64,000 nucleotides of DNA from an uncultured Pelagibacteraceae bacterium (GTDB lineage Bacteria > Pseudomonadota > Alphaproteobacteria > Pelagibacterales > Pelagibacteraceae), in contig CACFTX010000001.1 of NCBI GenBank assembly GCA_902569405.1, positions 434,001-498,000 on the forward strand. Reading direction: 5' to 3'. Below, piece after piece: positions 1-64,000 of this stretch. The notes below the pieces were generated by a model. It had not been told where the DNA came from, did no database searches, and was given only the letters and a program-made list of their open reading frames with translations. The stretch's first letter is position 1, and every line of letters starts with the position of its first letter. The position numbers and the translations under genes were made by a program.

Positions 1-107
1 ATTATGATAAAAACTTTAAGAATAGTTTCGGAGTGATTATGGATGATGTTGCAGCTGGATTATATGTTGTAGCTATTCTTGTATTATATATGGTTTTTAC
101 TTCATGA
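1..107 (+). CDS. pgpA: PgpA, phosphatidylglycerophosphatase A (3' end only)
   Basis: The open frame entering from the left edge (first complete codon at position 3) ends in TGA at 105-107 and gives 34 C-terminal residues. They contain GVIMDDVAAGLY followed by a hydrophobic segment, which matches the C-terminal signature of PgpA (an acidic pair inside a G-x-x-x-DD-x-x-AG-x-Y block). PgpA dephosphorylates phosphatidylglycerophosphate to phosphatidylglycerol at the inner membrane. The stop codon overlaps the start of the next gene (ATGA at 104-107), so the two are probably translationally coupled. The rest of the gene is outside the window, so the identification rests on this short tail. Confidence 0.8.
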   Translation, partial: YDKNFKNSFGVIMDDVAAGLYVVAILVLYMVFTS

Positions 108-577
108 AAAAACTTTCTCAAAAAATTGTTAGATTATTAAAAAAAAAGAGACTTAAAATTTCCTTTGCTGAATCTTGTACGGGTGGTTTACTTTCTAGCG
201 CAATAACTTCAATTAGTGGTTCTTCCAAAGTTTTTACGCTTGGATTAGTCACCTATTCTAATCAATCTAAAATAAATACACTTAAAGTTCAAAAAAAAAT
301 AATAATGAAACATGGTGCTGTGAGCTATGAAACTTGTTTATCTATGGTAAAAAATTTAAATAGAATTAGTAAAACAAATATATCCGTATCTGTAACTGGA
401 ATTGCAGGACCTAAAGGTGGAACCAAACAAAAACCAGTTGGTTTAGTGTTTATTGGTATTAAAAAAGGTAACAAAACATTAGTTAAAAAGTACTTATTTA
501 AAAATAAGAAAAGATCCTCAATTCAAGGAACCACGGTTAATAAGGCTTTAAATTTAATTTTAAGTTTTCTTAAATAG
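104..577 (+). CDS. pncC: CinA C-terminal domain protein, nicotinamide-nucleotide amidohydrolase
   Basis: The 157-residue protein is the stand-alone CinA C-terminal domain, which in characterised members deamidates nicotinamide mononucleotide to nicotinate mononucleotide in pyridine nucleotide salvage. Visible signatures are FAESCTGG at residues 21-28, followed by a long Ser/Gly-rich helix region, and VTGIAGPKGG near residue 98. The length is normal for PncC; the N-terminal MoCF-like domain of full CinA is absent, as in most alphaproteobacteria. It overlaps pgpA by 4 nt and converges on ratA with an 18-nt tail overlap (560-577), so the two opposing transcripts share their 3' ends. Confidence 0.92.
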   Translation: MKKLSQKIVRLLKKKRLKISFAESCTGGLLSSAITSISGSSKVFTLGLVTYSNQSKINTLKVQKKIIMKHGAVSYETCLSMVKNLNRISKTNISVSVTGIAGPKGGTKQKPVGLVFIGIKKGNKTLVKKYLFKNKKRSSIQGTTVNKALNLILSFLK

Positions 578-1009
578 TTCTTCTGCTCTTTTTTGAAAAG
601 CATCAGCTATTTTATCTAAACCAAATTGAAAAGATTTAGTCATAACTATATTTAAAAATCGATTTTTTAATTCAAAATCAACCTCAAATGAAACTTCTGT
701 AATTTTATTCTCTTCTTTAAATTGCCATTTATTTTCTAAATATTTTAAAGGTCCATCAAGATTAGTTACATAAATAGAGTCTTCTTTTTTATTAAATTTA
801 ACATCACTTTTATAGGTGTCTTTAAAGGGTCCTTTTCCGATGGTTAAATCGGCAACTATTAATAAAAGATCACCCTGCTCTTTTTTTTCATGTATTTTTG
901 CATCTAAGCAAAATGGAACAAAAATCGGATATTTTTCTATATCAAGAACTAAATTTATTAATTGATTTTTGGAACAATTAATAAATCTTTTAACTGATGC
1001 TTTGGGCAT
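560..1009 (-). CDS. RatA/Coq10-family START-domain protein (polyketide cyclase-like)
   Basis: The 149-residue single-domain protein belongs to the RatA/COQ10 branch of the START/polyketide-cyclase fold. The family-typical block [10 protein letters not shown] is at residues 25-34, and the C-terminal amphipathic helix region ([17 protein letters not shown]) closes the domain. Yeast and mitochondrial homologues bind ubiquinone and support electron transfer; E. coli RatA was described as acting on 70S assembly, so the function in this organism is open. In alphaproteobacteria this gene follows lipA, as here, and it overlaps the lipA 3' end by 20 nt. Location beside lipoate and respiration genes fits the quinone-binding role better than the toxin role, but that is inference. 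Confidence 0.85.
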
Positions 1010-1928
1010 TAGTTGAATTTATTCTATTTATTTGAAGTTTGGCAAAATCTTCATCTGCATGGTAAGAAGATCTTGTTAACGGCGATGAAGAAACTAATAA
1101 AAAACCTTTTGATTTAGCAATACTTTCTAATTCCTGAAATTCTTCTGGATTATAATATCTATCTAAAGGATGGTGTTTAACAGATGGTTGCAAATATTGT
1201 CCTATTGTTAAAAAATCAACGTCCGCAGATTTTAAATCATCCATAACTTGTAAAATTTCATCTTTATTTTCCCCTAAACCAACCATCAATCCTGATTTAG
1301 TAAAAATATTTTTATCTATTTTTTTTGCATTTTTTAAAAGTTCAAGTGAATCAAAATATCTAGATCCTGGTCTAACTTTTCTATAAAGCCCAGGAACTGT
1401 TTCTATATTATGATTAAAAACATCAGGTTTAGCTTCTATAACTTTTTTATATGAATCGCCTTTTCTTAAAAAATCTGGAGTTAAAACTTCTATAGTTGTA
1501 TTTGGATTATTTTTTCTTGTTTCTTTTATTACTTTAGCAAAATGATTTGCTCCACCATCATCAAGATCGTCTCTATCTACTGACGTAATAACAGCATGTC
1601 TTAAATTTAATTTTTTAACTGCATTTGCAATTTTTAATGGCTCTAGACGGTCAAGAGGTTTTGGTTTACCAGTTATAACATCACAAAAAGCACATGCTCT
1701 AGTACATGTATTTCCCATAATTAGAAAAGTTGCATGTTTCTTGCTCCAACACTCGGCAATATTTGGACAGTTGGCTTCTTGGCAAACTGTTTTTAGATTA
1801 TATTGATTTACAATAGTTTTTGTTAAAAAAAACTCTTGGCTGTTTGTAAGTTTTGATCGTATCCAGCTTGGTTTTTTTTTAATTGGATTAATAGGTTTGT
1901 TAACTTTTTCAGGGTGTCTAGTTATCAT
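990..1928 (-). CDS. lipA: Lipoyl synthase
   Basis: The 312-residue radical-SAM enzyme inserts two sulfurs into octanoyl groups on the E2/H-protein lipoyl domains. Both iron-sulfur cluster motifs are intact: the auxiliary-cluster cysteines C49, C54 and C60 ([12 protein letters not shown]) and the radical-SAM cysteines C75, C79 and C82 (CTRACAFC). The late motif [12 protein letters not shown] contains the RSSY element whose serine ligates the auxiliary cluster. Length is typical. The ATG at 1926-1928 overlaps the end of ftsB by 11 nt; in many other alphaproteobacteria pdhA-pdhB-pdhC-lpd lie at this junction, and they are absent here. Confidence 0.97.
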
Positions 1929-2220
1929 TGTTTTTAATTATATAAACTGTCTCGTCTTTTTTTCCTAGCAAAAATTTGTCACGTATAAGAAATTCTATAT
2001 AATCTAAATCTAAATTATCAGTAAGTAATGAATTTTTTGTTTCTAATTTTTTTATTTTAGAAACAAGTTCAGTTTCTTCTTTTTTTAAACTTTCAAGATA
2101 ATTTTTTTTTTTTAAATATGAAAAAAAACCTCTTTCACCACCCAAAAGACTAATTAGAAAATAAAGAATAAAAAAAATTGATATTAGTAGAAAGTAATTT
2201 TTTTTTATTTTCTCCAACAT
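1918..2220 (-). CDS. ftsB: FtsB/DivIC-family septum formation initiator
   Basis: The 100-residue bitopic membrane protein has one transmembrane segment at about residues 8-27, a GERGFFSY turn right after it, a Lys/Glu-rich coiled coil from about 40 to 70, and a C-terminal [18 protein letters not shown] block typical of the DivIC/FtsB family. FtsB joins FtsL and FtsQ in the divisome and helps activate septal peptidoglycan synthesis. The gene starts one base into the eno stop codon (TAATG), a strong sign of an operon, and follows eno as in other alphaproteobacteria. The coding strand carries a run of 12 A at the LKKKN codons, a possible slippage site. Confidence 0.88.
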
Positions 2221-3476
2221 TAATGAATTTTATTCATTTTAGCTTTTTTTCCTAATTCTTCTTCTATCCTAAGTAATTGGTTATATTTTGCAACTCTTTC
2301 GGATCTTGATAAAGAGCCTGTTTTAATTTGACTAGAATTTGTTCCTACAGCTAAATCTGCAATAAATGTATCTTCACTATCACCCGATCTATGAGAAATT
2401 ATTGTTTCGTAACCAATTGTTTGAGCAAACTTAATAACTTCTAAAGTTTCTGAAACAGTGCCTATTTGGTTAAGTTTGATCAAAATAGCATTTGATGAAT
2501 TATTCAAAAAGCCTTTTTTTAACCTTTCAAGGTTTGTTACGTACAAGTCGTCACCAACAATTTGAGTTTTTTTAATAGAATTCATTAATCTATTCCATGA
2601 TAACCAATCATTTTCAGAAAATGGATCTTCTATTGATTTAATTTTATATTTATTAATAATTTTAATATAATTTTTTATGGATTTTTCAACACTTTCAAAT
2701 TTCTTTGAGTGTATTGAATAAAGGTTCTTCTTAAACAATTCATTAGCAGCAACATCAAGACAAATACATACATCTCTGCCATTTTTAAATCCTGAATTAT
2801 TTATTGCTTTTACAATTAAATCTAAAGCATCTTCATTTCTACTAATCATTGGTGCAAAACCACCTTCGTCACCAACAGAAGTGGATAATCCTTTTTTTTT
2901 AATTAAACTTTTTAAATTATGAATTACTAAAAAGGAAATTCTTAAAGCTTCCGAAAAACTTTTGGCTTTATCAGGTCTAATCATAAATTCTTGAATTCTT
3001 AATCCATTATTTGCATGAGCTCCTCCATTAATTATATTCATCAATGGATAAGGTAGTTTAAAATCTTTTTTTACCAAAAAGGTTTTGTATAAAGGAACTC
3101 TTTTTAACTTAGCAGAAAGCTTCTTGACTGCCATTGAAACTGATAAAATTGCATTTGCACCAAGTTTAGTCTTTTGTTTTGTTCCATCTAAATTTATTAA
3201 TAATGAATCAATTTTTTCTTGATTTTGGACATTTTGGTTTTTAAGCTTTTTTGAAATTATTTTATTTACCAAACTTACAGAATTAAGAACACTTTTACCT
3301 AAATACTTTTTATTATTCTTGTCTCTTTTTTCAAAGGCTTCATATGTGCCTGTTGATGCACCAGAAGGGCAAATCGCAGACGAACTAATATTTTTAGAAA
3401 ATACTTCAGCCTCTATTGTTGGGTTTCCTCTGCTGTCAAAAACTTGACGTGCTATAACCTTTGATATTTTGCTCAT
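2220..3476 (-). CDS. eno: Enolase
   Basis: The 418-residue cytosolic enzyme interconverts 2-phosphoglycerate and phosphoenolpyruvate and in many bacteria also associates with RNA degradosomes. Seen in the sequence: an N-terminal ARQVFDSRGNPTIEAEV block, the substrate loop SGASTG at 38-43, GDEGGFAP near residue 201 with the catalytic Glu, the metal-binding acid in SIEDPF, and the SHRSGDSEDTFIADL signature near 362. It lies between kdsA (adjacent, no gap) and ftsB (1-nt overlap). Slightly shorter than the usual 425-430 residues, with no missing motif. Confidence 0.98.
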   Translation of the reverse strand: MSKISKVIARQVFDSRGNPTIEAEVFSKNISSSAICPSGASTGTYEAFEKRDKNNKKYLGKSVLNSVSLVNKIISKKLKNQNVQNQEKIDSLLINLDGTKQKTKLGANAILSVSMAVKKLSAKLKRVPLYKTFLVKKDFKLPYPLMNIINGGAHANNGLRIQEFMIRPDKAKSFSEALRISFLVIHNLKSLIKKKGLSTSVGDEGGFAPMISRNEDALDLIVKAINNSGFKNGRDVCICLDVAANELFKKNLYSIHSKKFESVEKSIKNYIKIINKYKIKSIEDPFSENDWLSWNRLMNSIKKTQIVGDDLYVTNLERLKKGFLNNSSNAILIKLNQIGTVSETLEVIKFAQTIGYETIISHRSGDSEDTFIADLAVGTNSSQIKTGSLSRSERVAKYNQLLRIEEELGKKAKMNKIH

Positions 3477-4301
3477 TTAATTTTTTATCAAATTATCTAT
3501 TTCAGAAATTTGCTTGAGTAAATTTTCTAATTTATCTAAAGGAACCATGTTAGGACCATCAGACGGAGCGTTATCTGGGTCTTGATGTGTTTCAATAAAA
3601 ACACCAGCAACTCCAACTGCCACAGCAGCTCTTGCCAGATATTCTACAAACTCTCTTTGTCCACCACTTTTTTCTCCAAGTCCACCAGGTTGTTGAACAG
3701 AATGTGTTGCATCAAAAATTACTGGGTAGCCATTTTTTGCCATTATAGGTAATGAACGCATATCAGATACCAAAGTATTGTATCCAAAGCTTGCACCTCT
3801 TTCAGTTACTAAAATATTATTATTGCCAGAGTCTGAAATTTTTTTAGTTACATTAACCATATCCCATGGTGCTAAAAACTGTCCTTTCTTCACATTTATA
3901 ATTTTATTAGTTTTTGCTGCTGCAACTAGTAAGTCAGTTTGCCTACAAAGAAATGCTGGAATTTGTAAAATATCGACATGTTTAGCCACAACTGAACACT
4001 GATCAATATTATGGACGTCTGTCAAAATTGGCACATTTAATTCTTTTTTAATCTTATCAAAAATGGGTAACGATTTATCTAAGCCAGCACCTCTTTTTCC
4101 TTTAATGCTAGTTCTATTGGCCTTATCAAATGAAGTTTTGTAGATAAAACCAATATTAAATTTTGATGTAATTTCTTTAATTTTACCTGCCATGTCCATT
4201 GCATGCTGTTCAGTTTCTAATTGACATGGTCCAGCTATTAAACAGACTTTCTTACCATTTGAAATTTCAATATTGTTGCAGTTTACAGTAATGTTTTTCA
4301 T
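3477..4301 (-). CDS. kdsA: KDO-8-phosphate synthase, probably metal-dependent class
   Basis: The 274-residue enzyme condenses arabinose-5-phosphate with phosphoenolpyruvate to make KDO-8-phosphate for the LPS inner core. AGPCQLET at 23-30 puts a cysteine (C26) where the E. coli enzyme has an asparagine. In the Aquifex-type enzymes a cysteine here is a metal ligand, and the other candidate ligands are visible in [12 protein letters not shown] (His) and [17 protein letters not shown] (Glu, Asp). I therefore read it as the metal-dependent class. It follows pyrG with a 4-nt overlap; the pyrG-kdsA-eno order is conserved in alphaproteobacteria. Confidence 0.96.
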
Positions 4302-5914
4302 CTATGACTTTTTGCAGCTTTGATAAAAGATGAGAATAAAGGATGAGGAGTTAAAGGTCTAGATTTAAATTCAGGATGAAACTGAACACCAATGAACCAT
4401 GGATGGTTTTTAAGTTCAATTATTTCAGGTAATTTGTCATCTGGAGACATTCCTGAAAAAATCATTCCTTTGTTCTCAAATTTATTTTTTAAATTATTAT
4501 TCACTTCGTATCTGTGTCTATGTCTTTCAAATATAGTTTTTGATTTGTATATACTTTGTATCAGTGAATTATGTCTTAATTTAGCTTCATAAATTCCTAA
4601 TCTCATAGTTCCGCCTAAATCTTTGTTTGTTCCTTTTATTAGTTTTCCATTTTTATTCCATTCATTCAATAACCCTATTACTGGATAGCATTTTTTATCT
4701 AATTCACTTGAACCTGCTTTTTTAATTTTTAACGAATTTCTAGCAAATTCAACTACAGCCATTTGCATACCAAAGCAAATTCCTAAAAAAGGTATTTTAT
4801 TTCTTCTAGCATAATTAATAGCTGATATTTTGCCTTCTGTTCCTCTTTTTCCAAATCCACCAGGTATCAAAATGCCTGATATATTTTTTAATATTTTATT
4901 TATTTGATTTGCTTTTAAATTATCAGATTCTATTCTTACTAAATTAACTTTAATACTATTAGCTATTCCACCATGAATTAATGCTTCATCTAATGATTTA
5001 TAAGCATCTTTTAAATTTACGTATTTTCCTATAATTGCAATATTAACTATTTTTTTTGTATCTAGTACTGATCTGGTAATTTTTTTCCATGGCTGCAGGT
5101 TGACTTTTTTTCTTGGTTTTAATTTAAAATATTTTAAAACTTGTTTATCTAACTTTTCATTATAAAAACTAATTGGAGCTTCATATATAGTTCTTACATC
5201 AACGGTTTCTATAACATTCTCAATTGAAACATTACAAAATAATGATATTTTTTTTCTTTGATCTAAAGGTATAGATTTTTGAGATCTACAAACAACTATA
5301 TCGGGTTGTATACCCAAGCTTCTTAATTCTTTTACAGAATGTTGTGTTGGTTTTGTTTTAATTTCGTCAGATGATTTTAAAAAAGGAACAAGGGTTAAAT
5401 GAATAAATAAACTTTTGCTTTTCCCTACTTCATTTGAAAACTGCCTTATCGCTTCAACAAAAGGCAAACTTTCTATATCACCAACTGTACCACCTATTTC
5501 ACAAATAACAAAATCTTCATTAGTTATATCTCCTTTAATAAATTCTTTTATTCTATCCGTAACATGAGGTATTACCTGAACAGTTTTTCCTAAATACTTA
5601 CCTTTACGTTCTTTCTTAATTATATCACTATAAATTTTTCCTGTTGTAATGTTGTCAGATTTTTTAGCAGATATATTTGTAAATCTTTCATAGTGGCCCA
5701 GGTCTAAATCAGTTTCAGCACCATCATCGGTAACAAAAACTTCACCATGTTGAAATGGGCTCATTGTTCCAGGATCAACATTTAAATATGGATCCATTTT
5801 TCTTACTCTTACTTTATAACCTTGTGATTTTAAAAGATAAGCTAAGGATGCTGAAGAGAGACCTTTTCCTAGTGATGAAACCACGCCGCCAGTGACAAAT
5901 ATATATCGCGCCAT
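4298..5914 (-). CDS. pyrG: CTP synthase
   Basis: The 538-residue two-domain enzyme aminates UTP to CTP using glutamine. The N-terminal synthetase domain begins [19 protein letters not shown] (P-loop region, residues 7-25) and keeps the [22 protein letters not shown] block. The C-terminal class-I glutamine amidotransferase domain has the nucleophile in GICFGMQM and the His/Glu of HPEF near the end. Length is normal. It overlaps kdsA by 4 nt and follows secG after a 40-nt gap that may carry its own weak promoter. Confidence 0.98.
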
Positions 5915-5954
5915 GGAATTATGTTATAGCCGATATATTTAAAATTGAAAACTA

Positions 5955-6257
5955 TTAATTATTACTTTCAGGAATTTCAGGTTGATCATCACTATTTTCT
6001 TCAATTTTATCAATAACTGATGTGGATGACACAATACCTTCTCTTGAAATTATTGTGAGACTAAGGCTACAAATTATAAATAAAGTCGCAACTACAGCAG
6101 TTGCTTTTGTAAAAAAATCACCGGCAGACCTAGAAAACATGAAATTTTCTTGGGAAACTCCAATTCCTAAGGCTCCACCTTCTGATTTTTGAATCAAAAC
6201 TAAAACAACTAAGATAATTGCAAATATGATGTTAAGAACAAGCAATATATTTTCCAT
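5955..6257 (-). CDS. secG: SecG, preprotein translocase subunit
   Basis: The 100-residue membrane protein has the SecG layout: a hydrophobic helix at about 2-20, the polar motif LIQKSEGGALGIGVSQENFMFSR, a second helix at about 50-68 and an acidic tail. SecG assists SecYE during SecA-driven protein export across the inner membrane. It sits 5 nt after tpiA and before pyrG, an arrangement common in alphaproteobacteria. Confidence 0.93.
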   Translation of the reverse strand: MENILLVLNIIFAIILVVLVLIQKSEGGALGIGVSQENFMFSRSAGDFFTKATAVVATLFIICSLSLTIISREGIVSSTSVIDKIEENSDDQPEIPESNN

Positions 6258-6262
6258 GACTG

Positions 6263-7015
6263 TTAAATAATAGTTTTTTCAACTATATCAATAAAATTTT
6301 TTGCCTTTTGTGATGCGCCGCCTACTAAAAAACCATCAATTGCTTTAATGGTGACTAAATTTTCAACATTTTTTGAATTAACAGAGCCTCCATATAAAAC
6401 TTTAGGATTTTTTACTTTAAGGTGTTTTTTTAAAACATTTTTTATAAAAGTTATATTTTTATCAAGATCATCGATTTTAGGAATAACTCCAGTACCAATT
6501 GACCAGACAGGTTCATAAGCTATTAAGATTTTATTTAAGTTTTTAATTTTAAACAAACCTTTGATGATTTGTTGGTGCAAAATTTTATTAGTAAGTTTTC
6601 TTTTTTTTTGTATTAATGTTTCACCTATACAAAAAATTACTTTTAAATTGCTTTTTATAGATGATTTGATTTTTTTGTTTATCTCATCATTGGTTTCTCC
6701 TGCTAATCTGTTTTCTGAATGGCCAATGATAACATAATTTGATCCAATTTTTTTTAACATTGTCGGACTTATGGATCCTGTAAACGGTCCATTTAAAATT
6801 TCATAATGACAATTTTGTGCACCAAGTTCAATTTTGGTTTTTTTTAATTTTTTGGAAAAAGAGTCTAACAACGTATAAGGAGGGCAATAAATTATCTTAA
6901 TTTTTTTTTTTTTGTATTTTTTTGAAAATTTAATAACTCTATTCAATGAATTAAGGGATTTTAAATCACCATACATTTTCCAATTCGCAATAAAGTACAT
7001 ATATTTATTTGTCAT
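6263..7015 (-). CDS. tpiA: Triose-phosphate isomerase
   Basis: The 250-residue TIM-barrel enzyme interconverts dihydroxyacetone phosphate and glyceraldehyde-3-phosphate. It has ANWKMYGD near residue 10 (catalytic Lys), IGHSENR with the catalytic His, AYEPVWSIGTG with the catalytic Glu, and the phosphate-binding LYGGSVN and GGAS segments. The first Arg of the usual HSERR is Asn here. The codons for a run of lysines (YKKKKIK) form an uninterrupted stretch of 13 A on the coding strand (6901-6913). It is the first gene of the minus-strand block and diverges from the ppiD-like gene across a 60-bp spacer. Confidence 0.97.
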   Translation of the reverse strand: MTNKYMYFIANWKMYGDLKSLNSLNRVIKFSKKYKKKKIKIIYCPPYTLLDSFSKKLKKTKIELGAQNCHYEILNGPFTGSISPTMLKKIGSNYVIIGHSENRLAGETNDEINKKIKSSIKSNLKVIFCIGETLIQKKRKLTNKILHQQIIKGLFKIKNLNKILIAYEPVWSIGTGVIPKIDDLDKNITFIKNVLKKHLKVKNPKVLYGGSVNSKNVENLVTIKAIDGFLVGGASQKAKNFIDIVEKTII

Positions 7016-7028
7016 AATGAAAATTTTA

Positions 7029-7053
7029 ATCTATAGGTTTGTCTTTTATAGAT
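7029..7053. promoter_or_regulatory. Candidate divergent promoter pair between tpiA and ppiD-like gene
   Basis: The 60-bp divergent spacer contains ATCTATA at 7029-7035 and TATAGAT at 7047-7053, an inverted repeat of 7 bp. Each strand therefore presents a TATAGAT -10-like hexamer pointing towards its own gene. No convincing -35 hexamer was found for either. The divergent gene arrangement requires promoters here, but assignment to these sites is inference. Confidence 0.35.
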
Positions 7054-7075
7054 CAATAAATTTAAAAAAACGACA

Positions 7076-8503
7076 ATGTTAAATAGTATTAGAAAATTTT
7101 CAAAAACCTTCTTTGCTAAGATAATTTTAGTAATAATGATAATACCTTTTGTGCTATGGGGTATGGGTGGTGTGTTTACAAGTGGCAACACAAATAATGT
7201 AGTTAAGATAAATAATAAAAATATTTCGACTCAGGATTTTATGGATTTTTTAAATACGGCAAATATTGATGTTGAGGCTATTAGAGAGAATTTAGATAAT
7301 AATGTTCTTGAACAATTAATTTCAAATCTGGTTTCAAAAGAAATATTGAAATTTGAAGTTGAAAATTTAAATCTATCAATCTCTGAAAATGCATTAGCAC
7401 AAAATATTAAAAAAAACCCAAATTTTCAGGATGATAATGATAAATTTTCAAGAATTAAATATGAAAAATTTTTACTTAGCAATAATTTAACAGCTGCTCA
7501 ATTTGAAATGAGTTTAAAAAAAAATGAATTAGAAAAAAAATTATTTTATTATATCGGAGGTGGTATTAAATCACCTTTTTTTATAACAAATAAAATTTTT
7601 AAAGAGCAAGAATCTAAAATAAATTTAGATTATATAAATTTAAATAAAGCATATCTAAGTAAAAACGATATTACTGAAAAAAATATAGAGAATTTTATTA
7701 ATGAAAATTCTGAAGAATTGAAAGAAGAATATATTAATTTTTCATATATAAAGATTTCTCCAAAAAATCTACTCGGAACAGATGAATACAATGAAATCTT
7801 TTTTAATAAGATAGATGAAATTGAAAATAAAATACTAAATGGGGAAAAAATTACAAATATTGCATCTACCTACAATTTAAAACTCATTAATAAAGATAAT
7901 TATATAAAAAATGAAAATAGTAACACTATAGAAAAAAAAATTTACGAATTAAAAGATAATAAAATTGAATTGTTTGATGAAGGAAATTTTTATGTACTAT
8001 ATCAAATCAATAAAGTTGATAAAATTTTACCTAAATCTAACAACAAAGAATTTAAAAATAAAATTACAGAACTTTTATATCAAAAAAACAAATATGAATT
8101 TAACAAAAAAATATTAGAACAGATAGGCAAAAAGGAATTTAATCAAAAAGATTTTGAAGATTTAAGTGCTAAGAATTCAATAAAGGTGGAAAAGATTCTG
8201 ATAAATTCAGTAAATGATGATAAAAAATTTACCGAAGACTCTGTTAAATTGATTTATTCTTTACCACAAAAATCTTTTACATTGCTAAGTGATGACTTGG
8301 ACAACATATATTTAGTAAAAATTGTTAAAATTGATGCAAAAAATATTACAAAAAAATCAAACAAGTTTAAAAATTTTGACAACCAAGGTAAAATAAAATT
8401 AAGAGAACAAATGTATTCATCTTATGATAACTCTTTAACTAACAAGTATGAAGTTAATATCAATCAAAAAACTCTTGAAAGAGTTAAAAATTATTTTAAA
8501 TGA
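7076..8503 (+). CDS. ppiD: SurA_N/PpiD-like membrane-anchored periplasmic chaperone, shortened
   Basis: The 475-residue protein opens with a PpiD-like head: MLNSIRKFSKTFFAKI, then one transmembrane anchor at about 14-33 ending FVLWGMGGVF, then VVKINNKNISTQDFMDFLN, which matches the SurA N-terminal domain. PpiD is an inner-membrane-anchored periplasmic chaperone at the Sec exit. Full-length PpiD is usually above 600 residues and carries a parvulin core; I see no clear parvulin motif, and the C-terminal half is very Lys/Asn-rich. It may be a non-catalytic chaperone. It overlaps trpE by 4 nt and heads the trp operon, a linkage known in other alphaproteobacteria. Confidence 0.75.
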   Translation: MLNSIRKFSKTFFAKIILVIMIIPFVLWGMGGVFTSGNTNNVVKINNKNISTQDFMDFLNTANIDVEAIRENLDNNVLEQLISNLVSKEILKFEVENLNLSISENALAQNIKKNPNFQDDNDKFSRIKYEKFLLSNNLTAAQFEMSLKKNELEKKLFYYIGGGIKSPFFITNKIFKEQESKINLDYINLNKAYLSKNDITEKNIENFINENSEELKEEYINFSYIKISPKNLLGTDEYNEIFFNKIDEIENKILNGEKITNIASTYNLKLINKDNYIKNENSNTIEKKIYELKDNKIELFDEGNFYVLYQINKVDKILPKSNNKEFKNKITELLYQKNKYEFNKKILEQIGKKEFNQKDFEDLSAKNSIKVEKILINSVNDDKKFTEDSVKLIYSLPQKSFTLLSDDLDNIYLVKIVKIDAKNITKKSNKFKNFDNQGKIKLREQMYSSYDNSLTNKYEVNINQKTLERVKNYFK

Positions 8504-9963
8504 TGATTAACAGAAACTTTAAAGATTTTAAGTTTCAGCACAAACGAAATCAAAATCAAGTTTTATTTATTTCAAAGAAGATTAATAAAGATAAAGAAAT
8601 TTTAAATCTTATTGATAATTTCTTAATAGAAAAAAATAGCTTTATTTTTGAGTCAGTTGAAAAAGGTTCAATTAAAGGAAGATATACAATATTTGGAAAA
8701 AAACCCGACAAAATATGGGAATTTAATAACAATAAAGCCTATACAATAAATAAATTTAATAAAAAGAAGTATATAAATGGTGAGCCAAGAAAAATATTAG
8801 AAAATTTAATTGAAAGTTTTAAATTTAAAACTCCTAAAAATTTACCTCCTATTTGTTCATTACTTTCAGGTTATTTTTCTTACGATATAATAAGATATAT
8901 CGAAAAAGTTCCAAATACTTGTGGTGATGACTTAAAATTACCAGATGTAAGATTATTAAGACCTAAAATTTTAATAATACATGACAACTTAAAAAAGAAG
9001 ATTTTTTTTATTGTCAATGTTTTTAAGGATGAAAAAATAAATAATTATAAAAAAAAATATGATGAAATTAAAAATGAATTAATTCATTTGACTACACAGT
9101 CAAAATTTAAAAAAAAGGAAAATTTTTTAATAAAAAATATTAAAAAAAATGTTGTTAAATCTAATACTTCTAAAAACAGATTTATTAATATGGTTCAAAA
9201 AGCAAAAAAATACATTAAAATAGGTGATATTTTTCAAGTAGTTTTAAGTCAAAGATTTGAAACCAAACTAACAAAAAGTCCTTTAAATATTTACAAAAAA
9301 TTACGTGTTACCAACCCATCTCCTTTTATGTATTTTTTTAATTTTTACGATTTTCAAATAATTGGGGCTAGTCCAGAAATATTAGTTAGACTAAGAGATA
9401 AAAAAATTACTGTTAGACCTATTGCAGGTACAAGACCTAGGGGCAAAAATAAAAATCAAGATAAGTTTTATATGAAAGATTTACTTAGAGATCAAAAAGA
9501 ATTGGCTGAACATTTAATGCTTTTAGACCTCGGTAGAAATGATGTTGGTAAAGTCTCAAAAATTAATACTGTTAAAGTTACTGAAAAATTCAATATAGAA
9601 AAATACTCTCATGTTATGCATATAGTTTCAAATGTTGTTGGTGTATTTAACAACAAATATACTAAGTTTAAATCTTTGTTGGCAGGTTTTCCTGCTGGAA
9701 CCGTTTCTGGTGCACCAAAGATTCGTGCAATGGAAATTATCGATGAGCTAGAATCTTCAAAAAGAAAAGTTTATGCTGGCGGAATTGGTTATTTTTCTGC
9801 AAATGGTGAATTTGATACATGTATTGCTTTAAGAACTGCATTAGTTAAAAATAATAAATTCTATGTACAGGCAGGAGCTGGTATTGTTGCTGACAGCAAA
9901 CCCATTAAAGAGTATGAGGAAACTATAAATAAAGCTAAAGCTCTTTTGAACGCATTAAAATAA
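8500..9963 (+). CDS. trpE: Anthranilate synthase component I
   Basis: The 487-residue protein converts chorismate, with ammonia from TrpG, to anthranilate, the first tryptophan-specific step. The N-terminal regulatory region contains FIFESVEKG and GRYTIFGKKP. The chorismate-binding domain has GDIFQVVLSQRF, NPSPFMYF, GASPEILVR, PIAGTRPRG, DLGRNDVG, FPAGTVSGAPKIRAM and YAGGIGYFS in order. The start overlaps the ppiD-like stop and reads ATGATG, so either Met at 8500 or 8503 could be used. No leader peptide or attenuator is present because there is no intergenic space, so regulation is probably by feedback inhibition or the upstream promoter. Confidence 0.96.
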   Translation: MMINRNFKDFKFQHKRNQNQVLFISKKINKDKEILNLIDNFLIEKNSFIFESVEKGSIKGRYTIFGKKPDKIWEFNNNKAYTINKFNKKKYINGEPRKILENLIESFKFKTPKNLPPICSLLSGYFSYDIIRYIEKVPNTCGDDLKLPDVRLLRPKILIIHDNLKKKIFFIVNVFKDEKINNYKKKYDEIKNELIHLTTQSKFKKKENFLIKNIKKNVVKSNTSKNRFINMVQKAKKYIKIGDIFQVVLSQRFETKLTKSPLNIYKKLRVTNPSPFMYFFNFYDFQIIGASPEILVRLRDKKITVRPIAGTRPRGKNKNQDKFYMKDLLRDQKELAEHLMLLDLGRNDVGKVSKINTVKVTEKFNIEKYSHVMHIVSNVVGVFNNKYTKFKSLLAGFPAGTVSGAPKIRAMEIIDELESSKRKVYAGGIGYFSANGEFDTCIALRTALVKNNKFYVQAGAGIVADSKPIKEYEETINKAKALLNALK

Positions 9964-10535
9964 TGAAAATTTTATTAATAGATAATTACGATAGTTTTAC
10001 TTTTAATTTATATCACTACATATCATCACTAAAAACTAAAGTTGATGTTGTAAGAAATGATAAAATTACAAGTAAAAAAATTATAAAAATGAAGTACCAA
10101 AAAATTGTTATATCTCCTGGTCCTGGTAATCCCAATCAAGCAGGTAATTGTATAAATATTGTTAAATCTTTATATAAAAATATACCTATCCTTGGTGTTT
10201 GTTTAGGTCATCAAATAATAGGACAAGTTTTTGGCTCAAAAATAATTCAAGCAAAAAAACTTATGCATGGAAAAACTAGTAAAATTAAATCCAAAAAAAT
10301 AGGTGTATTAAAAAATCTACCAGTTAAATTCGAGGCAACAAGATACCACAGTTTAATAATAGATAAGAAAACATTATCCAAAGATCTTGAAATAACCGCA
10401 GAAACAGAAGATGGTACAATTATGGGTGTTCAACACAAAAAATATAATATTCATGGTGTTCAATTTCACCCGGAAAGCATTAAAACTCCTATAGGTATCA
10501 AAATATTAAGAAATTTTATAAATTATAAAAAATAA
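9963..10535 (+). CDS. trpG: Anthranilate synthase component II (glutamine amidotransferase)
   Basis: The 190-residue class-I glutamine amidotransferase supplies ammonia to TrpE. The N-terminal IDNYDSFTFNL block, SPGPGNP near 51-57, the nucleophile Cys80 in GVCLGHQ, and the His/Glu pair in GVQFHPES complete the triad. It overlaps trpE by one base (TAATG) and trpD by one base, consistent with coupled translation and a 1:1 complex. PabA function for folate synthesis cannot be excluded, since some bacteria share one amidotransferase. Confidence 0.95.
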   Translation: MKILLIDNYDSFTFNLYHYISSLKTKVDVVRNDKITSKKIIKMKYQKIVISPGPGNPNQAGNCINIVKSLYKNIPILGVCLGHQIIGQVFGSKIIQAKKLMHGKTSKIKSKKIGVLKNLPVKFEATRYHSLIIDKKTLSKDLEITAETEDGTIMGVQHKKYNIHGVQFHPESIKTPIGIKILRNFINYKK

Positions 10536-11527
10536 TGAAAAAATTTTTAAATAAATTAAAAAATAAAGAAAATTTAACTTTCGATGAATCTAAGCAAGCA
10601 TTTGAAATTTTAATGAGCGGTAAGGCTTCCGATAAAGAAATATATGATTTTCTTACATTGCTTTCAGAAAAAGGAGAAGTTTCTGATGAAATAGGTGGTG
10701 GTGTATATGTATTAAGAGAAAAATCAAAAAGAGTTAATGTTAAAGACTGTATAGATACATGTGGAACTGGTGGTGATGGAAAAAATACATTAAATATATC
10801 TACAGCTTCGGCTTTGTTGCTAGCAAGTATGGGAATTAAAGTTGCAAAACATGGAAATAAAGCTGTTTCATCAAAATGTGGTTCTGGAGATGTTTTGGAG
10901 ACCTTAAATATAAAAATTAATTTAGAACCTAAAGATGTTGAAAATCAAATTAATAAAAATAATTTTGGTTTTATGTTTGCTCCAAATTATCATAATGCAA
11001 TGAAATATGTTGGTCCTACCAGAAAAAAAATAGGTAAAAGAACTATATTTAACATGATTGGTCCATTAAGCAGTCCTGCGTTAGTTGAAAGACAAGTTGT
11101 TGGTGTTTTTGACAAAAAATTACTTAAAACTTTTGCAAATGGACTTAAGAATTTAAATATTAAATTTGCATGGATAGTAAATAGTGAAGATGGTTTAGAT
11201 GAAATTTCACCTTATGCTAAAACTAACATTATACAATTAAAAAATGATCAATTGTCAGAAATTACAATTAACCCAAGTGAGTTGAATATTAATGCTGAAA
11301 ATTTTTCAAACTTAGTAGGTGATGATTCAAAGTTTAATGCTAATAAAATAATCGAAATCTTCACAGGTAAAGATAATGATTTTTCAAAGGCTGTTTGCTT
11401 AAATGCTGCTGCAGGTCTTATTGTATCAGAAAAACATAATAATTTTAATAAAGCTTATATAAATGCAAGAGAACATATTTTAAACGGAAATGTTTTTAAA
11501 CACTTAACTAATATACAAAATGGCTAA
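10535..11527 (+). CDS. trpD: Anthranilate phosphoribosyltransferase
   Basis: The 330-residue enzyme transfers phosphoribose from PRPP to anthranilate. The PRPP-binding CGTGGDGKNTLNIS motif is near residues 79-92, followed by KHGNKAVSSKCGSGDVLE and FMFAPNYHNAMKYVGP. Length is standard. It overlaps trpG by one base and trpC by 8 nt. TrpD and TrpG are separate genes here rather than fused. Confidence 0.96.
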   Translation: MKKFLNKLKNKENLTFDESKQAFEILMSGKASDKEIYDFLTLLSEKGEVSDEIGGGVYVLREKSKRVNVKDCIDTCGTGGDGKNTLNISTASALLLASMGIKVAKHGNKAVSSKCGSGDVLETLNIKINLEPKDVENQINKNNFGFMFAPNYHNAMKYVGPTRKKIGKRTIFNMIGPLSSPALVERQVVGVFDKKLLKTFANGLKNLNIKFAWIVNSEDGLDEISPYAKTNIIQLKNDQLSEITINPSELNINAENFSNLVGDDSKFNANKIIEIFTGKDNDFSKAVCLNAAAGLIVSEKHNNFNKAYINAREHILNGNVFKHLTNIQNG

Positions 11528-12311
11528 AAATACACTTGAAAAGATTATTGAAAAAAAAATCAATAAAATCAATATTATAAAAAAAAATATTACAATCGAC
11601 TCTTTAAATGATAAAATTAACAAAAATAATTCGTTTATTAATTTTAAAGAAAAAATAGAAAACAATATTAAATTAGATAAAATTTCAATTATTGCTGAAA
11701 TTAAAAAAGCTAGTCCTTCTGCTGGTATTATTATTAAAGATTACGACCCTTTAAAAATTGCTAAAATATACAACTCTAACAAAGCTACTTGCTTATCTGT
11801 TTTAACTGAAGAGGATTTTTTCTTTGGTAATTTAACACACATATATAAAATTAAGGAAAAAATAAATTTACCAATCTTATGTAAAGATTTTTTTATAGAT
11901 CCATTTCAAATTCATTTAGCAAAAAGTTATGGTGCTGATGCAATCTTGATTATTATTGCAGGTATAAATGATAAAGTTGCAGATCAATTATACGAAGAAG
12001 CTCTTAAATTAAAAATGTCAATAATTGTAGAAGTTCATACTGCTGAAGAAGCAAAAAAAGCTCTTAGATTTAATGAAGCATTAATAGGTATAAACAATCG
12101 CAACCTTAAAACACTTAAAACACAAATAAGCACAACTTATGAACTTAACGATATTTTAACAAATCACACTGGACCATTAATTTCTGAAAGTGGAATTAAA
12201 ACGAAAGAAGAACTTTTAGAAATTAATAAAAATACGAACATAAAAACTTTTTTAATTGGTGAATCACTTTTAAAGAACTTAGATAAAAATTCAATTTTTT
12301 CAGTTCTTTAG
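11520..12311 (+). CDS. trpC: Indole-3-glycerol-phosphate synthase
   Basis: The 263-residue TIM-barrel enzyme cyclises carboxyphenylamino-deoxyribulose phosphate to indole-3-glycerol phosphate. IIAEIKKASPSAG carries the catalytic Lys, followed by LSVLTEEDFFFG, ILCKDFFIDPFQI, GINNRNLKTL and LISESGI. It is a stand-alone enzyme, not fused to TrpF. It ends the trp cluster, and trpF, trpB and trpA are not in this window. The next gene, lexA, starts 87 nt downstream; moaC and moeA, which separate trpC and lexA in many alphaproteobacteria, are absent. Confidence 0.96.
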   Translation: MAKNTLEKIIEKKINKINIIKKNITIDSLNDKINKNNSFINFKEKIENNIKLDKISIIAEIKKASPSAGIIIKDYDPLKIAKIYNSNKATCLSVLTEEDFFFGNLTHIYKIKEKINLPILCKDFFIDPFQIHLAKSYGADAILIIIAGINDKVADQLYEEALKLKMSIIVEVHTAEEAKKALRFNEALIGINNRNLKTLKTQISTTYELNDILTNHTGPLISESGIKTKEELLEINKNTNIKTFLIGESLLKNLDKNSIFSVL

Positions 12312-12360
12312 TTAAATTAACCGCTATTTTGTTGAATTTTAAGCTATTGTTAATCTAGAA

Positions 12361-12397
12361 GAACTTTTGTAGAACAGATTCTGTACGATATTTGTTC
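12361..12397 (+). promoter_or_regulatory. Four-box LexA operator array upstream of lexA
   Basis: The sequence reads GAAC-N7-GAAC-N7-GTAC-N7-GTTC, with boxes beginning at 12361, 12372, 12383 and 12394, exactly 11 bp apart. GAAC-N7-GAAC is the reverse complement of the GTTC-N7-GTTC SOS box established in several alphaproteobacteria, so the first two boxes are a perfect match. The third and fourth boxes extend the same spacing. The last box ends one base before the lexA ATG (12399). This strongly suggests autoregulation of lexA, possibly by two cooperatively bound dimers. Confidence 0.75.
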
Positions 12398-12398
12398 T

Positions 12399-13079
12399 AT
12401 GCTAACTAAAAAACAAAAAAACCTGCTTTTATTTATCAACAAGAAGTTGAGAGCTTCTGGTGTGTCACCTTCTTATGAGGAGATGAAAGAGTCTTTAAAC
12501 TTAAGATCAAAATCTGGAATTCATAGGCTAATTAGCGCTTTAGAAGAAAGAGGTTTTATTAGAAGGCTTGCTCATAAAGCAAGAGCTTTAGAGGTTATAA
12601 AGTTACCAGAAACAGCTTCTGCTAATGATATATATAATAGTTTTTCACCTAGTATTATTAAGGGTGGATTGGATGAAGAAAATGTTAGAAATGGTGATTC
12701 TGCTGAAGTACCTGTATTAGGAAAAATAGCAGCTGGAACACCTGTTGAAGCTATTCAAAATGAAGTTTCGAGAATTCCATTGCCAAGTAATTTAGAAAAA
12801 AATGGTGAATATTTTGGTTTAAAAGTTCAAGGAGATTCAATGATAGAAGCTGGTATAAATGAAGGTGATACAGTTATTGTAAAAAAATCTGATACAGCTG
12901 AAAATGGAAAAATTGTAGTTGCTTTGATTGATGATCATGAAGCAATGCTTAAAAGAATTAGACGAAAAGGCAAAACTATAGCTCTTGAAAGCGCCAATAG
13001 GAACTATGAAACTAAAATCTTTGGTCCAGATAGGGTAAAAGTTCAAGGTGTTTTAGTATCTTTATATAGAAACTTCTAA
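12399..13079 (+). CDS. lexA: LexA, SOS-response repressor
   Basis: The 226-residue repressor has an N-terminal winged helix ([15 protein letters not shown], then [17 protein letters not shown]) and a C-terminal S24 self-cleavage domain. The cleavage site Ala112-Gly113 ([10 protein letters not shown]), catalytic Ser147 (QGDSMIEAG) and Lys185 (EAMLKRIRR) are all present. RecA-stimulated self-cleavage derepresses DNA-repair genes. The start chosen matches the first helix of known LexA. The operator runs to within a base of the ATG and no Shine-Dalgarno is visible; a TACGAT -10-like hexamer at 12384-12389 would give a nearly leaderless transcript, which is inference. Confidence 0.97.
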
Positions 13080-13101
13080 TAAAATAGTCTAAACATTTCT
13101 A

Positions 13102-14502
13102 ATGTCTAAAGTAGCAACAAGATTTGCGCCATCTCCAACTGGTCCTCTTCATATAGGTGGCGTCAGAACCGCATTGTTTAATTGGTTATTTTCTAAAAAT
13201 AAAGGTGGAACCTTTCATTTAAGAATCGAAGATACAGATAAAGAAAGATCTAAAGATGAATATAAGCAACAAATTATTAAGTCTTTAAAATGGATAGGTA
13301 TAGAATACGATGGTGAAGAATATACACAGTCTACAAAAATAAAAAACCACGTAGATGTTGTAAGCGAATTATTAAAAAATGGAAATGCTTATAAATGCTA
13401 TTGTTCAAATGAAGAAATAGAAGAACAAAAAAAAAGAGCTAAACAAAAAAAAATTCCATATATTTATAATAGAAAATGGAGAGATATGAATGAATCAGAT
13501 GCTCCAAAAGATATAAATCCAGTTATAAGATTTAAAAGCAAGATTGATGGATCTGCCACATTAAAAGACTTAGTACAAGGAGATGTGCAAATTGATAACA
13601 ATACTATTGAAGATTTTGTTATTTTAAGAAACGATGGGACACCAACTTATAATTTATCAGCATCGGTAGATGACCATCAAATGAAAGTAACACATATAAT
13701 TCGAGGAGATGATCATAAAATTAATACATTTAAACAAATGCAAATATATTTAGCTATGAAATGGGAACTTCCATGTTTTGCTCATATTCCGCTAATCCAC
13801 ACTGCAGAAGGAAAAAAACTATCCAAAAGGGACAAAGCATCAACGTTAGATGACTACTCAAAAATTGGAATTATGCCTGAAGCTTTAAGAAATTATTTAT
13901 TAAGATTAGGCTGGTCTTTCAAGGATAAAGAAATATTCACTTTAGACGAAAGTATCAAACACTTTAATTTAGAAGGTATAGGCAAGTCTCCATCAAAATT
14001 AGATATTAGTCGTATTTTATCAATGAATGAACATTATATTAAAAACATGAATGAAATTGATCTATACAATCAGTTAAACGAATACTGTAACAACTACAAA
14101 GAAAAAATTGAATCAAATAAAGAAGATAAAATCAAAAAGTCGCTATCATTTCTTAAAAATAAAGCAAAAACCTTAGAAGATATTTACAACAATTCTAAAT
14201 ATATAATATCAGACATAGTTAAATTTAATGATAGTGATTTAAAATTAATTGATGCTTCAGCTAAAAAAATAATATCTGAATTTACTAGCAAAATTTCAAA
14301 AATAAATGAGCTTAAAAAAGAAACTTTGGAACCAATTATTAATGAACTTATTAAATCAAATAATATAAATTTTAAAGGTGTTGGACAACCACTAAGGATA
14401 GCTTTAACTGGATCTAAATTTGGTCCAGGCATTTATGATATAATTGTTTCACTTGGTAAAGAAGAAATTATCAAAAGATTAAACAACAAGATATTTGCTT
14501 AA
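13102..14502 (+). CDS. gltX: Glutamyl-tRNA synthetase
   Basis: The 466-residue class-I aminoacyl-tRNA synthetase has FAPSPTGPLHIGG with the HIGH-type motif at 17-20 and KLSKR (KMSKS equivalent) at 239-243, and RIEDTDKERS near 41. The C-terminal anticodon-binding part is Lys/Asn-rich. Alphaproteobacteria often carry two gltX paralogues, one charging tRNA-Gln for GatCAB amidation; specificity cannot be decided here. The 3' end converges on lpxB and overlaps it by 24 nt (14479-14502). In related genomes gltA (citrate synthase) sits at this junction; it is missing here. Confidence 0.95.
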   Translation: MSKVATRFAPSPTGPLHIGGVRTALFNWLFSKNKGGTFHLRIEDTDKERSKDEYKQQIIKSLKWIGIEYDGEEYTQSTKIKNHVDVVSELLKNGNAYKCYCSNEEIEEQKKRAKQKKIPYIYNRKWRDMNESDAPKDINPVIRFKSKIDGSATLKDLVQGDVQIDNNTIEDFVILRNDGTPTYNLSASVDDHQMKVTHIIRGDDHKINTFKQMQIYLAMKWELPCFAHIPLIHTAEGKKLSKRDKASTLDDYSKIGIMPEALRNYLLRLGWSFKDKEIFTLDESIKHFNLEGIGKSPSKLDISRILSMNEHYIKNMNEIDLYNQLNEYCNNYKEKIESNKEDKIKKSLSFLKNKAKTLEDIYNNSKYIISDIVKFNDSDLKLIDASAKKIISEFTSKISKINELKKETLEPIINELIKSNNINFKGVGQPLRIALTGSKFGPGIYDIIVSLGKEEIIKRLNNKIFA

Positions 14503-15609
14503 TATTTTCGCTGCTTCATCGCTTGAAGAGCTTTTTGATCTTATTTGATCTAAAGTTTTCATACAGTCATCAACTTGTTTTTTTGCTAAATCTGGATTTT
14601 TTAAAAAATAAAGTACCGATTTGTAAATTTCTTTTGCATTACAGTCATTTTGTAAGAGTTCTGGGATAACTTCTCTATTATTAATTATATTAATAATATT
14701 TGCAAAATTTACTTTAACTAAAGATTTCATAATCAAATAATTAATAAAATTTATTTTATAAATTATAATTGATGGCACTTTTGCATTGCAAATTTCTAAT
14801 GAAACAGTTCCTGATTTAGAAACTGCAAATATTGAATTCAATAACACTTGTGATTTAATATTTTTATCTGATATAATTTCTACATTATCCAAATTAATAT
14901 TTTTTAATTTTTTATTTATTAAATTTTTATTTTCATCAGTCGCATGAAAAACAAAAATATATTCTTTAAATTTTTCATTCATTAATTTAATAAAATCCAT
15001 CAAAATTGGTAAAAGCACATCTGTTTCTGAAGATCTGCTGCCAGCAAATATAGATATAATTTTTTTACCTTTAGAAATATTAGAAATGTCTACTTTTGAA
15101 TTATCTTTTTCTAATAAAGGATGTCCAACAAAAGTATTAGCAATATTCTCCTTATCAAAATATTTTTTTTCAAAATTAAATAGCAACAAAAAATGATCAA
15201 CAAATTGCTTAAACTTTTTTACTCTACCTTGTCTCCATATCCACACTTGTGGTGCTACGTAATGAATTATTTTAACATTAGGTTTTATTTTTTTAACTTT
15301 TTCAGCAACACGTAATGTAAAATCAGGGCTATCGACGCTAAATAATATATCAGGATCGAATTTTATAATTTCTTCTACAGTTTTGTTTATTTTATTTTTA
15401 ATTTTTAAAATATTAAATAAAACACTTGTAAATCCAATGTAAGTTATTTCTTTTAAATCGAAAATTGATTTTATTCCCAAATTTGTTAAATTTGATCCAC
15501 CTACAGACAGGTACTCTATTTCACTATTTTTATTTTTAAGTTTAGAAATTACTGTTGAGGCCAATTTGTCACCTGATGTTTCTCCAGTTAATATAAATAT
15601 TTTTTTCAT
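14479..15609 (-). CDS. lpxB: Lipid-A-disaccharide synthase
   Basis: The 376-residue GT19 glycosyltransferase joins UDP-2,3-diacylglucosamine and lipid X to form the lipid A disaccharide at the cytoplasmic face of the inner membrane. Signatures are ILTGETSGDKLAS at the N-terminus, GGSNL, SVDSPDFTLRVA, HYVAPQVWIWRQGR, FVGHPLLE, the UDP-binding FAGSRSSE and KSGTVSLEIC. It overlaps lpxI by 4 nt as the last gene of the lpx operon. The convergent overlap with gltX means the two transcripts form 24 nt of complementary 3' ends. Confidence 0.96.
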   Translation of the reverse strand: MKKIFILTGETSGDKLASTVISKLKNKNSEIEYLSVGGSNLTNLGIKSIFDLKEITYIGFTSVLFNILKIKNKINKTVEEIIKFDPDILFSVDSPDFTLRVAEKVKKIKPNVKIIHYVAPQVWIWRQGRVKKFKQFVDHFLLLFNFEKKYFDKENIANTFVGHPLLEKDNSKVDISNISKGKKIISIFAGSRSSETDVLLPILMDFIKLMNEKFKEYIFVFHATDENKNLINKKLKNINLDNVEIISDKNIKSQVLLNSIFAVSKSGTVSLEICNAKVPSIIIYKINFINYLIMKSLVKVNFANIINIINNREVIPELLQNDCNAKEIYKSVLYFLKNPDLAKKQVDDCMKTLDQIRSKSSSSDEAAKILSKYLVV

Positions 15610-16394
15610 TTCACTGCTATAAACATTTTATTTTTGTTAGCAAAATTAATGCATGCTTTTTTTTCCAAAAAAATATTTTGTTTATTTTTTAAAACTACAC
15701 CTTTGAGTCCTGCTTTTTTACAATCTTTAAATGTATCAAACCCAATTGTGGGAAGATCGGCTCTTAAATCTTGTTTTTTCTTAGGAAATTTAATCAAAAC
15801 ACCGCTTTTAATTTTTGTTTTTTTAATTGATTTAATTAATTTTTTTGTACCTTTGTATGTTTCCTTTGCTACAATATTATTTTTAATAATAACGGCCTGA
15901 ACATGGTCGTAATAATTTAAATTTTGTAAAATTTTCATACCTTTTTTAATATCAATTAAATCATGTTTATTAGGTTTTAATTTAGAATAATTTCCTCTTC
16001 TTAGTGAAAGTTCTGGATTAAAATAGATAGAGCTAATAACTTTTATTTTCTCAATAGATAAAATTTTTATTAATTCTTTTAAAATTGCAGCATCTCCTTT
16101 TTTGGCTGCTTTAATTATTCTTGGAATATAATATATTCCAGTCATATCTAATTTTAAATGAGAAAATTTAGGTTTATTTATTTTTCCTGCAAAAATAACT
16201 TTTTTACAATTTTTGTCTCTTATTAATTTTAATATTTTTCCAAATTGACCTATACTTATACGATGTGAATATATGTCTTTTTTAAATATATTATTTTTCG
16301 ATAAATCTATAATGAAATAATTTTTTTTCTTCTTTTTAATACTTTTTAAAATTAATTTTGGAAACTCAGCATCTCCAAAGAATAAACCTATCAT
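15606..16394 (-). CDS. lpxI: UDP-2,3-diacylglucosamine pyrophosphatase, LpxI type
   Basis: The 262-residue protein belongs to the LpxI family (formerly DUF1009). LpxI hydrolyses UDP-2,3-diacylglucosamine to lipid X and UMP by attack on the alpha-phosphate, replacing LpxH in alphaproteobacteria. Family marks include the N-terminal IGLFFGDAEFPKLIL, the KVIFAGKINKP block, GDAAILKELI, GTKKLI and the C-terminal DLPTIGFDTFKDCKKAGLKGVVLKN region. It lies between lpxA (2-nt gap) and lpxB (4-nt overlap), the expected metabolic position. Confidence 0.9.
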   Translation of the reverse strand: MIGLFFGDAEFPKLILKSIKKKKKNYFIIDLSKNNIFKKDIYSHRISIGQFGKILKLIRDKNCKKVIFAGKINKPKFSHLKLDMTGIYYIPRIIKAAKKGDAAILKELIKILSIEKIKVISSIYFNPELSLRRGNYSKLKPNKHDLIDIKKGMKILQNLNYYDHVQAVIIKNNIVAKETYKGTKKLIKSIKKTKIKSGVLIKFPKKKQDLRADLPTIGFDTFKDCKKAGLKGVVLKNKQNIFLEKKACINFANKNKMFIAVK

Positions 16395-16396
16395 TG

Positions 16397-17179
16397 TTAT
16401 TTACTAAATGGTGTACAAATTGGTCTTTTTTTATCCTTGTTAATAAAATCCACTATCTCTTTTACATAGTTATTATCTTTAAATTCACCATTTAATTTGG
16501 TCAAATTATCATGCAAATGTTCAGTTTTAAAAATTTCATTATATGCTTCAGTTAAAGTTAAAATTTCTTTATTTGAAACATTTCTTCTTCTCAGACCTAT
16601 TAAATTAATTCCACCTAAATAATTTCTATTACCAAATGAAAGACCATAAGGAATTACATCTCGTGAAACTCCAGTCATGCCACCAATCATTGCCATTTTT
16701 CCTATTCTTGCGAATTGTTGTACACCACAATTACCACCTATAATTACATCATCACCAATTTCTGCGTGGCCTGCTATGGCAGCATTATTAGCTATGACAA
16801 CATTATTACCAATTAAACAATCGTGTGCAATGTGAGCACCAATCATTAATAAATTTTTATCACCAATTTTTGTAATACCACCTCCACCGGATGTTCCAGG
16901 GTTTGCGGTAACATATTCTCTTATTACATTGTTATCGCCAATTACAAGTTCAGTTTTTTCACCTTTGTATTTTAAATCTTGTGGGTTGCTACCAATAGAT
17001 GCAAAAGAATAAACTATGTTATTTTTTCCAATCTTTGTGTAACCAGATATATTTACATGTGATTGAATTATCGTTTCTTCATCAATTTGAACATTTGGAC
17101 CTATAATAGTATAAGGACCAATGTTAGCTGATTGAGAAATTTTTGCCTTTGCATCTATAATTGCAGTTTTGTGTATCAT
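16397..17179 (-). CDS. lpxA: UDP-N-acetylglucosamine acyltransferase
   Basis: The 260-residue left-handed beta-helix enzyme places the first 3-hydroxyacyl chain on UDP-GlcNAc. The hexapeptide repeats begin IIDAKAKISQSANIGPYTIIG and continue to about residue 185, followed by a helical C-terminal part. SNPQDLKYKGE, REYVTANPGT and GAHIAHDCLIGNN (catalytic His of the IAH motif) are diagnostic for LpxA. It directly follows lpxD with one base between them. Confidence 0.97.
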   Translation of the reverse strand: MIHKTAIIDAKAKISQSANIGPYTIIGPNVQIDEETIIQSHVNISGYTKIGKNNIVYSFASIGSNPQDLKYKGEKTELVIGDNNVIREYVTANPGTSGGGGITKIGDKNLLMIGAHIAHDCLIGNNVVIANNAAIAGHAEIGDDVIIGGNCGVQQFARIGKMAMIGGMTGVSRDVIPYGLSFGNRNYLGGINLIGLRRRNVSNKEILTLTEAYNEIFKTEHLHDNLTKLNGEFKDNNYVKEIVDFINKDKKRPICTPFSK

Positions 17180-17180
17180 T

Positions 17181-18161
17181 TTAATTCATTTCCTTAATAA
17201 ATTTTTTTAAATCTTTAGCTGGATAACCCATAACCTTGGTATTATCTTTGATATCTCTTATGACTCCACTACCACCACCAATTTGGATATTATTTCCAAT
17301 TTTTAAATGTCCTGAAATACCAGCCTGTCCACCAATCATTACATGATTTCCAATTGTTGAACTTCCAGCAAAGCCTACTTGTCCCGCAATAATACAATTG
17401 TCTCCAATTTTTACGTTATGAGCTATGTGAATTTGATTATCTAAAAATGTATTTTTTCCAATTATTGTATTTGACATTGAGCCTCTATCAATGGTTGACC
17501 CACAACCTATTTCAGAATTGTCATTAATTATCACAACTCCAATTTGCGGGTATCTATAATTTTTATCTTTGTTAGAGAAAAAACCAAAGCCTTTTTTTCC
17601 AATTACACACCCATCTAAAATACTGATATTGTTTTTAATGATTGTATTTCTGATTATTACATTTGAACCAATAGAACAATTATTTCCAATTATAACATTT
17701 TTTTCAATTATTGAATTGTGTCCTATCAAGCAACTCTTTCCAATTTTGACATTTTTTCCAATTAAAACATTTTTTCCAAATTTTACTTTTTTCTTGTATG
17801 AAGTTTTAGATATATCTTTTACAGTTGTATCAAAATCATCATTTACTGAGTCTGGATAAAATATTTTTGTTATTTTAGCAGTAACAACTAAAACATTATC
17901 AACAAATATTTTATTGCAGCTTTTTGGCAAATAATTTTTAAGATTTTGCGTAGTTATGCAGAATGAAGCTTTTGTATTTAATGCTTGATTTTCATACTTT
18001 TTTGAATGAAAAAAAGTAATATCGTTTTTGGTAGATGATGATAAATCTTTAATGTTATAGATTTTTTCACTTTTGAATTTTTGGATATTAGTTAAGCCTA
18101 TGGATTTTAATAATTTGTTAATTTCAAAAGGACCTTTGTTTAAAAAAAATGGATTAGTCAT
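17181..18161 (-). CDS. lpxD: UDP-3-O-(3-hydroxyacyl)glucosamine N-acyltransferase
   Basis: The 326-residue enzyme adds the N-linked acyl chain in lipid A synthesis. A degenerate N-terminal nucleotide-binding domain (to about 105) precedes a long run of hexapeptide repeats forming a left-handed beta-helix, with the catalytic QIHIAHNV and RGSMSNTIIG motifs and the end VMGYPAKDLKKF. In most proteobacteria the order is lpxD-fabZ-lpxA; here fabZ precedes lpxD, with a 55-nt gap between them. That gap has an imperfect A+T-rich dyad (TGATA/TATCA) immediately before the lpxD start. Confidence 0.96.
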   Translation of the reverse strand: MTNPFFLNKGPFEINKLLKSIGLTNIQKFKSEKIYNIKDLSSSTKNDITFFHSKKYENQALNTKASFCITTQNLKNYLPKSCNKIFVDNVLVVTAKITKIFYPDSVNDDFDTTVKDISKTSYKKKVKFGKNVLIGKNVKIGKSCLIGHNSIIEKNVIIGNNCSIGSNVIIRNTIIKNNISILDGCVIGKKGFGFFSNKDKNYRYPQIGVVIINDNSEIGCGSTIDRGSMSNTIIGKNTFLDNQIHIAHNVKIGDNCIIAGQVGFAGSSTIGNHVMIGGQAGISGHLKIGNNIQIGGGSGVIRDIKDNTKVMGYPAKDLKKFIKEMN

Positions 18162-18216
18162 TGATAATATTTAATATCAAAACTAATGACAAAAGCTTAT
18201 CAAGATTTATTGCTGA

Positions 18217-18666
18217 TTATTTCCTATCGACTATAGTTGCAGACCATTGAGCATCAGCCATCTTTTTTTTGCCTACAAATGCTTCTCCTTTATACTTCCA
18301 AACACGTCCGTGAGATCTTATAGCTTCAATATTAAGTTCTAGTCTACAATCTGGAATAACAGGATTTCTAAATCTAGCTTTTTCAATACTCATTAAAAAA
18401 ACTAATTTATTTTCGTACGTAGCTCTATCTAAACCATGTGCAGTAAGAGCAGCCGCAGATTGTCCAAAAGCCTCGACTATTAAAACTCCAGGCATTACAG
18501 GTTCACCAGGAAAATGTCCTTGAACAAAAAAACTATCTTTTTTAACATTTACAATTGCTGTGGCAGAAAACAATTTTTTAATATTTAATAACTCGTCAAT
18601 TAAGAGCATTGGCTCTCTATGTGGTAGCAAATTTTCAATTTGTGATTTGTTTAAAGAATCTGTCAT
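18217..18666 (-). CDS. fabZ: 3-hydroxyacyl-ACP dehydratase FabZ
   Basis: The 149-residue hot-dog-fold enzyme dehydrates 3-hydroxyacyl-ACP in fatty acid elongation and competes with LpxA/LpxD for 3-hydroxyacyl-ACP, which explains its place in the lpx cluster. LPHREPMLLID opens the domain, and the catalytic His and Glu are in QGHFPGEPVMPGVLIVEAFGQ-type sequence near residues 49-68. Normal length. It follows ompH by 8 nt. Confidence 0.97.
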   Translation of the reverse strand: MTDSLNKSQIENLLPHREPMLLIDELLNIKKLFSATAIVNVKKDSFFVQGHFPGEPVMPGVLIVEAFGQSAAALTAHGLDRATYENKLVFLMSIEKARFRNPVIPDCRLELNIEAIRSHGRVWKYKGEAFVGKKKMADAQWSATIVDRK

Positions 18667-18674
18667 TAAATAAA

Positions 18675-19199
18675 TTAATTAATTTTAATTTTTTTAATCT
18701 TATTATCAAGCAATGTAAGAATTTTTTTTGTTATATTCAATTCTGTTTTTCCAACTATAATATTTTTTTTATCCATAACTATAGCAATATTATTTTCTTT
18801 TGAAAAATCAGCAATTATAGGACTTAAGTTTTTAACAATTTTTTCCATTGATTCTAATCTTTTTTTTGTAAGTGAATTTATTCTATCATTTCGTTCAGCA
18901 TTATAATTTTTTACATCAGTTCTAAGTTGTGTAATTTCTTTTTGAAATTCTTCTTCAGATAGAACATTTTTTTTATCTATAGCTTCCTTTTCTCTTTTTT
19001 TAAGCGAATCTTCTTTATTTTTAAAATCAGTTAAATTTTTTTTATGTATATCCTCAAGTTGCTTTTTAAGTGATTTACCTGCAAGGGAATTTTCCATGAT
19101 GTATTGCATATCAATAAATGCTACGATCGTTTCAGCTTTTGCATAATTAATAATGCTTAAAAAAAATATAAACAAAAAAAGAATTTTTTTATATTGCAT
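18675..19199 (-). CDS. OmpH/Skp-family periplasmic chaperone
   Basis: The 174-residue exported protein has a signal peptide (hydrophobic stretch about 6-18, likely cleavage after AKA near 22), then IVAFIDMQYIMENS, the family N-terminal strand, followed by a long Lys/Glu-rich coiled-coil region to about 125. Skp holds unfolded outer-membrane proteins in the periplasm and passes them to BamA. The gene starts within the bamA stop (1-nt overlap), as expected for a functional pair. Confidence 0.9.
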   Translation of the reverse strand: MQYKKILFLFIFFLSIINYAKAETIVAFIDMQYIMENSLAGKSLKKQLEDIHKKNLTDFKNKEDSLKKREKEAIDKKNVLSEEEFQKEITQLRTDVKNYNAERNDRINSLTKKRLESMEKIVKNLSPIIADFSKENNIAIVMDKKNIIVGKTELNITKKILTLLDNKIKKIKIN

Positions 19200-21439
19200 T
19201 AAAAAGTAGTTCCTAATTGAAATCTAAATTTTTCAGTTTTGTCAGTGCTTGCTTTTGTAACAGGTTGTGAAAGTGAAAAACTAAGTGGGCCTATTACCGT
19301 ATACCAATCAACTGCCACACCTACTGACGATCTAATTTTGTTTGAATCATCTATTGTGCTTGAATAATCAACTCCCCATACGTTTGCTGTGTCCATAAAC
19401 ATTTTCATGTCTAATTCTTCTAAAGTTTGAAATATATAAGGCACGGTTGTAGATATGTTAGCTGCAGCAGCATAATTACCACCTACATAATCACCTGAAT
19501 CTTTTGGTCCAATTTTACCACTTTCAAACCCTCGTAATTTATAACTAGGAATATTCAATCTTTTTGAAATTCTAACATCTTCATCTTGTAATGAATTGAT
19601 TGCTCTTCCATATACTGCAAAACTAACTACCATCTCATCAGCAATTTCTTTATAAGAACTCATTTCATAACCATTTAAAATTGGCAAACCATCTGACACA
19701 ATTGGCAAACTTTGTGAAAATTTGCTTATATATCCTGATGTTGGTCTAAATGGTTGGTTTCTTTTATCATATGAAAATGAATACCTTAAAGATGAATCAA
19801 AATAACTTCCTTCTTGCTTTTTTAAGTTAGCTGAAGCGCTATCTTCAGTTTCTAGTTTTTCACTTCCGATAAAAAATGTTGGACTGAAAAACAAATTGTC
19901 ATACTGCTCATATCTTGTTCCTAAAGATATTGCGTTTACTGAAGACTTATATCCAAATTCTGTTAACTTATCAGTGGTTGTGCTTTGTATTGATGTAGTT
20001 AAAGCTCTATCTGAGTAATTAAAGTTTGGATGTGTATAAGCAAACAAGCCTTTAATTTTATCTTCACTTACTGACAAACTAGCATTTAAATTAATACCCT
20101 TTCCTCTGAAATTATTTTCAGAAACTGCAAATGAAAATGTACTTCCATCAGTACCATATCCAGCTCCTGCCATAATTTCACCAGTTGGTTTTTCTTCAAT
20201 TGTAATATCAATAATTTTTTGATTTTGTTTGCTTCCATCTTTCAGCTCGTAAGATACATTGCTAAAGATTCCAGCTCCCTGAAGAGTATTAATAGATTTG
20301 TTATTTAAAATCTTATTAAATGGATCACCTTCATCTACAATCAGCTGATTTCTAATAAAATCTTCTTGGGTAATATGATTTCCCATAATATTAATTCTTT
20401 CAACATAAAATTTTTCCGACTCTTTTATGTTAAAAGTTAAGTTTAATTTATTACCATCAACGATTTCTTCTATAACATCAGAATCTATAAAATCATAATC
20501 TTCCAAAAGTGCAATTTCATCAATTGTATCTAATAATTTTTCTATTTTTTGTAATGAGTAAGTTTCATCTTCTAATTTATTAAAAATTTTTAAAATTTTG
20601 GAAAATTTATCTTTTTCAAAATCCTCAGCTACAATTAAATTGAGTTTGTTAAAAGTAAATTTTTTACCTGCGTTAATATTATATGTTAATGCAAAATATT
20701 CATCATCAATTAATTGAGAAAAAGCATCTTCAATAACAACTTGATAAAAACCTTTGTTTAGATAAAAGTTTTTTAGCAATCTTTTATCCAAATTAATTCT
20801 ATCTTCATCTAAATATTTTCCTTTAGATATAAATTTCCAAAATTTTGCCTCTTCCGATGTAATAATGCTATGTAGTTTTCTGTCTTTATATTTTTTATCA
20901 CCTATAAAGTTAATTTTTCTAATTAAAGCCTTTTTGCCCATATCAATATTGTAAATTAAATCGACAGTATTATTATCATTAATTTTTTCATCTAACTTAA
21001 TTTCAACAAAATAATAACCCGACCTTTTAAATATATTTTTAATTTGATTTATATCTTGTTTTAATAAAATTTTATTATATGGATTTTTTTCTTTTAAAGA
21101 TATCTGTTCATAAAGTTCATCTTTAAATTTTTTTGCTTTTATACCATTAAATATGATTGATTGAACTATTGGGTATTCTTTTACCTTAATTGTTAAAATA
21201 CCATTGTTAAAACTTAATGATACATCTTGAAAAAATTTTGTTGAATAAAGATTTTTTATTACTTTATTAAAATCAGCAGGTTGCAAATCTGTGTTTACTT
21301 TTATCTCAGAAAAATTAATTATAGTTTTTTTAGATACACGTTCATTACCTTCAATTTGAAAATCTTTAACAATTTCAGAAAATGCATTATTTAGAAATAA
21401 TACCAATATAGCACTGACATAAAATATTTTTCTAATCAT
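19199..21439 (-). CDS. bamA: BamA, outer membrane protein assembly factor
   Basis: The 746-residue Omp85 protein inserts beta-barrels into the outer membrane. A signal peptide (to about 21) is followed by repeated POTRA units (for example FQIEGNERVSKKTIINF, FNGIKAKKFKDELYEQISL, INFIGDKKYKDRKLHSI, INIMGNHITQEDFIRN), then a C-terminal barrel from about 410. The loop-6 motif appears as KLRGFESGKIGP, and the protein ends in a terminal Phe. It overlaps dxr by 4 nt; rseP, which often lies here, is absent. Confidence 0.97.
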   Translation of the reverse strand: MIRKIFYVSAILVLFLNNAFSEIVKDFQIEGNERVSKKTIINFSEIKVNTDLQPADFNKVIKNLYSTKFFQDVSLSFNNGILTIKVKEYPIVQSIIFNGIKAKKFKDELYEQISLKEKNPYNKILLKQDINQIKNIFKRSGYYFVEIKLDEKINDNNTVDLIYNIDMGKKALIRKINFIGDKKYKDRKLHSIITSEEAKFWKFISKGKYLDEDRINLDKRLLKNFYLNKGFYQVVIEDAFSQLIDDEYFALTYNINAGKKFTFNKLNLIVAEDFEKDKFSKILKIFNKLEDETYSLQKIEKLLDTIDEIALLEDYDFIDSDVIEEIVDGNKLNLTFNIKESEKFYVERINIMGNHITQEDFIRNQLIVDEGDPFNKILNNKSINTLQGAGIFSNVSYELKDGSKQNQKIIDITIEEKPTGEIMAGAGYGTDGSTFSFAVSENNFRGKGINLNASLSVSEDKIKGLFAYTHPNFNYSDRALTTSIQSTTTDKLTEFGYKSSVNAISLGTRYEQYDNLFFSPTFFIGSEKLETEDSASANLKKQEGSYFDSSLRYSFSYDKRNQPFRPTSGYISKFSQSLPIVSDGLPILNGYEMSSYKEIADEMVVSFAVYGRAINSLQDEDVRISKRLNIPSYKLRGFESGKIGPKDSGDYVGGNYAAAANISTTVPYIFQTLEELDMKMFMDTANVWGVDYSSTIDDSNKIRSSVGVAVDWYTVIGPLSFSLSQPVTKASTDKTEKFRFQLGTTF

Positions 21440-22605
21440 TTTTTGGAGTTTATACTTAAAGATCTAGTTTTCAATCTTACATATTCACTTAATTTGTAAA
21501 TTTGCTTAGTATTATTGGGCTGTAATCGTTTGAATTTAGCAAATTCAATATAATTTAATATTTTTTTCATTTTTAAATGTATTTCCCAAAATTTTATTTT
21601 GTTCTTTAAAAAGAGATCTACAAGTTCATCGTTGCAACTAACTAAAACTGTTTCAAAAAGTGATATTTTTTTGGGTATAAATTTTAATACGTTGATTGAT
21701 GGAAATTTTTTTAAATCAATTTTTTTAAATGTTAAACTATTCAATTGATTGATGTCTAATTTCTTGCTGTGCACTTTCTTTGTTGGATTATCGTAAATCG
21801 TATTAAAAATAGGTATTTTCATATTAGTGTCATGAATTAAAAGTTTTGTTAACCCGTTATCAAATTTTACTATTGCGTGAACTAATGATTGTGGGTGAAT
21901 AAGAATATTAAATTTAGATCTATCAAGGTCAAATATTCTTTGCGCCTCTATTAATTCAAAAACTTTATTCATCATTGTTGCTGAATCTACAGATATTTTT
22001 TTACCCATTGACCAATTTGGATGTTTAATTGCAAATTTAGGTGTGGCATTTTTGATTTTATTTATTTTCCAATTAAGAAATGGTCCACCTGATGCAGTTA
22101 TAATTATCTTTTCAATAGTTTGATTTTTTTTATTTTTTAATAAATACCAAATTGAAAAATGTTCTGAGTCTACTGGAATAAATTTAGTATTATTTTTTTT
22201 TAATTCTCTCTCTATTAAGTTCCATGCACATATAATCGACTCTTTATTAGCTATAGCAACATTTTTTGTATACTTAATTATATCTAGAGTAGGTTGTAAA
22301 CCAGGCAATCCAGAAATTGCTGAAATAGTGTAATCAATTTTTTTATTATATTTTTTAAAAAAATAATCAAAACTGTTAAAAATATTTATTTTCTTAAATT
22401 TATTTTTTAATTTTAAGTAATGATTTTTATTATTTATTACTAAATTTTTTGGTTTTAGTTTTCTAATTTGTTTTACTATTTCTTTTAAATTATTATTTGT
22501 CGACAACAAAACTACATCAAAATTTTTTTTATTATCTTCGATTATTTTAACGGTAGTTTTACCTATAGAGCCAGTTGAACCAAGAATTGCAATTTTTTTC
22601 TTCAT
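21436..22605 (-). CDS. dxr: 1-deoxy-D-xylulose-5-phosphate reductoisomerase
   Basis: The 389-residue NADPH enzyme makes 2-C-methyl-D-erythritol-4-phosphate in non-mevalonate isoprenoid synthesis. AILGSTGSIGKTT (residues 5-17) is the NADPH site, followed by ANKESIICAW, VDSEHFSIW, TASGGPF and HPNWSMGKKISVDSATMMNK-type sequence around the metal and substrate site. Normal length. It feeds UppS, encoded two genes upstream, and follows cdsA directly. Confidence 0.96.
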   Translation of the reverse strand: MKKKIAILGSTGSIGKTTVKIIEDNKKNFDVVLLSTNNNLKEIVKQIRKLKPKNLVINNKNHYLKLKNKFKKINIFNSFDYFFKKYNKKIDYTISAISGLPGLQPTLDIIKYTKNVAIANKESIICAWNLIERELKKNNTKFIPVDSEHFSIWYLLKNKKNQTIEKIIITASGGPFLNWKINKIKNATPKFAIKHPNWSMGKKISVDSATMMNKVFELIEAQRIFDLDRSKFNILIHPQSLVHAIVKFDNGLTKLLIHDTNMKIPIFNTIYDNPTKKVHSKKLDINQLNSLTFKKIDLKKFPSINVLKFIPKKISLFETVLVSCNDELVDLFLKNKIKFWEIHLKMKKILNYIEFAKFKRLQPNNTKQIYKLSEYVRLKTRSLSINSKK

Positions 22606-23259
22606 TTAAAAATACTGAAATATATTTATTTTTAAAATTATATATGCAAATGGAAAAGCAAAAATCATTCCATCTATTCTATCTAATAAACCACCATGTC
22701 CAGGAATAATTTTTCCAGTATCTTTAATCTTTAATAATCTTTTAAAATAAGAAATAATAATATCACCCAATTGGCTGACCGTTGAAACTAATAAAATGAA
22801 TATAAAAATATCAGATGTTAGTTCTACCGGTTTTAAAAATATATAAGTTGAGTTATAAAATATACTTAAAAAAATTACTGATAATAAATATCCGCCTATC
22901 ACACCAGAATAAGTTTTTTTTGGACTTATCTTAGTAAGTTTTGGTCCTTTGAAAATTCTGCCAAAAATATATCCTCCTATGTCTGTGGAAATACAAATCA
23001 ATAAAATAGTTAAAAAATAATGATAACTTCCTGCCCAATCTATAAGCTTATATGCTGAAAAAAATGATGAGACTAAAAAAATTAAGCCTGGAAAATAATA
23101 TGATTTATTTTTGCTCATCATATGCCATTCGTATGATGTTATTAAAAAACAAATTAATAAAAAGAAGTTAAATAAAAAAGAGCCCTTAATTATAAAAAAT
23201 ATAGATATTGGTATTAATATTATTGAACTTAGTATTCTTTTTAATAATTCACTTTTCAT
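22606..23259 (-). CDS. cdsA: Phosphatidate cytidylyltransferase
   Basis: The 217-residue integral membrane enzyme makes CDP-diacylglycerol for phospholipid synthesis. It has about seven hydrophobic segments and the C-terminal CDS signature: SQLGDIIISYFKRLLKIKD followed by PGHGGLLDRIDGM, with the metal-binding acidic residues. It is short compared with E. coli CdsA (about 285) but typical of compact alphaproteobacterial forms. It overlaps uppS by one base (stop/start fusion). Confidence 0.93.
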   Translation of the reverse strand: MKSELLKRILSSIILIPISIFFIIKGSFLFNFFLLICFLITSYEWHMMSKNKSYYFPGLIFLVSSFFSAYKLIDWAGSYHYFLTILLICISTDIGGYIFGRIFKGPKLTKISPKKTYSGVIGGYLLSVIFLSIFYNSTYIFLKPVELTSDIFIFILLVSTVSQLGDIIISYFKRLLKIKDTGKIIPGHGGLLDRIDGMIFAFPFAYIILKINIFQYF

Positions 23260-23936
23260 TAAATATTACCGTAATTTCTTTTTATTTTTCTAAATTTTTT
23301 TAATATTACATTGTAATCATTTTCATTGAAATCAGGCCATAATTTCTTTTCAAAGAATATTTCAGAATATGCCATTTGCCATAGTAAAAAATTGCTTAAT
23401 CTATTGGTATTCCCAGTTCTAATCAAAATGTCAGGGTCTGGAATAGTTGATGTATATAAATTTTTTTCAATATTTTTAATGTTTATATTTTGTTTATTTT
23501 TGTTTATTTTTTTAAATGAATTAATCAATTCTGATTTTGAACCATAGTTAAGAGCCAAGTTAACTTGAAGTTTATTGTTTTTTTTAGTTAATTGTTCAGA
23601 TTTTTTAAGTTTTTTTTTAAGCTTATTATGAAAAATACTAATATTGCCAATAATCTTTAATTTTATATTATTCTTGTTAAATTCATGTATTTTTTGATCA
23701 ATAAAACTATCTAATAAGTTTAATAAAAATTTAATTTCTTTTTTGGGTCTTTTCCAATTTTCTGTTGAAAAAGCATAAAGTGTTAAGTGATTAATTTTAT
23801 TTTTAATTGTTGATTTAATTATTCTTTCAACGGTATTTAAACCAGCGCGATGACCAAAATTTCTCGATTTTTTATGTTTTATACCCCATCGACCATTTCC
23901 ATCCATTATAATGGCCACATGTTTTACTGGGTTCAT
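23259..23936 (-). CDS. uppS: Undecaprenyl diphosphate synthase
   Basis: The 225-residue cis-prenyltransferase extends farnesyl diphosphate to the C55 carrier lipid for peptidoglycan and LPS. HVAIIMDGNGRWG (residues 6-18) contains the catalytic Asp, followed by GHRAGLNTVERII, LYAFSTENWKRP and, near the C-terminus, PDPDILIRTGNTNRLSNFLLWQMAYSE-type motifs (shown in parts). It overlaps frr by 4 nt and cdsA by 1 nt. Confidence 0.97.
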   Translation of the reverse strand: MNPVKHVAIIMDGNGRWGIKHKKSRNFGHRAGLNTVERIIKSTIKNKINHLTLYAFSTENWKRPKKEIKFLLNLLDSFIDQKIHEFNKNNIKLKIIGNISIFHNKLKKKLKKSEQLTKKNNKLQVNLALNYGSKSELINSFKKINKNKQNINIKNIEKNLYTSTIPDPDILIRTGNTNRLSNFLLWQMAYSEIFFEKKLWPDFNENDYNVILKKFRKIKRNYGNI

Positions 23937-24484
23937 ATTGTCATAATTTCTTTTTCTTTTGCACTCACTTTATCATCTATCTGTTTGATATGATTATCTG
24001 TATAAGTTTGTACCAATTTTTGAAATTTTTTTTCTTCATCCTCACTGATCTCTTTATTTTTTAATGAATTTTTAAGTCCATCATTTGCCTCTCTCCGTAT
24101 ATTTCTTATAGAAATTTTGCATTTTTCACCAATTACTTTAATCATTTTTTTCATCTCGTTTCTTCTTTCTTCGCTTAAATCTGGAATTGGTAATCTCATC
24201 AATTGTCCATCTATTTGGGGATTTAAACCAAGATCAGATTTTTTAATTGCTGAGTCTATTAATGAGACATTGTTTTGGTCCCAAACTTGAATATTAATCA
24301 TTCTTGGTTCGGGGGTTGTAATACTAGCAAGTTGATTTATTGGCATTTTTTGTCCATAAACATCTACTTTAATTAGATCAAGCATATTGGAATTTGCTCT
24401 ACCGGTTCTTAGAGAGGCAAGTTCTTTTGAAAAAACTTCAAAAGTTTTATCCATCTTTTGGTTGTAGGTTTTGTCATTAAACAT
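23933..24484 (-). CDS. frr: Ribosome recycling factor
   Basis: The 183-residue factor splits post-termination ribosomes with EF-G. LASLRTGRANSNMLD, YGQKMPINQLASI, PEPRMINIQVWD and IPDLSEERRNEMKK are present, as is the C-terminal helix. It starts immediately after the tsf stop (24485), with no space for pyrH, which separates tsf and frr in most bacteria that keep this cluster. Confidence 0.97.
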   Translation of the reverse strand: MFNDKTYNQKMDKTFEVFSKELASLRTGRANSNMLDLIKVDVYGQKMPINQLASITTPEPRMINIQVWDQNNVSLIDSAIKKSDLGLNPQIDGQLMRLPIPDLSEERRNEMKKMIKVIGEKCKISIRNIRREANDGLKNSLKNKEISEDEEKKFQKLVQTYTDNHIKQIDDKVSAKEKEIMTI

Positions 24485-25336
24485 TTAATCACCAATCTTT
24501 AATCGATAAAAATCTTTTATTTTTAAATCATTTATGCTTAGTTCTTTTAAAATATCTTTAACTTTCTTTTTAGGTTCCATGACCCATTGTTGAGTTAATA
24601 AAGAATTTTCTTCTTTAAATTTATTAATTTTACCAATGCTAATTTTTTTTATTATATCCTCAGACTTGCCAGTATTTTTAAGTTCCTCGTTAATTAGTGA
24701 AATTTCCTTTTCTAAAATATTTTTATCTATATTGCTTGAATCTAACGCTAGTGGGTTTGATGCTGCTATATGCATTGATAGCTGTTTACCAAAATTTTTT
24801 AAATCATCAGAAGCATCATTAGTTTCTAATGAAACTACTACCGCTAATTTTGATAAATTATCTTTAACAACTGTATGCAAATATTTAAAATTTTTAGATC
24901 CATTATGGTCAAAAGTTTTTGCTCTACCTATAGTTATTTTTTCACCAATCTTAGCAATTAAAGATATCAGATTTTCATCTACAGACTGATTATTTTTCAT
25001 TTTAGATTTTTTTAAAGTTTCCATATTTGAGTTATTCAAGTTATTAAGTTCACTTAGTTCTTTAACGAAATTAATAAAATCTTCATTCTTAGCAACAAAA
25101 TCAGTTTCACAATTAACTTCAATTAGTGAAAGTTTATTTTCATCACCACTTAATGCAACAACTCCCTCATTAGCAGTTCTGGACATTTTTTTTGAAGCTT
25201 TTGAAACACCTTTAATTCTTAATATTTCTACTGCCTTGTTCAAATCACCCCTTGATTCTTCTAAGGCAGCATTGCAGTCTTTAAAACCCGCACCTGTGGA
25301 TTTACGCAACTGCTTTACTTTTTCTATATCACTCAT
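24485..25336 (-). CDS. tsf: Elongation factor Ts
   Basis: The 283-residue nucleotide-exchange factor regenerates EF-Tu-GTP. The N-terminal UBA-like part has [21 protein letters not shown] near residues 6-26, and the core has [14 protein letters not shown] and [11 protein letters not shown]. It follows rpsB by 6 nt, and the pair probably shares the leader upstream of rpsB. Confidence 0.97.
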
Positions 25337-25342
25337 ATTAAT

Positions 25343-26137
25343 TTAATTTAGATTTTTTTTCTGAATTTTTTTAATAATTATTTTGTCAGTATTTTTTTTT
25401 TCCTTTTTAGAATCTTCTTTTTTGACATTTTTTTCTTCTACCTTTTGAGGTGATGCTTTTTTTGCATTTTCAATTGTTTCTTTAATCAATGAACAATATA
25501 AATCAATTGATCTTCTTGCGTCGTCATTTCCGGGAATTGGAAAATCGATTCCCTCAGGGTTTGAATTTGTATCTAGTATTGCTATTATTGGTATACCTAA
25601 TTTAATTGACTCTTTAATTGCTAAAGACTCGTAATTTGTGTCTATTACAAAAACTAAATCTGGAATTTTTTTCATTTCTGAAATTCCACCTAGTGATCTT
25701 TGTAACTTATCTCTTAAAACACTCATTTTTAATAATTCTTTTTTTGTGAAGCCTCTATTCTCAGACACGAGGTCAAGGTTTATTTTTTCAAGTTTTTTTA
25801 TAGAATTTGATATAGTTCCCCAGTTAGTTAACATACCACCGAGCCACCTGTAGTTAACAAAATATTGGCCAGTATTTTTTGCTAAATCAGCAATTGCTTC
25901 GGATGCTTGCTTTTTTGTTGATATAAATAAAATTTTTCCATTATTAGCTATAGTGTCAAATACTTTTTCAAGAGCAACATTTGTTAATTCAAGAGTTTGG
26001 GTTAAATCAATTATGTGTATTGAATCACGTTTTCCAAAAATGTATTTTTTCATTTTTGGATTCCATCTTAAAGTTTTATGACCTAAGTGGACTCCTGCTT
26101 CTAATAATTGTTGTATTGTTATATTTGGTATCTTCAT
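25343..26137 (-). CDS. rpsB: 30S ribosomal protein S2
   Basis: The 264-residue protein has the S2 signatures [45 protein letters not shown] and the later [17 protein letters not shown] and [14 protein letters not shown] blocks. The last 40 residues are a Lys-rich, low-complexity tail not found in the E. coli protein but common in alphaproteobacterial S2. The ATG at 26135-26137 follows a structured leader whose pairing overlaps the likely ribosome-binding site. Confidence 0.98.
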
Positions 26138-26142
26138 ATTTA

Positions 26143-26206
26143 TTCCCGGTTATGCCACCACAGCTACTTCCACTTAAGGACCGGAGGTATAAAACCACAA
26201 GCTGTG
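26143..26206 (-). promoter_or_regulatory. Structured rpsB leader (H-type pseudoknot candidate)
   Basis: In the mRNA sense, CACAGCT (26206 to 26200) can pair with AGCTGTG (26165 to 26159), and CCGGT (26184 to 26180), which lies in the intervening loop, can pair with ACCGG (26150 to 26146), just upstream of the ATG at 26137. The two helices interleave as a-b-a'-b', an H-type pseudoknot. The second helix covers the purine-rich CCGGGAA, the most likely ribosome-binding site. A CCUCC anti-SD-like stretch sits just 5' of CCGGT. S2 autoregulation of rpsB-tsf is established in E. coli; that this is an S2 operator here is inference. Confidence 0.6.
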
Positions 26207-26226
26207 TGCGTATTAATTTAAATGGT

Positions 26227-26255
26227 TATTTACAAACTATTTCAATAATAAACAA
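26227..26255 (-). promoter_or_regulatory. Candidate promoter for rpsB-tsf
   Basis: On the minus strand TTGTTT (26255 to 26250) and TAAATA (26232 to 26227) are separated by 17 nt, in the 125-bp spacer after the dnaE stop. Transcription would begin about 10 nt before the structured leader. The hexamers are imperfect and the region is A+T-rich, so chance matches are likely. Confidence 0.35.
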
Positions 26256-26262
26256 GTGTTTT

Positions 26263-29200
26263 TTAACAGATAGTAGCATGAATATCTTGCTTTTTTATAA
26301 TATTTACTAATTTTCTATCAACAAATCTTTTATTTTTTAACTTAAATATCAACTCCTCTTTTCCATTGTTAAATTTAATTTTTACATCAGTATTGCCTTT
26401 ATTTTTTATTAATTCAGAAATCTCTTTCATTTGGTCTTGTCTGTTAATTTTAAACTCAATTTCAGATATTGGTTTACTGTACAAATCTTTTAAAGATGCA
26501 ATTTTTTTAACATTTACTCTTTTAAATCTATTTTCATCTTCAATTAAATTTTTAGCTAAAGTCATTAAAAGTGTATTTCCTTCAAATAATATATCTCTAT
26601 TTAATTCTAAAAGATCTGAAAAAATAAACAATTCAAAAACACCTGACAAATCTGTAAATTTAATAATTGCGTAAGTATTTCCTTTGCTAGTTTTTCTTTC
26701 TTGTATTTTTAAAAGTGTAGCTGCAACATTATTTTCTTTAATTTCACTATCAGATTTAAATTTATCAAAATCAATAATTTTGTAATCGCTATAAATATCT
26801 TTGAATTGATTTAATGGATGATTAGAAACATAAAAGCCAACAGCCTCAAATTCTTTTTTTAAACGTTCTTCAAAATTCCAATCTTCTTTTAAAATAATAA
26901 AATTTTCTTCATTTGATTCATTGATGTTAAAAAGATCAATTTGATTTGCTATTTTGTTATCAAAAATATTTTTAGATTTTTGAATTATTTTAGGAATTGA
27001 ATCATAAATAGATTGCCTGTTATTATTAATTGAATCAAAAGCACCCGATTTTACCAAACCTTCTAATTGTAATTTATTAATATCTTTAGGGTTAATTCTA
27101 TTAATAAAATTATTTATAGAAGTAAACTCACCATTTTTTTCTCTTTCTTTAACTATATTTAGTACAGCTTCAAAACCTACATTTTTAATTCCACCCAAAG
27201 CATAGTAAAAATTTTCATTAATTGATTTAAAGTCAGCAAAACATTTATTTATATCGGGTCTTACAATTTTAATATCTAATCTTTTTAACTCTTCATAAAA
27301 TTCACTTAATTTGCTTTGATTTGATATATCCATAGACATTGATGCTGCAAAAAATTCATTTGGATAATGAGTTTTCAGGTAAGCAGTTTGGTATGAAATG
27401 ATTCCATATGCAGCTGCATGACTTTTGTTAAAGCCATATTCTGCAAATGGTTCAATTTTTAAAAATATACCTGCAGCTACATCTTTTTTAATTCCATTTT
27501 TTACAGCTCCTTCAATGAATTTTTCTTTTTGTTTTTCTAATTCGGCTCTCTTCTTTTTTCCCATTGCTTTTCTTAAAATGTCAGCTTGCCCTGCTGTAAA
27601 ACCTGAAAGTTTTTGTGCTATTTGCATTACCTGTTCTTGATAAATAATCACCCCGTATGTTGGTTTTAATATTTCTTCTAAATATGGATGTAAATAATCA
27701 GGTTTTTGATTTCCGTGCTTACAGTCATTGTATGTTGGAATGTTGCTCATTGGTCCAGGTCTATAAAGAGCTACAAGAGCAATAATATCTTCTAAATGAT
27801 TAGGTTTCATTTTAATTAATGCCTCTCTCATACCTGTGCTTTCAAGTTGAAATATTCCAACAGTGTTGCCTTTGGATAGTAGTTCAAAAACTTTTTGATC
27901 ATCATATTTAATGTTTTCTATTTTAAAATTTTTATCCTTTTTATTAATTAGTTTTTTTGTTTTATTAATAACTGTTAATGTTTTTAAGCCTAAAAAATCA
28001 AATTTAATTAAACCAGCTTTTTCAGCTGAATACATGTCGAATTGAGTAGATGGCAATAATAAATTAGCAGATGAGTCTTTGTATAAAGGAACTTCTTCTG
28101 TTAGATTTTTATCAGCTATAACCACTCCTGCAGCATGAGTAGCTACATTTCTATTAAGGCCCTCCAATTTTAGAGAAAGATCGATCAATTTTTTTACTCT
28201 AGAATCATCTTTAATTAATTTTTGTAACCTTGGTTCGTTGCTAATACACTGCGATAAACTTTGAGGTCTTGATGGATCAAAAGGTATCATTTTAGAAATA
28301 CTATCTACAAAACCATAAGGTAAACCCATAACTCTTCCAACGTCTCTTATAACCATACGTGCCTTTAATTTACCAAAAGTAATTATGTGAGCTACTCCAT
28401 TTTTATATTTTGACGTTAAATATTTAAAAACTAAATCTCTTTTCTCTTCACAAAAATCTATATCAAAATCTGGCATCGATATACGATCTGGATTCAAGAA
28501 TCTTTCAAAAATCAAATTAAACTTAATTGGATCTACATCTGTAATAGATAAGCACCAAGCAACTAATGATCCAGCACCAGATCCCCTTCCTGGTCCAACG
28601 GGTATATCATTATTCTTGGCCCATTTTATGTAATCTGCTACGATTAAAAAATAACTAGCATATTTCATTTCGGTAATGATTTTTAATTCATGTTTTAATC
28701 TTTTTTTGTATTTTATAAATTTTTCATCTTCATTTAAATTATCATTATCTATATTAAATATTTTTAAAAATTTTTCTTTTAATCCTTCCTCCGAATCCTT
28801 CAATAAAATTTCATCTGCATCACCTCCTTTTTCTGAACTTATATTAGGTAAAATAGGTTCAGAAATTTCAGGTCTAAAACTACATCTAAATGGTAAATTA
28901 TAATTATTTTGTAATGCTTCAGGTAAGTCACAAAATAATTTTGACATTTCGTCACTAGATTTAAAATAATGTTGGTCAGTATATTTAAAACGATTTTTGT
29001 CGTTAATATAAGACTTATTACCAATGCACATTAATGCATCATGAGCATCATGCATATCCTTATGAAGATAAAATACTTCATTAGTTGCTATTATTGGAAT
29101 TTTTAAATCGTTAGACTGTTTAAGATTATTTTTTTCAAAGCTAAGCTCATTATTGTCTCCATGTCTTTGAATTTCTAAATAAAATCTATCACCCATTAAA

Positions 29201-29679
29201 GAAGATAATTTTTTGTATAATTTTGTAATATCTTCAAATTTTCCTTTTTGAAACAATTTACCAAAAAAGCCATATATAGTACCCGATAAAGCTATCACTC
29301 CTTCTGTATTCTTGAATAATTCTGAAATATCTACATTTGGATCCGATATTGAATTATTCTGTAAATAAGATTGAGATGATAATTCTAGTATTTTTTTGTA
29401 TCCAATTTTATTTAAAGCTATGAGTGGTAACAGACCTGTAGTTTTTTCATAAGTAAAATTGATTTGTGTTCCAATAATTGGTTGCGTACCAGCCTTAGAA
29501 ATATTTTCTGAAAATTCTAATGAACCACACAAATTAGAAGTGTCGGATAAACCAACCGAGTTTATCCTATTGTCTTTACAAAAATCTTTTAAATCATCAA
29601 TTTTTGTTGCTCCTTCACAAATAGAATATTGTGTATGAACTTTTAAATGATTGAACTTTTGATTATTTGATTCTTGCAT
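26263..29679 (-). CDS. dnaE: DNA polymerase III subunit alpha
   Basis: The replicative polymerase begins with a PHP domain (NHLKVHTQYSICEGATKIDDL), then the polymerase core with PVGPGRGSGAGSLVAW and the catalytic acids in PDFDIDF, FGKLKARMVIRDVGRV, ATHAAGVVIA and QLESTGMREA, the helix-hairpin-helix and OB-fold region, and a short C-terminal part. I chose Met at 29679 (1138 residues) over the ORF's first Met at 29703, because the family starts at this point and the upstream eight codons lie inside lolD. The overlap with lolD is then 17 nt. Confidence 0.95.
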   Translation of the reverse strand: MQESNNQKFNHLKVHTQYSICEGATKIDDLKDFCKDNRINSVGLSDTSNLCGSLEFSENISKAGTQPIIGTQINFTYEKTTGLLPLIALNKIGYKKILELSSQSYLQNNSISDPNVDISELFKNTEGVIALSGTIYGFFGKLFQKGKFEDITKLYKKLSSLMGDRFYLEIQRHGDNNELSFEKNNLKQSNDLKIPIIATNEVFYLHKDMHDAHDALMCIGNKSYINDKNRFKYTDQHYFKSSDEMSKLFCDLPEALQNNYNLPFRCSFRPEISEPILPNISSEKGGDADEILLKDSEEGLKEKFLKIFNIDNDNLNEDEKFIKYKKRLKHELKIITEMKYASYFLIVADYIKWAKNNDIPVGPGRGSGAGSLVAWCLSITDVDPIKFNLIFERFLNPDRISMPDFDIDFCEEKRDLVFKYLTSKYKNGVAHIITFGKLKARMVIRDVGRVMGLPYGFVDSISKMIPFDPSRPQSLSQCISNEPRLQKLIKDDSRVKKLIDLSLKLEGLNRNVATHAAGVVIADKNLTEEVPLYKDSSANLLLPSTQFDMYSAEKAGLIKFDFLGLKTLTVINKTKKLINKKDKNFKIENIKYDDQKVFELLSKGNTVGIFQLESTGMREALIKMKPNHLEDIIALVALYRPGPMSNIPTYNDCKHGNQKPDYLHPYLEEILKPTYGVIIYQEQVMQIAQKLSGFTAGQADILRKAMGKKKRAELEKQKEKFIEGAVKNGIKKDVAAGIFLKIEPFAEYGFNKSHAAAYGIISYQTAYLKTHYPNEFFAASMSMDISNQSKLSEFYEELKRLDIKIVRPDINKCFADFKSINENFYYALGGIKNVGFEAVLNIVKEREKNGEFTSINNFINRINPKDINKLQLEGLVKSGAFDSINNNRQSIYDSIPKIIQKSKNIFDNKIANQIDLFNINESNEENFIILKEDWNFEERLKKEFEAVGFYVSNHPLNQFKDIYSDYKIIDFDKFKSDSEIKENNVAATLLKIQERKTSKGNTYAIIKFTDLSGVFELFIFSDLLELNRDILFEGNTLLMTLAKNLIEDENRFKRVNVKKIASLKDLYSKPISEIEFKINRQDQMKEISELIKNKGNTDVKIKFNNGKEELIFKLKNKRFVDRKLVNIIKKQDIHATIC

Positions 29680-30349
29680 TGATAGTTTTAATATTACCAT
29701 CAATCATTTCAAGTTTGCAATCAGCCTTATTGGCAAAATATCTATTATGAGTTGCATAAACAATTATTCTGTCAGAATTTTTAAGTTTATACAAAACATC
29801 AAATACTTCTTTTGCAGTAGTTTGATCTAAGCTACCAGTGGGTTCATCTGCAAGTATTATTTGTGGTTCATTAATTAAAGCTCTTGCAATAGCAATTCTT
29901 TGAATTTCTCCTCCAGATAACTCTGAAGGATAGTGATTGATTCTATCAATTAAACCCATCTTTTTAATAATTTTTTTTGCAGAATCTACAGCTTTTTTTT
30001 TGTTGTTGATTAAAGCTAATCTAGCAAGGTAGACATTTTCCAAAGCAGTAAAATCTGGAAGTAAATTATTTTGTTGGTAAACAATTCCAATTTTTTCTGC
30101 TCTAATTTTATCATTTGTCGATTGGTTAGAAAAATTTATTATATTTTCATTAATTTTAATAAATCCAGATGTTGGTTTATCAATTAATGACAAAATATTT
30201 AATAAAGTTGATTTACCTGAACCAGATGGTCCCATAATTGAATAAATTTTTCCTAAATTAAATTTAAAATTAATTTTCTTTAAAACTGATATCTTTTTAT
30301 TAGTCAAAAAAGATTTTGAAATTTTATTGAGAGTAATTAATTTATTCAT
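29663..30349 (-). CDS. lolD: LolD, lipoprotein-releasing ABC transporter ATPase
   Basis: The 228-residue ABC ATPase energises release of lipoproteins from the inner membrane to LolA. Walker A GPSGSGKST is near residue 40, the Q-loop VYQQNNLLPDFTALENV follows, then the signature LSGGEIQRIAIARAL, Walker B ILADEPTGSLD and the H-loop ATHNRYFA. LolD-type rather than FtsE or MacB is supported by its position directly after lolC (8-nt overlap). Confidence 0.94.
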   Translation of the reverse strand: MNKLITLNKISKSFLTNKKISVLKKINFKFNLGKIYSIMGPSGSGKSTLLNILSLIDKPTSGFIKINENIINFSNQSTNDKIRAEKIGIVYQQNNLLPDFTALENVYLARLALINNKKKAVDSAKKIIKKMGLIDRINHYPSELSGGEIQRIAIARALINEPQIILADEPTGSLDQTTAKEVFDVLYKLKNSDRIIVYATHNRYFANKADCKLEMIDGNIKTINARIK

Positions 30350-31574
30350 ATTTTAATGATTTAACTGGATCAAGTTTTGAAGCTTTAATTGCGGGAAATA
30401 TAGAAACTATAATTGTAATTATAATTGAACAAATTGATATAATAAATATTGATAAGAAATTAATTTCTGATGGCATCTTGCTTAAAAAATAAATTTCTTC
30501 AGGAAATAAACTTATATTAAAAATAGCACTTAAAAAAGTTCTAACATTTTCTATATATATAGAAAATGTTATGCCTAGAATAACTCCAAATAAAGTTGCG
30601 GATAATCCAATTATTACACCAACTAAGAAAAAAATTTTAGTTATAGATTTGTTTAGTACACCAATTGATTTCAATATTGCAATTTCTCGTGTTTTATTTT
30701 TAACTAATATAGTTAAACCTGATATAATATTAAACGCCGCAACTATTATTATTAACGACAAAATTATAAACATTACATTTCTTTCAACTTTTAAAGCAGA
30801 AAATAAAGAACTGTTCATGTCTGACCATGTATAAATGAACTGATCTTTAAAAATAGACTGAACTATCTTTTTGTTATGTTCGATATCTGAAGGGTTTTTT
30901 AAATACACTTCTAAATTTCTACTACTTTCATCAATGTTTAAAAATTCTTCTAAATAATTCAAATTAATAAATGCAACATTGTGGTCAAATTCTGAAAAAC
31001 CACTGTCAAAAATTGAATTAACAATAAAGGTTTGTTGTTTGGGAAGGTTGCCAATTATAGTCTCAACACCCGTAGAAGACATAACCGAAACTTTGTCACC
31101 AATTTTTAAGCTTAATGAAAAACTCAATTCTTTACCTATAGAAATATTATTATTTGTTAAATTATTTTTATCTCCAATAAAATTTTTATTATTAATAATT
31201 TTAAGCTTTGTGAAATCTTCTTTTTTATATCCTCTTAAAATTATACCTTTGGTAAAATCTTTATTTAATAAAACAGCTTCACCATTACTACTAAAAATTA
31301 AATCATTTGAAATTAATTTTAAATTATTATCGTTTAATTTTGATTGATCAATTTGTTTTTCATAAGGATCAACTATTATATGTGCATTAAATCCTACTAT
31401 TTTATCAATTAATTCATTTCTAAAACCGTTCATTACAGACATTACTATAATCAATACAGCAACACCTAAACTTATTCCTATAAATGAAAAAATTGAAATA
31501 ACGTTAAGAAAACCATCTTTCTTTCTGGTTTTTAAATATCTAAAGGTAATTTCTTTTTCTAATGCAGAAATCAA
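30342..31574 (-). CDS. lolC: LolC/LolE-family lipoprotein-releasing permease
   Basis: The 410-residue permease has the LolC/E layout: an N-terminal LEKEITFRYLKTRKKDG segment, a first transmembrane helix (about 24-48), a large periplasmic domain to about 265, and three C-terminal helices, ending PAIKASKLDPVKSLKYE. Only one such gene is seen, so it may act as a homodimer with LolD, as proposed for species lacking separate LolC and LolE. The coding region contains a perfect 30-bp palindrome at 30542-30571, at the third transmembrane helix. Confidence 0.93.
   Translation of the reverse strand: MISALEKEITFRYLKTRKKDGFLNVISIFSFIGISLGVAVLIIVMSVMNGFRNELIDKIVGFNAHIIVDPYEKQIDQSKLNDNNLKLISNDLIFSSNGEAVLLNKDFTKGIILRGYKKEDFTKLKIINNKNFIGDKNNLTNNNISIGKELSFSLSLKIGDKVSVMSSTGVETIIGNLPKQQTFIVNSIFDSGFSEFDHNVAFINLNYLEEFLNIDESSRNLEVYLKNPSDIEHNKKIVQSIFKDQFIYTWSDMNSSLFSALKVERNVMFIILSLIIIVAAFNIISGLTILVKNKTREIAILKSIGVLNKSITKIFFLVGVIIGLSATLFGVILGITFSIYIENVRTFLSAIFNISLFPEEIYFLSKMPSEINFLSIFIISICSIIITIIVSIFPAIKASKLDPVKSLKYE
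30542..30571. repeat. Perfect 30-bp palindrome inside lolC
   Basis: The arm TAACATTTTCTATAT (30542-30556) is followed without spacer by its exact reverse complement (30557-30571). As RNA it would form a hairpin of about 13 A-U-rich base pairs with a tetraloop; as DNA it is a long dyad. It lies in codons for a transmembrane segment of LolC (ITFSIYIENV). No function is known to me. Confidence 0.9.
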
Positions 31575-32905
31575 ATTTTTTCTTTTTGTTTATTTATTAA
31601 TTCAGATATTTGATCAATTGATAAATTCTGAAATTCTTTTCCAAGTTCTTTAAACTCAAACAAATCACCTTCGGTTTTTTTTCCAATTATAATTTGATAA
31701 GGAACTCCTATTAAATTAAATTTTTTCATTTTCGAAGAAAAGTTTTCATCAGTATCGTCAACAATTGTGTCAATTTTTTTACTTTCTAAAAATTTATATA
31801 TTTTTTGAGCTTTTTCTAAGTTAGTTTTATCGTTTTTTGTAATCATTGGAATAATTGCAAGTTCGTAAGGAGCTACACTTAAAGGCCACTTCATTATTTC
31901 TTCTTTCTCATTATATTTGGCTTCAATTATGGCTCCTACTAATCTTGAAACGCCAACACCATATGATCCCATTTTAACATAATCTTTTTTACCACCAGGA
32001 AGATCTACTGCAGCATTTAATGGTTTAGAATATTTATCACCAAAATAAAAAATATGCCCCACTTCAATTCCCTTTGTTGTAAGTCTATTTTCTGCAGAAA
32101 CTTTTTTTTCAAATTCTTCTTTGTTGAATTTTTCATCTGTCACCGAATAAAAAATTTCATATTTTTTTCTCAGGTCATCTAATGATTTTTTTTCAAGATT
32201 AGCATTATCGTAACTTACTTCAAAAATTCTTTTATCTGTAAAAATTTTACTTTCTCCAGTTTCAGCTAAAATGATAAATTCATGTGAAAGATTCCCTCCG
32301 ATTGGACCAGTATCAGCGGCCATTGGTATTGCTGTTAAATTTAATCTTTTAAAAGTTCTTAAATATGAGAGAAAAAATTTATTGTACGAATATAATGCTT
32401 CTTCATCGTTTATATCAAAAGAATAAGCATCTTTCATATAAAACTCTCTGCAACGCATTATTCCAAATCTTGGTCTAAGTTCATCTCTAAATTTCCATTG
32501 TATATGATAAAGAAGCTGTGGTAATGATTTATAAGATTTGATATTGGATCTAAAAATATCAGTTATTAGTTCTTCATTTGTTGGTCCATATAACATTTCT
32601 CTATTTTGACGATCTTTAATCCTAAGCATTTCATCTCCATAATCATCATAACGACCACTTTCTTTCCAAATTTCACTTGATTGAATAGTGGGCATCAAAA
32701 TTTCTTGTGCACCAATTTTATTTTGTTCGTCTCTAACAATTTTTTCAATTTTTTTCATTACCTTGAATCCAAGCGGTAACCATGAATAAATTCCGGCTGA
32801 AGATTGCTTGATCATTCCAACCCTAAGCATCAATTTATGAGATTTTATTTTTGCTTCAGTGGGGTTATTTTTTAAGATTGGTATAAAAGCTTTTGATATA
32901 TACAT
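31571..32905 (-). CDS. proS: Prolyl-tRNA synthetase (short form)
   Basis: The 444-residue class-II synthetase is the compact form seen in alphaproteobacteria, lacking the 180-residue cis-editing insertion of E. coli ProS (572 residues). Motif 2 (FRDELRPRFGIMRCREFYMKDAYSFD, shown in part as RPRFGIMRCREF and MKDAYSFD) and motif 3 (GSYGVGVSRLVGAI) are intact, as is the LYGPTNEELI block; a C-terminal anticodon-binding domain follows. A trans-editing protein would be expected elsewhere. It overlaps lolC by 4 nt. Confidence 0.96.
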   Translation of the reverse strand: MYISKAFIPILKNNPTEAKIKSHKLMLRVGMIKQSSAGIYSWLPLGFKVMKKIEKIVRDEQNKIGAQEILMPTIQSSEIWKESGRYDDYGDEMLRIKDRQNREMLYGPTNEELITDIFRSNIKSYKSLPQLLYHIQWKFRDELRPRFGIMRCREFYMKDAYSFDINDEEALYSYNKFFLSYLRTFKRLNLTAIPMAADTGPIGGNLSHEFIILAETGESKIFTDKRIFEVSYDNANLEKKSLDDLRKKYEIFYSVTDEKFNKEEFEKKVSAENRLTTKGIEVGHIFYFGDKYSKPLNAAVDLPGGKKDYVKMGSYGVGVSRLVGAIIEAKYNEKEEIMKWPLSVAPYELAIIPMITKNDKTNLEKAQKIYKFLESKKIDTIVDDTDENFSSKMKKFNLIGVPYQIIIGKKTEGDLFEFKELGKEFQNLSIDQISELINKQKEKI

Positions 32906-32941
32906 TGTAAGTTATTATGTTTTTTAAATCAGAATATTCAA

Positions 32942-34600
32942 TTAAATTCTTACTAAGTTTACGTTTGTAAAAGGTTTTTTTCCTGTTTTTTCTTTAGAAT
33001 ATTTTCTACATACTATTTTGAGCGCATCTATTAGATTCGCTTCCTGCTTTTTACTATTTAATGAGTAAGTTTTTGTCGTATTTTCAATTTGATCTTCCAG
33101 GCCGTGCATAAACTCATCTACTTGAACAATTGGAAGTCCTTTAAAAGTTAAAATTGGTCTTTGATGAATATTTCCTTTTGGAGTGACCATTATAGTAACT
33201 TCTATATATCCGTTATTACTTAAATTTTTCCTTTCTTTTATTGATGGAGAGTCTTCATCAACACTTATATTGCCATCTAGATAAAGTCTGCCACTTGGAG
33301 CTTTGTCGTAAACTTCGGGATTATCACCAGGTGAAAGCTTAACTATGTCACCATTTTCAACTTGTATTGGGAAGGGTACTTGCATTTCTTTTGCAAAATT
33401 TATGTGTTCAATCATATGTCTATGTTCTCCATGTACCGGAATAACACATTTTGGTTTAACCCAATTATACATATCTTTTAAATCTTCTCTATTTGGGTGG
33501 CCTGAAACGTGTACAAATTCACTGTCTTCAGAAATAACTTCAATTCCATTTTTCACTAATTGGTTGTGGAGTTTGTATAACTTTTTTTCATTTCCGGGGA
33601 TTATTTTAGATGAAAATATTACAGCATCTCCTTTTTCAAGTAAAACATCTGGATGAGCATAGCTAGAAATTCTCATCATTGCACCCATTGGTTCTCCTTG
33701 GCTTCCTGTACATAAATAAACAATCTTTTCTCTAGAAAAATTTTTTGCTTCTCTTGGATCAATTGGTTCAATAACATCTTTTAAGTATCCACATTGTCTA
33801 GCAGCTTTATAAATTCTATACATTGATCTGCCAACCAAACAAATTTGTCTTCCTGTTTTTTCTGCACAGTAAAAAATTGTTTCCATACGTGCAACATTTG
33901 ATGCAAAAGATGTTACGATAATTTTTTTTTTTAGTCTGCTCATAATGTTGTACAAACTTTTTCTTACGTCTAGTTCAGAGCCTGACCTTCCTATACTAAA
34001 AACATTTGTAGAGTCGCATATCATTGCTAAAATTCCTTCGTTTCCAATTTCTTTTAACCTGTCAGAGTTAATTTTTCCTCCTATTAAGGGGTTGGGATCA
34101 ACTTTCCAATCTCCAGTATGAAGTATTGTACCTCCTGGAGTTTTAATTCTTAATCCGTTAGGTTCTAAAATTGAATGAGTTAAAGTGATGTACTCAATTT
34201 CAAATGGTTCAAGCTTGACTGTTCCATTAAGATTAACAATATTTAAATCTTTTACTATATCTATATTTTTTTCTTTAAATTTTTCTTTAATTAATACAGC
34301 TGTAAATGGAGTTGCAAAAATTTTACATTTTAATTTGGGCCATAAATGAGCAATAGCGCCAATGTGATCTTCGTGTGCGTGAGTTAAAACTATTCCTAAA
34401 AGATTTTCTTTTCTATCGACTATAAAACCAGGATCTGCATAAATAAGATCAATACCGGGCAAACTGTCATCTGCAAATGTTACACCAATATCAACTATTA
34501 TCCATTTATGCTCACTTGGCTTGCCATATGCAAAAAGATTCATATTCATGCCAATTTCACCAGATCCACCTAAGGGACAAAATAAGAATTCCTCTTTCAT
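32942..34600 (-). CDS. rnj: Ribonuclease J
   Basis: The 552-residue metallo-beta-lactamase/beta-CASP nuclease processes RNA as an endonuclease and 5'-3' exonuclease. The zinc motif is HAHEDH at residues 74-79, with further ligands in THSILEPNG, HTGDWKVD, CDSTNVF and the later VSGHPNREDL and PVHGEHRHM blocks. RNase J in place of, or beside, RNase E is normal for alphaproteobacteria. It overlaps coaX by 4 nt. Confidence 0.96.
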   Translation of the reverse strand: MKEEFLFCPLGGSGEIGMNMNLFAYGKPSEHKWIIVDIGVTFADDSLPGIDLIYADPGFIVDRKENLLGIVLTHAHEDHIGAIAHLWPKLKCKIFATPFTAVLIKEKFKEKNIDIVKDLNIVNLNGTVKLEPFEIEYITLTHSILEPNGLRIKTPGGTILHTGDWKVDPNPLIGGKINSDRLKEIGNEGILAMICDSTNVFSIGRSGSELDVRKSLYNIMSRLKKKIIVTSFASNVARMETIFYCAEKTGRQICLVGRSMYRIYKAARQCGYLKDVIEPIDPREAKNFSREKIVYLCTGSQGEPMGAMMRISSYAHPDVLLEKGDAVIFSSKIIPGNEKKLYKLHNQLVKNGIEVISEDSEFVHVSGHPNREDLKDMYNWVKPKCVIPVHGEHRHMIEHINFAKEMQVPFPIQVENGDIVKLSPGDNPEVYDKAPSGRLYLDGNISVDEDSPSIKERKNLSNNGYIEVTIMVTPKGNIHQRPILTFKGLPIVQVDEFMHGLEDQIENTTKTYSLNSKKQEANLIDALKIVCRKYSKEKTGKKPFTNVNLVRI

Positions 34601-35352
34601 TTATTTGATTTAATTAAATTAGCAGCTCTAATAAGGCCATTTATAGTAATGTCTTTATCAATTTTAATTTTTGATCTTAATGAATTTTTAAACAAATGCG
34701 AAAAGCCTCCAGTAATAATTATTTTAAAAGATTTTTTTGTTTCTTTTTTTATTAAACTTATAATGTTGTCAATTAATCCATTGTAGCCCCAAAAAAAGCC
34801 TGATCTGACAGCAGAAACAGTGTTGCGTCCAATTACTTTATTAGTTTTTTTTAAATCAAGTCTCGGAATTAAGCTGGCTCTATTAATCAAAGTCTTTAAA
34901 GATAAATTTACACCAGGAGCAATTACACCTCCATGATATACATTTTTTATCAACACATCAAATGTTGTTGCTGTGCCAAAATCTAAAATTATGTGATTTT
35001 TTTTTTCATTTAAAACTCCTAAGGCATTAGCTATACGATCTGAGCCAACTTGTTTTTTATTTACCTTAATCTTAATTAAATTATTTAAATGTAAATTTTT
35101 TAACTCAAAACATTTAACACTATAAAATTTTTCAAGGAAAATTTTTATAATTTTAAAGGATTTTGGAACAACGCTAGAAAACAAGCATTTATTAATTTGA
35201 TCTCTAGTAGAATTAATTTTTTTAAAAGACTTTTTTAACAAATTAATATTAATACTTTTTGTTTTTAAGTTTAATTTTTGGGTAATTTTATTTTTCGAAT
35301 TTACTAAACAAATTTTAGTTTCGGTATTTCCTATATCACCAACTATTATCAT
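34597..35352 (-). CDS. coaX: Type III pantothenate kinase
   Basis: The 251-residue ASKHA-fold kinase phosphorylates pantothenate, the first step of coenzyme A synthesis. VGDIGNTETKICLV at the N-terminus is the phosphate-binding motif, with VGSDRIANALG and the ILDFGTATTFDV block completing the site; ITGGFSHLF is at the C-terminal side. It overlaps birA by 4 nt and rnj by 4 nt, the order found in other alphaproteobacteria. Confidence 0.94.
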   Translation of the reverse strand: MIIVGDIGNTETKICLVNSKNKITQKLNLKTKSININLLKKSFKKINSTRDQINKCLFSSVVPKSFKIIKIFLEKFYSVKCFELKNLHLNNLIKIKVNKKQVGSDRIANALGVLNEKKNHIILDFGTATTFDVLIKNVYHGGVIAPGVNLSLKTLINRASLIPRLDLKKTNKVIGRNTVSAVRSGFFWGYNGLIDNIISLIKKETKKSFKIIITGGFSHLFKNSLRSKIKIDKDITINGLIRAANLIKSNK

Positions 35353-35900
35353 AAAATTTTACTTGTAGCGTGTAAATCAGGTTTTGTTATAAAATTTTCG
35401 TATATTTTTTTTAATTTAAGGATTATTTCCTCTTTGTTAATTTTTTTATTTGAAATTTCTCTTAAATTAGTTGTTGGATAATTTGTTATTTTTGGATTAT
35501 TTATCAAATTTATTCCAATGCCAACAATCATATATTTAGTTTTGTCTTTTTTAATTATTTCTTGAAGTATTCCTGATATTTTTTTTTTATTAATTAATAA
35601 ATCATTTGGATGTTTAATGCTAATTCTTTTCTTATAATAAAATGATAATAATTTTTTAACCAAAAAACAGTTGATGTATGTCATTTTTTTTAATGGAATA
35701 TTGTTTTTTCCGTAATTAAAAAAAATACTTACAAATATATTTCCTTTTAATGAAATCCATTTTTTTCCATATCTGCCTCTTCCTTTTTTTTGATTGTTAG
35801 CTATCACTATTCCTGATTTATTTTCAGAATTTCTTATTATTTTAATCGCAAGATCATTTGTGCTATCAACATTTTTATAAACAAATTTTTTTAATATCAT
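35349..35900 (-). CDS. birA: Biotin-protein ligase, minimal monofunctional form
   Basis: The 183-residue protein contains the catalytic core only: STNDLA, the biotinyl-AMP loop GRGRYGKKW near 41-49, IKHPNDLLINKKKISGILQE and GIGINL. It has neither the N-terminal DNA-binding domain of E. coli BirA nor a full C-terminal SH3-like domain, so it cannot be a repressor of the E. coli type. The usual KWPNDL reads KHPNDL. It starts one base into the nuoN stop, as in the conserved nuoN-birA arrangement. Confidence 0.92.
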   Translation of the reverse strand: MILKKFVYKNVDSTNDLAIKIIRNSENKSGIVIANNQKKGRGRYGKKWISLKGNIFVSIFFNYGKNNIPLKKMTYINCFLVKKLLSFYYKKRISIKHPNDLLINKKKISGILQEIIKKDKTKYMIVGIGINLINNPKITNYPTTNLREISNKKINKEEIILKLKKIYENFITKPDLHATSKIL

Positions 35901-37315
35901 TAAATTATGTTAATTTTAGACACTATTTCAACTAATTTACTTGGGTATATAAAATAAAATAAAATTAATATTGTTGAAAGACTCAGTGTAAATTTTAATC
36001 CTAAAGTATAATCAGTATCAAATTTTTCTTTTTCAGAATCAAAATACATTATTTTTACTACCCTTAAATAATAGAAGGCTGCAATTACAGTTGATAACAA
36101 GCCAATTATTGCTAAGTAATACATCGATTGCTCAAGTACAGCTTTAAAAATATAAAATTTTGCAAAAAAACCAGCTAACGGTGGAATTCCAGCTAATGAA
36201 AATAATATAATTAACAATGACAATGCGATAAGCGGATGATTTTTGGATAAACCAGATAAATCATCAATATCTTCATGGTATTTGTTGTTTCTTTTTAACA
36301 TAAATAAACAACTAAAAAATCCAAAGTTCATCACAAGGTATATAGATATATATAATATTGAGCTTTGAACGCCCTCTATTGTTCCTGTGCACAATCCAGC
36401 TAAAGCGTAACCCATATGCCCAATAGAACTATAAGCAATTAGTCTTTTAAGATTTTTTTGTCCTATCGCAGCTATTGCTCCGAAAACCATTGAGGCAATA
36501 GATAAAAAAACTATTATTAATTGCCACTGTTCAATTACATTAATAAATGGAACATATAAAAATCTAATAAAAACAGTTAATGCTGCAATTTTAGGTGCAA
36601 CAGCAAAAAATAAAGTTACAGATGTTGGTGACCCTTCATAAACATCGGGAGCCCACATGTGGAAAGGAACTGCAGAAATTTTAAATGCTAAACCTGCCAA
36701 TATAAATACTATGCCAAATGTTAATCCATATTGGTTATTATTAATTATATTAGATATTTCATTAAAGTTGGTTGTTCCTGTGAATCCATAAATTAATGAA
36801 CAACCATATAATAACAACCCTGATGATAAAGCGCTTAAAACAAAATATTTAAGACCCGCTTCAGATGACTTAATGTTATCTCTGTTAAATGAAGCCAAAA
36901 CATATAAAGATAAAGATTGCAATTCAAGACCAATATAAAAAACTATTAAATCATTTGAGCTTATCATTACAAACATTCCTAAAATTGAACATAAAATTAA
37001 TATTGAATATTCAATTTGAAATATTTTAAAAATTTTTAAAAATTTTGATGAAGTTATTAAAACAAATATTCCTGACAAAATTGTCAAAATTTTCATGTAC
37101 GATGAAATAAAATCAATTTTATAACTTCCATTAAAAATATTTAAATTAGTATTGAATGGATGGTTAAAAATTAAAACTAAAGTTCCAATAAGCGTCAAAA
37201 TTGATAAATTATTAATTAAATTTGAGCTATTTTTTTTGAAGACACCTAAAATTAATAAAAACATAATTGAAAGTGAAATAAATATTTCTGGGTATATAAA
37301 ATTTAGCTTATCCAC
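35900..37315 (-). CDS. nuoN: NADH-quinone oxidoreductase subunit N
   Basis: The 471-residue antiporter-like membrane subunit of complex I has about 13-14 transmembrane helices. Diagnostic pieces are GLELQSLSLYVLASFNRD (with the conserved Glu), SGLLLYG, PFHMWAPDVYEGSP, the Lys-containing GQKNLKRLIAYSSIGHMGYAL and AGIPPLAGFFAKFYIF. It carries out proton translocation at the distal end of the membrane arm. It overlaps nuoM by 8 nt. Confidence 0.97.
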   Translation of the reverse strand: MDKLNFIYPEIFISLSIMFLLILGVFKKNSSNLINNLSILTLIGTLVLIFNHPFNTNLNIFNGSYKIDFISSYMKILTILSGIFVLITSSKFLKIFKIFQIEYSILILCSILGMFVMISSNDLIVFYIGLELQSLSLYVLASFNRDNIKSSEAGLKYFVLSALSSGLLLYGCSLIYGFTGTTNFNEISNIINNNQYGLTFGIVFILAGLAFKISAVPFHMWAPDVYEGSPTSVTLFFAVAPKIAALTVFIRFLYVPFINVIEQWQLIIVFLSIASMVFGAIAAIGQKNLKRLIAYSSIGHMGYALAGLCTGTIEGVQSSILYISIYLVMNFGFFSCLFMLKRNNKYHEDIDDLSGLSKNHPLIALSLLIILFSLAGIPPLAGFFAKFYIFKAVLEQSMYYLAIIGLLSTVIAAFYYLRVVKIMYFDSEKEKFDTDYTLGLKFTLSLSTILILFYFIYPSKLVEIVSKINII

Positions 37316-38807
37316 TATTATTACCTAAAATTGTTAAATTATAATTATACATTTCAATTAAACTACTTACAGATACTGCAATAGTATTTAATAATGGCTC
37401 AGGATAAAATCCAAAAAATATGGTGGGCAAAGCTAAACAGGAAAGGATAAACAATTCAGATTTATTTAAATCAGTTATCTTTAAAAGTTCATTATTTATT
37501 AATTTTCCAAACACAACTCTTCTATAAAGCCACAACATATATGAAGCTCCCAAAATAACTCCTAAGCTAGCAATTGTTGCTACTAAAAAACTATCTTGAA
37601 ATGCTCCCATCAAAATTAAAAATTCTCCAATAAATCCACTGGTCCCGGGTAATCCAATGGCAGCTAAAGTGAATAACATTAGTAAAATTGAATATTTGGG
37701 CATTACCGAAACAAGACCTCCATAAGTTTTAATAAGTCTTGAATGAATCCTGTCGTAAAGAACACCTACCAATAAAAACAAAGCTGCTGATACAAGTCCA
37801 TGACTAATCATTTGAATTATACTTCCTTCTAAGCCCTGCTGTTTAAGTGTAAAAATTCCAAGAGTTACAAAACCCATATGTGCAACAGATGAATAAGCTA
37901 TTAGTTTTTTCATATCTTCTTGCATAAGAGCTACTAAAGAAGTGTAAATTATAGCAATTAAACTTAAAAAATAAATTAATGGTGTAAAAAATTCCGATGC
38001 AAATGGAAATAGACCAATTGAAAATCTTAAAAATCCATAACCGGCCATTTTTAATAGTATTGCCGCTAAAATTACTGAACCAGGTGTCGGTGCCTCAACA
38101 TGCGCATCAGGCAACCATGTATGTACAGGCCACATTGGAGTTTTAACTGCAAATGAACTGAAAAATGCCAACCACAACAAATTTTGAAAATTAGGGTCAA
38201 TCCCCACTTCATATAATTTCACAATATCTGTTGTTCCAGAAGTTATATAAATAACAATTATAGCAATCAACATTAAAACAGAACCTAAAAGTGTATATAA
38301 AAAAAACTTAAATGCTGAATAAACCCTTTTGTCTCCACCCCAAATACCAATAATTAAAAACATTGGTATTAATCCGCCTTCAAAAAATAAATAAAAAATA
38401 ACTAAATCTAAAGAACAAAATACTCCAATCATAAGACTTTCCAATATTAAAATAGCTATAAGAAAATCTTTCAATCTATACTTGATGCTATTATTCACAG
38501 ATATTATGCATAATGGAGTTATAAAAGTAGTTAAAACAACAAACAAAATTGATATACCATCAATACCAACTTTATAGTTAACAAAACCTTTCAACCACAT
38601 TTTTTCTTCAACAAACTGAAAATCAAATATGGAATTATCAAATAAATACCAAAGATAAATTGATATAAAAAAATTTAAAAAAGTTACAAATAGAGCAACA
38701 TATTTAATAGTTTGTCTGTTCGTTGTAGTAGATTCATTTGCAAATAACAAAAATAACGCACCTACTGAAGGTAGAAGAATGAGTGAAGATAAAATAGGAA
38801 AATCCAT
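37308..38807 (-). CDS. nuoM: NADH-quinone oxidoreductase subunit M
   Basis: The 499-residue antiporter-like subunit has about 14 transmembrane helices. Visible marks are FEGGLIPMFLIIGIWGG (conserved Glu), PMWPVHTWLPDAHVEAPTPGS-type sequence, QEDMKKLIAYSSVAHMGFV (conserved Lys) and GLPGTSGFIGEFL. It lies in the proton-pumping arm between NuoL and NuoN and overlaps nuoL by one base. Confidence 0.97.
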   Translation of the reverse strand: MDFPILSSLILLPSVGALFLLFANESTTTNRQTIKYVALFVTFLNFFISIYLWYLFDNSIFDFQFVEEKMWLKGFVNYKVGIDGISILFVVLTTFITPLCIISVNNSIKYRLKDFLIAILILESLMIGVFCSLDLVIFYLFFEGGLIPMFLIIGIWGGDKRVYSAFKFFLYTLLGSVLMLIAIIVIYITSGTTDIVKLYEVGIDPNFQNLLWLAFFSSFAVKTPMWPVHTWLPDAHVEAPTPGSVILAAILLKMAGYGFLRFSIGLFPFASEFFTPLIYFLSLIAIIYTSLVALMQEDMKKLIAYSSVAHMGFVTLGIFTLKQQGLEGSIIQMISHGLVSAALFLLVGVLYDRIHSRLIKTYGGLVSVMPKYSILLMLFTLAAIGLPGTSGFIGEFLILMGAFQDSFLVATIASLGVILGASYMLWLYRRVVFGKLINNELLKITDLNKSELFILSCLALPTIFFGFYPEPLLNTIAVSVSSLIEMYNYNLTILGNNSG

Positions 38808-40747
38808 TAATTTAAAATTAAAAATGTTAGAATTGCTGAAAAACCTAACAGCATAATAAATGCATAATGATATATGTGGCCACTTTGAAATTTCTTAGCT
38901 TTTAGTGAAAATAATTTAACTAATTCGGTAATTCCATCTGGTCCAAATCTGTCAATAGTTTGTACATCTACAGATTTCCAAAAAAATAATCCTATTTTTT
39001 TTGCAGGTTTTACAAAAATGGTTTCGTATAATTCATCAAAATACCATTTGTTAATAAATAAATTATATAAAAATTGATTAGAGTTAATGATCAAGGTAAC
39101 AATTTTTTTATTTTTTAAAAAAAGATAATAAGAAATAGGAATTGATAAAATAACTAAAATGGGAGTTATTATAATTATAAATAGTGGTGGATGATCATCG
39201 CTTAGTGGGTTTAAAAATTTTATTGAATTGTTCCAAAAATTATAACCATCTGAATGACTGATAAAAAGATCTTTAAATAAAATACCAACAAATATAGATC
39301 CAATAGTAAGAATAATTAAAGGCAACATCATAATAATTGGAGATTCATGAATTTTTTCTTTTTTTATTTCTTCATTGTTATATTGACCGTGAAAAGTTTT
39401 AAAAATTAACCTCCAAGAATATATTGAGGTTAAAAAAGCAGTAAAAATTCCAACATATGCAGCTAGAATTCCCGTTGTATTTCCCTTTAAATATGCAAAC
39501 TCTATTATTGCATCTTTTGAGTAAAATCCTGACAAAAAAGGAAAACCAGTTAATGCTAAAGTTCCAATAATCATCATCGCCCAAGTGTAAGGAATTTTTT
39601 TCCAAACAGATCCCATTTTGTTAATATTTTGTTCATTATTAAAAGCATGAATTACTGATCCTGATCCTAAAAATAGTAAAGCCTTAAAAAAAGCATGTGT
39701 AAACAAATGGAACATTGCGACATTATATGCTCCCACTCCAGCTGCAAAAAACATATAACCCAGCTGACTACAAGTTGAGTATGCAATTATTTTTTTTATA
39801 TCTGTTTGTACCAAGGCAACTGTAGCAGCAAATAAAGCTGTGGACATGCCAATTATTGTAACCACATTTAAAGCTAATACAGAATATTCAAAAATAGGAG
39901 AACATCTTACAACCAAAAAAACTCCAGCTGTTACCATTGTTGCAGCATGAATTAATGCAGAAACTGGTGTTGGTCCTTCCATTGCATCAGGCAACCATGT
40001 GTGTAAAAAAATCTGTGCAGATTTTCCCATAGCTCCAACAAACAAAAGTAAACAAATAAAATCTATAGATTTGACCGCTGTACCTAAAAATGGAAATGGT
40101 GGAGAATTGTTCAATAGTGAAATTTCTTTATTTACAAGCTCAGGTACTTTAAGAAAAACTTCATCATAATTAACAGTTCCAAATAAATAAAAAATTAAAA
40201 AAATTCCAAGTGCAAACCCAAAATCCCCTACTCTATTAACTAAAAAAGCTTTAATTGCCGCCGCATTTGCAGTGTCTTTTTTAAACCAAAAACCTATTAA
40301 AAAATATGAACAAAGTCCCACACATTCCCATCCAAAAAATAATTGAAGAAAATTATCAGCTGATACCAATGTAAGCATGGAAAAAGTAAATAAAGAGAGG
40401 TAAGCCATAAACCTTGGTTTATGTGGATCTTCAGACATATAACCAATAGAATATATATGAACAAGTGCAGAAATTACCGTTACAACAACTAACATTACTG
40501 AAGATAAAGGATCTATTTTTATAGACCAATTTACATTTAGTGTTCCAGAATTTATCCATGATGCGATAACAATATTATTTTCGTATCCATTTGTTATTAC
40601 ATTATAAAATAATAATAATGATAAAAATGCTGAGGTTGACACAAACAAACTTGTAATGATCTCAGAACTTCGATCACCTATGTATTTACCAAAAAAACCT
40701 GAAATAATTGCCGCAATAAGTGGAAGGAATAAAAGTAAAATTTCCAT
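38807..40747 (-). CDS. nuoL: NADH-quinone oxidoreductase subunit L
   Basis: The 646-residue terminal antiporter-like subunit has about 16 transmembrane helices including the lateral helix near the C-terminus. Diagnostic pieces are FFGWECVGLCSYFLIGFW, NRVGDFGFALG, FLHTWLPDAMEGPTPVSALIHAATMVTAG-type sequence (shown in part), QTDIKKIIAYSTCSQLGYM and LTGFPFLSGFYSKDAI. It is adjacent to nuoK with one base between. Confidence 0.97.
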   Translation of the reverse strand: MEILLLFLPLIAAIISGFFGKYIGDRSSEIITSLFVSTSAFLSLLLFYNVITNGYENNIVIASWINSGTLNVNWSIKIDPLSSVMLVVVTVISALVHIYSIGYMSEDPHKPRFMAYLSLFTFSMLTLVSADNFLQLFFGWECVGLCSYFLIGFWFKKDTANAAAIKAFLVNRVGDFGFALGIFLIFYLFGTVNYDEVFLKVPELVNKEISLLNNSPPFPFLGTAVKSIDFICLLLFVGAMGKSAQIFLHTWLPDAMEGPTPVSALIHAATMVTAGVFLVVRCSPIFEYSVLALNVVTIIGMSTALFAATVALVQTDIKKIIAYSTCSQLGYMFFAAGVGAYNVAMFHLFTHAFFKALLFLGSGSVIHAFNNEQNINKMGSVWKKIPYTWAMMIIGTLALTGFPFLSGFYSKDAIIEFAYLKGNTTGILAAYVGIFTAFLTSIYSWRLIFKTFHGQYNNEEIKKEKIHESPIIMMLPLIILTIGSIFVGILFKDLFISHSDGYNFWNNSIKFLNPLSDDHPPLFIIIITPILVILSIPISYYLFLKNKKIVTLIINSNQFLYNLFINKWYFDELYETIFVKPAKKIGLFFWKSVDVQTIDRFGPDGITELVKLFSLKAKKFQSGHIYHYAFIMLLGFSAILTFLILN

Positions 40748-40748
40748 T

Positions 40749-41060
40749 TTAACCTTTTAAACTTTGTATTTTTTCAACATCTATTGTTGAAGTATTTCTA
40801 TAATAAACAACTATTATAGCTAATCCTATTGCAGCCTCCGCAGCTGCTACAGTTAAAATGAATAAAGTGAAAATTTGGCCAGTTATATCATTTAAGAATA
40901 TTGAAAATGAAACCAAATTAATATTTACTGATAATAAAATTAACTCAATACTCATCAATATAACAATAATATTTTTTCTATTTAAAAAAATTCCAGCTAT
41001 TCCAATTGAAAAAATAATTGCTCCTAGAGTTAAATAATGACCTAATCCCACTTCAATCAT
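40749..41060 (-). CDS. nuoK: NADH-quinone oxidoreductase subunit K
   Basis: The 103-residue subunit has three transmembrane helices. The conserved glutamates in the second and third helices appear in [13 protein letters not shown] and [14 protein letters not shown], which are characteristic of NuoK. It overlaps nuoJ by 8 nt. Confidence 0.97.
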
Positions 41061-41685
41061 CTATATCAACTCCCTTTTTACTTGGAACATCTATTAGTTC
41101 AACGCTATCAGATCTTTCTCTAGATATTTGCGCAAAATAACTCTGTCTTTTTAAACCACTTCTTTCTCTAAAAGTAAGCACAATTGCTCCAATCATTGCT
41201 ACTAGTAAAATCATTCCACTCAATTGAAATAGATGTATATAATCTGTGTACAAAATTTTTCCTATTGAGTGTGTATTGGTAATATCGGTGTTTAAAGGTA
41301 AAGACATTGAAGAAACTATGTCTGGTTTATATCTCCATCCACCAATAACAACTGTTAATTCAAAAAATATAATTATACTTATTAGTACTCCTACAGGAAT
41401 ATGTTTTGAACTATCGTTGGAACTAAACCATTCTTTTTTTTGTTGAGCAACATTAAGCATCATAACTACAAAAAGAAATAGAACGGCAACAGCACCAACA
41501 TAAACTATCAACATGATCATTCCAAGAAATTCTGCGCCTATCATTATGAACAAACATGATATGGTTATAAAATCTAAAATCAAAAAAAGTACAGAGTGTA
41601 CAGTATTTTTTGATGCAGTAACCATTATTGCTGATGAAATAGCAATAAAGGAAAAAATATAAAAAAATAATGTGTGTGCTAACAT
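41053..41685 (-). CDS. nuoJ: NADH-quinone oxidoreductase subunit J
   Basis: The 210-residue subunit has five transmembrane helices and a hydrophilic C-terminal tail. [28 protein letters not shown]-type sequence around residues 48-75 includes the conserved VYVGA pi-bulge region of NuoJ helix 3. It lies 5 nt after nuoI. Confidence 0.96.
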
Positions 41686-41690
41686 AATTA

Positions 41691-42176
41691 TTATCTATAA
41701 GGATTATCCGCTCTAATATTGGCTGCTAATAAATCTTCCCAACGATCACCATTATCGAGTAATTTTTTCTTGTTATAATAAAGCTCTTCCCTAGTTTCGG
41801 TCGAAAATTCAAAATTTGGACCTTGAACAATAGCGTCAACTGGACAAGACTCTTCACATAAGCCACAATAAATACATTTCATCATATCAATATCGTATCT
41901 GGTGGTCTTGCGACTTCCATCTTGTCTCTCTGTAGACTCAATTGTTATTGCTTGAGCCGGACAAACTGCTTCGCATAATTTACATGCTATACATCTTTCT
42001 TCGCCATTTGGATATCTTCGTAGAGCGTGTTCCCCTCTAAATCTTGGGCTTATTTTTCCTTTTTCAAATGGATAGTTAATTGTTTTTTTATCTTTAAAAA
42101 TTTCTTTAAAAGCAATTAAAAAACCACATACAAAATCCCATAATATTATTGTTTTAAAAATTCTTGAAATTTTCAT
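41691..42176 (-). CDS. nuoI: NADH-quinone oxidoreductase subunit I (2x[4Fe-4S])
   Basis: The 161-residue ferredoxin-like subunit carries two tetranuclear cluster motifs: C62, C65, C68, C72 ([12 protein letters not shown]) and C101, C104, C107, C111 ([12 protein letters not shown]). The cysteine order implies each motif donates its fourth Cys to the other cluster, as in all NuoI. An amphipathic N-terminal helix anchors it on the membrane arm. It links NuoG to NuoB in the electron path. Confidence 0.98.
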
Positions 42177-42178
42177 GA

Positions 42179-43180
42179 TTAATTTCCTGGTAATAAATTA
42201 AAATAAAATAAATATGAAGCTGTAATAACAACCCATATTAACGACATTGGTAGAAAAATTTTCCAACCAAGTTTCATCAATTGGTCATATCTATATCTTG
42301 GAACTATAGCTTTAACTATTGCAAACAAAATAAATAAAAATAATATTTTAAATATCAACCAAATAAAATCTGGAATAAAATTAAAAGGAAAAATTTCTAT
42401 TGGAGCAAGCCAACCTCCTAAAAACAAAATTGAACCTAGGGCACACATTAATAATATGTTTGCATATTCTCCTAACCAAAACATTGCGTACATCATACCT
42501 GAATATTCTGTTTGATAACCTGCAACCAATTCTGCTTCGGCTTCAGGTAAATCAAAAGGTGGTCTATTAGTTTCCGCTAAAGCTGAAATAAAAAAAATGA
42601 CAAACATTGGAAATAATGGAATTACAAACCACATATTTTCTTGAGCTAAAACTATATCTTTTAAGTTAAGAGATCCGACGCATAACAACACATTTATTAT
42701 TATTACACCTATAGAAACTTCATAAGAAACCATTTGTGCAGCAGATCTAATTGAACCTAGAAATGGATATTTTGAATTTGAAGCCCAACCACCCATAATA
42801 ATTCCATAAACACTTAAAGAAGAAATAGCAAATAAATAAAGAATGCCTACATTGATATCAGCAATAACAAAATTTTCTCCAAAGGGAATTACAGCCCAAC
42901 CAATTAATGCCAATGTCATTGTGATGACTGGTGCAAGTATAAAAATAATTTTATTTGCACTTGCAGGTATTATTATTTCTTTAAATAAATATTTAAGTGC
43001 ATCAGCTAATGATTGAAATAAACCAAAAGGTCCAACTACATTGGGGCCTCGTCTTTTTTGCACAAAAGCCCAAACTCTTCTGTCCAACCAAACTATCATG
43101 GCTACTGAAACTAAAACTGGAACTAACAAAAACAAAATTTTGTATGTTTCTAAAAAAATTATATTCAAATAATCAAGCAT
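42179..43180 (-). CDS. nuoH: NADH-quinone oxidoreductase subunit H
   Basis: The 333-residue membrane subunit has eight predicted helices and helps form the quinone chamber. Diagnostic pieces are [58 protein letters not shown] and [12 protein letters not shown]. It is adjacent to nuoG (1 base) and nuoI (2 bases). Confidence 0.98.
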
Positions 43181-43181
43181 T

Positions 43182-45224
43182 TTAACCTTCTGTACCCGTA
43201 GATTCTAATTTTGTTTTTTCATTTCTACATTTAAACATTGTTTTTGATGCTCGTGCTATTGAATTTGAGTAATAGTAATCAATATTGTTGATTATAATAT
43301 TTTCATTTTCAAAAACTAAATCTTTTACATCAGTTTCTTTTGTTGAATTATTTTTTTCATACATTAAATTTAAATAATTAATTAAGCTACTTTCTAATTC
43401 TTCCCTGTTATTAAATAATTTCTTATTATTAACAACTTCAGCTAAATCATTTATTATCTTCCAATCTTCTCTTGCTTCACCAGGTGGATATGATGCTTTG
43501 TAAGCTTTTTGGAGTTTACCTTCCAAATTAGTAAAATACCCATTTTGTTCGGTGTATGCTGATCCTGGTAAAATTATATCAGCTATTTCTGCTCCTTTAT
43601 CACCATGGCTTCCTTGGTAAATTATGAATTCATTTTTTTTCTTAAATTTTAAGTTATCTCTACCTAATAAAAAAACTAATTCATATTTTTGATTTTTTAA
43701 ATTAGATAATACTTGATTTGAAACATTATTATTTTGAAAAATACCTAAATCAAAACTCCCTACTGTAGATGCATTTTCTGAAATAATATTTAATGAATTC
43801 CATTCATTATTTATCTTACCATTTTTTTTTAAAAAATATTTAATTGACTCAAATATGTATCTTCCAGAGTTAGATGACAAAACAGATTGCCCTAAAATAA
43901 TTAACGGTTTTTTTGATAATTTAATAATATTTGATAAAGGGTGTTTGTCCTCAACAATCTCTTTTATATCACCTGTTTTTCCTTTTAAAAAATCATAATG
44001 ATACGTTAAATCACCTACATTGTTTGATGAAACTATTTTTGTTTTATTTTTTAGATAGGCTTTTCTAATACGTGCATTTAATATAGTTGCCTCATAACGA
44101 GGGTTTGATCCAATAAGAAAAATAAAATCACTTTCCTCAATACCATTTATATGTGAGTTAAATAGATAATTTTCTCTCTTTTCTGGATTTAAATAAACAT
44201 CATCATTTCTCGATTCTAAATTTTTTGAGTTTAAGCATTTGTTAAAAAATTCTTTAAATATAAACAGTGTTTCCATATTAGTTAAATCACCAGTTAAACC
44301 GCATATTTTATCACTACTTGTTTCTTTAATTTTAGCTTTAATAATGTTGTTAACTTCGTTCCAAGAAGCTTTGTCAAATTTGTTATTATATTTGATAAGT
44401 GGTGTATCAAGTCTTTGATTCAACAACCCATCGCATGCATATCTTGTTTTATCAGATATCCATTCTTCGTTAATATCTTCATTAATCCTTGGTAAAATTC
44501 TTTTTACTTCCCAGCCATACGTATCAACTCTTATATTTGATCCGATTGCATCCATTACATCAATTGATTCTGTTTTTTTAAGCTCCCAAGGTCTAGCTTC
44601 AAACACGTATGGTTTTGAAGTTAAAGCTCCAACAGGGCATAAGTCCACAACATTAGCGGATAACTCAGATTCCATAGATTTTTCTAAATAAGTTGTGATT
44701 TCCATATTTTCCCCTCTGCCAATAGCACCTAATTCAGGCACTCCCGCTATCTCTGTTGCAAACCTAATACATCTTGTGCAGTGTATACATCTAGTCATCT
44801 GGGTTTTAATTAGTGGTCCCATATTTTTTTCTGCGACAGCTCTTTTATTTTCTTTGTATCTAGATTTATCTACACCATAAAATAATGACTGGTCTTGCAA
44901 ATCACATTCACCTCCTTGGTCGCATACTGGGCAGTCTAAAGGGTGATTTGCTAATAAAAACTCCATTACACCTTTTCTTGATTTTTCAACAAAACTTGTA
45001 TTAGTTTTTATATTCATTCCTTCTGTAGCTGGCATTGCACAAGAAGCAACTGGTTTAGGCGATTTTTCAATTTCAACTAAACACATTCTGCAATTTCCTG
45101 CTATTGATAGTTTTTCATGATAACAAAACCTTGGAATTTCAACCCCAGCTTTTTCACAAGCTTGCAATACGGTTAAGCCTTCTTCAATTTCAATATCTTT
45201 ATTATTTACCTTTAACTTAAGCAT
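43182..45224 (-). CDS. nuoG: NADH-quinone oxidoreductase subunit G
   Basis: The 680-residue subunit has an N-terminal ferredoxin-type domain with the [2Fe-2S] ligands C34, C45, C48 and C62, then [18 protein letters not shown] carrying the His/Cys ligated cluster, then [10 protein letters not shown] for a [4Fe-4S] cluster, and a large C-terminal molybdopterin-oxidoreductase-like domain without an obvious cofactor function. Length is typical of the alphaproteobacterial and mitochondrial 75-kDa type. It overlaps nuoF by 8 nt. Confidence 0.97.
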
Positions 45225-46548
45225 TTTTTTTTTCTAACAAATGTTGATCTACTAAATAAGGAATATTTTTATTTCTATTTACTAGAGGGTTAAAATTATT
45301 TCTTTTTTCTACTTCTTTTTTAAAATGTCTTAAAAGTCCTTGTACTGGCCACGCTGACCCTTCACCGAATGCACAAATTGTGTGACCTTCAATTTGTTTA
45401 GTGACATCCATTAACATATTTACTTCATCTCTCGATGCTTCGCCTTTTGCCATTCTTTCTAACATTCTCCACATCCAACCAGAACCTTCTCGACATGGTG
45501 TACATTGACCACAACTTTCGTGTTTATAAAATCTTGCTATTCTAGACATACATTTAATGATATCTTGATCATTATTGATAACTATAATTCCTGCTGTTCC
45601 TAAACCACTTTTTTCTGCAATTAAAGAATCGAAATCCATTTTAATTGTATCGCAAATTCTTTTTGGAAGCAGTGGCATTGATGAGCCACCTGGTATTACA
45701 GCTTTTAAATTTTCCCACCCACCAATTACTCCTCCTGCATGAGTTTCTATTAAATCTTTTAAAGGGATTCCCATTTCCTCTTCTACGTTGCAAGGGCTAT
45801 TTACATTCCCTGAAATACAATAAATTTTTGTTCCTGTATTTTTAGGATTTCCTAAAGCTGCAAACCATTTTGCTCCTCTTCTTAATATTGATGGTACTAC
45901 GGCAATCGTTTCAACGTTATTTATAATTGTTGGGCAACCATACAATCCAATGAGAGCCGGAAAAGGTGGTTTTAATCTTGGCTGACCTTTTTTACCTTCC
46001 AGGCTTTCAAGTAAAGCAGTTTCTTCTCCACAAATATAAGCACCAGCTCCATAATGGATATAAATATCTAAATCCCACCCTGTTCCGCACGCATCTTTTC
46101 CTAAAAAATTATTTTTATAAGCTTCATCAATTGCTTTTTGTAATTTTTGCCCCTCAATAAAATATTCACCTCTTATATAAATATAACATTTATGAGCATT
46201 CACTGCGTAAGAAGAAATTAGACAACCTTCTATTAACTTGTGTGGTTCAAATCTCAATATATCTCTATCCTTACATGTTCCAGGCTCGGACTCGTCTGCA
46301 TTTATAACCAAATAATGAGGTCTTGATCCAATTTCTTTTGGTGCAAATGACCACTTCAAACCTGTAGGAAATCCTGCTCCTCCTCGTCCTCTAAGTTCAG
46401 ATGATTTAATTTCACTGATAATCCATTCTCTACCTTTTGCACACAATTCTTTAGTATTACTCCAGTCACCTCTTTTTTTTGCTGAATTTAAATCAGAACC
46501 TATATCATTATATAAATTTTTAAATATTCTATCTTCGTCTCTAAGCAT
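45217..46548 (-). CDS. nuoF: NADH-quinone oxidoreductase subunit F (NADH and FMN site)
   Basis: The NADH-oxidising flavoprotein contains [15 protein letters not shown] (FMN/NADH), [20 protein letters not shown] and the [4Fe-4S] ligands in [11 protein letters not shown] plus a later Cys in HTICAFG. I place the start at Met 46548 ([15 protein letters not shown], 443 residues), because this matches the family N-terminus and gives an 8-nt overlap with nuoE; an in-frame upstream Met at 46590 would add 14 residues overlapping nuoE. Confidence 0.96.
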
Positions 46549-47149
46549 TTTTTGTATCCAATAAAGTTTTTCTGTTTTTTTCTGGCTCACTATTTGTTCT
46601 GCCTCTATAAGATCCTGGTTTAGGTGAATTGCCCTTTAAAATTTGATCTAAAATTTTTAAAGTTTTTTCCTTATCTAAATCTTCAAAATAATCATTATTA
46701 ATTTGCATCATTGGGCCATTAACGCAGGCTCCTAAACATTCAACTTCAACCCACGAACAATTTTTACCTTCTAATAATTCATTTTCATTATTTGATATTT
46801 TTTCTTTACAAGCATCTACTATTTTATAAGCACCTCTAATCATACAAGGTGTTGTGGTACACACCTGAATAAAATTTTTTCCAACGGGTGACAAATTATA
46901 CATTGAGTAAAATGTAGCAACTTCATAAACTTTTATATAAGGAATGTTTAAAAATTTTCCTATATATTTCATTGCTGCTAAAGGTATCCAATTTTCATTT
47001 TGACTCTGTGCTAAATAAAGCAGTGCCATTACTGCACTTTGTTGCTTTCCTTCGGGATAATTAGTGATAATTTTTTTTGCTTTTTCTATGTTTTTTTCAG
47101 TAAGTTCAAAATGCTCTGGTTGTTCCTTGCAAATTTTTTTTATGGTCAT
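46541..47149 (-). CDS. nuoE: NADH-quinone oxidoreductase subunit E ([2Fe-2S])
   Basis: The 202-residue thioredoxin-like subunit binds the off-path N1a cluster. The four cysteine ligands appear in [11 protein letters not shown] and [15 protein letters not shown]. An N-terminal helical segment ([18 protein letters not shown]) and [11 protein letters not shown] match NuoE. It overlaps nuoD by 4 nt. The C-terminal 25 residues are Lys/Asn-rich. Confidence 0.97.
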
Positions 47150-48321
47150 CTATCAATTTCTCCAAAAACAATATCTAAAGATCCTAATACAGCAGGCACG
47201 TCAGCTAACATATGGCCTTTAATTAAATAATCCATTGCCTGTAAATGTGAAAAACCTGGAGCTCTAATTTTGCATTTATATGGCTTATTTGAACCGTCAG
47301 AAATTAAATAAACTCCAAATTCTCCTTTTGGAGCTTCTACTGCAGTGTAAATTTCATCTTCATTAACTCTATATCCTTCGGTAAACAGTTTGAAATGATG
47401 AATTAAAGCTTCCATTGACTCTTTCATTTCTCTTTTTGGTGGTGGGGTAATTTTTCCATCAGGAGTTTTTACTGGACCTTTAGGCATTGCAATTAAGCAT
47501 TGATTAATAATTTTTACACTTTCTCTCATCTCTTCAATTCTACAAATATATCTATCGTAACAGTCTCCATTTTTTCCAACCGGAATTTTAAACTCTATTT
47601 GATTATAACACTCATAAGGTTGTGATTTTCTAAGATCCCAAGGTACACCTGAGCCTCTTAACATTACTCCAGAAAAAGAGTAGTCAAGAGCATCTTGTTT
47701 GCTTACTATACCTATGTCTACATTCCTTTGTTTAAAAATTCTATTATCTGTAAGCAATGTTTCAAGATCATCTATAACTTTTGGAAAACGATTACAAAAA
47801 TCTCCTATATCTTTATCTAATGAACCGGGTAAATCCTGGTGAACACCTCCTGCTCTAAAATAATTAGCATGTAATCTTGATCCGGATACACGTTCATAAA
47901 AAGTCATTAAAGTTTCTCTTTCTTCAAAACCCCATAAAGATGGAGTTAAAGCACCAACATCCAAAGCTTGTGTTGTTATGTTTAAAATATGACTTAAAAT
48001 TCTTCCAATTTCACAAAAAATAACTCTAATAAATTGAGCTCTGATTGGTACTTCAATATTTAATATTTTTTCTATAGCAAGTGCAAACGCATGTTCTTGA
48101 TTCATGGGCGCTACATAATCTAGTCTATCGAAATAAGGAACTGCTTGCATATAAGTTTTATTTTCAATTAATTTCTCAGTACCTCTGTGCAGTAAGCCTA
48201 TATGAGGATCAACTTTTTCAACAACTTCACCATCAAGTTCCAAAATTAATCGTAAAACACCATGTGCAGCAGGGTGTTGAGGACCAAAGTTTAGATTTAA
48301 AGTTTTAGATTTTTTTGTCAT
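47146..48321 (-). CDS. nuoD: NADH-quinone oxidoreductase subunit D
   Basis: The 391-residue quinone-site subunit has [20 protein letters not shown] near the N-terminus, [30 protein letters not shown] and the C-terminal [22 protein letters not shown] block shared by all 49-kDa subunits (shown in parts). NuoC and NuoD are separate genes, as in alphaproteobacteria and mitochondria, not fused as in E. coli. It overlaps nuoC by 4 nt. Confidence 0.98.
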
Positions 48322-48914
48322 TCATCTTTTTTTATTTGTTCTTTAATATATTTTGTACCTTCCCAAGGGCTTTCATAATCAAAATTTCTATAATTTTGTT
48401 CAAGCTTAACTGGCTCATAAATTACTTTTTTTTCTTCTTCGCTATATCTAACTTCATTATGTCCTGTTAAAGGAAAATCTTTTCTTAAGGGAAATCCTTC
48501 AAATTGATAATCGGTTAATATTCTTCTGAGATCAGGATGGTCCTTAAATTTAATACCGTACATATCAAAAACTTCTCTTTCCATCCAATTCGCTGCCGGA
48601 AAAATTTTAATTAATGATGGTATAATTTTATTTTCACTTATAAGATAACTAAGAATAATTCTTTGGTTAAATTTATGACTTAAAAACAAATAAATCATTT
48701 TAAATCTTTGTGGATTTTCAGGATAATCAACCGCAGTAATGTCAATTAACTGTCTAAATTTGGTATCACTATTAGTTTTTAAAAAAGTTACCACATCTAG
48801 CAAATCTTCTTGATCAATTTTTAAATACAATTGGTTATGAGAAATTTTTGAATCATTAATCTTCGTTGTAAGTTCAGAGTTAATTTTTTTTTCTAGGTCT
48901 ATTAAATTTTTCAT
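48318..48914 (-). CDS. nuoC: NADH-quinone oxidoreductase subunit C
   Basis: The 198-residue 30-kDa-type subunit contains [29 protein letters not shown] and the signature [24 protein letters not shown]-type block (shown in part), followed by [11 protein letters not shown]. It is a structural subunit of the peripheral arm beside NuoD. It starts 6 nt after the nuoB stop. Confidence 0.97.
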
Positions 48915-48920
48915 CTAAAC

Positions 48921-49442
48921 CTACCTTTCCAAAGAACCTTGATTTCTTATTTTTTTTTGTAGTTGTAAAATTCCGTACAACAATGCTTCAGCAGATGGTG
49001 GACATCCTGGAACGTACACATCAACTGGAACAATTCTGTCGCAACCTCTAACTACTGAGTATGAGTAATGGTAGTATCCACCACCATTTGCACAACTTCC
49101 CATAGATATAACGTACCTCGGTTCAGGCATTTGGTCGTAAACTTTTCTTAATGCTGGAGCCATTTTATTAGTTAATGTTCCAGCAACTATCATAACGTCA
49201 GATTGTCTCGGCGAAGCTCTTGGCGCAGCTCCAAATCTTTCTAAATCATATCTTGGCATAGAAGTGTGCATCATTTCTACCGCACAACAAGCTAGACCAA
49301 AAGTCATCCAGTGTAACGATCCAGTTCTTGACCAGTTAATAAGATTATTTAATGAAGTAGTAATAAATCCTTTTTCGCTAAAATCTTTAGCTAATTTTTT
49401 AAATTCTTCTGGAATTTCTTTAAATTTATCTTCTGAATTCAT
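48921..49442 (-). CDS. nuoB: NADH-quinone oxidoreductase subunit B (cluster N2)
   Basis: The 173-residue subunit binds the terminal cluster N2 that reduces quinone. All four ligands are present: the adjacent C52 and C53 (ACCAVEMM), C117 (GSCANGG) and C147 (PGCPPSAE). The [20 protein letters not shown] stretch is typical. It follows nuoA by 12 nt. Confidence 0.98.
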
Positions 49443-49454
49443 AGTTAATTTTTT

Positions 49455-49823
49455 TTATTCCCAATCTAGAGCGCCTTTTTTCCACTCATAAATAAAACCA
49501 ACAGTAAGAATAAATAAAAATATCATCATCGAAATAAAACCTAAGAAACCTATGCTTCCTAAGGAAATAGCCCATGGAAATAAAAAAGCTATTTCTAAAT
49601 CAAATATTATAAATAAAATTGCTACCAAGTAAAATCTTACATCAAACTCCATTCTAGAATCATCAAATGCTTCAAATCCACATTCATAGGCGGAAAGTTT
49701 TTCTGGGTCAGGATTTTTTGGCGAAAAAATAAAGTTAAATACAATAAAACTTATACTTAAACCCAAAGCAATAAACAAAAAAATTATTATAGATAAATAA
49801 TCTTTTAAAAATTCTGAAAGCAT
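49455..49823 (-). CDS. nuoA: NADH-quinone oxidoreductase subunit A
   Basis: The 122-residue membrane subunit has three transmembrane helices, the [23 protein letters not shown]-type loop near residues 46-68 (conserved acidic and cysteine residues) and [12 protein letters not shown]. It is the first of the fourteen nuo genes; the 87 bp between it and tRNA-Asp presumably hold its promoter, though I found no convincing hexamer pair. Confidence 0.96.
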
Positions 49824-49910
49824 TGATATCTATATAGCACCTTTTTATATTAAAATAAGTGCGTTAAGGTTGCATTTTTTAAACAATAAATTAGCGATAA
49901 TATTGAAAGA

Positions 49911-49987
49911 TGGCGGGAGTGAAGGGACTCGAACCCTCGACCTATCGCGTGACAGGCGATCGCTCTAACCAACTGAGCTACACCCCC
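49911..49987 (-). tRNA. tRNA-Asp(GTC)
   Basis: The minus strand folds as a 77-nt cloverleaf. The acceptor GGGGGTG pairs with CACTCCC including one G-T; the anticodon loop is CTGTCAC (anticodon GTC); the T arm contains GGTTCGAGTCC; discriminator G and an encoded CCA end the gene. It is six bases downstream of tRNA-Val, and the pair is probably cut from one precursor. The lon-tRNA-Val-tRNA-Asp-nuoA order recurs in other alphaproteobacteria. Confidence 0.97.
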
Positions 49988-49993
49988 GTGTTT

Positions 49994-50069
49994 TGGTGGG
50001 CAGTAAAGGACTCGAACCTTTGACCCCCTCGGTGTAAACGAGATGCTCTACCAACTGAGCTAACCGCCC
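49994..50069 (-). tRNA. tRNA-Val(TAC)
   Basis: The minus strand gives a 76-nt cloverleaf with acceptor GGGCGGT pairing to ACTGCCC, D arm AGCTCAGTTGGTAGAGC, anticodon loop with TAC, T arm GGTTCGAGTCC, discriminator A and encoded CCA. It lies 49 nt downstream of the lon stop. The five bases AGGGC spanning its 5' end can pair with GCCCT in the leader, as noted under rejected items. Confidence 0.97.
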
Positions 50070-50118
50070 TAAACAAGGGCTACTATTACATCAAGGATTG
50101 AAAAATGTAAATTATTAA

Positions 50119-52506
50119 TTACTGAATACTAGCTTGTGATTTATCTTCTTTTTTAGTTTTTGAAAGATTATCAACTTCTGTCCATTCAACTCTTTTTAAT
50201 TCATTTTTCAAAGCAATTTTTAGAACCTCATCAACGCTACTGACACCTGTGATTTTTATGTCTTCTTTAACTTTTTTTGGAATATCAATTAAATCCTTTT
50301 CATTGTCTTTAGGTATTATCACATGTTGAATTCCAGCTCTATGTGCTGCTAATAATTTTTCTTTAAGTCCTCCAATTTGTAATACTTGGCCAGTAATTGT
50401 AACCTCACCTGTCATTGCAATTTTTCTATCAATTGGGTTTTTTGTTATTGATGATACTATAGAAGTAACCATTGCAACTCCAGCAGACGGTCCGTCTTTA
50501 GGTGTTGCGCCTTCGGGGACATGTATATGAAAATCTTTTTTTTCGAATATTGGTGGAATAATTCCATATTCAAGGCTTTTTGATCTAACAAAAGATTTTG
50601 CCGCTTTTACAGATTCTTGCATTACATCACCTAATTTTCCTGTAATTTGCATTCGGCCTTTACCTGGCATATGAACTGTTTCAATTTTTAATATTTCACC
50701 ACCAAACTCGGTCCAGGCTAAACCAGTAACAATTCCAACTCTATCACCACTCTCTAATTCACCATATTTAAACTTTTTAACGCCTAAAAAATCTGGAAGG
50801 TTTTTTTGGTCAATTGAAACTTTCTTTTCTTCATTATTAACTATTTTTTTTACAGATTTTCTTATAACCTTTGAAATTTCTCTTTCTAAATTTCTTACAC
50901 CTGATTCTCTTGTATAATTTCTTATTACTTCTTTCATTGTGCCATCAAGAAATTCAAATTCACCTTCTTTAACACCGTTATCTTTAATTTGTTTGGGAAG
51001 TAAAAATTTATTTGCAATATTAATTTTTTCATCTTCCGTATACCCGGGTATTCTAATGACTTCCATTCTATCAAGTAATGGTGGCAAAATATTTAAAGTA
51101 TTTGCCGTTGTAACAAACATTACATCTGATAAATCGTAATCAACTTCTAAATAATGATCATTAAATGTTGTATTTTGTTCAGGATCTAAAGCTTCTAATA
51201 ATGCGGATGAAGGGTCACCTCTATAATCATTCCCAACTTTATCTATTTCGTCAAGTAAGATTAATGGATTTTTAGTTCCAGCTTTTTTCATCATGTGAAT
51301 TATTTTGCCAGGTAAAGATCCAATATAAGTTCTTCTATGACCTCTTATTTCGGCTTCATCTCTTACGCCTCCTAAGGACATTCTAACAAATTGTCTATTT
51401 ATAGCTTTCGCAATTGATTTACCTAAAGAAGTTTTTCCTACACCTGGTGGTCCCACCAAGCATAAAATAGGACCTTTAATTTTTTCCATTCTTTTCTGAA
51501 CGGCTAAAAATTCAATAATTCTTTCTTTAACTTTTTCTAAACCAAAATGATCTTCGTCTAAAGTTTTTGCAGCTTTATTAAGATCAATATCAATTTTATC
51601 CTTTTTATACCAAGGTATATCAATCATCCAATCAAGATAATTTCTTACTACGGTTGCCTCTGCAGACATCGGGCTCATGTTTTTTAACTTTTTAAGTTCG
51701 GACATGCATTTTTTCTGAACATCCTTAGGCATTTTTGCTTTTAATATTGCTTTATTTAAATTAGAAGTTTCATCTTTTCCATCTTCGATTTCACCTAATT
51801 CTTTTTGGATGGCTTTTAACTGTTCGTTTAAATAATATTCTCGTTGAGTTTTTTCCATTTGAGTTTTAACTCTTCCTCTAATTCTTTTCTCAACACCAAT
51901 AATGCTGGTTTCATTTTCCATAATTTTAATAACTGCATTAAGTCTTTTTTTAACATCAAAAGTTTCAAAAATTTGTTGTTTTTCAGATATTGACGAACTC
52001 AAATGAGAGCCAATATTGTCTGCAATTTTAGATGGGTCTTTTAATTGCTTTATACTCTGAATAGTTTCGTTAGAAATTTTTTTGTTCACGGAAGTTAATT
52101 TTTCTAATCTTCTTACAGCTGTTAATGCCAACGGCATTAAATCTTCATCATTTACTATTTCATCATTTTGATATGAAAAATCACAAGAAATAAACTTTTC
52201 ATTATCTTTGTAATCTAGAATTTTAATTCTCTTGTTCCCTTCAACTAATACTTTGACTGTTCCATCTGGTAGTTTAAGAAGTTGTAATATATTTCCTTCA
52301 CATCCATACATAAATATGTCCGTATTTTTTGGATCATCAACTTCTGAATTTTTTTGAGTGACAAGTATAATTTTTTTGTCTTTTTTCATTACTTCATTTA
52401 GTGCAGAAATAGATTTATCCCTTCCAACAAATAATGGTATCACCATACTAGGAAATACAACAATGTCTCTTAAAGGTAATAAAGGTAATGATAGTTTTAC
52501 ATCCAT
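50119..52506 (-). CDS. lon: Lon ATP-dependent protease
   Basis: The 795-residue AAA+ protease has an N-terminal substrate domain starting LPLLPLRDIVVFPSM, a coiled-coil middle (YYLNEQLKAIQKELGE), Walker A GPPGVGKTSLGKS, Walker B ILLDEIDKVG and the C-terminal serine protease domain with the Ser in PKDGPSAGVAM and the Lys in GGLKEKLLAAHRAG. It degrades misfolded and regulatory proteins. It closes the tig-clpP-clpX-lon block, 62 nt after clpX. The TTAATCTC direct repeat (period 12) directly precedes its ATG. Confidence 0.98.
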   Translation of the reverse strand: MDVKLSLPLLPLRDIVVFPSMVIPLFVGRDKSISALNEVMKKDKKIILVTQKNSEVDDPKNTDIFMYGCEGNILQLLKLPDGTVKVLVEGNKRIKILDYKDNEKFISCDFSYQNDEIVNDEDLMPLALTAVRRLEKLTSVNKKISNETIQSIKQLKDPSKIADNIGSHLSSSISEKQQIFETFDVKKRLNAVIKIMENETSIIGVEKRIRGRVKTQMEKTQREYYLNEQLKAIQKELGEIEDGKDETSNLNKAILKAKMPKDVQKKCMSELKKLKNMSPMSAEATVVRNYLDWMIDIPWYKKDKIDIDLNKAAKTLDEDHFGLEKVKERIIEFLAVQKRMEKIKGPILCLVGPPGVGKTSLGKSIAKAINRQFVRMSLGGVRDEAEIRGHRRTYIGSLPGKIIHMMKKAGTKNPLILLDEIDKVGNDYRGDPSSALLEALDPEQNTTFNDHYLEVDYDLSDVMFVTTANTLNILPPLLDRMEVIRIPGYTEDEKINIANKFLLPKQIKDNGVKEGEFEFLDGTMKEVIRNYTRESGVRNLEREISKVIRKSVKKIVNNEEKKVSIDQKNLPDFLGVKKFKYGELESGDRVGIVTGLAWTEFGGEILKIETVHMPGKGRMQITGKLGDVMQESVKAAKSFVRSKSLEYGIIPPIFEKKDFHIHVPEGATPKDGPSAGVAMVTSIVSSITKNPIDRKIAMTGEVTITGQVLQIGGLKEKLLAAHRAGIQHVIIPKDNEKDLIDIPKKVKEDIKITGVSSVDEVLKIALKNELKRVEWTEVDNLSKTKKEDKSQASIQ

Positions 52507-52568
52507 GAGATTAATATGGAGATTAAAAACAATATTGCAATAGATAATTAATGTTTATTAACTTAAAT

Positions 52569-53837
52569 TTACGCTGCAGAAGTCTTGTCTGTTTTACTTT
52601 TATTGTTGTTTTTTGAATAGACGGTAATAGGTTGTGTTTGTCCCTTGGCCGCACCTATATCAACAATTACTTCTTCTACATTATTGTCACTTGGTAATTC
52701 ATACATAGTTTTAAGAAGTATATTTTCTAAAATAGATCTTAAACCTCTTGCGCCCGTTTTTTTATTAATTGCCTTAATGGCAATCTCTTTAACAGCATTA
52801 TCTTTAAATGAAAGCTTTGCACCTTCTAATTTAAACAACTCTTGGTATTGTTTTATCAAAGAATTTTTAGGTTCTAATAAAATCTTAATTAATGATTTCT
52901 CATCCAAGTCTTCAAGTGTAGCAATTATAGGTAATCTTCCTATAAATTCTGGTATCAGTCCATATTTTAATAAATCTTCTGGTTCTAAATTTTTCATCCA
53001 TTCGCCTGTTTTTTTGTCATCAGTAGATTTTACATTTGCTCCAAATCCAATAGCCGTTCCTTTGTCTCTTTGTAATATTATCTTATCCAGGCCTGCAAAT
53101 GCACCTCCGCAAATAAATAAAATATTTGTTGTATCAACTTGTAAAAATTCTTGCTGAGGATGTTTTCTTCCACCTTGTGGAGGGACACTTGCAATTGTAC
53201 CTTCCATAATTTTTAATAAAGCCTGCTGGACACCTTCGCCCGAAACATCCCTTGTGATTGATGGATTTTCTGATTTTCTGCTGATCTTATCAACTTCATC
53301 AATGTAAACTATTCCTCTTTGAGCTTTTTCAACATTATAATCTGCAGCTTGCAATAACTTTAAAATAATATTTTCAACATCCTCGCCTACATAGCCTGCT
53401 TCAGTTAAAGTCGTTGCATCAGCCATTGTAAAAGGAACATCAAGTATTCTTGCTAAAGTTTGAGCTAACAGAGTTTTGCCACAGCCAGTTGGTCCAACTA
53501 ATAAAATATTTGATTTAGCTAATTCAACTGTTTTGCTTGTTTTGTTTTCATAGTTTAATCTTTTATAATGATTGTGAACAGCAACTGATAAAACTTTTTT
53601 GGCGTGTTGTTGTCCTATAACATAATCATCTAAAACTGCACAAATTTCTTTTGGTGATGGAAGTCCGTCTTGATGTTTAACAAAAGTATCTTTGCTCTCC
53701 TCTTTAATGATATCCATGCAAAGTTCAACACATTCATCACAAATAAATACAGTTGGACCTGCAATTAATTTTCTAACTTCGTGTTGACTTTTTCCACAAA
53801 ACGAACAGTAAAGAATATTTTTATTATTTGTTGTCAT
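52569..53837 (-). CDS. clpX: ClpX, ClpXP unfoldase
   Basis: The 422-residue AAA+ unfoldase has the N-terminal zinc-binding cysteines C11, C14, C33 and C36, Walker [10 protein letters not shown] near 113, the pore loop GYVG, Walker [11 protein letters not shown], the RKH loop GRKHPQQEF and the ClpP-docking IGF in [10 protein letters not shown] long Lys/Thr-rich tail follows the small AAA domain. It delivers tagged substrates to ClpP, encoded just upstream across an 89-bp repeat-containing gap. Confidence 0.98.
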
Positions 53838-53900
53838 AATTTTTAAAACGAATCAATGTAAACACTTTATTACAGAATAGTAATACTAATCAAGTATGGG

Positions 53901-53946
53901 TTGTGGATATAGCAATATCTTGTGGATTAAATTCTTTTCTCCACAA
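53901..53946 (-). repeat. TCCACAA repeats and alternative hairpins between clpP and clpX
   Basis: On the minus strand ATCCACAA occurs at 53927-53920 and again at 53908-53901, a direct repeat of period 19, and its complement TTGTGGA occurs at 53946-53940 inside the last clpP codons. TTGTGGA can pair with either TCCACAA copy, giving mutually exclusive hairpins; GATAT-TGCT-ATATC between the copies forms a third small stem. No T tract follows. The arrangement may trim or protect the clpP 3' end; this is inference. Confidence 0.35.
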
Positions 53947-54538
53947 CTTCATCAATTAGACCAAATTCTTTAGCGCTTTCAGGAGTCATAAAATTATCTC
54001 TTTCAAGTGCTTTTTTAATATCGTCTGCTGATTGACCTGTGTGTTTAGAGTAAATCTCGTTTAATCTTTTTTTCAAAGACAATACTTCATTAGCATGAAT
54101 TTCAATGTCTGTTGCCTGCCCCTGAAAACCTGCTGATGGTTGATGGACCATAATTCTTGAATTTGGTAATGAAAATCTTTTTCCTTTTTCTCCAGCAGCT
54201 AACAAAAAAGATCCCATTGAAGCAGCTTGACCTATACACAAAGTTGACACTGGAGGTTTTATATATTGAATTGTATCGTAAACTCCTAAACCAGCTGTAA
54301 CTAAACCACCCGGACTATTAATATATAAATATATTTCTTTTTTTGAATTTTCCGATTCTAAAAATAACATCTGAGCAGTGACAAGTGAAGCCACACTGTC
54401 ATTTATTGGTCCAACTAAAAAAATAATTCTTTCTTTTAAAAGTCTTGAATAAATGTCATATGCTCTTTCTCCCTTACTAGATTGCTCAACAACCATAGGG
54501 ATCAAAGTATTCATATGTTCTGATATTTTTGTTGTCAT
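53927..54538 (-). CDS. clpP: ClpP protease subunit
   Basis: The 203-residue serine peptidase has the complete triad: Ser107 (GQAASMGS), His132 (MVHQPSAG) and Asp181 (ERDNFM). It forms the tetradecameric chamber fed by ClpX. It follows tig by 34 nt. Its start codon is inside a hairpin formed by an 8-bp inverted repeat, and there is no evident Shine-Dalgarno. Confidence 0.98.
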
Positions 54539-54561
54539 AAGTGATTCGCGATTTCACTTAT
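54537..54561 (-). promoter_or_regulatory. Hairpin enclosing the clpP start codon
   Basis: In the mRNA sense, ATAAGTGA (54561 to 54554) is separated by nine bases (AATCGCGAA) from TCACTTAT (54544 to 54537), its exact reverse complement; the last two bases are the first two of the clpP ATG. A second TCAC at 54572-54569 could instead pair with GTGA of the left arm and free the start. The 8-N9-8 layout recalls the spacing of HrcA/CIRCE sites, but the sequence is different. RNA switch and DNA operator are both possible. Confidence 0.5.
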
Positions 54562-54572
54562 ACAACTTGTGA

Positions 54573-55982
54573 TTACTTTTTGCTAACTTTTTTTACTTTT
54601 TTTGCCTTTTTGCTTGGTGATTTCGCTTTTTTTAAGTTTGAAGTTTTTTTCTCTTTTCCATCATCATGTGGGTGTTCATGATTATGTTCGTGTTCATGTG
54701 CAGTTTTAAGTATTTTTTCCGCTTCTTCTTTAGATATATTTTTGATATTTGATTTTGCTTTAGATTTAATTAATTTTAATATTTTATCTTCATATATTGT
54801 TCCTCTTAAACTGGCTGCAGCAGAAGGATTTTTTTGGTAATATTCCATAACGACTTTTTCTTGACCTGGCATCATTCTAAGTTGCTTTTGAATTTCTTCT
54901 TGAATTTCATGTTCCTCAACTTTTATTTTATTTTGCTCACCAAATTCATTCAAAATTAAACCCAGTTTGATTCTTTTCTTTGCTGTTTCTTCAAATTTAG
55001 ATTTATTTTTTTTAGCCTCATCTTCTTTCATCCCTTGAGATAAAATTTTTACTTCTTGTTCAACTAGGTTTTCGGGTATTTGATCTACTTTAAATTTTTC
55101 TAGCTGTTTTAATATTTGATTTTTTGAAAGATTCTCTAATGAATTTTTGTACTCATCATTAATTTGTTTGGAAATTAATTCTTTTAAATTATTTAAATCT
55201 TTTGCTCCTAAATTTTTAGCAAATTCGTCATTTATGTTTGTAGCTTCTGATTTTTTAACTGTTAAAATTTTACAATTAAATTTTGCTTTTTTTTTTGCAT
55301 AGTCTTTTTGTGGATAGTTCTCTGGAAGTGTTATGTTAACATCTTTAGTTTCATTTTTTTTAACTCCTATTAAATAATCATCAAAACCTTTAATAAATAA
55401 ATCTTTTCCTAACTCTAATTGTGTGTTTTTTCCTTCACTTCCTTGAAAATCTTTTCCGTCAACTGTTGCTTTGTAATCAAAAACTACCAAGTCACCCTTG
55501 CTTGCTTTATAATTCTCAGGTCCATCTTTAAAATTTTTTTGATTATTTGCAATTTCTTGAATCCTTTTATCAGTTTCGTTTGAATCGATATTTACTTTAT
55601 ATTCATCAAATTTAATATCTTCTATAGATTTAATATTAACCTTTGGTAGTTCTGTTACTGAAATAGTATATTCAAGATCTTTACCTTCACCAAAACTTTT
55701 TAAATCTATTTTTGGTTGTCCAGCAGGTTTAATCTTGTTTTCATCTAAAGCTTTGGCTGTGGTATCTTTTAAAACTTTATCTAAAACTTCTCCATAAACT
55801 GCCTTTCCAAATTGTCTTTTTAAAATTTCCTTCGGAACTTTTCCTGGTCTAAAACCTTTTAAAACAACATTCTTTTTAATTTCTTCATATTTTTCTTCTA
55901 AATAATTAGAAATAGTTTTTTTATCGATAAAAACTTTTAAATCTTTATTTAAACCTTTTTTGTTTTCTATAGTTACTTTCAT
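54573..55982 (-). CDS. tig: Trigger factor with His-rich and Lys-rich tail
   Basis: The 469-residue ribosome-bound chaperone has the N-terminal ribosome-docking signature GFRPGKVPKEIL near residues 44-55, a middle FKBP-type prolyl isomerase domain (GDLVVFDYKATVDGKDF to about 245) and the helical C-terminal chaperone domain. Residues 429-439 alternate His with other residues (HEHEHNHEHPH), and the last 28 residues are mostly Lys. The start lies 16 nt after the tRNA-Leu 3' end, and clpP follows after 34 nt. Confidence 0.95.
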   Translation of the reverse strand: MKVTIENKKGLNKDLKVFIDKKTISNYLEEKYEEIKKNVVLKGFRPGKVPKEILKRQFGKAVYGEVLDKVLKDTTAKALDENKIKPAGQPKIDLKSFGEGKDLEYTISVTELPKVNIKSIEDIKFDEYKVNIDSNETDKRIQEIANNQKNFKDGPENYKASKGDLVVFDYKATVDGKDFQGSEGKNTQLELGKDLFIKGFDDYLIGVKKNETKDVNITLPENYPQKDYAKKKAKFNCKILTVKKSEATNINDEFAKNLGAKDLNNLKELISKQINDEYKNSLENLSKNQILKQLEKFKVDQIPENLVEQEVKILSQGMKEDEAKKNKSKFEETAKKRIKLGLILNEFGEQNKIKVEEHEIQEEIQKQLRMMPGQEKVVMEYYQKNPSAAASLRGTIYEDKILKLIKSKAKSNIKNISKEEAEKILKTAHEHEHNHEHPHDDGKEKKTSNLKKAKSPSKKAKKVKKVSKK

Positions 55983-55998
55983 AAATTCTTAAATCTCT

Positions 55999-56083
55999 TG
56001 GTAGGCGAGAAAGGACTCGAACCTTCACCCCTTGCGAGATATGATCCTAAGTCATACGCGTCTGCCAGTTCCGCCACTCGCCC
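55999..56083 (-). tRNA. tRNA-Leu(TAG)
   Basis: The minus strand gives an 85-nt class-II tRNA: acceptor GGGCGAG with CTCGCCT (first pair G-T), D arm with GGCAGACGC, anticodon stem ATGA/TCAT around loop CTTAGGA (anticodon TAG), a variable arm TCGCAAGGGGT, T arm GGTTCGAGTCC, discriminator A and encoded CCA. It sits immediately before tig on the same strand. Confidence 0.96.
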
Positions 56084-56104
56084 ACAATTATTGAAGCTTT
56101 ATAT

Positions 56105-56136
56105 ATTATTGAACTAATTTGTCCAATTAGAATAAT
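56105..56136. promoter_or_regulatory. Dyad in the tRNA-Leu / DUF1289 divergent spacer
   Basis: ATTATT (56105-56110) and CTAATT (56114-56119) are mirrored by AATTAG (56125-56130) and AATAAT (56131-56136), a 12-bp dyad with a 3-nt bulge and a 5-nt centre. It lies in the 84-bp divergent region where promoters for both sides must be located. A+T-rich dyads of this quality can occur by chance. Confidence 0.25.
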
Positions 56137-56167
56137 AGTGTAAATATATAGAAATAAAATAAATAAA

Positions 56168-56416
56168 ATGATTATATCGCCGTGTATAAGTATTTGTAAA
56201 ACTGATCCCAAAACAGGTTTTTGTTATGGTTGTGGAAGAACTGATGATGAGAAAAAAATCTGGAAAGATGAAAAAACATCAGATGAATGGAAAAAAAATA
56301 ACCTTATAGACATACAAAAAAGATTAAATGGTTGGCAACTTGAAAGTTTTAAAGAATCTTATCAACATAAAATAAATAATGGTATTTCATTATATAAAAA
56401 AAATAACTTAAAATAG
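56168..56416 (+). CDS. DUF1289-family cysteine-rich protein
   Basis: The 82-residue protein has four N-terminal cysteines, C6, C10, C19 and C22 (SPCISICK and FCYGCGRT), and a downstream WKDEKTSDEWKK stretch, which is the DUF1289 pattern. The Cys spacing suggests a metal or Fe-S site; the family has no established function that I can state. It is the first gene of the plus-strand patch after the 41-kb minus-strand block. Confidence 0.85.
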   Translation: MIISPCISICKTDPKTGFCYGCGRTDDEKKIWKDEKTSDEWKKNNLIDIQKRLNGWQLESFKESYQHKINNGISLYKKNNLK

Positions 56417-56435
56417 ATAAGATTTTAAAATTACC

Positions 56436-57278
56436 ATGAAAAGTGATTTAACTGTTGTAGTAACATTATTTAAGACTCCTATTGAAAAATTAAGAACATT
56501 AAATCAGTACAAAAAACACCATATTTTGATATTTGATCAAGCCACAGATAATAATTTAAAACATGTATCCAAATATTTAGATGCGGAATTTGAATATTTT
56601 CACTCAAAAGAAAATTTAGGTTTACCTAAATCTACAAATTTTTTAATCTCAAAAGTGAAAACAAAATACTTTTTATTCACTCAAGCTGATATTGAAATAG
56701 ATGAAATTTCAATAAATAATTTAATAAAAAGCATGAATCGTGAAGAAAATATTATTTTTGCAGGACCTGTATTTGCTTCTAAAGAAAATTTTAATGAAAA
56801 AAATCAATTATTAAAAAATTATGAAATAAAATTAGAACTAAACGCCTCTATTATGATGTGTGACACTGAAAAAGTTAAAGAAATAGGTTTTTTTGATGAA
56901 GATTACTTTCTATATTGGGAAGATAAAGATTTAATGAAAAGAATTAATAAATCTAATTTTAAAATGATCAAAGCTCTAGATTCATTTGCGATTCACGATG
57001 GTGGAAAATCATCAATAGATAGTACAAAAGTTCAATTTACTAGAAGAATAAATTATAAATATGGTGAACTGGTTTTTGATTTAAAGCACAAAAAACTCAG
57101 AATAGTAAAAATTTTAAGACAAATTATTCAAAATATTTTTTTTCTACCAATAAACTTGATTGTATTAAGCAAATTTAAAATAATAGAAAATATTTCTCAA
57201 ATATTAGGTTTTTTAAAATTTTTTAAATTTATTTTTTTAAAAAAAAATAGTAAAAATGTTTTAAAGTTTAAAAAATGA
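56436..57278 (+). CDS. Family 2 glycosyltransferase
   Basis: The 280-residue protein has a GT-A fold N-terminal half: LTVVVTLFKTPIEKL, FHSKENLGLPKSTNFLI (the GT2 N-x-G block), then FTQADIEID as the DxD-equivalent, and FFDEDYFLYWEDKDLMKRI, the rhamnosyltransferase-like acidic motif with the probable catalytic base. The last 60 residues are hydrophobic and basic, possibly membrane-associated. Donor and acceptor are unknown; there is no polysaccharide cluster around it. It shares ATGA with the following micro-ORF. Confidence 0.85.
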   Translation: MKSDLTVVVTLFKTPIEKLRTLNQYKKHHILIFDQATDNNLKHVSKYLDAEFEYFHSKENLGLPKSTNFLISKVKTKYFLFTQADIEIDEISINNLIKSMNREENIIFAGPVFASKENFNEKNQLLKNYEIKLELNASIMMCDTEKVKEIGFFDEDYFLYWEDKDLMKRINKSNFKMIKALDSFAIHDGGKSSIDSTKVQFTRRINYKYGELVFDLKHKKLRIVKILRQIIQNIFFLPINLIVLSKFKIIENISQILGFLKFFKFIFLKKNSKNVLKFKK

Positions 57279-57442
57279 ACATCACTAATATTATTACACT
57301 AATATATTTTTTGGGTTTAGTTTTTGGAGCTTTTTTTCTTGGTATATGGGACTCAGAAACAGATATAAAAAAAGGTTTATCAGTTCTTATTTGGACGGCA
57401 ATTTTTTTAATTTGCCTTTTTTATGCAGATAAAAAAAAATAA
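57275..57442 (+). CDS. Small two-helix membrane protein, 55 residues
   Basis: An ATG overlapping the glycosyltransferase stop (ATGA) opens a 55-codon frame ending in TAA at 57440-57442. The product has a hydrophobic helix at about 4-23, a short acidic loop (WDSETD), a second helix at about 34-50 and a Lys-rich end. The last 20 nt overlap the uracil-DNA glycosylase start. Its coupling and clean two-helix pattern support a real gene; I recognise no family. Confidence 0.65.
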   Translation: MNITNIITLIYFLGLVFGAFFLGIWDSETDIKKGLSVLIWTAIFLICLFYADKKK

Positions 57443-58115
57443 TATAAATACGTTAGAAAAATTAAATAGATCTATAATTAAATGTAATAAGTGCTCTCGG
57501 TTAGTAAAATTCAGAAAAAAAATATCTAAAATTAAAAGAAAACAATATATTAATGAAAAATATTGGGGTAAACCGATTACAGGCTTTGGCGATATAAAAG
57601 GGGGAATCCTTTTTGTTGGTTTGGCTCCTGCAGCTCATGGCGGAACTAGAACTGGCAGAGTATTTACTGGCGATAAGTCTTCTGATTTTTTATACAAATG
57701 TCTGTACAAAGTTAAATTTTCTAACAAACCAACCTCGGATAATATAAATGACGGTTTAAAATTAAATAATGTATTTATAACTACAGCTTTAAAATGTGTG
57801 CCTCCTGGAGACAAACCACTTTTATCTGAGCTAAACAACTGCTCTAATTTTTTTAATCAAGAAATTAATAATTTAAAAAATTTAAGTGTTATAGTAGCTC
57901 TTGGAAAAATAGCCTTTGATACTTGTGTTTATTTTTACAAAAAGAACTACCATTTAAATGAAAAGATGAATTTTGAACATGGTCAAATTTATTCATTACC
58001 AAATAATATCAAACTTGTAGGCTGCTATCACCCAAGTCCAAGAAATGTAAATACTGGTCGTATTAATGAAAATATGATGACAAAACTTTTCAGAAAGATT
58101 AAAAAATTAAATTAA
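57423..58115 (+). CDS. Uracil-DNA glycosylase, family 5-like (UDGb)
   Basis: The 230-residue protein is an Fe-S uracil-DNA glycosylase: C21 and C24 (CNKC), then C125 and C140 give the four cluster ligands. Motif 1 reads GLAPAAHGGTRTGR near 66-79, which is the UDGb (family 5) type rather than the GEAPG of family 4, and GCYHPSPRNVNTGR near 201 is the second active-site motif. It removes uracil and related bases from DNA. Whether another UDG exists in the genome cannot be told here. Confidence 0.9.
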   Translation: MQIKKNNINTLEKLNRSIIKCNKCSRLVKFRKKISKIKRKQYINEKYWGKPITGFGDIKGGILFVGLAPAAHGGTRTGRVFTGDKSSDFLYKCLYKVKFSNKPTSDNINDGLKLNNVFITTALKCVPPGDKPLLSELNNCSNFFNQEINNLKNLSVIVALGKIAFDTCVYFYKKNYHLNEKMNFEHGQIYSLPNNIKLVGCYHPSPRNVNTGRINENMMTKLFRKIKKLN

Positions 58116-58510
58116 TTTTCTAATTTTTTCTTAAGCTCATCTGGTATTTTTGAAGGTTTACCATTTTTATCAACAGCTACCAAATGAACATGGGTATCTG
58201 TTATAAGTTCATTATTTCTTGAAATACTTTGTTTCATTAAAAAAGATGTTTTAGTAAATGATTCAACTTCTGAGAAAATTTCAAGTTTATCCTCAAATTT
58301 GGCAGGTCTTTTGTATTCAATGTTACATGATTTTACAATTAACATAATTCCAAAACTTTCTAATAAAGATGAATTAGTATAACCTAACGAGTAAATAGCT
58401 TCAGATCTGGCACGTTCTAAAAATTTTAGGTAATTTGCATAGTAAACAACACCACCTGCGTCTGTATCCTCATAATATACCTTAACTGTAAAGTTAAATT
58501 TTTTTGCCAT
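58112..58510 (-). CDS. ybgC: YbgC-type acyl-CoA thioesterase
   Basis: The 132-residue hot-dog-fold thioesterase contains KVYYEDTDAGGVVYYANYLKF (residues 10-30), with the conserved Asp17 of the YbgC/4-hydroxybenzoyl-CoA thioesterase family, and FLERARSEAI. In other proteobacteria ybgC begins the tol-pal operon; here tol-pal genes are not adjacent. Its 3' end overlaps the convergent glycosylase gene by 4 nt. Confidence 0.9.
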   Translation of the reverse strand: MAKKFNFTVKVYYEDTDAGGVVYYANYLKFLERARSEAIYSLGYTNSSLLESFGIMLIVKSCNIEYKRPAKFEDKLEIFSEVESFTKTSFLMKQSISRNNELITDTHVHLVAVDKNGKPSKIPDELKKKLEN

Positions 58511-58547
58511 AAATAATATTATTAATTATATTGAAATTAATTTTTAT

Positions 58548-58688
58548 ATGAAAGTTTTTATTATTTGGCTAATTGGTGTAATTTTATGGAATTTTGGTTA
58601 TCCATCTGCTTCACCAATAGAAGATGTGGTTGCTGCAGTAATACTATCTTTTATAAGTATGTATCTTAAAAAATTCATTAAAAACTAG
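58548..58688 (+). CDS. Small single-helix membrane protein, 46 residues
   Basis: ATG at 58548 and TAG at 58686-58688 enclose 46 codons. The product has a hydrophobic segment (FIIWLIGVILW), the turn NFGYPSASPIEDV, then a second moderately hydrophobic helix (AAVILSFISMYL) and a basic end. It diverges from ybgC across 37 bp and abuts the DUF3047 gene tail to tail with no gap. No family is recognised; the packing and composition argue for a real gene. Confidence 0.6.
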   Translation: MKVFIIWLIGVILWNFGYPSASPIEDVVAAVILSFISMYLKKFIKN

Positions 58689-59339
58689 TTATTCAGCTGA
58701 AAAATAAATATTTTGAAAATACGCCACTGAACTTAATTTTGAGTTATCAGTATCAGCCATTATTGCAAGCCCATTAATTTCGTCTAGATCAAGATTGTGA
58801 AATTTTTTAAAATGGTCTTTTACATTAACTTTTACAGTAACCCACTCGTTAAAATGTTCTTTGGTCGTTGCCAAAACATAATCTATCGATTTTTTTGTGT
58901 ATGGACTTGGGTGAAAAATATTTACATCTTCATTACTTGAAAAAACATAGTTCATTGCTCTATTTGATAAAGGTGTAGCACCTGTTTTTTTTACAACAAA
59001 TACCCTCGCAGCATAATCATGTCCTTTTTTGCTTCTTTCATTGATACCATTAATACTTTTCTCAACTTTCCAGGTAATATTAAGAATAGGTGTATTGTTA
59101 AGATCTATTTTAATCTCTTTTCCCAGTCCCGAAGCAGCATTATTTGCTACTGCTTTTAGAAAGTTTCCATTATCATTCTTTCCAATAGAATACTCTGTTT
59201 TAGCATCAGCACCTCTTACTTTTCTAACCTCTAAGCTATCAAGCTCTTCCTGATTAAACTCAAAAACTTTTATTTTTTCAGCTAAGGCAGAAAAGCTTAG
59301 AAAAAAAAATAGAAAGGTAAGCTGAGTTAAAACTTTCAT
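58689..59339 (-). CDS. DUF3047-family exported protein
   Basis: I chose Met at 59339 (216 residues), because it begins a clean signal peptide (MKVLTQLTFLFFFLSFSALA); an upstream in-frame Met at 59393 would add 18 residues with no signal character. The mature part contains ITWKVEKSING, HDYAARVFVV and NEWVTVKVNVKDHF, matching DUF3047 proteins, which look like secreted beta-sandwich domains. Substrate and role are unknown to me. It is likely periplasmic. Confidence 0.75.
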   Translation of the reverse strand: MKVLTQLTFLFFFLSFSALAEKIKVFEFNQEELDSLEVRKVRGADAKTEYSIGKNDNGNFLKAVANNAASGLGKEIKIDLNNTPILNITWKVEKSINGINERSKKGHDYAARVFVVKKTGATPLSNRAMNYVFSSNEDVNIFHPSPYTKKSIDYVLATTKEHFNEWVTVKVNVKDHFKKFHNLDLDEINGLAIMADTDNSKLSSVAYFQNIYFSAE

Positions 59340-59448
59340 TTGAGAGCTCATATAAGCATATAAATTAATTTTCAACAAATTATTTAAAATCAAATTTTAG
59401 ACATGATTTAAACACTCAAAATTCATTATTTAATTATAATTATTGAGT

Positions 59449-59658
59449 ATGAAACTAATAATCTTAATTACTTCTTTTATATTTTTAACAAACTGCTCAT
59501 CTAATTCAGTAGTAAAATTAGGCAAAAAATGTACAAAAATTGCCTCAGATAACACTTATGAAAAATCTTTTATTTGGATAGTGGATAAAAAAAATATTGA
59601 AGATTTTGGTGTTAAAATAAATAAAGAAAATTGCAAAATAAATGGAGAAAAATCTTGA
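59449..59658 (+). CDS. Small predicted lipoprotein, 69 residues
   Basis: ATG at 59449 (a TTG two codons upstream at 59443 is also open) starts a lipoprotein signal peptide with lipobox LTNC, Cys16 being the lipidation site. The mature part is 54 residues, with two further Cys (GKKCTK and KENCKI) that could form a disulfide. No family is recognised. It diverges from the DUF3047 gene and is followed by an overlapping micro-ORF. Confidence 0.7.
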   Translation: MKLIILITSFIFLTNCSSNSVVKLGKKCTKIASDNTYEKSFIWIVDKKNIEDFGVKINKENCKINGEKS

Positions 59659-59786
59659 AAACTTTCTCTTTTTTTGCACTATTAATCTATTGGTCAGTAA
59701 TTATTCTTGCTCCAGTTTTATCAAAAGAATTTAAAATTGATAAAGAACAATTAATTATAAAACCAATAAAAAAGCCTAGTATGTAG
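59655..59786 (+). CDS. Micro-ORF, 43-residue exported or membrane peptide
   Basis: A TTG start overlapping the lipoprotein stop (TTGA at 59655-59658) opens a 43-codon frame ending in TAG at 59784-59786. The product starts with a basic residue and a hydrophobic helix (FALLIYWSVIILAPVL) that resembles a signal peptide, followed by a short Lys/Ile tail. The end overlaps the convergent SDR gene by 11 nt. The rare start codon and small size keep confidence moderate. Confidence 0.45.
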   Translation: MKTFSFFALLIYWSVIILAPVLSKEFKIDKEQLIIKPIKKPSM

Positions 59787-60522
59787 ATCTCCCTCCGCTG
59801 ATATCAAAAACAGCTGCAGTAGAAAATGAATTTTCCTCTGATGAAAGCCAACAAACAAGAGAGGTTAATTCATTTAACTCCAAAAATCTTCCTCTTGGAA
59901 CTTTTGATAGCATTCTCTGCACGTGCTCTTTAGACATTTGGTCTAATATTCTTGTTTTTGCTCCAGCAGGAGTAACTGCATTAACGGCTATGTCTTTTTC
60001 TGCAAGTTCTTTACCTAAAGATTTTGTTAAACCTAAAACTCCGGCTTTTGCAGAGCTATAAGCGCTTGCATTCGCATTTCCATCTTTTCCGGAAACTGAA
60101 GCAATATTTACAATTCTACCATAATTATTCTTAATCATATTAGGTACGACTGATTTACAGCAGTTAAAAGTGCCCATTAAATTAATTTCAACAATTTTGT
60201 TCCATTCTTTTACATCATAATTCCAAAGTTCTGATGTAGAGCCTGTAATTCCCGCATTATTTATTAATACGTCAATATTAATTGATTTAGTAATTTGTTT
60301 AACTGCTTTATCAACCTCATTAAAATTAGAAACATCCACAATATTAAAAGACAATTTATTATTATTTATTTCTTTAGATGTTTTCTCTAATTCTTTTTTA
60401 TCGACATCCCATATTATTACTTTGGCACCAGATTCCAAAAATTTTTTAGCTATATCAAGACCAAAGCCTTGAGCTCCACCAGTGATTATTGCTGTTCTAT
60501 CTTTTAAATCAAACTGGATCAT
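59776..60522 (-). CDS. Short-chain dehydrogenase/reductase (SDR)
   Basis: The 248-residue classical SDR has TGGAQGFG at 14-21 for NAD(P), Asp39 after the second strand (suggesting NAD preference), NNAG at 88-91, and the catalytic Ser142, Tyr155 and Lys159 (YSSAK). It ends in a typical SGGRSTY. It is FabG-like, but the location after a TRAP transporter and an NCS1 permease suggests a dehydrogenase for an imported sugar acid, hydroxy acid or heterocycle. Substrate is not inferable from sequence alone. Confidence 0.88.
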   Translation of the reverse strand: MIQFDLKDRTAIITGGAQGFGLDIAKKFLESGAKVIIWDVDKKELEKTSKEINNNKLSFNIVDVSNFNEVDKAVKQITKSINIDVLINNAGITGSTSELWNYDVKEWNKIVEINLMGTFNCCKSVVPNMIKNNYGRIVNIASVSGKDGNANASAYSSAKAGVLGLTKSLGKELAEKDIAVNAVTPAGAKTRILDQMSKEHVQRMLSKVPRGRFLELNELTSLVCWLSSEENSFSTAAVFDISGGRSTY

Positions 60523-60529
60523 ATTAAAT

Positions 60530-61987
60530 TTATTTGAATGTTAAAAAATAGTAAGTAATTGATGCCATTGTCGCCCCTATTAACCATGAATATGATTGGA
60601 GAAAATTAAGATTTGGATTCCAAATTGTAGAAGCAGAAAAAATAAAACCTACAATCAAAGCGTAAATTCCTTTTAAGTGCCAACCATTTGAAAAAAAATA
60701 GCTGCCATCTGTCATAGAAGAATATAAATCTTTATTATTGATTTTGCTTTTGTTTATTAAATAATAGTCCGTAATAATAATTCCAAAAATAGGGCCAAAA
60801 AAAGAACCTATTGTATCAACAATTGATAAAATTCCTATTTGACTAAGTAATGGTGTCCAAGATACTCCTACAACTAAACTAATTAACGCAATAACCACCG
60901 AAGTACTTTTGATGTTTAAACTTTTAGGTAAAAAATTAAGTAATGAATTTTGTGTAGGAATATAATTTGCAATTAAATTTGTTGAAGCAGATGCAAACAA
61001 TATAAAAAATATTACCACTATTGTTAAAAAAGTATTATTAAATTTGCCAATTATATCTGTGGGATTTGTCAAAATTCTATCTATTTCTATAAGGTTATTT
61101 TTTAAAATAATATCAGATCCCATTACTATTAAAACTGATAATAAAGAAAAAATAATTAAATTTAATAATAAAGTTAAATTTCCAATGTTAAGTTCTTTTT
61201 CAGTCTTTACATATCTTGAAAAATCTCCAAAATTAACAATGACAATTGAAAAATATGCAAATATAGTTCCAGCAATAGTAATTATGGGAATAATATTTTC
61301 TTTTGAAAAAATATTCTCATAAACTAATAGATCTTTAAATGATTTACCTAAACTTAAAGAATATTCTGAAACAACCATAATTAAAAAAATAATTAACCCT
61401 AAATAAACAAATAAAGCAGAAAAATTTATAAACGATTTATTAAAATTATGACCTTTACTAAATAATAAAATTTGTATTATTAATGCTAATAAAAAAGCAC
61501 ACCAATCAACAATATTCATCGCAAAAAAGAATATTAAAAATATTTCTTTATCCATCATTGATTGGTCATAAGAATGGATAGCAATACGAATTAAATATCC
61601 TAATGATTTAGATATAAAAAATGTTTGTACCCCAAACATAAAAATACCAACTATACCTCTTAACAAAGAAATATATTTTGCTCCTCTAATACCTAGAGAT
61701 GTTCTCAATAAAACAGGAAAAGGAATACCATTACGTTGGGATGGTTTTCCTATCAAGTTACACAAAAAATAAACAAATATAGATCCGATTAAACTTCCAG
61801 TTAGTACAACCAAAAAATTTAAATCATATACCAAATAAAGAGATGCTATAAGTGAAAAACCAATTATACTTTGGACGCTATTTCCCCAAAAGCAAAAAAG
61901 AGTTTTCCAGTTCCACTGTTTATCCGAAGGATTTACAGAAACAATTTCCCAGTTTGTAAGTTGAATATTGGTTTTTTGCTGAGTCAC
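60530..61987 (-). CDS. NCS1-family nucleobase/heterocycle permease
   Basis: The 485-residue protein has about 12 transmembrane helices and the NCS1 marks NWKTLFCFWGNSVQS, RNGIPFPVLLRTSLGIRGA, FGVQTFF, the NYIPTQNSL loop and GPIFGIIITDYYLI. NCS1 proteins import cytosine, uracil, hydantoins, allantoin or pyridoxine-like compounds with Na+ or H+. The start is GTG (61985-61987), with no visible Shine-Dalgarno. It lies 25 nt after dctM and 7 nt before the SDR gene. Confidence 0.88.
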   Translation of the reverse strand: MTQQKTNIQLTNWEIVSVNPSDKQWNWKTLFCFWGNSVQSIIGFSLIASLYLVYDLNFLVVLTGSLIGSIFVYFLCNLIGKPSQRNGIPFPVLLRTSLGIRGAKYISLLRGIVGIFMFGVQTFFISKSLGYLIRIAIHSYDQSMMDKEIFLIFFFAMNIVDWCAFLLALIIQILLFSKGHNFNKSFINFSALFVYLGLIIFLIMVVSEYSLSLGKSFKDLLVYENIFSKENIIPIITIAGTIFAYFSIVIVNFGDFSRYVKTEKELNIGNLTLLLNLIIFSLLSVLIVMGSDIILKNNLIEIDRILTNPTDIIGKFNNTFLTIVVIFFILFASASTNLIANYIPTQNSLLNFLPKSLNIKSTSVVIALISLVVGVSWTPLLSQIGILSIVDTIGSFFGPIFGIIITDYYLINKSKINNKDLYSSMTDGSYFFSNGWHLKGIYALIVGFIFSASTIWNPNLNFLQSYSWLIGATMASITYYFLTFK

Positions 61988-62007
61988 TTTAGTTATAATA
62001 AACTAAA
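61988..62007 (-). promoter_or_regulatory. Small hairpin directly before the NCS1 GTG start
   Basis: TTTAGTT (61988-61994 on the plus strand) and AACTAAA (62001-62007) are exact reverse complements around a 6-nt loop, immediately upstream of the GTG codon. The 7-bp stem is A+T-rich and weak; it could limit ribosome access or be chance. Confidence 0.25.
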
Positions 62008-62012
62008 AAATT

Positions 62013-63362
62013 TTACTGTCCATACAGTACAGTTGGTAACCATAGTACAATTTTTGGAAATACTATTATTATTATTAAACCTATTATTTGAAGCACCATA
62101 AATTGCATCATTCCAAGATAAATATCCTTTAAATCCCATTCTGGAACCACACCTTTTAAGAAATATGCAGACAGAGCTACAGGTGGAGATAACCAGGCGG
62201 TTTGAAGGTTAACAGCTACAAGAATTGCAAACCAAGTTAAATTAAACCCTAAAGCTTCTATTAAAGGTAATATTATTGGAACAATGATCATTACAATTGG
62301 CACCCATTCTAAAGGCCATCCTAAAAGAAAAATTACACCCATAACTATAGCTAAAATTAAATATCTATTCATTTCTAATGATAATAAAAATTCAGTTAGT
62401 AACATCGGTGTACCAAGTCTAGCAAAAACAGCTCCGAAAAAGTTTGATGCAGCTACTAAAACCATAATTAAAGCAGAAATCTCTAAAGTTTTAACAAGAG
62501 CTTCTTGTAATTTTGATAAAGTTAATTTTTTGTAAGCAAGAGACAATAATAAAGCCCCCATAGCTCCGCATCCAGCGGCTTCTGTTGGTGTTGCAAAACC
62601 AAATAATATACTGCCTAGTGCAGCAAAAACTAATGCTGCAGGCGGAACTAAGCCAAGAAAAAATTCAACCCAAACATCTTTCATACTTTCAGCTCTCATA
62701 TCTTTAGGTAATGGGGGGCCTAATTTTGGATCTAACATGCATCTGATAGTGGTGTACGCTGCGTATAAACTTGCAAGCAAAACTCCTGGAAGAATAGCAG
62801 CTGCAAACAAATCAATAACTGGAATTTCCATTATTGGACCCATAACCACAAGCATAATACTTGGAGGAATTAATATTCCCAAAGTTCCTCCTGCAGTAAT
62901 TGTTCCAGCGGCTAATCTAACATTGTACCCTGATCTATTCATAGATTTAGCAGCCATAATTCCTAAAATTGTTACTGAAGCACCAACAATACCTGTTGCA
63001 GCAGCAAAAATTACTGATACAAAAAGCACTGCATAGTATAAAGATCCTCTAACTCTTGCTAACATCAACTGGAAGGCAGAAAATAATCTTTCCATTAAAC
63101 CAGCTTGTTCCATCATGATACCCATAAAGACAAAGAGCGGAACTGCGGCGAGCGTTTGTTCTGTCATCACCATTGAAAACTGCAGTGTCATTAAATAAAA
63201 AACAAGTTTACCAAAACCTAAATAACCGAAAACAAAACCTAAAAATATTAAAGTAAAAGAAATTGGAAACCCAATAAATATAGAAAAAAGCATTACTCCT
63301 ATTAAAATAAAACCTAATATTGCGGGATCAATAAATTCAGCAATCATTTGTCCCCTGGCCAC
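62013..63362 (-). CDS. dctM: TRAP transporter large permease
   Basis: The 449-residue subunit has about 12 hydrophobic segments with TRAP-M signatures: VPLFVFMGIMMEQAGL, ATGIVGASVTILGIMAAKSM, AGTITAGGTLGILIPPSIMLVVMG (shown in parts) and GFATPTEAAGCGAMGALLL. It belongs to the DctM family, probably of the branch with longer DctQ partners. It drives Na+-dependent import of a substrate delivered by a DctP binding protein. It overlaps dctQ by 19 nt. Confidence 0.93.
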   Translation of the reverse strand: MARGQMIAEFIDPAILGFILIGVMLFSIFIGFPISFTLIFLGFVFGYLGFGKLVFYLMTLQFSMVMTEQTLAAVPLFVFMGIMMEQAGLMERLFSAFQLMLARVRGSLYYAVLFVSVIFAAATGIVGASVTILGIMAAKSMNRSGYNVRLAAGTITAGGTLGILIPPSIMLVVMGPIMEIPVIDLFAAAILPGVLLASLYAAYTTIRCMLDPKLGPPLPKDMRAESMKDVWVEFFLGLVPPAALVFAALGSILFGFATPTEAAGCGAMGALLLSLAYKKLTLSKLQEALVKTLEISALIMVLVAASNFFGAVFARLGTPMLLTEFLLSLEMNRYLILAIVMGVIFLLGWPLEWVPIVMIIVPIILPLIEALGFNLTWFAILVAVNLQTAWLSPPVALSAYFLKGVVPEWDLKDIYLGMMQFMVLQIIGLIIIIVFPKIVLWLPTVLYGQ

Positions 63363-63955
63363 TTTCCTTTTCTCATTGCATAATAACTTTTAAATAATTC
63401 TGAAATTCCCTGAATTAATAAAAAAACAATTCCAAACCATAAACATGATTTAATTGGCCACATATATGGCATCCAAGTAGTATCCATACCTCTTTCGCCT
63501 CTTGATATAGACTCCTGAAGAAATCCAGTTGTCATATATAAAAAAACTATTAATCCTGGAAAATAAAATAAAATATATAAAACAAAATCAATCAAACCTT
63601 GGTTTTTAACTTTAAAATTTCTGTATAAAAAATCTGCTCTTATGTGAACTCCTTTTGAAAGAGCGTATCCTGCACCTAACATAAATAAAGCTCCATAAAG
63701 AAATCTACTAATATCGTAAGCCCAAATAGTTGGTGCTAAAAATAATTTTCTTGCTAGAACTTCATATGTCATTGCTAAAATTAATGGCATTAGAATCCAA
63801 CAAACTATATTGCCTGTTATCTTGCTAAATTTATCAATTGAAGTAATAGATTTTGCCATCCATTTAGGCATATCTTCAGGCATTTTACCTGATCCACCTC
63901 GCCTTTCGGCTATCATTTCATCTGAAATATCTAATCTGGTTGGTTCATCTGCCAT
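63344..63955 (-). CDS. dctQ: TRAP transporter small permease
   Basis: The 203-residue subunit has four hydrophobic helices after a polar N-terminal extension of about 45 residues, with the DctQ motif TYEVLARKLFLAPTIWAYDISRFLYG near 63-88 (shown in part as YEVLARKLF and WAYDISRF) and SKGVHIRADFLY. It is longer at the N-terminus than typical DctQ. AAGGAA at 63964-63959 is a good Shine-Dalgarno, lying right after the U tract of a terminator hairpin. Confidence 0.92.
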   Translation of the reverse strand: MADEPTRLDISDEMIAERRGGSGKMPEDMPKWMAKSITSIDKFSKITGNIVCWILMPLILAMTYEVLARKLFLAPTIWAYDISRFLYGALFMLGAGYALSKGVHIRADFLYRNFKVKNQGLIDFVLYILFYFPGLIVFLYMTTGFLQESISRGERGMDTTWMPYMWPIKSCLWFGIVFLLIQGISELFKSYYAMRKGKWPGDK

Positions 63956-63964
63956 AAATTCCTT

Positions 63965-64000
63965 AAAAAAAAATAAAGCGGACTGTAAAAGTCCGCTTTA
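63965..64000 (-). terminator. Rho-independent-type hairpin upstream of dctQ
   Basis: On the minus strand a 10-bp perfect stem (TAAAGCGGAC with its complement at 63974-63983 and 63991-64000, loop 63984-63990) is followed by nine T (63973-63965), then the dctQ Shine-Dalgarno and ATG. The G+C core GCGGAC is unusual for this genome. It fits a partial terminator between dctP, expected just right of the window, and dctQM. It touches the window edge, so the stem may continue. Confidence 0.8.

Follow-up and report, generated by a model that had tools for sequence, protein, structure and literature searches.

In Escherichia coli, the lexA promoter carries two SOS boxes and is subject to negative autoregulation. 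SAR11 bacteria rank with the sea's most abundant cells and are known for having few regulators. In the parts of the sources available to us, the boxes of E. coli are described as palindromes of the form CTGT-N8-ACAG (PMC3323433), the alphaproteobacterial LexA box is GTTC-N7-GTTC (PMC3323433, PMC9578287, PMC12700426), and a single LexA box is the rule in Caulobacter, at about 97% of its SOS promoters (PMC12700426). The literature searched, available in part and with older work outside it, describes neither paired LexA operators upstream of lexA in Alphaproteobacteria nor a SAR11 LexA regulon, and the parts read contain no footprints, binding assays or mapped starts for SAR11 lexA. The SAR11 locus described here resembles the alphaproteobacterial type in that one of its sites, operator A, is a perfect instance of the box, and in that SAR11 recA, umuD and lexA all carry N7-spaced half-sites. 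It differs in that the second site, operator B, mostly has a GTAC half-site, and in that two opposite-facing operators stand at one promoter. As in E. coli, the gene for the repressor itself has a promoter with two LexA operators, but the SAR11 sites are direct or near-direct repeats that face opposite ways, with B abutting the start codon. The box type and the double lexA operators of E. coli are known; two such operators placed head to head before lexA in this class may be new.

The window, by which we mean the whole 64,000-nucleotide stretch of DNA that was analyzed, contains the following features at this locus, the regulatory elements being predictions.

12347..12352, plus strand: predicted -35 element TTGTTA of the lexA promoter, its TTG 17 bp from TAGAAC in 110/110 sequences of the window's family and 11/11 of the sister family
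12361..12375, minus strand: predicted LexA operator A, GAACTTTTGTAGAAC, which reads GTTC-N7-GTTC on this strand; half-sites identical in 109/109 distinct sequences; found in 91/107 other alphaproteobacteria
12370..12375, plus strand: predicted -10 element TAGAAC, lying over the second half-site of A, with a 17-bp spacer to TTG in 110/110 sequences of the window's family
12376..12382, no strand: variable linker between the operators, N7 here, with 34 different sequences among 109
12382..12384, plus strand: predicted transcription start, placed from the -10 position, about 7 nt after TAGAAC
12383..12397, plus strand: predicted LexA operator B, GTACGATATTTGTTC, which takes up almost all of the predicted 5' leader; half-sites GTAC/GTTC in 103/109 and GTTT/GTTC in 6/109 distinct sequences
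12399..13079, plus strand: lexA, 226 aa; TIGR00498, PF01726, PF00717

The four half-sites read GAAC (12361-12364), GAAC (12372-12375), GTAC (12383-12386) and GTTC (12394-12397), and are followed by a single T and the lexA ATG at 12399. Reading the sequence thus confirms the original prediction, which had placed four boxes up against this start codon and had called the first pair a perfect alphaproteobacterial SOS box; operator A is indeed a perfect GTTC-N7-GTTC instance. The ORF at 12399-13079 scores 168.4 bits against the whole-protein family model TIGR00498 (cut-off 110.95) and exceeds the cut-offs of both Pfam LexA_DNA_bind (PF01726) and Peptidase_S24 (PF00717). Its translation contains an Ala-Gly pair (IAAGTP), the presumed site of RecA-stimulated self-cleavage. 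A gene named by eye as trpC precedes lexA, with a gap of 87 nt (window 11520-12399), and the accessible part of a study of Sargasso Sea contigs places lexA always next after trpC (PMC2395257). Because lexA follows trpC, read-through from the trp genes may provide an extra supply of lexA outside LexA control.

From base composition, the four-box array is expected 4e-6 times per 64 kb in its exact form and 6e-4 times in a loose form. The genome scan that had been proposed as a check returned one loose match in the window's own genome against 0 for the control, and on these figures chance was rejected as the source of the array. The GAACN7GAAC pair is unremarkable by itself, occurring at least once in 50/100 shuffles of the window, and is explicable by chance. 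The same genome has 13 perfect copies of GTTCN7GTTC, compared with 14 of the reversed control pattern; ten lie inside ORFs and three are intergenic, upstream of lexA, umuD and a phosphomannomutase-like gene.

Conservation was read from the DNA upstream of lexA with duplicates removed, which left 110 distinct sequences from the window's own SAR11 family (f1, seven genera) and 11 from its sister family (f2). The f1 set comprises 78 sequences from named contigs (drawn from the best 80 of 542 candidates and assigned to f1 on 89-98% protein identity) and 32 from other f1 genomes; L003, with 13 nt upstream, and the partial matches L141 and L153 were excluded from the lexA counts, which are counts of related sequences and not of independent events. 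All four half-sites are kept in 110/110 f1 sequences. Operator A has the two GTTC half-sites and N7 spacing of the alphaproteobacterial consensus in every one. Operator B, in the form GTAC-N7-GTTC, has the N7 spacing in 110/110 but not the exact consensus, since one half-site departs from GTTC: box 3 is GTAC in 104 sequences and GTTT in 6. Read on the opposite strand, operator B is GAACAAATATCGTAC, and so is of the same form as the recA box of SAR11, GAACAAAATGTGTAC. Among 109 distinct f1 sequences, half-site identity is 1.000 in A and 0.974 in B, compared with 0.532 in the flank, and spacer identity is 0.934 in A and 0.687 in B. Box 4 lies 1 nt from the ATG in 97 of the 110 and 2 nt in 12; the single 0-nt case, L140, is an artefact of a tblastn start that is one base off.

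The within-pair N7 was set by the search pattern, which every f1 sequence matched, whereas the gap between the pairs varies: N6 in 88, N7 in 21 and N5 in 1. The middle spacing in the relatives is therefore mostly 10 bp, the window belongs to the N7 (11 bp) minority, and the uniform 11-bp period that had been supposed to run through all four boxes is not general. Because the spacing within pairs is fixed and that between pairs is not, the N7 pairs are the units, and the four boxes are best read as two head-to-head LexA operators, A and B. Occupation of the array by two LexA dimers is the natural reading; the original prediction had suggested two or more. It is hardly credible that boxes 2 and 3 instead form one central inverted-repeat site with boxes 1 and 4 as accessories. 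GAACA...TGT does flank the center in 105/110 f1 sequences, but the gap between boxes 2 and 3 drifts over N5-N7 in f1 and N5-N12 in other alphaproteobacteria while the 1-2 and 3-4 spacings stay constant, and recA and umuD carry N7-spaced pairs.

A pattern search found the array in 223/244 f1 genomes and 0/53 f2 genomes, siting at lexA being looked at among the matches listed; G146 and G210 have two matches each, and the reversed control gave 4 matches in all 297 genomes. Of the 21 f1 genomes without the array, 19 show no match of lexA grade (among the matches listed, their best E is 2.8e-12 or worse); in G121 lexA begins 31 bases into its contig, at base 31, and in G108 the lexA match begins only at residue 11. 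In f2, whose genomes are also small (0.7-1.3 Mb), 33/53 have a lexA-grade match (E < 1e-50, among the matches listed). All 11 f2 upstream sequences keep operator A together with a TTG at 17 bp, and operator B was found in 0/11. The outcome named beforehand as fatal to the array, in which only the first pair is conserved while boxes 3 and 4 drift freely, is thus absent from f1 and is what f2 displays.

The class as a whole gives a similar picture. Of 192 alphaproteobacterial genomes, 149 had a lexA match at 1e-30: 3 were SAR11, 107 were read upstream and 39 were not fetched. Operator A occurs in 91/107 and A with B in 66/107, against 0.64 and 0.0 in dinucleotide shuffles. As in SAR11, these upstream regions have a TTGAC-type hexamer, 17 bp and TAGAAC, with A in the promoter and B downstream. 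They differ in the gap between A and B, which ranges over N5-N12 and is mostly N10 (38/66) rather than N6-N7, in box 3 (GTTT 43, GTTG 18, GTTC 3 and GTTA 2 of 66), and in the distance from the end of B to the ATG, which is 17-198 nt; a purine-rich 4-mer (six kinds allowed) stands at -20 to -4 in 97/107. A search demanding GTT at box 3, which thus did not count G000 and G003 (both GTAC), found the array at 87 places in 81 of the 192 genomes, compared with 8 for the reversed control. Because 80 of the 87 places, in 79 genomes, have a lexA match no more than 700 bp downstream of them (A coming first in 79 of the 80), the arrangement is both common and nearly private to lexA. Judged from this spread rather than from a tree, it is probably ancestral in the class, and the distribution suggests that f2 lost operator B. 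Twenty-five of the 91 alphaproteobacteria with A have no strict B. Admitting degenerate forms of B (5/6 matches) recovered one further alphaproteobacterium only, but this test is uninformative because a gap control of 20-27 gave 11/91.

As far as sequence can tell, then, operator B is dispensable: the array is found in 0/53 f2 genomes, B in 0/11 f2 upstream sequences, and a strict B is missing from those 25 class members. This raises the alternative that only A binds LexA, with B being kept for the composition of the start region, for another regulator or for ribosome binding. The retention of A without B in f2, the weaker half-site of B (GTAC or GTTT) and the higher count of A than of A with B across the class all lean that way. 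Nevertheless, we consider it unlikely, since B holds the strict N7 spacing and the recA-type form and since in other alphaproteobacteria, where 17-198 nt separate its end from the ATG, it cannot serve as start-codon context.

The centers of the two pairs are 21-22 bp apart, or about two helical turns, in 109/110 f1 sequences (gap N6 or N7), and 25 bp apart at N10, the mode in other alphaproteobacteria. Binding of two LexA dimers to one face of the DNA, which the original prediction had proposed, is therefore plausible in SAR11 but would not be expected at 25 bp in most other alphaproteobacteria, so that strict phase, to judge from the spacing, is no class-wide requirement.

A TTG followed after 17 bp by TAGAAC is invariant in f1 (110/110, anchored on box 2). 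With a cruder anchor, the first TAGAAC in the last 45 nt, TTG stands at 17 bp in 94/109, and the 15 others carry TAGAAC also at box 1. Across the class, 79/91 carriers of A have a TTGACA-like hexamer (5-6/6) at 13-21 bp from the TAGAAC position, 65 of them at 17 bp. The TA preceding box 2 is kept at lexA in 83/91 alphaproteobacteria and 110/110 f1 sequences, whereas umuD boxes read AAGAAC in 28/28; for this reason it is more probably a promoter feature than a part of the LexA motif. TAGAAC matches TATAAT at only 4/6 positions and a simple promoter scan found no forward promoter at lexA, the argument for this promoter being one of conservation.

From the invariant TTG-N17-TAGAAC, it follows that the predicted -10 element overlaps box 2, that transcription would start near 12382-12383, and that the predicted lexA leader is short, about 16 nt, rather than missing. 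The original prediction had instead hinted at a leaderless transcript. On a leaderless account, transcription would start at the ATG, the -10 element would lie inside B, and B would control the initiation of transcription and translation together. An ATG only 1-2 nt past box 4 would suit such an arrangement, as would the weak TATAAT-like hexamers (4/6 matches, best of four offsets) found 5-8 nt before the ATG in 82/109 sequences. These hexamers, however, sit in the variable spacer of B (e.g. CTTAAT, CACAAT, GATATT and TAGGTT), and the TTG-N17-TAGAAC that is invariant in f1 is shared with alphaproteobacteria in which a median of 60 nt separates box 2 from the ATG downstream. We therefore regard a leaderless lexA as quite improbable, although a second, downstream start from these hexamers is conceivable.

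TAGAAC lies 21-24 nt from the ATG in 110/110 f1 sequences, and among the 91 other alphaproteobacteria with A the distance from box 2 to the ATG is 25 nt or less in only two. The nearness of operator B to the start codon is best read as compaction of the leader in f1. Folding of the leader RNA (12383-12440) was no better than that of shuffles (z 0.57, with 128/200 shuffles at least as good). Shine-Dalgarno 4-mers (GGAG, GAGG, AGGA) at -20 to -4 occur in 7/109 lexA leaders. Their absence was rejected as a special feature of lexA, as only 6/55 long ATG ORFs in the window have one (12/55 with a wider set).

By sequence, the locus has the layout of a double-operator lexA promoter, with A over the predicted -10 and B over the predicted leader. 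We consider it likely that LexA represses lexA through both operators and that the leader has been shortened, the binding of LexA to A and to B, and the start site itself, being predictions from the sequence. The promoter would then be autoregulatory, with two predicted head-to-head LexA operators. A dimer on A should exclude RNA polymerase, because A occupies the spacer of a sigma-70-type promoter (TTGTTA-N17-TAGAAC) and extends over its -10. A second dimer, on B, would presumably block open-complex formation or escape, because B covers the predicted start site and the short leader. When RecA triggers the self-cleavage of LexA, both sites should empty, lexA would be transcribed, and repression would be restored. 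With two sites, lexA may be more tightly or steeply repressed than the single-site recA and umuDC. The four-box, leaderless reading is in this way replaced by two operators on an ordinary-looking promoter, and the result is a testable map of the SAR11 SOS switch, with two predicted operators at lexA and one each at recA and umuDC. That the double lexA operator is common in Alphaproteobacteria bears on how the strength of autorepression is set.

A wider reading, which seems to us quite possible though short of probable, is that the head-to-head pair is a device of the whole class, kept almost exclusively for lexA, which would give a steeper self-shut-off than at SOS genes with a single site, regardless of how the two sites are phased. 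SAR11 would then have packed promoter, both operators, start and ribosome landing zone into 52 bp, with B doubling as almost the entire 5' leader.

The other SOS genes of SAR11 carry boxes of the same kind. The recA box, GAACN7GTAC, is present in 28/28 relatives (of 29 loci, L324, a recA fragment, was dropped), as is the umuD box, GAACN7GAAC, in 28/28. A stricter motif built from these boxes, GAACWWWWNNNGWACA, occurs at five places in the window's own genome, compared with two for the reversed control: at recA, at both lexA operators, upstream of the phosphomannomutase-like gene, and where one ORF ends, with 13 nt to go to the following one. The umuD box of this genome is one base off the motif. 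In the accessible parts of two expression studies, lexA, recA, umuD and umuC rise during infection of SAR11 by phage HTVC027P (PMC12753301), and late in iron stress lexA, recA and mucA fall into one cluster (PMC2864753). Both agree with a lexA-recA-umuDC group and, to the extent of what those sources contain, support the dual-operator SOS reading.

The umuD LexA box (L295:2105-2119, with umuD on the minus strand) abuts the start codon, at 0 nt in the own genome. It lies 0-4 nt from the next ATG in 22/28 relatives, a crowding like that of operator B at lexA. A promoter-like pair, TTGACT-N17-TATTAA, was noted by eye just upstream of this box. Further upstream, a conserved block (L295, about 2154-2206) contains three GANTC sites (GATTC, GATTC and GACTC). 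Three GANTC within 130 nt are found in 19/28 relatives (L325-L352) and one or two in the five f2 genomes; within the same 130 nt, L338, L339, L340 and L342 have none.

At recA, a GANTC follows the LexA box by 11-13 nt in 23/23 f1 and 0/5 f2 genomes (L295:3979-4043, L296-L323). Its context is TGATTCG in 13 of the 23, and 20 agree with YGAKTCK. According to the part of the source available, the GcrA-CcrM motif of Caulobacter in its extended form is TGATTCG or YGAKTCK (PMC7987155). Because the GANTC by the recA box resembles this motif, methylation linked to the cell cycle may control recA in SAR11.

The remaining intergenic site is a LexA-like box, GAACATTTATAGAAC, located 50 nt ahead of a gene identified by eye as phosphomannomutase/phosphoglucomutase-like (G000:C1:230324-230339, L083). 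GAACN7GAAC is kept there in 19 of the 21 relatives read (L358-L378), L379 having given no start region. This box possibly marks an unexpected SOS gene or the operator of a divergent neighbor. Upstream of it lies an inverted repeat resembling ACAACTA-N-ATGTTGT, a loose form of which is found in 19/21 of the same relatives (L358-L378).
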